In this document: positions 1 through 27,320 of the stretch, in pieces
Position numbering within the stretch: position 1 is the first letter of the stretch
Layout of the letters: each line of letters opens with the position of its first letter
Virus record (IMG/VR): IMGVR_UViG_3300046001_001937
Coordinates: 1-27,320 of that record
DNA from: a virus
DNA: 27,320 nucleotides
Direction: 5' to 3' (one strand)
Made by a program: the position numbers and the translations under genes
The notes under the pieces: generated by a model
Database searches by the model: none
What the model was told of the DNA's origin: nothing
The model's input: the letters and a program-made list of their open reading frames with translations, nothing else

Positions 1-637
1 AAACATAAGCCATTCTATAAATAGCTGTCTCCATAAATACTATTCCAAACTCACCGCCTGCAAGACCAGTAATGTCACCACCGTCAGGCATTACTTGCGT
101 ATCAGATTGACTTGTAGAACTTGGAGTCCAGTTCGTTTCGTCATTAATGTCAGACCAATAAACTTTGTTTTCATAAGTAGTTACATTAGCAGCAACAACA
201 AAGTCACGCACAACAGTAACGTATTTAGCTTCAGGAGCAGCAGCAGCCAAGTCAACAAAAGCAGTCCCACCAGCCAATTGATATGATTGCAATTTTGTAA
301 CATTATTAGCTACGATTACTTTAGAGCCAAATTGGGTAGTATCCCAATATTCAACATTAAGATAGCCAGTCGTAGTAAGTGGGTCTAAGTCTCGATCACC
401 AGATGCGTACTTATAAAGATTCGTAGACGATGCGCCAAATAGCGTAGAAACACCTGCAAATTTACTGGCAAATGCAATTATTAGATTAGCACCGGCTGCG
501 TCTGACAATTCATATTCTGACTGAAAAGGAGCATAACCATTTGAAACAGGGTAACAATTAACCGCATCTGTCACAGCACCAGCAACACCAGGTTGATCTG
601 GCAGCCACTCGCCAAATAAGATTTTTGAAGTAGCCAT
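1..637 (-). CDS. Phage stabilisation / tail-hub protein, P22 gp10-like (3' end beyond the window)
   Basis: The reading frame starts at ATG 637 and stays open to the left edge (about 212 codons), so its C-terminus is missing. The translation begins MATSKILFGEWLPDQPGVAG and has the look of phage stabilisation proteins: an early YPVSNGYAPF segment, then short beta-rich blocks such as TNLYKY, VEYWDTTQFGSKVIVANN and VYWSDINDETNWTP, then an FGIVFME segment. In P22 the related gp10 plugs the head-tail channel after packaging; that role is family knowledge. Its start overlaps the stop of the upstream gene by one base (TAATG), so it is probably translationally coupled. The family call is from memory of sequence style and could also be a tail tubular or hub protein. 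Confidence 0.65.
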   Translation of the reverse strand, partial: MATSKILFGEWLPDQPGVAGAVTDAVNCYPVSNGYAPFQSEYELSDAAGANLIIAFASKFAGVSTLFGASSTNLYKYASGDRDLDPLTTTGYLNVEYWDTTQFGSKVIVANNVTKLQSYQLAGGTAFVDLAAAAPEAKYVTVVRDFVVAANVTTYENKVYWSDINDETNWTPSSTSQSDTQVMPDGGDITGLAGGEFGIVFMETAIYRMAYV

Positions 638-1287
638 TATTGGTTAGCCCATATATTTGAAGTATTTGATGATTTAGCCCATGTATCCGTCGATGGTTGG
701 ATATTCGACCAATTGCCGGAAGCAGCAGCTATTTGAGTCCATGTATTTGTTTCAGGGTTTATATTAGTCCATGTATCGCCATCAGGAGCAAGATCAACCC
801 ATTCTTCACCAATGATTTTACCTTTAACAATCATTGAAGCAGATGAACCTATAGAAGCATTACTATCCCATATTGCTGAGCCTAAACAATTTACAAGAGC
901 CTCACAATAGATAGCACTTACACCGCCATAAATTACACCACCTAAAGCAACTACATCCGCTTGCCCAACAATATCCGCAGAGAATGACTTAATTAATGAG
1001 CCATTAGCAGATATAACTGCATTTGCAGTAATAGAAGCATCTGCTAAATATACAAGTGCGCCATTAGCAGTTACTAATGCAGTAGCAGATATGCTCCCAG
1101 AGTTAAACAGCACCCTGCTACCGTAAGCAGATACGTTCGCATTCGCAGATACTTGCCCATCACCGTACAAAACACATACGTCAGTGCTTGTCCAGACAGA
1201 ACTATCTAGACTAAATGGTAACTGATCTAAATTACCAAATAAGTCTAGTTGTTCAAGCGTAAATGGGCCACAAACATCCGCTGGCAT
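637..1287 (-). CDS. Virion-associated protein built of perfect 20- and 10-residue repeats
   Basis: This 216-residue protein has a non-repeated head (about residues 1-42), then six repeats of exactly 20 residues (about 43-162). Alanine recurs at 50, 70, 90, 110, 130 and 150, and glycine at 56, 76, 96, 116, 136 and 156. A third part follows with tryptophan at 163, 173, 183, 193, 203 and 213, a perfect 10-residue period of the form TWxxIxPxT. Such regularity without indels suggests a beta-solenoid or beta-helix stack. It lies between two structural genes, so a tail-fibre, baseplate or decoration role is inferred. The start ATG 1287 follows the upstream stop by one base and lacks a clear Shine-Dalgarno, which suggests coupling. 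No enzymatic motif is seen. Confidence 0.75.
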   Translation of the reverse strand: MPADVCGPFTLEQLDLFGNLDQLPFSLDSSVWTSTDVCVLYGDGQVSANANVSAYGSRVLFNSGSISATALVTANGALVYLADASITANAVISANGSLIKSFSADIVGQADVVALGGVIYGGVSAIYCEALVNCLGSAIWDSNASIGSSASMIVKGKIIGEEWVDLAPDGDTWTNINPETNTWTQIAAASGNWSNIQPSTDTWAKSSNTSNIWANQ

Positions 1288-1288
1288 A

Positions 1289-1675
1289 TTAAGCCAATGT
1301 TACTGAAAGCGAACCTATAGCAATCTTAAAAATATCGCCTGTAGAGATAGTCTTTGCAATGTCTAGTGGTGAATGATAAAGCAGGTTTCCGCTAGTAGAA
1401 GCATCGAGAATGCCGATCCAGCCAACAGAACCCCAATCAGTCGTACATTGTGGGAACTCAACAGCAACATTATTCAGCGATACGCCGTTAGAAGGTGCGC
1501 CAAAAGTCACAAGTGTACGGGCGTAAGAGCCGCCAGTTACTTCTGTGCCAGTATTAGCGTCAGTCGGATCAGATGTATACAGACCAACATAAATATTAGT
1601 CGGAGCAGTGTAGCTTGTTGCTCTCAAAGTGCCATTAATCAAGGCATTTTCTAGATAGTTTGACATTTCTGCCAT
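1289..1675 (-). CDS. Conserved phage virion/tail-fibre-associated protein
   Basis: A 128-residue protein of a type common in phage structural blocks. It opens with MSNYLENALINGTLRATSY, then a NIYVGLYTSDPTDANTG segment, a GGSYARTLVTFG segment, a WGSVGWIGILDASTSGNLLYH segment and a short beta-rich tail ending LSVTLA. Homologues are often annotated as tail fibre or minor tail proteins, but the biochemical role is not known to me. ATG 1675 has GAGGT six bases upstream and lies three bases after the adaptor stop. A second ATG three codons in is possible. It sits between the adaptor and the repeat protein, which supports a virion role. Confidence 0.7.
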   Translation of the reverse strand: MAEMSNYLENALINGTLRATSYTAPTNIYVGLYTSDPTDANTGTEVTGGSYARTLVTFGAPSNGVSLNNVAVEFPQCTTDWGSVGWIGILDASTSGNLLYHSPLDIAKTISTGDIFKIAIGSLSVTLA

Positions 1676-1678
1676 GAT

Positions 1679-2299
1679 TTACCTCACGTTATAAGTCATA
1701 GTCATCGGCTGGCCACTGTACTCACCAGATTGATCTGCAAGAGATATAGAATTTACAGCACGATCATACAGTGCAGCCCAAACTGATAGCCGAGCATCAT
1801 TCATTAGATACGGCTCTGCCTCGCCCAAAGCCCCGTAGAGCAGCGCATCAGGTGCATTAGCTAGGAAGACATTACTTGGGTTTGTGCTGCTCAACAGAGC
1901 CGGTTTAACGTAGTACAGCATCTGCAATACATAAGCAGAGTCAGGTATTGGAGATAGCTGCATATCACTCGCCAGCACCGTGTACGCATTAGGCACACCT
2001 GACTCAGTTGACCGAGTATTCCGATAGAAACTATTAGGAGCCTCGTAAGACATTCCACGAATCGGATTAGCTACTACATGAATATCGCGCATCTCAAGAA
2101 AATCAGATGGCAAACCGACAGTAGACACACCGCCGGTAGTAGATGCCTGAGCCACTGACAGCATTTGCCTAATCCTAAGCTCACGCTGCAAGCGGATTTC
2201 TGCCAATTGGATAAAATCTGGAATAACAGCATCCAGATCACTACGAGCCAAATAGCTTGCTATCGTGGTCTTTAACGAACTGTAGCTGGTAAAAGCCAT
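1679..2299 (-). CDS. Head-tail adaptor protein (SU10-type)
   Basis: This 206-residue protein begins with an alpha-helical segment (TIASYLARSDLDAVIPDFIQ, then a run of AEIRLQRELRIRQM) and continues with LPSDFLEMRDI, a tyrosine-rich middle and a helical C-terminus containing PDALLYGALGEAEPYL. The pattern matches the adaptor family found with SU10-like capsids, which forms a ring under the portal to connect head and tail. AAAGGA lies just upstream of ATG 2299. The length is usual for the family. Position downstream of portal and capsid genes agrees with the call. Confidence 0.8.
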   Translation of the reverse strand: MAFTSYSSLKTTIASYLARSDLDAVIPDFIQLAEIRLQRELRIRQMLSVAQASTTGGVSTVGLPSDFLEMRDIHVVANPIRGMSYEAPNSFYRNTRSTESGVPNAYTVLASDMQLSPIPDSAYVLQMLYYVKPALLSSTNPSNVFLANAPDALLYGALGEAEPYLMNDARLSVWAALYDRAVNSISLADQSGEYSGQPMTMTYNVR

Positions 2300-2312
2300 A
2301 TTAATCCTTTAG

Positions 2313-2954
2313 TTACTCAATATCATTCCAGCTATATTCATACGTTCCAATGTGCCTAATGTGCATTGATAGCTCATGGTCAACCCATGTATCAAAACCA
2401 TTGTCACCGGCTTTAACGCAGAAATATACGTCCTCACCAACTACGCCAGTTGGCCCCCATCCAGCATCAAACCAAGGAGCAGTCAACTTCTCGAATACAG
2501 CTTTACGAATCATTACCGCACCAAAACCAACAGCAGTAACAACTTCAATTCCTTCTTTGCCCTTAGAATCAACATTAGACCAGTGATGCCTAATGCCTTT
2601 TTCATCCTCAGACTTAACCAATAGCTTTGCAGTAGGTGTGCATGGCTTGCGTCTAGTTACCGCATTAACACCAATAATATCTACTTCTCTGCTCAGCATA
2701 ATATCGATAATGTCGTGCGGGAAACGCATATCACTATCAATAAACAAGACTGCATCGCAACCTTCATCAATTGCAATTTTAGCCAATTTCTCACGCTGGT
2801 CAAAGATCAACGTGCCAGGCATGGTATACAGACTCAATCCACCTTTACCATCTTTACAGCGCACAGATGCATCATGTGCAGTCATACGGGCAAAATCAAA
2901 AGCAAAGCCTGTGTGTACTTCATCACGGCAAGGAATGCAAACTCCGACTCTCAT
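2313..2954 (-). CDS. GT-A fold glycosyltransferase-like protein within the structural block
   Basis: A 213-residue protein starting MRVGVCIPCRDEVHTGFAF, with a nucleotide-sugar-binding N-terminal strand and a DxD-type motif (FIDSDMRF, DSD at residues 73-75) expected to hold the divalent metal and sugar nucleotide. A late VGEDVYFC acidic segment and HIRH near residue 200 fit a family 2-like transferase. The acceptor is unknown: it could be phage virion protein, host surface polysaccharide or modified DNA. ATG 2954 overlaps the upstream stop (ATGA) and has GGGG seven bases upstream. It lies among capsid and adaptor genes, so late expression is likely. Confidence 0.75.
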   Translation of the reverse strand: MRVGVCIPCRDEVHTGFAFDFARMTAHDASVRCKDGKGGLSLYTMPGTLIFDQREKLAKIAIDEGCDAVLFIDSDMRFPHDIIDIMLSREVDIIGVNAVTRRKPCTPTAKLLVKSEDEKGIRHHWSNVDSKGKEGIEVVTAVGFGAVMIRKAVFEKLTAPWFDAGWGPTGVVGEDVYFCVKAGDNGFDTWVDHELSMHIRHIGTYEYSWNDIE

Positions 2955-3250
2955 ACTGTACCCCTATAGATTTTAAGAACTGCTTGCTCAGGTTGATTTA
3001 GCCATGCTCTAAATGCTTTATCATCTAGGATAGTAAACCCACGCATAATTCCCATCTGATTCAACTTATCTACCGCAGTAAATGGGATAGAGCCAATCAG
3101 GTGAATATCGTCTGTTGCGCCTGTTCGTGCTTTGTCTTGTTCTCTCAGGTACTCATTGCGCCTAACAATGTCTGAAATATCTTGGTTAGTCTCGATGATA
3201 ATACCGCCATCACCATCTGCATAAATCTTCTGATGTCTAAAGTCAGTCAT
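2951..3250 (-). CDS. Small conserved protein downstream of the major capsid gene
   Basis: A 99-residue protein, MTDFRHQKIYADGDGGIIIE at the start, with a charged middle containing IVRRNEYLREQDKARTG and a C-terminus with MRGFTILDDKAFRAWLNQPE. I do not recognise a named domain. Proteins of this kind sit between capsid and adaptor genes in SU10-like phages, so a head-related or assembly role is inferred only from position. It starts directly after the capsid terminator, so it is presumably expressed from read-through. Its end overlaps the glycosyltransferase start by four bases. Confidence 0.65.
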   Translation of the reverse strand: MTDFRHQKIYADGDGGIIIETNQDISDIVRRNEYLREQDKARTGATDDIHLIGSIPFTAVDKLNQMGIMRGFTILDDKAFRAWLNQPEQAVLKIYRGTV

Positions 3251-3260
3251 GTGTCTTTAT

Positions 3261-3289
3261 AAAAAAGCCCCCAACCGAAGTCAGGGGCT
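3261..3289 (-). terminator. Rho-independent terminator after the major capsid gene
   Basis: On the minus strand a 10-pair stem, AGCCCCTGAC with GTTGGGGGCT, is closed by a TTCG tetraloop and followed by six T residues (complement of A 3261-3266). Two of the pairs are G-T wobbles only on the minus strand and become C-A mismatches on the plus strand, which fixes the direction. It ends seven bases from the capsid stop codon and 11 bases before the next gene's start. Partial termination here would make capsid mRNA more abundant than the adaptor and later genes. Confidence 0.9.
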
Positions 3290-3296
3290 AATTAGT

Positions 3297-4241
3297 TTAC
3301 AGAGAGAAATCAAGATCGGCCACAATCCCGTGAGCAGCTTCGTTCTTCACTTCCAGAGTTACTTCCGTCAGAATCTGGGTCTTTTCGCTGTCGCCAGATT
3401 TAGCTAAATCCATCGTCATAAACGGACGGAGATAAGCCAGTGCAGCATACTCAGGGTCAAGAATCAGCATCTCACGATTACGCATGAAACGATCTGGAAC
3501 GATAGACAGTTGGCCGAAGTCCGACTGATAAATGTCAGCAGCACCAATAATCACACCAGCCTCAGGCTTCGTGATCTGATAACGATTGACAGCAATACCA
3601 GCAAACGTCGACAGCTTCTGCTTACCAGCCGAACCAACAAACACGGCTTTAGGCATACCGCCATTATCAAAGATCGAAGCAATGACAGTCTTCATCAGGG
3701 CTTCAGTAGCAGTACGCTGCGTACCATCAGTACGGGTTGAAGTACCCGAAACCAGTGGAGCCGAACCGCCACTACCTTGCGAAGAATTAGACTTGATCCA
3801 CGACAGCAGGGAACCCATTGTACGGGCAACCGTTGACGTACCAGCAGATTTACCTTGGTTAGCGGTAATGATGGTTTCCAGATCGCGTTTCAGTTCTTGC
3901 GAAGCCTTAGCCAGTTGATAAGCCTTTTCAGACTTACGACCTGCTTTGTTTACGCTGTCCAGAGTGCCGGAAACTTGAATGGTTTTCGACAGAATCTGAG
4001 TGTAGTTACCAACGCGAACCGTTGGGGACATAGTGCCGGACGTTGCATCTGCGCCTTCAACAGCAGCGTTAGCAGTCGTTGCAGCAGCCAGCGAGTCAGT
4101 TTGCCACTCGTGATAAACAGCAGTAGCTTTGGTTTTGCCGATTGACGAAGTAATTGGCGTTTCAGTTGGCGAGATGTTATAGATAACATCCGACAAGTCT
4201 TCACGTTGGCCAATGGCGGTAAATGTTTGATATGTAGGCAT
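3297..4241 (-). CDS. Major capsid protein, SU10-like
   Basis: A 314-residue protein starting MPTYQTFTAIGQREDLSDVI, followed by NISPTETPITSSIGKTKA, a glycine and serine rich loop around residues 150-175, KAVFVGSAGKQKLSTFAG and a C-terminal RPFMTMDLAKSGDSEKTQIL segment. This is the characteristic layout of the SU10-type major capsid family (an HK97-fold shell protein). The length is normal for that family. AAGGA precedes ATG 4241 by nine bases. It is flanked by the scaffold upstream and a strong terminator downstream, typical of a highly expressed capsid gene. Confidence 0.9.
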   Translation of the reverse strand: MPTYQTFTAIGQREDLSDVIYNISPTETPITSSIGKTKATAVYHEWQTDSLAAATTANAAVEGADATSGTMSPTVRVGNYTQILSKTIQVSGTLDSVNKAGRKSEKAYQLAKASQELKRDLETIITANQGKSAGTSTVARTMGSLLSWIKSNSSQGSGGSAPLVSGTSTRTDGTQRTATEALMKTVIASIFDNGGMPKAVFVGSAGKQKLSTFAGIAVNRYQITKPEAGVIIGAADIYQSDFGQLSIVPDRFMRNREMLILDPEYAALAYLRPFMTMDLAKSGDSEKTQILTEVTLEVKNEAAHGIVADLDFSL

Positions 4242-4252
4242 GATTTAATTCC

Positions 4253-5230
4253 TTATAAAAAGCGTTCAAAAGCAGCCGCAGCATCTGCTACCCTTCCGGT
4301 AGACATAGCCCTAGCCTTCAGTTTCTTAAACTGCTCTGCATTACCATCACGCACCTGAGAAACTCCCGACTTCATAATTTTCGGTGCTTCAGATACTTTC
4401 TTTGTGATGTTAGGCTTCGATTTCTGGAGCTTATCGTATTGCATAGCTTTGTAAAGTGTTACTACTGCACGAGAATCATATACATTTGCTAATTCAGCAT
4501 CTGAGAATCCCAACTCTTTACCGTAAGCGCGAATAGCCTTTCGGACTACTTCACCCTTTTCTGGATCAACATATTCAGGTATAGCCGCTGCAAGTTTTTC
4601 TGATTCTTCACGAACCAGATGTTGCATTGACTGAACCCGATCTTGCTCTTGCATGGCATAAACACGATTGCGCTCTGCCTGTACCTGTGCAAGTTGTTTC
4701 TCCCGTTGCGAGAGTTCCGCTACTTTTACGGCATAACCGATAGGATCGGTTTCCTTCAAGTAGTCGAGATTCGCATTATCATCAGGCTGCGATAGCATTT
4801 GCTCTATCATAGACAGACGTTCTGCATACTGATCTCGTAGTGCTTTAGCTTCAGTTACTGCATGGCGTTCGGCCTCTACCGCCTTGCGTTCCTCTGCTAC
4901 AGCTTGCGATTTTTTAGTGTAATCCGCACCAAGTTGATAATTCTTAACAAGCTCGTCGAGAGTAACGTCCTTTTCTTCACCGGATGCTTTAACCCGATAA
5001 GTCCGTTTCTGTTCTTCTTGTTCGCTATCTTCTTGCTCTGATTCATCAGATTCAACATACTCATCCTCAGACTCAGATTCCTCGTTATCATCAGCTTCGA
5101 GTTGTTCTTCAGGTTGTCCGTCATCGGAGCCTTCGTCACCACCCATTAAACCCATAAATGCAGAGGCTGCATCATTTACCGTCAACTCACCGCTTCCTGA
5201 TTCAGGTGTGGCGTTAGTTGTTTCGCTCAT
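4253..5230 (-). CDS. Capsid scaffolding protein
   Basis: A 325-residue protein with a highly acidic, low-complexity N-terminus (about residues 30-75, rich in D, E and S), a TYRVKASGEEKDVTLDELVK segment, and long charged helices rich in Q, A, E and R (about residues 105-215) predicted to form coiled coils. A basic C-terminus contains KARAMSTGRVADAAAAFERF. Acidic head, coiled-coil body and basic tail directly upstream of the capsid gene are the usual features of procapsid scaffolds. The basic end is likely to bind the capsid. ATG 5230 has AAGGA nine bases upstream. Confidence 0.8.
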   Translation of the reverse strand: MSETTNATPESGSGELTVNDAASAFMGLMGGDEGSDDGQPEEQLEADDNEESESEDEYVESDESEQEDSEQEEQKRTYRVKASGEEKDVTLDELVKNYQLGADYTKKSQAVAEERKAVEAERHAVTEAKALRDQYAERLSMIEQMLSQPDDNANLDYLKETDPIGYAVKVAELSQREKQLAQVQAERNRVYAMQEQDRVQSMQHLVREESEKLAAAIPEYVDPEKGEVVRKAIRAYGKELGFSDAELANVYDSRAVVTLYKAMQYDKLQKSKPNITKKVSEAPKIMKSGVSQVRDGNAEQFKKLKARAMSTGRVADAAAAFERFL

Positions 5231-5271
5231 ATTGTCATTTCCTTAATTATATACGGAACCGCCGTACCGGA

Positions 5272-5502
5272 CTACAAAATCTTCCAGCGACTTTTGTCAA
5301 TCTTTTTCTGTGATGCAAGGCTTTGAATATGTGCGTCGATCTCATTCAAGACTTTCAGCTTCAAATAGCACTGCTCACGCATGAAAGAATTTTCAATATC
5401 ACTGTTGGCAAATCCTTCTATTTCTGCTTTCTTCAATTCGTCCATCATTTCCTTGAAGAAAACGTCATTTGCTAGGTTGTTTGCCCAATCATTCTTTGTC
5501 AT
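5272..5502 (-). CDS. Small helical protein between portal and scaffold
   Basis: A 76-residue, almost wholly helical protein starting MTKNDWANNLANDVFFKEMM. It contains AEIEGFANSDIENSFMREQC and ends in basic KKIDKSRWKIL. Small ORFs occur at this position in many podoviruses, but I cannot name the function. Its ATG overlaps the portal stop codon (ATGA), so the two are coupled. The 41-base gap to the scaffold gene contains a five-pair TACGG/CCGTA hairpin. A portal-associated or assembly role is inferred from position alone. Confidence 0.65.
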   Translation of the reverse strand: MTKNDWANNLANDVFFKEMMDELKKAEIEGFANSDIENSFMREQCYLKLKVLNEIDAHIQSLASQKKIDKSRWKIL

Positions 5503-7574
5503 TTAGTTAAGCTCCCAAGCTCACGGATTGCTTTCAGTACAATGTCAGCCTGACGATTTCGGCTATCCTCGTCCGCCAAATCCATAGCCAAAATAGCTTG
5601 CAGTTGCTTAACAGCCAGTTCAGCCTCACGAATCTTCATGTCAGCTTCTTGGGCTTGCTGCTTCTGCTTCATCTCTATACCTTTAGCGGTATATTCTGCC
5701 TCTAGTTGTTGTTGGTGCAATTGCAACTTAGCTGCGTCATTAGCTGCTTTGGCTTGTGTCTTCTCGCGCTCTACGTCAGCCAGCATCTTAGCTACCTCTG
5801 CCTGTGCATCTGGAGCAGGTGGTTGTTGCTGAGAGAATTGAGCATCTTGCTCAGGTGTTATCTCATTGATAAATACAGTAGCGTCTTTAAAGCCAGCAGC
5901 CTCAATGAACTTAGCCAAAGTATTGCGATACTTGCCTACTGTTACCAATGGATTGGCAGGGCCATATCCTTGCAATACCTGCTCTTGCTTTGCCAGAATC
6001 ATCTGAAGCATAGCTAATTGCTGATCTTTATTGCCTGATCCCAAGCCTACATTGATAGAAACGTCAAACTCGTTGGACCATGTGCGTGGGTCAAATGGCA
6101 CATACTTGCCTTCAATGCGGAGAATGCGCTCCTTGTCCTGATACTTGCCTAGAAGGTGCAAGATGCCTTTAAACAGTGATTTAACACCTGTCTCAGCGAA
6201 GATACGAGCGATTAGTTCCAGCTTTCCGGTACTGGCTTGCGTCATAGCAGCTACAGCAGCAGCAGTCACGTTGCTCAGTACGTCAGGATTAAGTCCTTGT
6301 TGAGCGTCTGATACGCCTGTTCTCTTGGCTTGTACGCTATCCATGTACTCAAGAATAGGGAAAGCCTGAGCCGTTACAGAAGGAACCTGCAAAGGAACCA
6401 AAGCACCAGCGTTTTTCAGACGGATAACACCGCCAGGCGTAGCGTTCAGTAGATCATCAATGTTTACCTGACCTTCAACAGCACCGACACGAGCGTTATT
6501 AGTTAGGTAGATATTGTCAAGCATCTGTCGCGTAACAGTAGACTTGATTAGCTGAATATCCATTGTCCGGTCTGCAAGAGACTGACCAAAGAACTTATGC
6601 GGAATAGGAATAGGGCAGATTGAATGGAATGGGATTAGATCGCACTCCTCATCCTCAAGAATCTCTGAGCCAGCATAGACAATACGCCGGAGTTCAGCAA
6701 TACCGTCATCATTCGTATCTAGCCGGATATAGCACTCGTATACCTCAACGGTCTGCATAGCAGGGTCGAGCGAACTGGTCTGGTCTGGCTGCTCGCTATT
6801 GTCAAAACGAGCAATGCGTTCTTGACTAAATGACAAGTCATCATAACTTGGCAGATTATCAATAATGTCTTTATCGAAGCCCATTGCAATCAACTCAGAG
6901 CGCGGAATCAACCGGCGGTGAGCAGTGAACGGACTATCCTCAATCGTCTTCGCAGACTTTGAGATTAAGAATTCTTCAGGTGGGACATTTTCAATTACTA
7001 CTTTACCAGACTTTTTAACCTTTTTAATCTTAACCGTGTGCAACATAGTCTGCATACCGGATAGATCAACAAAATCAGACTTCTGGCTAACTACTTCAAG
7101 CGACTCATCTGACAGCAGCAAAGCCAGTTCGTCGTCCGTCAAATCCTTGTAAGTTTCTTTTGTTACATCTTCCTTGCCATCCCAATACGCCTTAACTACG
7201 CCGACCTTTTGCAGCAGAGCGTCTTTAAACCAATTATGCAGGATCAGAAGACCGGCATTATCTCGGTAGAATACCCAATTGCAATACTCAGTTGCCTGTT
7301 TAGCAGCAGCCTCGTCACCAGCAGATTGAGGTTCAAACAGGACAATGTCCTCGGTAGTCGTAAAGACTCGGATAAGCTGAGGAAGTGCGCCATCAATAGC
7401 TTCTGCGACCTCACCTGTAACGATCTGGCTGCGACCTTCTACCTCATTACCATACGGGTTGCGTAGATAGTATTCCAGAGCCTTAGATCGCTCGTCAGTG
7501 GTATCAGTGTCGATGTAACCAATAGAGTCATCAATCTCTGACTCAATGATTCCCTTAATTTGCTCTTGATCCAT
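5499..7574 (-). CDS. Portal protein
   Basis: A 691-residue protein beginning MDQEQIKGIIESEIDDSIGY, with an N-terminal SKALEYYLRNPYGNEVEGRS segment, GEVAEAIDGALPQLIRVFTT, a KVGVVKAYWD stem, and a long Q, A, E and K rich helical C-terminus (about the last 130 residues) that would form the barrel. This is the large podovirus portal type that forms the dodecameric DNA channel. I chose ATG 7574 because AAAAGG lies six bases upstream; the frame extends to TTG 7601 directly after the large terminase stop but lacks a site there. Downstream neighbours are the small helical protein, scaffold and capsid. Confidence 0.88.
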   Translation of the reverse strand: MDQEQIKGIIESEIDDSIGYIDTDTTDERSKALEYYLRNPYGNEVEGRSQIVTGEVAEAIDGALPQLIRVFTTTEDIVLFEPQSAGDEAAAKQATEYCNWVFYRDNAGLLILHNWFKDALLQKVGVVKAYWDGKEDVTKETYKDLTDDELALLLSDESLEVVSQKSDFVDLSGMQTMLHTVKIKKVKKSGKVVIENVPPEEFLISKSAKTIEDSPFTAHRRLIPRSELIAMGFDKDIIDNLPSYDDLSFSQERIARFDNSEQPDQTSSLDPAMQTVEVYECYIRLDTNDDGIAELRRIVYAGSEILEDEECDLIPFHSICPIPIPHKFFGQSLADRTMDIQLIKSTVTRQMLDNIYLTNNARVGAVEGQVNIDDLLNATPGGVIRLKNAGALVPLQVPSVTAQAFPILEYMDSVQAKRTGVSDAQQGLNPDVLSNVTAAAVAAMTQASTGKLELIARIFAETGVKSLFKGILHLLGKYQDKERILRIEGKYVPFDPRTWSNEFDVSINVGLGSGNKDQQLAMLQMILAKQEQVLQGYGPANPLVTVGKYRNTLAKFIEAAGFKDATVFINEITPEQDAQFSQQQPPAPDAQAEVAKMLADVEREKTQAKAANDAAKLQLHQQQLEAEYTAKGIEMKQKQQAQEADMKIREAELAVKQLQAILAMDLADEDSRNRQADIVLKAIRELGSLTK

Positions 7575-7601
7575 ATATTGCCTTTTGGAGAATTTTTCCA
7601 A

Positions 7602-8861
7602 TTATACAACCCATTTTGTGTTATTAGGCAATGAAGTGCTCCACGAATCATCACTCTCGTCAAGGCATATCGCTAAGTACCTGAAGCTGTCTGAGTAGTG
7701 CGAAGCCCAATCATGCAAAGGCTTTTCATAGAATACATTGCGTTTTTCGTCGTGTTCTCGTCTGTAATTCCTTAGAGCATCAAGACCAGGCTTAGTTTTA
7801 GGATCAAACCAGCATCTCGGAAGCAACCGCCTGACAGCCTGAATTCCATCAGCTACCGACAGCCTTGGAGCAACAGCTATATCTAGCCCTGCCTCGATTA
7901 AGACTTCTTTGCGGCTTCTCCCTGTGCCAAGTTCCCTGACCTCAACGTCATGCGGAAGGAATTGCTGGTATCGTGCATAGTCGTTGTCTTGCAGCCATCG
8001 TACATACCAGTCCAGACCTTGCCCGTGGTTTTCGATGCAGTCAATAAGCCGCACTTCTTTGCCAACCAATTGAGCCACCCAAAGACAAGTGCTATCGCCC
8101 ATGCCCAAATCCCAAGCAACAAAAGACCGGCAAAGATCATCCCGTTCAATAGTTGTGATGTGACCTTTTTCTTCGATAGTGTTAATAATCGCGCCATAGT
8201 AGCTACCCTCTACCGCTGAATTAAAGTCGCATTCAAACTCTTGCCGGTACTTGTCCTGCCCCATTTCCTTTTCAGCTTCAAGCAACTCAGACGCTTTTAG
8301 CACACCAGTCTGACTAGCCTTGTACTCCAATAGCTTCCATCCATCAGTAGCAGCAGCCCTATCCCTGAAGTCTGCAAAGTGGTTGCGTCCTTTAGGAGTA
8401 CCAATAAACAAGCACCAGCCCATACGGTCAGCTAGTGCTGGTCTAACTACTTCGTTCCAGATTTTCGGGTTTTGGTCGCCAATCTCGTCCAAGACCACGC
8501 CATCAAAATACTGGCCACGTAAGCTATCGGGATTGTCGCTACCGTAAAGGCTGATGCGCCTACCCCAAAAATCAACCCTAAGCTCTGAGATATTAGCCGT
8601 AGCACCCAATGGACGAGTAAATTCAAGCAGATAGTCCCAAGCAACACGCTTCGACTGAGCGTAAGTAGGAGCAATGTAAGCAAATCTAGGGTTAGGCTTA
8701 TCACATTGAATCGCGGCCTTTATAAGATGATTGATAGCCGATACAGTCTTGCCCATACGACGATGCGCCACTACCACTGTAAAGCGATTGCTATCAATGG
8801 CCTCATGTATCTCTACCTGCTCCTTTCGGGGCTTGTAAGCTATCTCGATTATTTCTGGCAT
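7602..8861 (-). CDS. terL: Terminase large subunit
   Basis: A 419-residue packaging motor. The ATPase part has a Walker A-like AHRRMGKT (residues 32-39), a Walker B hydrophobic run ending in DE (GVVLDEIGD, 121-129) and a coupling segment FIGTPKGRN (about 152-160). The nuclease part starts near VAWDLGMGD, with D251 as a probable metal ligand. Together these cleave concatemeric DNA and pump it through the portal. ATG 8861 lacks a recognisable Shine-Dalgarno and lies in an AT-rich stretch. The gene is separated from the small subunit by an opposite-strand mini-gene, which is unusual. Confidence 0.93.
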   Translation of the reverse strand: MPEIIEIAYKPRKEQVEIHEAIDSNRFTVVVAHRRMGKTVSAINHLIKAAIQCDKPNPRFAYIAPTYAQSKRVAWDYLLEFTRPLGATANISELRVDFWGRRISLYGSDNPDSLRGQYFDGVVLDEIGDQNPKIWNEVVRPALADRMGWCLFIGTPKGRNHFADFRDRAAATDGWKLLEYKASQTGVLKASELLEAEKEMGQDKYRQEFECDFNSAVEGSYYGAIINTIEEKGHITTIERDDLCRSFVAWDLGMGDSTCLWVAQLVGKEVRLIDCIENHGQGLDWYVRWLQDNDYARYQQFLPHDVEVRELGTGRSRKEVLIEAGLDIAVAPRLSVADGIQAVRRLLPRCWFDPKTKPGLDALRNYRREHDEKRNVFYEKPLHDWASHYSDSFRYLAICLDESDDSWSTSLPNNTKWVV

Positions 8862-8883
8862 TTATTTATAAATATTTCTCTAA

Positions 8884-8912
8884 ATATGTTTTTCTGTCGA
8901 AACTTCTATGAT
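8884..8912 (+). promoter_or_regulatory. Candidate plus-strand promoter for the mini-gene at 8966
   Basis: A good -10 hexamer TATGAT is present at 8907-8912, 54 bases before the mini-gene start, but the -35 position holds only a poor match. The region is AT-rich and lies just upstream of the large terminase start on the other strand. The gene needs a source of plus-strand transcript because all its neighbours face the other way. The assignment is tentative. Confidence 0.3.
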
Positions 8913-8965
8913 ATATTTCTTACATACCGCAGCAACTTAGCGGATTACAAAATGAAGGATACAAA

Positions 8966-9169
8966 ATGACAACAACAGAGAAAACAATTCGCGCATACGG
9001 TCAATGGTTAAAAATCACCCGCGACAATAAAAACAAAACTTTTACATTCGCTCGGGGCTATGATGGTTCTTTCACAGCATCACAGATTCAAACCTACAAA
9101 TTTAAATGGATGGCAAATTGGATGGAAGCACTAACATTTGCCAATCAAACAATCGAATCATACAAATAA
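8966..9169 (+). CDS. Plus-strand mini-gene between the terminase subunits (moron-like)
   Basis: A 67-residue protein, MTTTEKTIRAYGQWLKITRD at the start, rich in aromatic and basic residues (W14, W48, W52, several K and R). No known domain is recognised. AAGGA lies six bases upstream of ATG 8966, and an efficient terminator follows within two bases of the stop. The gene is flanked on both sides by genes of the opposite strand, so it forms an independent transcription unit inside the packaging module. That arrangement is typical of a moron. It is antisense to any transcript running from the small to the large terminase gene. Confidence 0.7.
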   Translation: MTTTEKTIRAYGQWLKITRDNKNKTFTFARGYDGSFTASQIQTYKFKWMANWMEALTFANQTIESYK

Positions 9170-9170
9170 C

Positions 9171-9190
9171 AAGCCCTTCGGGGCTTTTTT
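9171..9190 (+). terminator. Rho-independent terminator of the plus-strand mini-gene
   Basis: AAGCCC and GGGCTT form a six-pair stem around a TTCG tetraloop (9171-9186), followed by a T-run to 9190. The run of T lies on the plus strand side; on the minus strand the stem is followed by GTTATTTG, so the terminator acts rightward. Its last bases overlap the stop codon of the small terminase gene. Confidence 0.9.
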
Positions 9191-9488
9191 ACTTCTGCCA
9201 TGTGACCACATGCTGTTGTGCGCCACCATCTGCACCAGTAACCTCAGTCCTAGCCAGCTTAGGTATGTGATACTCACTCAGCTTGTTCATCAAATCTAAA
9301 GCCTTGTAAGGGTCTTCTACGGCTACCTCATTAAGCCACCTATCCATGTTGCCAGCGTTACGCTCTAGCAGGTTGGCAATAGCTTCTCGAACGATCTGAG
9401 TTGACTTGTTAGGCATACCTTTAGGTCTACCTGGCCCTGCTAGTCCCTCTCCGATTTTCGGCGTTTCTTTAACAATATTTGTTTCCAT
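9189..9488 (-). CDS. terS: Terminase small subunit (probable)
   Basis: A 99-residue protein with a basic GPGRPKGMPNKST segment (about residues 18-30), then two helices (IVREAIANLLERN and WLNEVAVEDPYKALDLMNKL) and a C-terminus with YHIPKLARTEVTG. This resembles the short small-terminase or DUF5681-like proteins found upstream of large terminases, which recognise packaging sites. ATG 9488 has AAAGGA about ten bases upstream. Position before the large subunit supports the call, though the sequence itself is short and only moderately diagnostic. Confidence 0.7.
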   Translation of the reverse strand: METNIVKETPKIGEGLAGPGRPKGMPNKSTQIVREAIANLLERNAGNMDRWLNEVAVEDPYKALDLMNKLSEYHIPKLARTEVTGADGGAQQHVVTWQK

Positions 9489-9517
9489 TTTTGCACTATC
9501 CTTTGGATGTTATGCGT

Positions 9518-11506
9518 TTACTTACGTTCTTCTTGAGCACCTAACAAACCACCACCTGCTGCTATTGGAGCCGCTGTAAATAATGGCTGTCCTTTGGATA
9601 CTCCTGCTTTCATTTCTGGTGTTATATCTAAATAGCGTATAGGTTCTTGATTAGGATACATTGATGGCACTCCACCAATATTAGCTCTATCTGTTGGAAT
9701 AGTAGTCTCACCTACCCTAGCACCCCACTTCTTACCGTACTTGTCTAGGAACTTAGGGTATATCTCGTCATAATATTTTTCCATTCCTTTTACATTTGCT
9801 TCATTAGGGTATCTTTTTGCTTGTTGGATACCTGTTGCCAATCCAATGCGATCATAGCCATTTTCTGCTGCGTGTTGAATAGCTCTTTTTAATGCCAATT
9901 GATACCATGTATCTTTGAACGGAGCTTCTAACACACCTTCAGAATTTCTAACTTCTAACTTTACTTCTTCATTTTTTAAAATTCTTTTTTGTTTCTTTAA
10001 ATCTAAAAGAGAATCATTTAATTTTTTGAATTTTTCCGACCCATCATCAACCCAAGCATCTGAATTATTATCAAAAGAAAATGAATTATCCATTTCAGAT
10101 GTAATTTTTTTAATTTCTTTATTATTTAAATTTTGCTTATTGAAATTTATTTCATGTTCTTTTTCAAATTCGTCTTTGTTTTTAAATTTAAAACCTTTTT
10201 CTCTTGCAGCTTGAAGCCAATCGCTTTGCACTTCTTCAATAAAAAGCATCTTTTTACCATCTGCATCTACTCTGTCATTTACTCGTAAATGAGCCAATGG
10301 GTTTTGTTGGCTTGGGTAAGGAAAATGATAAGATTTATAAGTATTTTCGTCAATTTGTTTTTTCATTGAATTAACAAAATTTTCCGCTTCATTCATTAAT
10401 TTTCTTGATTCGTCAACTTTTTCATAAGCTGCTACTGCTTCAGGACTTCCTGGCATAGCCTCGCTAATAGCTTTCCAATCAGCCATTAAATCACTTGTTT
10501 GCTTCCTTAGTGATCCAGCTTCTATCTGTGCCGTATCTAATGCGCCCATATTTTTATTAGGCATTGTCAGCACTAACTCACGGTAATTCTCACCACCTGG
10601 TCGTTGATATTTGCCAAAAAGAGCAGGAATATTTTCCTTTTTAAATTTTTCTAGATAATTACCAGGCGATATTTCAGTTACTGATGCAACCTCCTCAACA
10701 TTTACACGATTATTAGCAATGTAATCCTGAACTTCCTGCTTAGTAACACTTTTCTTATCCTTCAGGTAGTCATCCAAACCCATCCACTTGATTTCATCAG
10801 CGCGTACATCTTGACCTTTTGAAATATCATTCAAAAATGCCTGACCAGCCCCCTGTTTCCTAGGAGTGTTAATCGCTGCTTGTTCAACGGCACTATAAAA
10901 ACCAATATCTGATTTAGGAGCCTGTGCCAGCAATCCAGCTTTACTAACGTCTTGGATGCTCATACCTACCGGTAAATCTTTTGCAGCCTTAGCTACACCT
11001 AGCAAGCCCTTACCAGCACCCATACCTACCGCACCCAAGCCAGCTACGTCTAGCACATCCATTGGATTAGGAGCCTTACCCATACCTACATCTGTATAAG
11101 CCTGTTGCGCTCCAGTAATACCAAGCACATCAGCAGGTTTAATTGCTTGGAGTAGTTGATTTACATTAACTTGCTGAGTCTGCATACCAGACGGCACTAC
11201 TCCACCCATAGGGTCTTGCTTAGGAGCAAAGTTATAGCCAGTTGGAATATTTACTTGTGATTGTCCTGTGTAGCCTGGGAATAGTTTTGCAACATCAGCA
11301 GCAGTTCCTAGCTTATTAACTTGCTCTTTTGCTATTCCTGCACCCTTAGCCATCTTCTGAAACATATTTTCAGGCAATGCCTTAATAGTCGAGCCACTAG
11401 CTAGATTCTCGTTGATAATATCTTGTGTCGATTTACCACCTAGCTGCATCTGATACAGCATCTTTGATAGTTCTTCTTGTGTCGGTAAACGATTAAACTC
11501 AGCCAT
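9518..11506 (-). CDS. Large polyvalent-type phage protein
   Basis: A 662-residue protein. The N-terminus (to about 190) is Q, A and G rich with a hydrophobic VAGLGAVGMGAGKGLLGVAK stretch. Next come GFYSAVEQAAINTP and WMGLDDYLKDKKSVTKQEVQ, then GGENYRELVLTMP, then LAHLRVNDRVDADGKKMLFI with EEVQSDW, and finally APFKDTWYQLALKRAIQHAA and IRYLDITPEM near the end. This series of blocks is shared with large polyvalent-protein associated regions in phages, whose members are thought to be injected or packaged effectors; the exact biochemical activity is unknown to me. A lysine and asparagine rich insert lies between the EEVQSDW and APFKDTW blocks. ATG 11506 was chosen because GAGG lies six bases upstream; a TTG at 11518 lacks support. 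It overlaps the upstream gene by eight bases. Confidence 0.7.
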   Translation of the reverse strand: MAEFNRLPTQEELSKMLYQMQLGGKSTQDIINENLASGSTIKALPENMFQKMAKGAGIAKEQVNKLGTAADVAKLFPGYTGQSQVNIPTGYNFAPKQDPMGGVVPSGMQTQQVNVNQLLQAIKPADVLGITGAQQAYTDVGMGKAPNPMDVLDVAGLGAVGMGAGKGLLGVAKAAKDLPVGMSIQDVSKAGLLAQAPKSDIGFYSAVEQAAINTPRKQGAGQAFLNDISKGQDVRADEIKWMGLDDYLKDKKSVTKQEVQDYIANNRVNVEEVASVTEISPGNYLEKFKKENIPALFGKYQRPGGENYRELVLTMPNKNMGALDTAQIEAGSLRKQTSDLMADWKAISEAMPGSPEAVAAYEKVDESRKLMNEAENFVNSMKKQIDENTYKSYHFPYPSQQNPLAHLRVNDRVDADGKKMLFIEEVQSDWLQAAREKGFKFKNKDEFEKEHEINFNKQNLNNKEIKKITSEMDNSFSFDNNSDAWVDDGSEKFKKLNDSLLDLKKQKRILKNEEVKLEVRNSEGVLEAPFKDTWYQLALKRAIQHAAENGYDRIGLATGIQQAKRYPNEANVKGMEKYYDEIYPKFLDKYGKKWGARVGETTIPTDRANIGGVPSMYPNQEPIRYLDITPEMKAGVSKGQPLFTAAPIAAGGGLLGAQEERK

Positions 11507-12167
11507 AATATTCCTCAAATACGTCTGGCCTGTTGGCCTTTATCCACGCTTTAGATTCCTCGTGGCATTTATTGAAATCAGTTCCTACCGTCTGGCTACC
11601 TGCGTGATGCACATAACCACGGCTTACAAAATGCCTAAATCCAGCCTTAGCTAGATCACTGCACATTATATTGTCAGAATACCAGTTTATTGAAGGGAAT
11701 TTAGCAGTATCCCATGCTTTTTTGCTAATCGCTGCGAATATAGGTGCAATTACTGGAGTCTCTTTGATGTATGACTCGCTTCGATACTTAACACCGATCA
11801 TTTGATCGTCTTGTATTGGGAAGCGTATATTCTGGTCTGGCAGCACATAGTCCGACCTTGCACCCATGATGCCTACGTTATATTCTTGTATGTCTTGCCA
11901 ATCCTCTTGCATTAGCTTAATCGTGCTGGGAGTTAGCACAATGTCATCATTAGCCATGATTACAGAGTCGTAACCATCTCTAAATGCACAATCTACCGCT
12001 ACATTGTAAGCGTCACCGAAGTTCTTTTCTATGTTCGGGAGCCAGATTGTACCGTTGCGTTTTGCACCAGCAAGGTATACAGGTATATCAGGAGCATATG
12101 CCTTTAAAGATGCGAGTAATACATCTATGCCAGGATTGCTGACTGTGCAGATAACAATTGCTTGCAA
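11499..12167 (-). CDS. GT-A/GT2-like glycosyltransferase
   Basis: A 222-residue protein starting from TTG 12167, supported by AGGGAG five bases upstream; no in-frame ATG occurs until about residue 71. It has an N-terminal AIVICTVSNPGIDVLLASLK strand-helix unit, a metal-binding-like acidic motif VIMANDDIVLTP (NDD at 73-75), WYSDNIMCSDLAKAGFRHF, and a YVHHAGSQTVG segment typical of GT2-like phage proteins. It follows the SAM methyltransferase by nine bases, so the pair probably builds a methylated glycan on a phage or host target. The acceptor is not deducible. Confidence 0.75.
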   Translation of the reverse strand: MQAIVICTVSNPGIDVLLASLKAYAPDIPVYLAGAKRNGTIWLPNIEKNFGDAYNVAVDCAFRDGYDSVIMANDDIVLTPSTIKLMQEDWQDIQEYNVGIMGARSDYVLPDQNIRFPIQDDQMIGVKYRSESYIKETPVIAPIFAAISKKAWDTAKFPSINWYSDNIMCSDLAKAGFRHFVSRGYVHHAGSQTVGTDFNKCHEESKAWIKANRPDVFEEYYG

Positions 12168-12176
12168 ACTATCTCC

Positions 12177-12695
12177 CTAAACTTTACACAAACCCCAAAA
12201 GTATAAGTCTGCCGGACTATCGCAAGTCGAGAATCCATAATCACTAAAATTACTGAAATTGCAATTATCTTTAAAGTCTTGCTCAGTTAAATTTTTGTAG
12301 TAGTCACCGCAAAATGGTGCGTCTGCTCTACTTGTGCGGCTTGTACCATGCTCAGGACGGCCAGTAGTGGCACAAGTCATAATAATCAACCCGCTGCACA
12401 TTCTGACCATATTATTGAATGTTGCTACCCACTCAGGGTTATGCTCGAAGCACTCACATGAGATTGCAACATCGAAACTATTAGCTGGGAATACAAGATT
12501 CTCGCCATTAGCAATAATATCTACACCAGCACCAGCACCTAAATCTACGCCAATGTACGTACAATCTGTGAAAAACTGACGTACTGAGCCATTAATATCA
12601 AGGCTTCCAATTTCCAAAACTCTGTTATTAACAAAGTATTCAGGGAATTTCGCCTTAATACCAACTACAAAATCTAATTGGCTTTGATGACTCAC
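12177..12695 (-). CDS. Class I SAM-dependent methyltransferase
   Basis: A 172-residue Rossmann-fold methyltransferase. Motif I is VLEIGSLDINGS (26-37), the acidic end of strand 2 is IGVDLG (D51), and motif IV is FDVAISCECFEHN (about 74-86), where the family usually has an acidic-hydrophobic run. The sequence resembles small-molecule or sugar methyltransferases rather than DNA methyltransferases because no PPY or PC motif is present. The start is GTG 12695, overlapping the upstream stop (GTGA). The product probably acts with the adjacent glycosyltransferase. Confidence 0.8.
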   Translation of the reverse strand: MSHQSQLDFVVGIKAKFPEYFVNNRVLEIGSLDINGSVRQFFTDCTYIGVDLGAGAGVDIIANGENLVFPANSFDVAISCECFEHNPEWVATFNNMVRMCSGLIIMTCATTGRPEHGTSRTSRADAPFCGDYYKNLTEQDFKDNCNFSNFSDYGFSTCDSPADLYFWGLCKV

Positions 12696-12991
12696 TTTTT
12701 CTTATTCCTTGCAGATATTGCACTTGCCTTCTTTACTGCATCAGCCTTTGAACTAGCACCCCATGCTTTAAGACTTAACAATAGCCTTGTAGGTTCGCCA
12801 TTAGGCTTTTTCTCAGCACCAGGCATATTACCCATGCGAGCCAGAAAACTAGCCCTGCGCGGATTGTCACCTGCTTTAACTGGAGCCTTTAGGTTGGAGC
12901 CAGGATTAGCAGCCTCGTAAGACTTCCTGCCAGCTTCATTCAATCCACCCTTAGGATTCTTACCAGCTTTCTTTGTCCAAGCCGCAGCCAT
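12692..12991 (-). CDS. Small basic phage protein, DUF6321-like
   Basis: A 99-residue, strongly basic protein. It starts MAAAWTKKAGKNPKGGLNEA, continues with GRKSYEAANPGSNLKAPVKA and RRASFLARMGNM, and ends in a lysine tail. The layout matches DUF6321 proteins as I remember them; function is unknown, and nucleic-acid binding is only a guess from charge. ATG 12991 shares its first base with the stop of the upstream mini-gene (TAATG), and its end overlaps the methyltransferase GTG. It is the last of three coupled mini-genes. Confidence 0.7.
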   Translation of the reverse strand: MAAAWTKKAGKNPKGGLNEAGRKSYEAANPGSNLKAPVKAGDNPRRASFLARMGNMPGAEKKPNGEPTRLLLSLKAWGASSKADAVKKASAISARNKKK

Positions 12992-13185
12992 TATTTCTTC
13001 TTTGCCTTGTTTGTGGCTGTACGCTGGCCACGTTTCGGCAATGCAACCATGATTGCTACAGTTACACCTTTCTTGCCATTCTTGCCGTTTTGCTCCATCT
13101 TTTCTTCTTTTTCTTCCATCATGCAATTTTTACCGCCCTTGCACTCACCACCCTTACATTTACCGCACGATTTCATGCCTTTCAT
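12991..13185 (-). CDS. Cysteine- and lysine-rich mini-protein
   Basis: A 64-residue protein with an N-terminal cysteine cluster (CGKCKGGECKGGKNC, residues 7-21), an E and K rich middle and a very basic C-terminus. Four cysteines spaced CxxC-x5-C-x5-C suggest a small metal site, although histidines are missing. Its ATG 13185 overlaps the previous stop by four bases (ATGA) and its stop overlaps the next start (TAATG), which makes a real gene more likely than a chance frame. No function is assigned. Confidence 0.6.
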   Translation of the reverse strand: MKGMKSCGKCKGGECKGGKNCMMEEKEEKMEQNGKNGKKGVTVAIMVALPKRGQRTATNKAKKK

Positions 13186-13346
13186 TTTTTACCTTTCTTT
13201 GCTGTCTTTGCTTCACTCAAAGCAATAGCAATTGCTTGTTTCGATGACTTAACAACCTTGCCGCCTTTGCCAGAATGCAGGGTTCCTTCCTTAAACTCAG
13301 TCATAACCTTGCCAATTTTCTTCTCTGCTTTAGTTGGTTTTTTCAT
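13182..13346 (-). CDS. Basic mini-protein, DUF6496-like
   Basis: A 54-residue protein starting MKKPTKAEKKIGKVMTEFKE. It contains the signature GTLHSGKGGKVVKSSKQAIA, then IALSEAKTAKKG at the end. This is the pattern of DUF6496, a short basic protein of unknown function common in phages and in plant-associated bacteria. It starts within the end of the HNH-like gene (17-base overlap). It ends ATGA with the cysteine-rich mini-gene, so the three mini-genes are co-translated. Confidence 0.8.
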   Translation of the reverse strand: MKKPTKAEKKIGKVMTEFKEGTLHSGKGGKVVKSSKQAIAIALSEAKTAKKGKK

Positions 13347-13623
13347 TTAGCATTTCCTTTACTTGCTCAAGTAGTTGCTGCTCAGTAATATTGTATTTGC
13401 GCTCAAAGGCTTTGCGTCCCATGCCGTGATAGCCTTCATTGCCACGATGATGACTTGGGCATAATCCGATCACGTTGTAATGATTATTCCTTACTCCAAG
13501 ACCTAAGCCTATACCGCGGCAATGATGAATTTCGCACGGGCTTTGCGGATAACCTGCGTTATAACAGATTATACAACCAATGTCTGCCACTTTTGACAAG
13601 TAACGCTTCTCGTCTTTAGTCAT
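13330..13623 (-). CDS. HNH-type nuclease of the Ref (RecA-dependent nuclease) group
   Basis: A 97-residue protein with paired metal cysteines C17 and C20 (GCIIC), an EIHHCRG motif with H33-H34, a third C55 and the HNH-like PSHHRG with H58-H59, followed by a GYHGMGRKAFERKYNI segment. The order matches the Ref family of P1 and related phages, HNH-fold nucleases that cut DNA in cooperation with RecA. The length is close to the catalytic core. The ATG overlaps the upstream gene by eight bases. Confidence 0.82.
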   Translation of the reverse strand: MTKDEKRYLSKVADIGCIICYNAGYPQSPCEIHHCRGIGLGLGVRNNHYNVIGLCPSHHRGNEGYHGMGRKAFERKYNITEQQLLEQVKEMLNEKTN

Positions 13624-13801
13624 CTAAGTTATCAATAATACGTTGCAAATAAATAGCTAAATCCATCGCTTCTTCCTGTGCATGAATTAACCATTGTTTA
13701 TTTGTTAAGTCTATTCGTTCTGTAGTAACGCCGTATTTACGCAATCCAATCTCAGCACGTTGCGTCATTTTATTAATGACTGCGTCTACATTTTTATCCA
13801 T
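13616..13801 (-). CDS. MazG-like / all-alpha NTP-PPase-type mini-protein (possible)
   Basis: A 61-residue protein with the pattern RAEIGLRKYGVTTERIDLTN followed by WLIHAQEEAMDLAIYLQRII. The QEEAMD run and surrounding helices resemble a shortened all-alpha NTP pyrophosphohydrolase fold, but it is too short to hold the full metal site, so enzymatic activity is doubtful. AAAGGA lies seven bases upstream of ATG 13801, inside the previous gene's end. It is part of a coupled run of small genes. Confidence 0.55.
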   Translation of the reverse strand: MDKNVDAVINKMTQRAEIGLRKYGVTTERIDLTNKQWLIHAQEEAMDLAIYLQRIIDNLDD

Positions 13802-13982
13802 TATTCTTATCCTTTAGCTTGGCTTCGATGGCCGCACATAAAGCAAAATAATTACCTTTTGCAGACTGCTCACAAGACATACGCTCCTCATCTGTCAGCC
13901 CCTGCCATTCTCTAGGTAGGTTGTACTTTGCTCTGGTGTACACCATTTTGTCTGGGTCTGTTGGGTGTGGTTTAAGTGGCAT
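13794..13982 (-). CDS. Small phage protein with WxGLTDEE module
   Basis: A 62-residue protein: MPLKPHPTDPDKMVYTRAKY at the start, then a WQGLTDEERMSC segment, an alanine-rich helix and the C-terminal LKDKNNG. The WxGLTD module and its end occur also in the gene at 14156-14557, so the two are probably partly related. Function is unknown. AAAGGAG lies seven bases upstream of ATG 13982, and the stop overlaps the next start by eight bases. Confidence 0.6.
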   Translation of the reverse strand: MPLKPHPTDPDKMVYTRAKYNLPREWQGLTDEERMSCEQSAKGNYFALCAAIEAKLKDKNNG

Positions 13983-14163
13983 TGTTCTTCTCCTTTAATA
14001 GCACCTCAAGATTTCGTTCCCTTACTGTACCAAGCCCCAAAAATACGGATGCAATGTCACGCACCACATATTGCTCTGTTGCCGTTTCAATTTTAAAAGT
14101 CTCAATCCACTCGCCGTTAACCCAATCCGATATTGATATTCTTCGCACCCTAAACTCATCCAC
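13972..14163 (-). CDS. Small beta-rich phage protein
   Basis: A 63-residue protein, MDEFRVRRISISDWVNGEWI first, then FKIETATEQYVVRDIASVFL and a C-terminal LLKEKNN ending. The start is GTG 14163, with AGGAG seven bases upstream. An ATG at 14159 is in another frame. The N-terminal part is likely to be beta-structured. No domain is recognised. Its end carries the Shine-Dalgarno for the next gene, a pattern shared by several neighbours. Confidence 0.55.
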   Translation of the reverse strand: MDEFRVRRISISDWVNGEWIETFKIETATEQYVVRDIASVFLGLGTVRERNLEVLLKEKNNAT

Positions 14164-14557
14164 TGTTCTTCTCCTTTAGCTCTATTTCTATCGCTTCAAT
14201 TAATTCAATAGCCGTCCATTTAGGCGCGTACTTTATAAAATGTAATTTTGCTTTATCCGTCAGCCCTACCCATTCGCGCTGTGGTGCTGTGTAAAGTGGT
14301 GTTACTGACGGATCATCAAATGGTTTTCCATACTCAATTTGCTCGCACTCGTCATCGGGATTAACATACATCCATGCCACCGGCTTTGGCTCAGGCTGCG
14401 CTAGTGCTGCGCGTAGTGTTTCAACTGATTTACGATTAGCTACAACCTGATCTTCAATCTCATCGTCTGATCGTTTTTCAAACAACATAGCGACAAGCAA
14501 ACTATTTGATTCTTCAATCGCATCAAGTACTATTTGCATTGCTTCTTTATCAGTCAT
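14156..14557 (-). CDS. Phage accessory protein with PVAWMYV / WVGLTD modules
   Basis: A 133-residue protein beginning MTDKEAMQIVLDAIEESNSL, with a helical N-terminus and LRAALAQPEPKPVAWMYV. A short acidic middle, TPLYTAPQREWVGLTD and a helical C-terminus ending ELKEKNSG follow. Such mosaic proteins are common in phages and carry no known activity. ATG 14557 is chosen because it overlaps the upstream stop (ATGA) and has a G-run upstream; a longer start at 14593 would overlap the upstream gene further. Confidence 0.65.
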   Translation of the reverse strand: MTDKEAMQIVLDAIEESNSLLVAMLFEKRSDDEIEDQVVANRKSVETLRAALAQPEPKPVAWMYVNPDDECEQIEYGKPFDDPSVTPLYTAPQREWVGLTDKAKLHFIKYAPKWTAIELIEAIEIELKEKNSG

Positions 14558-14778
14558 TGCTGCCCCCTTGCGCGGATAGCTCCAGCGCACCAATTACAAC
14601 CATTTGAAAAATCATCATATTCATTAGCGTCTGAATAAGCAGAATCGTTACACACCTTCGCGCATTCCTCACGCTCTGCATTCTTGATTGTGATAATAAA
14701 CGCCGCCAAATCCTCGGCTGTGAATGCGTAAATCCCATATTCATTTCGCGCTGTCTTGATAATTTCATCTATTGTCAT
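14554..14778 (-). CDS. Small conserved phage protein
   Basis: A 74-residue protein: MTIDEIIKTARNEYGIYAFT, a LAAFIITIKNAEREECAKVC helix and a C-terminus with cysteines (CNWCAGAIRARGQQ). The C-terminal CxxC and the AIRARG end are often seen in phage accessory proteins. Zinc binding is possible but not proven. GGAGGGGG immediately upstream gives a strong ribosome-binding site, and ATG 14778 overlaps the preceding stop (ATGA). A neighbouring alternative frame at 14550-14768 lacks these features. Confidence 0.65.
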   Translation of the reverse strand: MTIDEIIKTARNEYGIYAFTAEDLAAFIITIKNAEREECAKVCNDSAYSDANEYDDFSNGCNWCAGAIRARGQQ

Positions 14779-14999
14779 TCGTCCCCCTCCTTCATATAGT
14801 TCATTAGTTCAGCGTTCAGTTTTGCTCTAGCCCATTTCTTCTCACCTTCCATCAGCATTAGAGCCAGCGAAAACTGCACAAAGTTTTGCAGCATATCAAG
14901 ATCAATTTCGTTAACATCGCCAGCCCTGATATTGCGGATAGTTCGCATAGCCTCTTTTCTGGTGTGCCCTACTTTGTTACGCCATAGCGGGTCAGGCAT
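14775..14999 (-). CDS. Small helical phage protein
   Basis: A 74-residue protein, MPDPLWRNKVGHTRKEAMRT at the start, with two charged helices (DLDMLQNFVQFSLALMLMEG and KKWARAKLNAELMNYMKE). AGAGG six bases upstream favours ATG 14999 over a longer in-frame start at 15071. It overlaps the upstream gene by eight bases and the downstream by four. No function is recognised. Confidence 0.6.
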   Translation of the reverse strand: MPDPLWRNKVGHTRKEAMRTIRNIRAGDVNEIDLDMLQNFVQFSLALMLMEGEKKWARAKLNAELMNYMKEGDE

Positions 15000-15288
15000 G
15001 TAAAACCTCTGCTGATTTAAGTTTGCCTGTCTCGCCGTCATAAACAAGTCGCAAATTATGGGGCGCAACATTAGTCGGTTCTAAAAAATGTGGCATACAA
15101 AGCATATTGGTGTGCATATATGTCCTTAAAACGTAAATAAAATCAGGTTTTGGCTCAGGCTTGATGCGGTACTCCACACCTTCTATCCATGTAGGGTTGC
15201 AATCCATCCAACCAATTGCCATATGTATTTGAATCGTAGCACCATCAGCCCAAGCCTTGATTAGCTCTGCGTGTTTGTGTGGTTTCAT
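14992..15288 (-). CDS. Conserved phage protein of the HKHAELIKAWADGA type
   Basis: A 98-residue protein with an N-terminal HKHAELIKAWADGATI segment and a following WMDCNPTWIEGVEYRIKPEP block, a pattern seen in many phage genomes with no assigned role. A second half contains YVLRTYMHTNMLCMPHFL. ATG 15288 overlaps the HTH gene's stop (ATGA). The widespread family suggests a selected but non-essential host-interaction role; that is inference. Confidence 0.7.
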   Translation of the reverse strand: MKPHKHAELIKAWADGATIQIHMAIGWMDCNPTWIEGVEYRIKPEPKPDFIYVLRTYMHTNMLCMPHFLEPTNVAPHNLRLVYDGETGKLKSAEVLHA

Positions 15289-15557
15289 TTCAGTAGCTCC
15301 CGAATCTTCTCAATCGGCATTTTTGTCGCGTCATACACTGCCAGTATTACTTTAGCGTTTACTCTCTTGTGACCTACTCTATACCGGCTTAATTCAGGTG
15401 CGCTAAGGTTAAGTATATTTGCCAAATCCGCATCACTGTTAATTTTATAGAACTCTTTTATATGGTCGAACAATTTATGTTTTGCTTTAATGTGAAAACC
15501 TTTTTGTTCAGGACGTTGATTTACTTTTTCTTGCATCTCTGGTGCTTGAACTATCAT
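15285..15557 (-). CDS. Cro/C1-type helix-turn-helix regulator
   Basis: A 90-residue protein with a charged N-terminus and an XRE-like core. LFDHIKEFYKIN precedes DADLANILNLSAPELSRYRV (helix-turn-helix), then GHKRVNAKVILAVYDATKMP and IEKIRELL. The last part matches the plus-strand regulator at 22735-22950 in layout (DxxLxxI...MPIEKIREL). It probably binds early operators as a Cro-like repressor; targets are not known. It has no oligomerisation or peptidase domain. ATG 15557 overlaps the exported protein's stop. Confidence 0.7.
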   Translation of the reverse strand: MIVQAPEMQEKVNQRPEQKGFHIKAKHKLFDHIKEFYKINSDADLANILNLSAPELSRYRVGHKRVNAKVILAVYDATKMPIEKIRELLK

Positions 15558-15832
15558 TTCTCACCCTTCAATTTCCACCCATTCAAATCGTATATAGCCC
15601 TTTCTCCACTATCCATACGGATATGAAATTTCTCATTAAGCAATGACCAGCAACCATAAAATGCAGTGCCATCTACCGCTGCTATATACATCCTACGCTG
15701 ATAATCTTCACAATCTTTAGAAGAATATCCAGTTAAAACAATATCCCCACCATCTTTATTTTTGGATACCATCCATTGTTCAGCACTAGCTGACCCACTT
15801 ATAAGCATTAATGCAATAATTATCTTTTTCAT
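15554..15832 (-). CDS. Small exported (periplasmic) protein with two cysteines
   Basis: A 92-residue protein with a classic signal peptide (MKKIIIALMLISGSASA, cleaved before EQW) and a mature part with two cysteines (about positions 36 and 61) that could form a disulfide. It carries a YYxxxMYIAAVDGTAFYGCW-like segment near the middle and a W-K-L end. Secreted phage proteins of this kind can act in superinfection exclusion or envelope alteration, but no specific evidence is visible. AAATAAAGGTAAATATG forms the start, shared with two other genes. Confidence 0.7.
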   Translation of the reverse strand: MKKIIIALMLISGSASAEQWMVSKNKDGGDIVLTGYSSKDCEDYQRRMYIAAVDGTAFYGCWSLLNEKFHIRMDSGERAIYDLNGWKLKGEK

Positions 15833-15846
15833 ATTTACCTTTATTT
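15830..15846 (-). repeat. Recurring AAATAAAGGTAAATATG start cassette
   Basis: The 17-base string (minus strand here) contains the previous gene's AAA-TAA end, the AGG ribosome-binding core and the ATG. It recurs exactly before the SSB-like gene (22119-22135). Its first 15 bases also precede the ERF gene (21483-21497), which then starts with GTG. It is a shared initiation block on both strands. Confidence 0.6.
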
Positions 15847-16164
15847 AGTATTCCTATCAACATTCCTATTAGAAGCCTCCTGCGACCTCCATATATCAAT
15901 CCTTGCTTGTGCTGCTACCAGCATCCACCTGAGTTGCTCTGCGTCTTCCACAGCTTCTTTAAGACCGTCCAGTACCGCAATGTATTCTTCATGAGCGTAT
16001 GCATCTGCTTCCTTGTCTGCAATTGTGGTTTTTGTACTAGCCTGGTAACAAATGGCTTTCTGTGTTTTGCGATATTGCTCCATGTACACAACATTAGCTT
16101 TAGCTATTGCATATTCTCTGGAGTGTTTAATTATGTAATCTACAGCAGCGTTAGGATCTATCAT
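15841..16164 (-). CDS. Conserved helical phage protein
   Basis: A 107-residue protein, largely helical: YIIKHSREYAIAKANVVYM, then EQYRKTQKAI, TTIADKEADAYAHEEYIAVL and LKEAVEDAEQLRWMLVAAQA with a basic tail. Homologous sequence occurs in many phage genomes with no settled function. ATG 16164 has GAG five bases upstream. It follows the first gene of the operon after about 45 AT-rich bases. Confidence 0.7.
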   Translation of the reverse strand: MIDPNAAVDYIIKHSREYAIAKANVVYMEQYRKTQKAICYQASTKTTIADKEADAYAHEEYIAVLDGLKEAVEDAEQLRWMLVAAQARIDIWRSQEASNRNVDRNTK

Positions 16165-16209
16165 ATTTACTCAAATAAACAACATTTGTTTAAAGACTAC
16201 TGCAATAAA

Positions 16210-16419
16210 TTATTTTTCTAACTTAATTTTTAAATTTTTTGCATCAGTTTTTGAAAGAATGATTCCTTCTGGATGCTCATATTTAGCAGAAAGATCGCTG
16301 TTAACCGGGTAAACGTTTGCATCAAGTTTTGTAACCACATCGCCATCCTGTACATAAAAAATTGCAACATTGCCATTTTCTGTGAGTTGACCAAAAATTT
16401 TATTGTTGAGTTCTTGCAT
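16210..16419 (-). CDS. First gene of the minus-strand accessory operon
   Basis: A 69-residue protein, MQELNNKIFGQLTENGNVAI at the start, with a beta-rich FYVQDGDVVTKLDANVYPV core and a basic C-terminus (KTDAKNLKIKLEK). No named domain is recognised. ATG 16419 is supported by AAGGGG eight bases upstream, in a leader that resembles the plus-strand early leader at 20.84 kb. An in-frame extension to 16500 would run through the promoter and is rejected. Confidence 0.65.
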   Translation of the reverse strand: MQELNNKIFGQLTENGNVAIFYVQDGDVVTKLDANVYPVNSDLSAKYEHPEGIILSKTDAKNLKIKLEK

Positions 16420-16424
16420 TTGTA

Positions 16425-16459
16425 TCCCCTTGTTAGTGACACTGCGTTTGCTGTGTCGA
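16425..16459 (-). promoter_or_regulatory. Leader hairpin before the first accessory gene
   Basis: On the minus strand GACAC and GTGTC form a five-pair stem, with inner GC/GC pairs around an AAAC loop and one A-A mismatch. The element lies between the conserved leader and the ribosome-binding site of the 16419 gene. The matching plus-strand leader lacks it, so it looks like an insertion of about 17 bases. Possible effects are mRNA stability or control of initiation. Confidence 0.45.
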
Positions 16460-16512
16460 TGTAGAGATATTAAAGATATTGTTTCGATCGGTAAACACAA
16501 TTATTTCTATCA
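16451..16512 (-). promoter_or_regulatory. Early promoter with conserved leader (minus strand)
   Basis: A -10 hexamer TAATAT (complement of 16467-16472) lies under a -35-like TTACCG or TTTACC (complement of 16489-16495, 16 or 17 bases upstream), giving a sigma70-type promoter. Immediately downstream is TATCTCTACATCGACACAG, which matches 19 of 19 bases of the plus-strand leader at 20834-20852. A TGATAGAAAT box lies 33 bases upstream of it, again at the same spacing as in the plus-strand promoter. It should drive the accessory operon that starts at 16419. Confidence 0.75.
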
Positions 16513-16530
16513 ATAGTTATGCACCAATAG

Positions 16531-16884
16531 CTATTTCTTATCATCCTCAAATATCAGCACATCAATCTGACCGCCCTTGATTACATCACGCCGAATCAGG
16601 TGCAACTCGTCAATCTGGCAGTCATCCAGCCATACGCCAGCATGAGTCAGAGCATCCTGCAGAGCTTTGAGCCTGTTATCCAAATCCTGCCTAATTCGAT
16701 TAGCCGGATAGATAGACGCATACATAATAATTCTTCCCTCTAGCATCTTGTGACCAGCCTGAGCCACTATCTCTGCTACTTGCTTGCGGTACTCTAATCC
16801 AGCCTTCTTAATGTACTTTCTAACCCCATGCTGACCGTAGTAGTGGTTAATAGTAGGAGCCAGTGGCAAGCGTAAAGTAATCAT
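16531..16884 (-). CDS. rusA: RusA-family Holliday junction resolvase
   Basis: A 117-residue protein beginning MITLRLPLAPTINHYYGQHG. It contains the diagnostic RQDLDNRLKALQDALTHAGV and WLDDCQIDELHLIRR blocks, which include the aspartates that bind metal in RusA. The enzyme resolves four-way junctions during late replication and recombination. ATG 16884 overlaps the upstream stop (ATGA). The gene ends the replication block, directly upstream of the promoter region of the accessory operon. Confidence 0.9.
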   Translation of the reverse strand: MITLRLPLAPTINHYYGQHGVRKYIKKAGLEYRKQVAEIVAQAGHKMLEGRIIMYASIYPANRIRQDLDNRLKALQDALTHAGVWLDDCQIDELHLIRRDVIKGGQIDVLIFEDDKK

Positions 16885-17084
16885 TTCCAGTCCCCATCTA
16901 GGCCGCGGTTTCCCTTTTCCCACTGTATACGAGCATCAATTCTTAGTTTATTAGCCAAAATCTCCCCCCTTCGTTTTTCCACAGCAAGTAGGTATTCCAT
17001 AGCTTTGTTCCTATCTTGTACCCGCCATTTAAGAACCTGGCGTACTTCGCATTGATGACGTTGTTCTTCAAAAAACTCATGCAC
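16881..17084 (-). CDS. DUF7696-like small protein
   Basis: A 67-residue helical protein, MHEFFEEQRHQCEVRQVLKW at the start, with RNKAMEYLLAVEKRRGEILA and RIDARIQWEKG following. The pattern C-E-x-R...YL-x-x-VE-x-x-RG is one I recall for DUF7696, of unknown role. The start is GTG 17084, with GGAG eight bases upstream. The GTG comes directly after the stop of the frame overlapping the methyltransferase and lies eight bases inside the methyltransferase. Confidence 0.65.
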   Translation of the reverse strand: MHEFFEEQRHQCEVRQVLKWRVQDRNKAMEYLLAVEKRRGEILANKLRIDARIQWEKGNRGLDGDWK

Positions 17085-17865
17085 TCAAAATTCTCCATGC
17101 TGTTGCTGCACATAATGGAACCTGTCCGTTTCCAATTGCTTTAAGTCTGTCCACCCTAGAGGCCACCCCATCAGCCACTCTACCCACATTGGGTTCAGAC
17201 TCCCACCAGCTTGCATTGCCAATGTTTCCGAATTTCGATTTAATTCCGATGGAGAATTCCCATTGTCTTTCCACATCCTTGCTACCGGAGTTGCTAGTTT
17301 CTTTTTTAATGCTTTCCTGCTGTTGCTTCCACCGTCTAATCCTGTTGTATTGGGCGTGTGAAAACTGTCCAATCCGTTCGGCGAAAATCCAGATTCTGTC
17401 CCTCTGATGGTTTGCTCCAACGTCTGCTGCTCCCAGCACTCCCCATTTCGCATTAAACCCCATCGTGGCCAAGTCTCCGAGAACTCGTCCAAGCCCCCTA
17501 GAAGTGAGCATTGGTGAGTTTTCCACGAAAGCGAATCTTGGCTGTACTTCGTGAATGATCCTTGCCATTTCTCCCCACATTCCTGATCGCTCTCCGTCAA
17601 TTCCTGCTCCTTTTCCTGCTGCACTAATGTCTTGGCATGGAAACCCTCCAGATACAACATCAACAATTCCTCGCCATGGCTTTCCGTCAAAGGTTTGAAC
17701 ATCATCCCAAATCGGGAAAGTTTCAAGAACTTTGTCATTTTGTCGGGCGCACAATACGCTTGCTGGATATGGTTCCCATTCAACTGCACAGACTGTTCTC
17801 CATCCAAGAAGTTTTCCCCCAAGTATTCCTCCACCAGCACCTGCGAAAAGAGCCAACTCATTCAC
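17077..17865 (-). CDS. dcm: DNA (cytosine-5) methyltransferase
   Basis: A 262-residue enzyme with the C5 motif order. Motif I is FAGAGGG (7-13), motif IV the catalytic PCQ loop (GGFPCQDIS, 73-81), motif VI ENS (115-117; usual ENV), motif VIII QRDRIW (154-159), and motif X near IGNGQVP (244-250). The target-recognition stretch (about 160-220) is short. It probably methylates phage DNA against host restriction; no cognate endonuclease is nearby. The start is GTG 17865, overlapping the helicase stop, with AGGGGG five bases upstream. Another 258-codon frame covers almost the same span. Confidence 0.88.
   Translation of the reverse strand: MNELALFAGAGGGILGGKLLGWRTVCAVEWEPYPASVLCARQNDKVLETFPIWDDVQTFDGKPWRGIVDVVSGGFPCQDISAAGKGAGIDGERSGMWGEMARIIHEVQPRFAFVENSPMLTSRGLGRVLGDLATMGFNAKWGVLGAADVGANHQRDRIWIFAERIGQFSHAQYNRIRRWKQQQESIKKETSNSGSKDVERQWEFSIGIKSKFGNIGNASWWESEPNVGRVADGVASRVDRLKAIGNGQVPLCAATAWRILSA
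17085..17861 (-). CDS. Overlapping reading frame inside the cytosine methyltransferase gene
   Basis: This frame is in the +1 register relative to the methyltransferase and stays open for 258 codons. It starts with ATG 17861, immediately after the helicase stop and four bases after the methyltransferase GTG, sharing the same AGGGGG ribosome-binding site. It stops immediately before the GTG of the next gene. Its second half has segments that I recognise as a phage protein type: GEKWQGSFTKY with SLSWKTHQCSLLGG, TWPRWGLMRNGECWE, TTGLDGGSNSRKA and LNPMWVEWLMGWPLGWTDL. An internal ATG 17660 with GAGG eight bases upstream could yield a 191-residue form. Either it is a genuine overprinted gene or its conservation merely reflects the methyltransferase frame. 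I cannot decide without comparison. Confidence 0.4.
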   Translation of the reverse strand: MSWLFSQVLVEEYLGENFLDGEQSVQLNGNHIQQAYCAPDKMTKFLKLSRFGMMFKPLTESHGEELLMLYLEGFHAKTLVQQEKEQELTESDQECGEKWQGSFTKYSQDSLSWKTHQCSLLGGLDEFSETWPRWGLMRNGECWEQQTLEQTIRGTESGFSPNGLDSFHTPNTTGLDGGSNSRKALKKKLATPVARMWKDNGNSPSELNRNSETLAMQAGGSLNPMWVEWLMGWPLGWTDLKQLETDRFHYVQQQHGEF

Positions 17866-18821
17866 ACGTTCCCCCTAAAATGTCCATTGTTATCAAAGTC
17901 ACTCGGAAAGCCCTGCCATTTCTCAATAAACTGGCTGCTATCTCGGTGGAACCAGAAGTTAAACCACTCTGTAGCCTCACCGTTACGTTGTTTCTCATTC
18001 ATTAGAATCATATCCGGTGAAGACATATCGGTGTCTATTCCTTTCTGTATCTCGTTTTCTTTTTTCTTGTTGCGCCAGACAATAAATACGTTATCAACCT
18101 GATCTGTAATTGAACTGGAACCGCGCAAGTCGTTCTTATTAGGCATTAACTCATCAGATTGCAGCTTGCGGATATGGTGAACCAAATGCACATGGATATT
18201 GTGATCTCTAGCCAATGCAGTGATTTCATCAACAAACCGTTTTTGACCGTTGTAGTCATCCTCACCTGATACGCACTTCATTAGTGAATCAATGAAAACA
18301 TGGGTAACACCTAGTTCTACAGCGCAATATCTAGCTACTGAAATAACCTGGTCTGCCGTTACCGTACCCTGTTGGTCGTAAAACCACAGGTTTCCCATAG
18401 CAAATGCTTTGAAACGATTATAAAGTTTTCTCTTGTAGTCTAGCCCCTGTATCTCAGCATGGTGGTCTATATCCTCACCTGCAAATTGCCGTACAAGTCG
18501 CTTAATACTTACTTTCGGCTTCATCTCGAATGATGCTACACAGACTTTTTCTCCCTGTTTAATCAGACCTAAAGCCACTTGACCAGTCAGCAAAGACTTA
18601 CCGCCACCGTTGGAACCAGCCCAAACTGTAACCTCACCAGGACGGAAAGCAAAAGACTTCGTGCTTTCCCACTCCATTTTCGTAGACTTCTCAATAACCG
18701 GATTATCAAGGTTGTCTGCAAGCTCATCAACCCAGACAGATACATCCTTAACGTTTTGCTTGTGGTCTGTAGCCCGTAAGTACGAACTAAAATCAATATC
18801 TTCATTCAGGAACATAGTCAT
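17862..18821 (-). CDS. DnaB-like replicative helicase / RecA-fold ATPase
   Basis: A 319-residue protein with Walker A GSNGGGKS (69-76), Walker B HVFIDS (174-179), a histidine-containing switch HLVHH (212-216) and a DNA-binding-loop region DLRGSSSITDQVDN (231-244). It lacks the primase and zinc domains of T7 gp4, so it looks like the helicase part alone, with host or other phage primase expected. ATG 18821 has GGGGAG seven bases upstream; a second ATG two codons in is possible. It overlaps the upstream gene by 20 bases and the methyltransferase by four. Confidence 0.88.
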   Translation of the reverse strand: MTMFLNEDIDFSSYLRATDHKQNVKDVSVWVDELADNLDNPVIEKSTKMEWESTKSFAFRPGEVTVWAGSNGGGKSLLTGQVALGLIKQGEKVCVASFEMKPKVSIKRLVRQFAGEDIDHHAEIQGLDYKRKLYNRFKAFAMGNLWFYDQQGTVTADQVISVARYCAVELGVTHVFIDSLMKCVSGEDDYNGQKRFVDEITALARDHNIHVHLVHHIRKLQSDELMPNKNDLRGSSSITDQVDNVFIVWRNKKKENEIQKGIDTDMSSPDMILMNEKQRNGEATEWFNFWFHRDSSQFIEKWQGFPSDFDNNGHFRGNV

Positions 18822-19152
18822 CTAAAATCTCCCCAGAAGGCATAATCAGGAACTTGCTATTAGCAAGAAAAACTGACTTAGCTTTAGCAGCTACAAAAGC
18901 CGCGTGAATGTTTTTAAGTTTTGGCAGCGACTCATTGCTGCAAATGTGAACTGTCAAGCCTACAGCAAATCTCAGATCTAGCTGATTGACATTTTCTATC
19001 GGAAGTATCTCGATCTCTGGATATGTCAATGTATCACCGGCTTTATGCCAGACGCTCCAAGCCTTTGTTTTGTCGTACCCTTGGTACACCCATAGACCTC
19101 TTGGTTTAAGCCCTTCTAGGCGCATTTTGATGAGTTCTAGATGCCCTCTCAT
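18802..19152 (-). CDS. Unknown protein between replication initiator and helicase
   Basis: A 116-residue protein beginning MRGHLELIKMRLEGLKPRGL. A YQGYDKTKAWSVWHKAGDTL segment, IEILPIENVNQLDLRFAVGL and a C-terminal FLANSKFLIMPSGEIL follow. I recognise no catalytic motif. ATG 19152 overlaps the initiator's stop codon (ATGA). Position suggests a replication accessory such as a helicase loader or DNA-end factor, but nothing in the sequence proves that. Confidence 0.6.
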   Translation of the reverse strand: MRGHLELIKMRLEGLKPRGLWVYQGYDKTKAWSVWHKAGDTLTYPEIEILPIENVNQLDLRFAVGLTVHICSNESLPKLKNIHAAFVAAKAKSVFLANSKFLIMPSGEILDDYVPE

Positions 19153-19823
19153 GGCTGGTAACCCTTCTCCCAATACTTTAACTGCTTTCCAGCGGTAACT
19201 TCTACGCCATCCAACCAGCGTTTACCGTTTAGCCAAGTAGCTGGGTGCGGAATAAATTTCGGATCAGTCCAGTTCGGTTTTTGTTTTGCAATGGCTTCTA
19301 TGATTTCAGAAACTAACTTTTCATCAGGCTTCAATTTTGACCATGATTTCTCAGCATTGCCTTTTGCAGTCTTTCTTGGATAAGCAGACCAAAAAAGATC
19401 AAAGTCTTTTATATGTTTATTGTTTCTTGTTTCTTGTTTAGTGTTTGGTTGCTCGTCCGTTAAATTCTCGTTCAACGTCCGTTCAACATCCGTTGACAAT
19501 TTGTTAGACCTAGATTCAGCAGACGCTTTACCAGCTTTAGAGGCTTGTTCAGATTTAGCGTGATACTTAGCTATTTCCTTATCGGCTCTTAAATTTTCCC
19601 AACCTTCTTCTGTTAGCTGAAAAAACTCCTCTAAAATTTGCTGAACTTCTGTCTCATAATCACGGGCGTTAATTTGTCGTGCAACGGATGCTATACCGCT
19701 GTTCAACGGACGTTCATTTAGGTAGTAAGCGTCAAGCAATCTTCGGTAAATAGCATCTTCAGCAAGTGTTAAATGCCTTGTGTGACCGATGTAATCGCCA
19801 ATATTGAATTGATAATAATGCAT
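19149..19823 (-). CDS. Replication initiation protein with DUF1376 domain
   Basis: A 224-residue protein. The N-terminus MHYYQFNIGDYIGHTRHLTL with DAIYRRLLDAYYLNERPLNS is a DUF1376 (YdaU-like) domain. A variable N- and T-rich linker follows (about 105-130). The C-terminus FDLFWSAYPRKTAKGNAEKS and PHPATWLNGKRWLDG resembles the C-terminal module of phage O-like replication proteins. It probably recognises the origin and recruits the downstream helicase. ATG 19823 is preferred to an upstream TTG. It is preceded by a structured leader and promoter. Confidence 0.85.
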   Translation of the reverse strand: MHYYQFNIGDYIGHTRHLTLAEDAIYRRLLDAYYLNERPLNSGIASVARQINARDYETEVQQILEEFFQLTEEGWENLRADKEIAKYHAKSEQASKAGKASAESRSNKLSTDVERTLNENLTDEQPNTKQETRNNKHIKDFDLFWSAYPRKTAKGNAEKSWSKLKPDEKLVSEIIEAIAKQKPNWTDPKFIPHPATWLNGKRWLDGVEVTAGKQLKYWEKGYQP

Positions 19824-19836
19824 TGCTTTTTCCAAT

Positions 19837-19921
19837 AAAAAAAGCCCTAGGTGAGACTCTCATTCTTTCGAATGTTGACGGACTGGTGAGTAACCAGCAG
19901 AGTCCCATCTAAGGCTTACTC
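19837..19921 (-). ncRNA. Structured leader RNA with U-run before the replication initiator
   Basis: On the minus strand an 18-position closing helix pairs 19917-19900 with 19859-19842, with one mismatch and two G-U wobbles. Inside it are a five-pair hairpin CTGGT-TACTC-ACCAG (19897-19883) and a five-pair hairpin CATTC-GAAA-GAATG with a GNRA loop (19874-19861). The loop TACTC can pair with GAGTA at 19921-19917, a possible pseudoknot. The closing helix is followed by seven T residues and then the start region of the initiator gene. Wobbles and the GNRA loop fit the minus strand better than the plus strand. It could be a terminator, attenuator or small RNA. Confidence 0.65.
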
Positions 19922-19948
19922 GTTGTGTGTGCCGTCAAGCACATGACT

Positions 19949-19977
19949 ACTATATCTTAACTTTTCATTGCTTGCAA
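19949..19977 (-). promoter_or_regulatory. Sigma70-type promoter for the replication genes
   Basis: On the minus strand TTGCAA (19977-19972) and TATAGT (19954-19949) are separated by 17 bases, so both hexamers are close to consensus at optimal spacing. Transcription would start near 19941, giving a leader of roughly 120 bases that contains the structured RNA. The -35 lies immediately after the stop codon of the upstream gene. No experimental data are available. Confidence 0.65.
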
Positions 19978-19978
19978 A

Positions 19979-20356
19979 TCAAAAATAATGCGGAGCAGCA
20001 AGAGTTGCACCCAATCCAATGAATGAAATTTCCCTGATTTTCTGACCTCTAGGAGATACTTTTGGCAGCATATATTTACCTGCCAGCTCTGTGAATTCTT
20101 TAGGTGTGCGTGATGGCACTACGTCCTGCTCAACCTCTGGGAACTCCGATAGATCAACATTAGCCCTGTATCTGTTTCCAGTAAGGACTAAAACACCAGT
20201 CATTCGCAGATATGCAAATTCACCCTTTAGCGAACCTTCATCTGGCAAGCCCATCAACGTGTATTCGTCAATAAATTGATTCATTGTCATTGATCCTGAT
20301 TTTACAAAGTTCATCAAAATTTTATGACGGCGACTACCTTCACTTGGTATTTTCAT
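19979..20356 (-). CDS. Unknown protein with winged-helix-like layout
   Basis: A 125-residue protein from ATG 20356: MKIPSEGSRRHKILMNFVKS, then GSMTMNQFIDEYTLMGLPDE and LKGEFAYLRMTGVLVLTGNR. A C-terminal stretch contains PSRTPKEFTELAGKYML. The first half has the helix-helix-helix then beta pattern of small DNA-binding winged-helix proteins, inferred only. The start overlaps the upstream gene by 17 bases; a longer in-frame extension would run back into that gene. The ribosome-binding site is weak. Confidence 0.55.
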   Translation of the reverse strand: MKIPSEGSRRHKILMNFVKSGSMTMNQFIDEYTLMGLPDEGSLKGEFAYLRMTGVLVLTGNRYRANVDLSEFPEVEQDVVPSRTPKEFTELAGKYMLPKVSPRGQKIREISFIGLGATLAAPHYF

Positions 20357-20501
20357 TTTTTTGTTCTTTCTTCTCGTCTTGTTTAACTTCGTTATAGCCA
20401 GGTTCCACTTTCTTGCGGAATATTCTGTCGTAGTTTTCTTCGTATTTTTTTGTATTCGGTCTTGATGCAAGCCTATCGCCAGTTACGTCATTGTGACTCA
20501 T
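20340..20501 (-). CDS. Small phage protein (MSHNDVTGDRL type)
   Basis: A 53-residue charged protein, MSHNDVTGDRLASRPNTKKY at the start, with an ENYDRIFRKK segment and an E and K rich tail. The TGDxLxSxP...Y-x-x-NYDxIF pattern is often seen in phage early regions without known function. ATG 20501 has AGGGG six bases upstream; an earlier ATG 20522 lacks a site. It overlaps the zinc-ribbon gene by 14 bases. Confidence 0.65.
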   Translation of the reverse strand: MSHNDVTGDRLASRPNTKKYEENYDRIFRKKVEPGYNEVKQDEKKEQKNENTK

Positions 20502-20703
20502 TTGCACCCCTTTTTTCGTCATATTTAGCTTGTAAATTCATTTTTTCCATTGTTTTTTTGCTCATGTAAATGCTCACTGTTCGTTTCTCAAAGCAAGCCT
20601 GACACCGCCATGCCCTATGACTGCCTTTAGTTACTTTTCCACCATGAAATAGCTTTACAGACTGACAAGTTGTGCAAAACTTTGTTGGTATATCCGATAG
20701 CAT
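20488..20703 (-). CDS. Zinc-ribbon mini-protein
   Basis: A 71-residue protein with two CxxC pairs (FCTTCQS near residue 9 and RCQACFE near 34) that probably bind zinc, followed by a helix SIYMSKKTMEKMNLQAKYDE. Small zinc-ribbon proteins in phage early regions can bind host RNA polymerase or nucleic acids, but nothing here is specific. AGGAG lies six bases upstream of ATG 20703. It is the first minus-strand gene left of the divergent control region. Confidence 0.7.
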   Translation of the reverse strand: MLSDIPTKFCTTCQSVKLFHGGKVTKGSHRAWRCQACFEKRTVSIYMSKKTMEKMNLQAKYDEKRGANESQ

Positions 20704-20869
20704 TTCTTCTCCTAATGTTTGATGACGAAAATTAGGATAACAAAAAATTGGTTTCGTGTGATGAATTTTAACTATCGAATATTGGTTTACTGATAGAAAT
20801 TATTTTCTTTGACAAAACTATACAATCCTTTATTATCTCTACATCGACACAGAAACAAGGGGAAACAAA
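20704..20869. promoter_or_regulatory. Divergent control region between the early operons
   Basis: This 166-base AT-rich stretch separates the minus-strand zinc-ribbon gene from the plus-strand early operon. It holds the strong plus-strand promoter at 20809-20836, a TGATAGAAAT box at 20791-20800 and spaced CTATC/GATAG half-sites (from 20772) that could be operator elements. A minus-strand promoter for the 20703 gene must exist here but I see no convincing hexamer pair. Confidence 0.6.
20791..20852 (+). promoter_or_regulatory. Strong early promoter with conserved leader (plus strand)
   Basis: A consensus -35 TTGACA (20809-20814) and a near-consensus -10 TATTAT (20831-20836) are separated by 16 bases. 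The start site should lie near 20843. The leader TATCTCTACATCGACACAG (20834-20852) and the upstream TGATAGAAAT box (20791-20800) are repeated at the same 33-base distance in the minus-strand promoter at 16.45-16.51 kb. It drives the plus-strand early operon. Confidence 0.85.
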
Positions 20870-21031
20870 ATGAACTTCGCAGATCAACTAGATGACATGG
20901 ATTCCTGCTTAATTGCATTCTTGGAAGATGAAGCAGCATTTATCTACCTAGAAGAACAAGCAGAAATAGAAGCAGATAAAAAAGAAAAGTACGACAGAGA
21001 GTTTTTTCAGAGGCCAGCATGGATGAACTAG
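20870..21031 (+). CDS. Acidic mini-protein, first gene of the early operon
   Basis: A 53-residue, strongly acidic protein: MNFADQLDDMDSCLIAFLED, then EAAFIYLEEQAEIEADKKEK and a short basic end. It is mainly helical. AAGGGG lies seven bases upstream of ATG 20870. Small acidic proteins at the head of early operons often inhibit host proteins by mimicking DNA, but this is only a hypothesis. Its last bases overlap the next gene. Confidence 0.65.
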   Translation: MNFADQLDDMDSCLIAFLEDEAAFIYLEEQAEIEADKKEKYDREFFQRPAWMN

Positions 21032-21195
21032 ACTACGCAACAAACATCTACAGAATCAGGTACGCAATTGCAATTTTTGAAGATTGCTCACTATCAGATG
21101 AACAAGAGTATGTGCTAGACCTGCTTAACGAAGAACTTAAAAAAGCACCGCGCAACATACATTTACTAGCTGACAAAATGGAGAATGAAGAATGA
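21019..21195 (+). CDS. Acidic helical mini-protein
   Basis: A 58-residue protein starting MDELDYATNIYRIRYAIAIF, with FEDCSLSDEQEYVLDLLNEE in the middle and ADKMENEE at the end. AGAGG lies five bases upstream of ATG 21019, inside the previous gene's end. It is acidic, like its neighbour. The stop overlaps the next start (ATGA), so the three first genes are coupled. No domain is recognised. Confidence 0.6.
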   Translation: MDELDYATNIYRIRYAIAIFEDCSLSDEQEYVLDLLNEELKKAPRNIHLLADKMENEE

Positions 21196-21305
21196 ACAAA
21201 ATTGAGCGTAGATTGTTTTCAACAGATGACTGGCTTTCCCGTCACCCTAAAGTAATTGCAGTAGTTTTGTTTATGGCGTATATTTTAGTTTCTTCAATTC
21301 AATAA
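21192..21305 (+). CDS. Small single-pass membrane protein
   Basis: A 37-residue protein: MNKIERRLFSTDDWLSRHPK, then a single hydrophobic helix VIAVVLFMAYILVSSIQ. The basic N-terminus suggests it lies inside with one membrane pass. It overlaps the previous gene by ATGA. Small size and coupling make it credible, but no homologue is recalled. Function is unknown. Confidence 0.55.
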   Translation: MNKIERRLFSTDDWLSRHPKVIAVVLFMAYILVSSIQ

Positions 21306-21311
21306 AATAAA

Positions 21312-21488
21312 ATGATGAATGATGAAAAATCTATACTTAATCCTAATTTTAAGTATGTCCATAGTAGCAAAACGAATGTTTCGAAAACTTTTGAAAAGAT
21401 ACGAAAACAGCAAGCTAAGGATAAAGAGATTCAGGCTGTATCGAAAGTTCGGGCACTCAGTAACGTCATCAATCAGAAATTCAAATAA
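21312..21488 (+). CDS. Small charged protein preceding the annealing-protein gene
   Basis: A 58-residue protein: MMNDEKSILNPNFKYVHSSK, then TNVSKTFEKIRKQQAKDKEI and a basic end. The NPNFKYVxSSxTNVSxTF pattern is seen in short phage proteins located near recombination genes. No strong ribosome-binding site is visible, so its start among three early ATGs is uncertain. It ends AAATAA 12 bases before the ERF-like gene. Confidence 0.55.
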   Translation: MMNDEKSILNPNFKYVHSSKTNVSKTFEKIRKQQAKDKEIQAVSKVRALSNVINQKFK

Positions 21489-21500
21489 AGGTAAATAAAA

Positions 21501-22124
21501 GTGAATAATCAATTAGCTGTATATGCAAAACTACAACAAGCACGAATGAAGCTGCAATCTGCCCCGCTTAAAAAGTCTGGTCATAACAAGTTTGCAGGTT
21601 ATCAGTACTTTGAGCTTGGCGACTTTATACCAACAGTCAATAAAATATTTGCAGAGCTTGGCCTTTGCTCAATGATTTCTTTTACTAAAGAACTAGCTAC
21701 ATTGCAAATAATTGACTTTGAGCATGGCGGTATTATCACATTTACTAGCCCAATGGCTGAAGCAAATCTTAAAGGTACGCACCCTATCCAGAACCTGGGA
21801 GCCGTAGAGACGTATAGCCGCCGTTACTTGTACGTTACAGCACTTGAGATTGTTGAGCATGATGCGCTCGATTCTAGCGAGCCTGTATCCCCTGTATCAG
21901 CTAAACCGATTACTGTAGATGTGTTCCAATCAATGTCAGCAGAAGATCAAGAAGTTATTAGAAGCATTGGAGTAGAAGCTATTTCCTTGCTTACCAAAAA
22001 CGATATAGCCGGAGCAGTAGACTATATCAACGAATTGAACCTCGATGCAGATAGCAAAACAGCTCTCTGGTCTTTGTTTAATAGCAGTCAGCGTAGTGCA
22101 ATCAAAAAATTCACAGTCAAATAA
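21501..22124 (+). CDS. ERF-family single-strand annealing protein
   Basis: A 207-residue protein with the ERF pattern. An N-terminal [20 protein letters not shown] block is followed by the [20 protein letters not shown] region, then [20 protein letters not shown] and a variable acidic C-terminal part. ERF proteins pair complementary single strands and promote phage recombination. The start is GTG 21501, within the AAATAAAGGTAAATA cassette. The downstream gene is an SSB-like protein, which is the usual partner. Confidence 0.9.
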
Positions 22125-22132
22125 AGGTAAAT

Positions 22133-22384
22133 ATGGCATACGAAGCAAAACCAGGCACATTCTCACTGTTCAAGAACCAGAATAAGCTGAAAGACACACA
22201 TCCAGACTATTCAGGTGATGGTAAGGATTTTGACGGTAACGAGATTTATGTATCAGCTTGGCTTAAAGACGGTAAAAACGGTAAGTTTATGTCTTGCTCA
22301 TTTAAGCCTAAAGAGGCAAAGCAGCCAGCGAAACAATCTCCTGTAATGTCGCATGATGACCTGAACGATTCTATACCTTTCTAA
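22133..22384 (+). CDS. SSB-like single-strand DNA binding protein
   Basis: An 83-residue protein: [20 protein letters not shown], then [28 protein letters not shown] and a linker ending in the acidic tip DDLNDSIPF. This tip matches SSB C-terminal tails that recruit host repair and replication proteins. Short OB-like phage SSB candidates of this kind usually follow ERF genes. It starts at ATG 22133, eight bases after the ERF stop, in the shared AAATAAAGGTAAATATG cassette. Confidence 0.82.
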
Positions 22385-22483
22385 TGTATAGCCAAGCCGG
22401 TAGTGGCGTTATAACACCGGCAGCAGGGGCTTGGGCTTCAAGTTCCCCTTCACCTGAGTGACCCTGCACTTTTAAAGGATTGT
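22385..22483 (+). promoter_or_regulatory. GC-richer intercistronic region with possible hairpins
   Basis: The 99 bases between the SSB-like and zinc-finger genes are richer in G and C than the flanks. GCCGGT and ACCGGC (22395-22420) form a six-pair helix over an inner loop, and GCCAAGCC with GGCTTGGGC can pair around it with one bulged G. A GTTATAAC palindrome lies in the loop. It may set different expression for the two genes or act in mRNA processing. No T-run is seen, so it is not a standard terminator. Confidence 0.4.
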
Positions 22484-22726
22484 ATGAAAGCAAAATCAAT
22501 TCATAATGCTTGTCCTGTTTGCCAGCTACCAAGAGGAAAAGGGCCACACGAATTTGCACATGGTGCTTGCCTTGAGCAAAGAGCAAAGACAGATGGCAAA
22601 AAACTTGTTCCTACAAATGATGAAAGATTCGCAAGGATTACAGTAGAGAATAAAGAAAACGCACAAAGAAGAAAAACAGCAGAAAGATATAAAGCAGGTA
22701 AATTGCCTAGTTGGATGTACTCATAA
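22484..22726 (+). CDS. Small zinc-finger protein
   Basis: An 80-residue protein with CPVCQLPRGKGPHEFAHGAC (residues 9-28), which offers CxxC, two histidines and a further cysteine as metal ligands. A basic helical C-terminus with AQRRKTAERYKAGKLPSWMY follows. AAAGGA lies four bases upstream of ATG 22484. It may be a nucleic-acid binding accessory of the recombination module. No specific family is recognised. Confidence 0.7.
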   Translation: MKAKSIHNACPVCQLPRGKGPHEFAHGACLEQRAKTDGKKLVPTNDERFARITVENKENAQRRKTAERYKAGKLPSWMYS

Positions 22727-22734
22727 GGAATAGT

Positions 22735-22950
22735 ATGAAATTGCTAGATTATTTGATTAAGTTTCACGGATATAAAAACGATAACGCTATTTCAGCAGGT
22801 ACTGGTATCAGCAAAGGCACTATCAGCAAGATTCGTAATGGAAAAATTAAAGCATCATCAGATATTATTATTAAAATCCACGAGATGTACGGTCTTCCGA
22901 TCTCTAAAATTAAAGAGTTAGCAAATGAAACAGTATCTAATAGTAATTAG
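22735..22950 (+). CDS. Cro/C1-type helix-turn-helix protein, early operon
   Basis: A 71-residue protein: MKLLDYLIKFHGYKNDNAIS, then AGTGISKGTISKIRNGKIKA (helix-turn-helix) and IIIKIHEMYGLPISKIKELA. Its core aligns in layout with the minus-strand regulator at 15285-15557. AAGGA lies six bases before ATG 22735, eight bases after the preceding stop; a longer start inside the previous gene is not supported. It may antagonise or share operators with the other HTH protein. Confidence 0.75.
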   Translation: MKLLDYLIKFHGYKNDNAISAGTGISKGTISKIRNGKIKASSDIIIKIHEMYGLPISKIKELANETVSNSN

Positions 22951-23134
22951 TTTTATCGTCTTATGTACTGCACCTTTGTTTGTTATTGGCGCGGTAATGA
23001 TTGATAAGGTAAATAATGCATACTTGCGCGGCTATCAGGCAGGAGTTGATTCCGTAAATATGGATAAGCAATGCACTACTTGGTTTTTTAATGAAAACTT
23101 GCAAGATGTTAAGAAAAGGATGTGCAAAAAATGA
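22925..23134 (+). CDS. Small inner-membrane protein
   Basis: A 69-residue protein with a single N-terminal transmembrane helix (about YLIVISFIVLCTAPLFVIGA) and a C-terminal part with NAYLRGYQAGVDSVNMDKQC, WFFNENLQDVKKRMC and KK. Two cysteines in the outer part could pair. It overlaps the HTH gene by 26 bases and the MazG-like gene by four. Envelope interference is only a guess. Confidence 0.6.
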   Translation: MKQYLIVISFIVLCTAPLFVIGAVMIDKVNNAYLRGYQAGVDSVNMDKQCTTWFFNENLQDVKKRMCKK

Positions 23135-23433
23135 GTCTTGGGCAAATTGAACTTGATGTTATTCGATGGAGTGAGCAGCGCGGAATAATTCAAAACTCTG
23201 ATTCGAAAACACAGCTTTTAAAAGCATTTAGCGAGATGGGAGAGTTATCAGATGCTATCACCAAAAGAAATCGCGTTGATATTATTGATGCCCTTGGGGA
23301 CGTTATTGTTTGTCTTATTAATGTTGCTGCTATAGAAGACCTTGATCTAGGCTACTGCTTGAAAGAAGCATATAACCAGATCAAGGATCGTAAAGGCTAT
23401 CTCAACAAAGAAGGTGTATTTATTAAGGATTAA
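23131..23433 (+). CDS. MazG-like nucleotide pyrophosphohydrolase
   Basis: A 100-residue protein: MSLGQIELDVIRWSEQRGII, LLKAFSEMGELSDAI (ExxE metal ligands, about 33-36), then VDIIDALGDVIVCLINVAAI (DxxxD ligands). This matches the all-alpha NTP pyrophosphohydrolase fold of MazG proteins, which hydrolyse NTPs or alarmone and are common in phages. ATG 23131 overlaps the previous stop (ATGA). Its stop overlaps the metallophosphoesterase stop on the other strand. Confidence 0.82.
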   Translation: MSLGQIELDVIRWSEQRGIIQNSDSKTQLLKAFSEMGELSDAITKRNRVDIIDALGDVIVCLINVAAIEDLDLGYCLKEAYNQIKDRKGYLNKEGVFIKD

Positions 23434-24389
23434 ACTGCTACCACCTGACCACGGAAGCAGATTAACCCCTCATCCTCATCAATCACTTCAACTAACTCAG
23501 GAGGCAGCAATTTGCCATTTCTGAAAGTAAGGACAGCGAAGCCAGAGCGATGGTTTCGCGTTCCGTCCTCTGTATACTCAAACTGTGGCCCCCATACGTC
23601 AGCCAGGCTACCAGTGTCTATACCGTAGCGAGTACCAGTTAGATCAGTCCAAGGTGTTACCTTCAGCGAATGAAGATGACCATTGACTGTTGACATACCT
23701 GATTTCAGCGTAGCATTGTAGGCAGCATGAATACCGTTGTAATTGCGGTGCTTGATCTGGGTGTGATTGTTGACCATGATTGAAGTGCTGAACTTCCAGC
23801 GCGGGAAATGGTCAGTTAGATTCATCCCATGAATACCCTCAAACTCTGATACCTGAGCAGACAGTTTGCTATTCCAGCGAATGTCGTGATTTCCCCAAGT
23901 CCAGTGCAGTTTAGAGTTTTTTGCTACTGCTTCAATCTCGCCAATTCTATCCCTGCAAGCCTCTAGTTCTTGCTTTACACTTGGGCGAGCCTCCCACCCT
24001 GTGCGCGGGTGACGAGAGATATTAGAGCCGTCAAACGCATCACCATTCATAATGACCATCTTTGGGTTTAGTTCTTTGATGGCGATTACAAATGCGCGGT
24101 GCGCTGTACTTATGATGCCTGGCCAGTAATGAGCATCTGAGCCAACAATAATGATTCCATCTTTAATGTCAACATTAACTCGAACCCCATTTTCTGGCAG
24201 AGTTACTTGAAAGTCAGGACTATTTTTAGCAAAGCCGTTAAGCATTATTCCGCTTCTGCTTTCTATCTTTCGTCGTCTGTTAGCTACGTTACGAGCAGAA
24301 ATTCCAAGTATATTGGCAATTTGCTGGACAGAGCCAAACTCCCTCCAAAGCTCAATAAATCGTTCTTCAGTACAAGATGATTGAACCAT
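23430..24389 (-). CDS. Calcineurin-like metallophosphoesterase with N-terminal HTH
   Basis: A 319-residue protein. An N-terminal helix-turn-helix (about 18-43, SVQQIANILGISARNVANRR) is followed by a metallophosphoesterase core with GSDAH (83-87), NGDAFDG (115-121), WGNHD (165-169) and GHLH (237-240). These hold the two metals. Substrate could be nucleic-acid ends, a nucleotide or another phosphoester. Because it lies beyond the endolysin and Cys-rich gene it is probably a late product. AAGGG five bases before ATG 24389 supports this start; an upstream start at 24479 would give an unrelated extension. It converges with the MazG-like gene. Confidence 0.85.
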   Translation of the reverse strand: MVQSSCTEERFIELWREFGSVQQIANILGISARNVANRRRKIESRSGIMLNGFAKNSPDFQVTLPENGVRVNVDIKDGIIIVGSDAHYWPGIISTAHRAFVIAIKELNPKMVIMNGDAFDGSNISRHPRTGWEARPSVKQELEACRDRIGEIEAVAKNSKLHWTWGNHDIRWNSKLSAQVSEFEGIHGMNLTDHFPRWKFSTSIMVNNHTQIKHRNYNGIHAAYNATLKSGMSTVNGHLHSLKVTPWTDLTGTRYGIDTGSLADVWGPQFEYTEDGTRNHRSGFAVLTFRNGKLLPPELVEVIDEDEGLICFRGQVVAV

Positions 24390-24396
24390 ATATCCC

Positions 24397-24570
24397 TTAA
24401 TTTGTTTTACGCACGAATTCACCGCACCATTCATCGCGCAATATAACAGGAAAACTACTATCAAATTCTTCATCACCAATATAAACAGTGACAGGAGGAT
24501 ACCGCCTACACATACCTAAATCGTCTTTTGGATCACATACAAAAAAAGCGCACGAAGCGCATTTAGGCAT
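24397..24570 (-). CDS. Cysteine-rich mini-protein
   Basis: A 57-residue protein: MPKCASCAFFVCDPKDDLGM, CRRYPP and a late DEWCGEF motif. Five cysteines in a CxxC, C, C, WCGEF order resemble a known phage/bacterial group that probably binds zinc or an iron-sulfur cluster; the family is from memory. ATG 24570 is 19 bases after the endolysin stop with no strong ribosome-binding site; a TTG at 24633 inside the endolysin gene is not supported. Confidence 0.6.
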   Translation of the reverse strand: MPKCASCAFFVCDPKDDLGMCRRYPPVTVYIGDEEFDSSFPVILRDEWCGEFVRKTN

Positions 24571-24589
24571 ACAGTCATCAGGTATTTTT

Positions 24590-25063
24590 TTAGCCAAGAT
24601 ACAAAGCCTTCTCGTCAGTACGTCGATTAACAAGACCTTTTAATACTTTACCACCACCCTTTGTGTACTTCATAAACTCATCAGCAGCACCAGAATAGTC
24701 TCCTCTGTTGTGCTTTGAGCGAAGTGTACTACGTTGCAGCGTACCTAGCCCACAGTTAAAACTAAAGCTAACAAGTGCGTCAAACTGACCTTGGCTAGTA
24801 GTAACAGGGCAATATCTGGCCACGCCTTGTATAAACCTTTTAAGATCGTATTCAAGTAGCGTATTGACTTCATCTTTAGACCAGATTCGATTGTCTTCAG
24901 GTTTAATTGGGTATGTTAGCCGGTCAGCCATTGGTAACTTGGCTTGATCTGGGTAAAGTACATGACCGACTCCGATTGTCCAAAGAGCCGCCGGACAGCG
25001 ATAAGGTTTGTGCCGCGTACCTTCATGATGCGCGATCATAGCCAATGCTTTTGCACTTATCAT
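24590..25063 (-). CDS. Endolysin (GH24 phage lysozyme)
   Basis: A 157-residue protein starting MISAKALAMIAHHEGTRHKP. It has the E-8-C-5-T catalytic pattern (E14, C23, T29 in WTIGVGH) of lambdoid/P22-type lysozymes that cleave the glycan strand of peptidoglycan. The remaining LVSFSFNCGLGTLQRSTL and GLVNRRTDEKALY blocks fit the family. No signal peptide is visible, so release needs the holin. ATG 25063 overlaps the holin stop (ATGA). Confidence 0.93.
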   Translation of the reverse strand: MISAKALAMIAHHEGTRHKPYRCPAALWTIGVGHVLYPDQAKLPMADRLTYPIKPEDNRIWSKDEVNTLLEYDLKRFIQGVARYCPVTTSQGQFDALVSFSFNCGLGTLQRSTLRSKHNRGDYSGAADEFMKYTKGGGKVLKGLVNRRTDEKALYLG

Positions 25064-25545
25064 TTCTTGTTAAATGCTTGAGTTCCGAACCAGAAACTAA
25101 TAACAGAAGCCCAGATTGTCTGCGTGTCATCATCCCAAACCAAGTCCATCATTTTATCGAATGGAACATTTGTAGTCCATGCATACCAGACACCAGCTAC
25201 ATCAACAGCAACCAGCAAGAAGAAAAGACCATAAGTAATCGTAGGACGCACCATAGCGCGAGCATTAATCACCCATGTACTTGCCCCTTGACCTATTGCT
25301 ATATCGTGCGCGTATAGGGCTTGTCGTTCGTCTGCTTGCGTCTGTATCTGTATCTGCTCAGTTTTGATTTCTTCGATATGCTCTTGTGATGCAAAACCAG
25401 CAGCTTGAGCCTTTGCTTGTTGCTCCATTTGAAGTTGAGCAAGTGCTAGCTCATGTTTCTTGTCTTGTTTATCTTGGAAGAAGTCCAGCAGCTTAGGTAC
25501 GCCACCAGATAAGAAAGAGATTAGAGTTGTAAATAAAGTAAGCAT
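25060..25545 (-). CDS. Three-transmembrane holin (holin_3TMs type)
   Basis: A 161-residue protein. The N-terminal hydrophobic part (MLTLFTTLISFLSGGVPKLL) and DFFQDKQDKKHELALAQLQM helix are followed by a long Q, A, E rich cytosolic helix. Two further hydrophobic stretches contain TYGLFFLLVAVDVAGVWYAW and IWASVISFWFGTQAF. This is the 3TM holin layout that lets the endolysin reach the wall. Two start points are possible: GTG 25554 (with AAGG upstream) and ATG 25545 (overlapping the previous stop as TAATG). Confidence 0.85.
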   Translation of the reverse strand: MLTLFTTLISFLSGGVPKLLDFFQDKQDKKHELALAQLQMEQQAKAQAAGFASQEHIEEIKTEQIQIQTQADERQALYAHDIAIGQGASTWVINARAMVRPTITYGLFFLLVAVDVAGVWYAWTTNVPFDKMMDLVWDDDTQTIWASVISFWFGTQAFNKK

Positions 25546-25760
25546 TATAGACACTTAGCCTTTTCAAGAGCTTCTAGTTTTTTATTGAGTTCATCTACAC
25601 GAGATACAGCAAGATCAAAATTATATTTCAATTGGTAGAATGAAATTCTTGTGTTATCTGCTTCATCTTTTGATAGAAGTACGCTACCGTCTGGATTTTC
25701 TGTTATCGCAAAAGAACAAAGAGACATAGAAACTAAAATGCCGAGCATAAAGTTTTTCAT
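25545..25760 (-). CDS. Small exported coiled-coil protein in the lysis cassette
   Basis: A 71-residue protein with a signal-like N-terminus (MKNFMLGILVSMSLCSFA) and a helical, probably coiled-coil remainder: LLSKDEADNTRISFYQLKYN and LNKKLEALEKAKCL. The position between membrane proteins and the holin suggests a spanin or anti-holin role, but there is no convincing lipobox or proline-rich region. ATG 25760 overlaps the preceding stop (TAATG). Confidence 0.6.
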   Translation of the reverse strand: MKNFMLGILVSMSLCSFAITENPDGSVLLSKDEADNTRISFYQLKYNFDLAVSRVDELNKKLEALEKAKCL

Positions 25761-26281
25761 TATTTTCTCCAGTTGAACATCCAGTAAACGAAATAAATCA
25801 CTGCCGTAGCGACAGCAACCCCGACAATAGCGGTAAATATTTCCTGTATGCGCTGGATTTTCAATTCTTTTGCCCGTTTAATAGCAGCTATACGCATACG
25901 TTCTTGCCTTGCAGCTTCTTCTAATGTCTCTTTACGCTCTCGGACAATTGCATCCCTACGCTGGCACATTTCATCATATAGACCAGACTCGTTACCTGAG
26001 TTATAAATAAGCATCTCGCGCAATTCAACTTCCATTCGAGCCATCTTCCGGCTTGCGAACATTGCATCGAGTGCCTCAGCCGTAGCTGATTTCTCAGGTA
26101 CTACACCTAGTTTTTTATTATGTGCTTGCTCAATCGCAGCAGCTTGGATTTCGCCCTGAGCAGTAAAGAATCCAGCTATATCGTGATAGCAGTCTTGTAT
26201 TTCATGGCCAAGTGCAATAGCCTGTTTAATACCTGCTACAGCCGCCTGAGCCGCAGCAAAAGCGACTGCTACCTCAATCAC
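25760..26281 (-). CDS. Membrane-anchored helical protein in the lysis cassette
   Basis: A 173-residue protein. The N-terminus is hydrophobic and alanine rich (VAVAFAAAQAAVAGIKQAIA), the middle is long helical and charged, and a C-terminal transmembrane helix (about 148-169, FTAIVGVAVATAVIYFVYW) ends in NWRK. A C-terminal anchor with a coiled-coil body might act as an inner-membrane spanin-like or virion internal protein. The start is GTG 26281, overlapping the upstream mini-gene (GTGA). Function not assigned. Confidence 0.6.
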   Translation of the reverse strand: MIEVAVAFAAAQAAVAGIKQAIALGHEIQDCYHDIAGFFTAQGEIQAAAIEQAHNKKLGVVPEKSATAEALDAMFASRKMARMEVELREMLIYNSGNESGLYDEMCQRRDAIVRERKETLEEAARQERMRIAAIKRAKELKIQRIQEIFTAIVGVAVATAVIYFVYWMFNWRK

Positions 26282-26439
26282 TTCAGAACCAGAGCAAGCA
26301 ACAGCATGATAATTGCACCAGCAGATGTAATTAAAATGCTCTCAAGACGTTTAAGCCTAGCCCAAATACCTGAATATCGCTCTGCACAAACTTGCTCGTG
26401 CGTAGTAAGCCTTGCGTCTGTTTCTGAAATATTAGCCAT
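26278..26439 (-). CDS. Small membrane protein, XhlA-like
   Basis: A 53-residue protein: MANISETDARLTTHEQVCAE, then RYSGIWARLKRLESILITSA and a hydrophobic AGAIIMLLLALVLK helix. The pattern E-x-x-C-x-x-R-x-x-x-I-x-x-RLxRLE plus C-terminal transmembrane helix resembles haemolysin XhlA-like phage proteins that assist the holin. The stop overlaps the next start by four bases. No strong ribosome-binding site is visible. Confidence 0.65.
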   Translation of the reverse strand: MANISETDARLTTHEQVCAERYSGIWARLKRLESILITSAGAIIMLLLALVLK

Positions 26440-26445
26440 ATATAC

Positions 26446-26700
26446 TTACAAAGGTTTAGGGTATTTAGCTTTAACAGCTAGACAAGCAGCTACATATGCA
26501 TTAATTTGCGATTGATCACCTTTGACGATTCCATCAATATAATCAGCCATTGGAGGATACTCAGAGGCACGTTGCGCTATATATGCAGTTTTTGCAAACT
26601 CAGCAATAGCAGCATTATGTGCAGCAGTTTCCTCATCAGTAAATGAAACTTGTGTTACTTCGCCAGTCTGTGCATTTGTAATAACGTGAAAGTAGTCCAT
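26446..26700 (-). CDS. Small protein downstream of the tail fibre (tail-fibre assembly-like)
   Basis: An 84-residue protein: MDYFHVITNAQTGEVTQVSF, an alanine-rich helix, then EYPPMADYIDGIVKGDQSQI and VAACLAVKAKYPKPL. The YPPxxDxxDxxxKGD...AVKAKYPKP ending is common in short proteins after phage tail-fibre genes, sometimes linked to fibre assembly. ATG 26700 overlaps the fibre stop (TAATG). Confidence 0.65.
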   Translation of the reverse strand: MDYFHVITNAQTGEVTQVSFTDEETAAHNAAIAEFAKTAYIAQRASEYPPMADYIDGIVKGDQSQINAYVAACLAVKAKYPKPL

Positions 26701-27320
26701 TATTTAACCCCATATACTTTAATTGTTCCAGCATCAAATGTCCCAGAAGATGTGCTAAATGTAATTGAAGTTGATGCATTCACAATTCCATTCCGACCTA
26801 CATATACACTACCTGCGTTTGAAGTTGGAGTGGTTGTAGTTGCATCTTCAATGTTTGCATTATATGTCCCTGAATCTAAATCTACGTTTACTTGACCAAT
26901 GTTTCCGTTACCAGCAGCAGCCGCTGAACTACAAATAGCTGCACTATTTAACAAAATACTACCAGTTCCCGTCAAAGAAACATTATTAAGCCAAGCCACA
27001 AGAAATTTATAACCAGTTAGATCAAGACCACTTAATACTTGTGTTGCTCCACTAGTAGTTGTCAGCGTCCCAAGCAAAGTCATGCTGGATGGCAAACTCC
27101 AAGTCGGCGCAGATGTAGAATTATTAGAAGTTAAAACTTGTCCAGCAGTACCATAATTCGCACCAGATAATCCAATTGCTCCAGTTGATGCTATTCGCAC
27201 ACGTTCAGTAGGAGAAGCAGCACCATCAGCAGTTGTACTAAATACCAACCTGCCTGGCATATCATTTGTGCCGGGTGTGCCGTCTACTTCGGCTTTAATT
27301 TGAGCTGCTGTAATAAATCC
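26700..27320 (-). CDS. Tail fibre protein, C-terminal part (5' end beyond the window)
   Basis: The frame remains open to the right edge: the codons before the ATG at 27260 read GFITAAQIKAEVDGTPGTND, so the true start is outside. The window holds about 206 codons. Repeated short beta segments such as MPGRLVFSTTADGAASP with TERVRI, and GLSGANYGTAGQVLTSNN with APTW, are typical of phage tail fibres. A glycine, serine and threonine rich C-terminus should bind the host receptor. Late, leftward transcription. Confidence 0.8.
   Translation of the reverse strand, partial: GFITAAQIKAEVDGTPGTNDMPGRLVFSTTADGAASPTERVRIASTGAIGLSGANYGTAGQVLTSNNSTSAPTWSLPSSMTLLGTLTTTSGATQVLSGLDLTGYKFLVAWLNNVSLTGTGSILLNSAAICSSAAAAGNGNIGQVNVDLDSGTYNANIEDATTTTPTSNAGSVYVGRNGIVNASTSITFSTSSGTFDAGTIKVYGVK

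Follow-up and report, generated by a model that had tools for sequence, protein, structure and literature searches.

The locus described here raises the question of whether one stretch of viral DNA encodes two proteins in two frames of the same strand, and what the second protein would be. The window (the whole stretch of DNA analysed, 27,320 nucleotides, positions 1 to 27,320 of the IMG/VR virus record IMGVR_UViG_3300046001_001937) had previously been read from its letters alone. This sequence-only reading noted two same-strand frames running without stops over about 780 bases, one of them a DNA cytosine methyltransferase, and offered two alternatives: that the overlapping gene is real, or that methyltransferase genes are systematically mis-called. 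The ORF list and a read of the window bore out both frames, which lie on the minus strand and overlap by approximately 775–780 bases. They are referred to as alpha and beta, and the features of the locus are as follows.

17077–17865, minus strand: alpha, predicted catalytic subunit of a C5-cytosine methyltransferase (GTG start, 262 aa; PF00145)
17085–17861, minus strand: beta, putative second gene overprinted in the +1 frame (ATG start, TGA stop, 258 aa)
17292–17861, minus strand: beta residues about 1–190, the N-terminal part over alpha motifs I–VIII, containing SLSWKTHQCSLLGGLDEFSETWPRWGLMRNGECWE
17142–17204, minus strand: candidate motif IX of beta, GSLNPMWVEWLMGWPLGWTDL, from an ungapped profile scan; the confident part of the structural model
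17098–17148, minus strand: motif X region of alpha, RLKAIGNGQVPLCAATA, motif X being the best match to the alpha C-terminus in the profile scan
17871–17876, minus strand: AGGGGG, Shine-Dalgarno-like, read directly from the sequence
17862–18821, minus strand: upstream putative helicase-like gene, named by the earlier reader (ORF list, junction)
16881–17084, minus strand: downstream gene (ORF list, junction)

The two frames are almost congruent. Beta lies wholly within alpha, with 258 versus 262 codons; the start codons are 4 bases apart (ORF list and junction read) and the stop codons only a few codons apart. The junctions agreed with the earlier description, in which the beta ATG directly follows the TGA of the helicase-like gene with zero spacer (TGA-ATG) and the beta TGA directly precedes the GTG of the downstream gene (TGA-GTG). 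The last bases of the helicase-like gene overlap the alpha start, and alpha overlaps both its upstream and downstream neighbours by a few bases each. A single AGGGGG is common to both frames, as had been noticed, and is located 5 bases upstream of the alpha GTG and 9 bases upstream of the beta ATG (junction AGGGGGAACGTGTGAATGAG). The motif X region of alpha comes immediately after, and partly on top of, the motif-IX codons of beta. The earlier statement that EPNVGRVADGVASRVDRLKA and LNPMWVEWLMG are encoded by the same bases is correct.

Frequent stop codons in the second frame of homologous genes had been named as an observation that would speak against a second gene; such stops were found to be rare. 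The relatives used for this analysis were fetched with the alpha protein alone, so that beta could not bias their choice, and 73 non-redundant sequences were retained after the removal of near-duplicates. Expected values were derived from synonymous codon shuffling within each gene, which preserves the alpha protein and codon usage. Beta was open from end to end in 71 of the 73 relatives, against 0.09 expected, and beta-frame stops averaged 0.03 per gene, compared with an expectation of 5.3. The third frame of the same relatives contained a mean of 18 stops per gene. For the gene in the window, beta stayed open in 0.4% of synonymous shuffles. A second set, fetched by alpha alignment, gave a similar picture (beta open in 54 of 57), and a few relatives had a stop inside beta (loci L026 and L467) or near its end. 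The openness across relatives and the result of synonymous shuffling indicate that the second frame is not the product of chance. Sets fetched with beta were excluded from these statistics. Six bacterial loci (L187, L204, L209, L215, L220 and L221) have one in-frame stop in alpha and an intact beta; these were given no weight as evidence for beta because they had been fetched with it, and the alpha stops may reflect decay, assembly error or read-through.

The relative phase of the frames allows selection on each to be distinguished. Each third base of an alpha codon is the second base of a beta codon, and each first base of alpha is the third base of beta; thus, a third-base change that is silent in alpha alters beta. 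Over the alpha gene, four-fold degenerate third bases agreed in 73% of cases, compared with 28% expected from composition. Agreement at four-fold sites was 68%–75% for the alpha/beta pair versus 37%–40% for other genes on the same contigs at 55%–75% protein identity, which is the suppression of synonymous change that the sequence-only reading had proposed to look for. Differences were also counted by codon position in 124 viral and 63 bacterial sequences, the bacterial half being from a beta-fetched set. Across alpha residues 1–165 (motifs I–VIII), the alpha third base was the most variable, as expected if alpha dominates there, and in this catalytic part alpha was better conserved than beta. 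In the variable region (alpha 166–220), beta was conserved slightly better than alpha. Over alpha 221–245, the motif-IX segment, the alpha third base was quiet (0.15) and the beta third base was the most variable (0.25); identity in this segment was 0.81 for beta versus 0.72 for alpha, and 0.69 versus 0.59 in the bacterial set. Dominance returned to alpha in the last 13 codons (motif X). This switch of the dominant frame along the gene was also found in bacterial prophages, and it is not what selection acting on RNA structure or only on alpha would produce.

The start codons pointed in the same direction. Nearly all relatives retain the beta ATG, and the alpha start drifts among ATG, GTG and TTG or to positions 3–9 codons further upstream. 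In one clade, beta starts 27 bases earlier, with ATG TCA TGG TTA (or similar) versus ATG AGT TGG CTC elsewhere; the beta protein there begins with MSWL, or nearly so, from other codons, and alpha starts differently. These comparisons of relatives show protein-level selection on both frames; by such evolutionary tests, the second frame is under purifying selection beyond that on the first and is a real gene. Patterns of change explained fully by selection on the methyltransferase frame had been the other finding expected to speak against this, and the four-fold sites and codon-position counts show that such selection is insufficient.

Alpha is recognisable as a C5-cytosine methyltransferase, although an incomplete one. 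It contains all five motifs attributed to it earlier, namely I (LFAGAGGG), IV (GGFPCQDIS, with PCQ), VI (FVENSP, of the ENV/ENS type), VIII (RDRIWIF) and X (GNGQVP), together with the large-domain fold. The match to PF00145 (E = 2.6e-31) covers model positions 4–189 of 324 only. The AlphaFold model of alpha is mostly confident for residues 1–164, has pLDDT < 50 for residues 196–247 and ends in a confident C-terminal helix; in a Foldseek search, approximately 168 columns of the large domain aligned to M.HhaI and M.HaeIII (7.6e-12 for M.HaeIII). Neither motif IX nor a small domain was found in this chain: the Pfam match ends at model position 189, residues 196–247 are unstructured and the C-terminus matches motif X only. 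Alpha as modelled is without a structured small domain. The stretch of alpha predicted to be disordered (196–247) corresponds to the DNA that encodes the tail and motif IX of beta.

Beta belongs to a phage protein type that the earlier reader had remembered from databases and that does exist. It matched PHROG 1008 (9.6e-22, labelled ‘DNA methyltransferase’) and PHROG 26627 (2.7e-14, function listed as unknown), although neither label says that the family is a second frame on a methyltransferase gene. Beta had no match in Pfam or NCBIfam, and its profile had no significant match among solved structures. When the beta profile was compared without gaps with the profile of 33 conventional C5 methyltransferases (86,750 window pairs), the top pair was GSLNPMWVEWLMGWPLGWTDL with motif IX RRLTPRECARLQGFP (z = 5.9). 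A BLOSUM profile of motif IX built from eight sequences gave p = 0.2 for the beta of the window alone, and HH-suite gave no significant alignment between beta and conventional enzymes; the comparison with actinophages is therefore the stronger support for the identity of beta. The beta profile matched SchoolBus gp5 (3.5e-22), Sabertooth gp78 (4.5e-8), Aggie gp53 (8e-8) and Euratis gp34 (0.0015). The AlphaFold model of beta was poor (mean pLDDT of 56), with the motif-IX segment, including helix 224–231, as its only confident part. The motifs are thus divided between the frames, with I–VIII and X in alpha and IX in beta, and we infer that beta is probably the motif-IX/TRD subunit of the same enzyme.

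These results suggest that the locus is very probably a two-subunit C5-cytosine methyltransferase whose subunits are encoded by the same DNA in two frames. Alpha would provide AdoMet binding and catalysis (motifs I–VIII) as well as motif X, and beta would provide motif IX and a TRD-like, TP-rich tail, preceded by an N-terminal part whose codons overlie those of the catalytic region. Both chains would start from the shared ribosome-binding site, beta being translated as a separate chain; the starts 4 bases apart behind this one site and the nearby stops suggest that the two are made together. The chains could then assemble, with beta completing the small DNA-reading domain missing from alpha. 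Alpha alone is predicted to be inactive, and methylation would depend on beta.

Beta might instead be a real protein that is not a subunit, such as a regulator or inhibitor of the methyltransferase or a counter to host restriction. The N-terminal two thirds of beta, which have no recognisable fold or family, could be accommodated by such a separate function. However, this is improbable given that alpha lacks the motif IX which beta carries, that profile matches link beta to a single-chain enzyme and to the C-terminal subunits of split enzymes in actinophages, and that each beta found overlies an alpha. A programmed frameshift could also join the frames into one conventional enzyme rather than two chains. 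In the actinophages, where alpha (I–VIII) is followed by a +1 beta (IX–X), a single shift would rebuild the conventional order; in the window, a ribosome-binding site precedes a separate ATG for beta, and because motif X remains in alpha, two shifts would be needed to join I–VIII, IX and X. We therefore regard a frameshift product as very unlikely here.

Only the slightest probability attaches to the mis-call, in which the second frame is untranslated and selection acting on alpha, or on the nucleotide sequence itself, creates the semblance of a protein family. Conserved alpha motifs alone would yield some resemblance in the +1 frame, and alpha is the better conserved of the two in the catalytic part. 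Yet synonymous-site suppression goes far beyond that in neighbouring genes, and neither the beta codon signature with its higher identity over the motif-IX segment nor the re-encoded MSWL start can stem from alpha. The mis-call was rejected on these grounds (openness, MSWL re-encoding, four-fold sites and codon-position counts), and the choice posed by the earlier reader falls in favour of a real overlapping gene.

The two-frame arrangement is widespread. Beta from residue 1 onward was found in many phages, in prophage-like loci of Acinetobacter, Pseudomonas, Nitrosomonas, Rhizobiales and others, and on a Leptospira plasmid, and beta patterns matched at least about 600 viral stretches. On two plasmids, one archaeal (Methanomethylovorans) and one from Bacteroides, beta is open only from about residue 70, with stops before this point. 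These stops imply that only some members of the family have the N-terminal extension and that the openness of beta is not forced by the alpha sequence. Among the loci examined, no beta was found without alpha; it was always on alpha and in the same register, and a stand-alone beta was rejected for this reason.

Several loci showed further variation in annotation or structure. In Paenibacillus phage Bloom (L170, 825–1880 and 1027–1731), both frames are annotated as ‘DNA cytosine methyltransferase’, and in Pseudomonas phage phPA-G (L162, 1501–2229) only beta is called; databases thus already contain beta under methyltransferase or hypothetical names. In Mycobacterium phage Ochi17 (L169, 1133–1892), a frameshift splits the alpha gene into gp73 and gp74, both called methyltransferase. 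In Akkermansia and relatives (L246 near 1200, L250 near 2950 and L249 near 985), the alpha start NELALFAGAGGG is in another frame than the rest of the gene. L246 and L250 have a run of 7 to 10 G at motif I, and slippage of this tract could turn the two subunits on or off in concert, as happens with phase-variable genes. A different short methyltransferase in Nitrosovibrio (L357, alpha frame from 1264 onward) has its own long second frame (beta profile, 3.6e-10), which suggests another family in which such pairs are overprinted. Streptococcus phage P0092 (L475, 1460–1879) has a second annotated ‘DNA methyltransferase’ in the other frame (MMQQESQ...SWGMMSNGKCLTARILE); its methyltransferase is conventional, with motif IX in its own frame.

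It is likely that, in a large class of phage and prophage C5 methyltransferases that are short and annotated as single proteins, the enzyme is obligately two-chain, with a recognition subunit overprinted in the +1 frame. Selective control would pass between the frames domain by domain, and in the clade of the window beta would have extended in the upstream direction across the catalytic region, which made the two genes co-extensive. If so, hundreds of ‘DNA methyltransferases’ of phages and prophages in databases represent half an enzyme, and assays of the annotated protein alone would wrongly score such methyltransferases as dead. The locus would also be an unusually long and widespread same-strand overprint for double-stranded DNA phages. 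Where a gene caller disallows long overlaps, one member of the pair is missed. The surviving series of single chain, staggered pair, nested pair and co-extensive pair could make the origin of overlapping genes testable.

The proposed enzyme can be compared with single-chain and split enzymes. The large domains of M.HhaI and M.HaeIII align to alpha, but these enzymes are single chains with their own small domain. Mycobacterium phage Aggie gp53 is likewise a single chain (550 aa) with all motifs in one frame, and its C-terminal half matches the beta profile. Split pairs occur in two Mycobacterium phages, SchoolBus (gp6/gp5) and Sabertooth (gp79/gp78), and in the Streptomyces phage Euratis (gp33/gp34). 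In each of them alpha stops after motif VIII, and the TP-rich tail, motif IX and motif X are on another gene that overlaps it in +1. These split pairs resemble the pair in the window in the beta profile, the TP-rich tail, motif IX and a partial +1 overlap; they differ in that the annotated overlap covers part of alpha only and motif X is in beta.

In M.EcoHK31I, beta (176 aa) is reportedly encoded inside the alpha gene in another frame, a finding attributed to Lee et al. in 1995. The small-chain gene of the window likewise lies within the large-chain gene in another frame. M.EcoHK31I is a two-polypeptide C5 methyltransferase of E. coli (YGGCCR) with motifs I–VIII and X in the larger subunit and IX in the smaller (PMC3404938), the same partition as in alpha and beta; with this partition on record, the principle is already known and not new. 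Compared by description, the pair in the window differs in being almost co-extensive (258 of 262 codons) and phage- and prophage-borne. The predicted TRD of M.EcoHK31I is in the large subunit (PMC3404938), whereas the variable region here seems common to both chains, with beta slightly better conserved. M.AquI (CYCGRG) is naturally split after motif VIII, with the small-domain motifs in its second chain (PMC3404938). Its beta also carries motif X, in contrast to the window, where motif X stays in alpha; SchoolBus gp6/gp5 fits the M.AquI partition better, since gp5 holds both IX and X. No paper on this alpha/beta overlap was found in the literature, which is incompletely searchable. As far as that literature shows, the new elements are the near co-extensive overlap, its spread over phages, prophages and plasmids, the change of dominant frame from one part of the gene to the next and the series of arrangements that survives.
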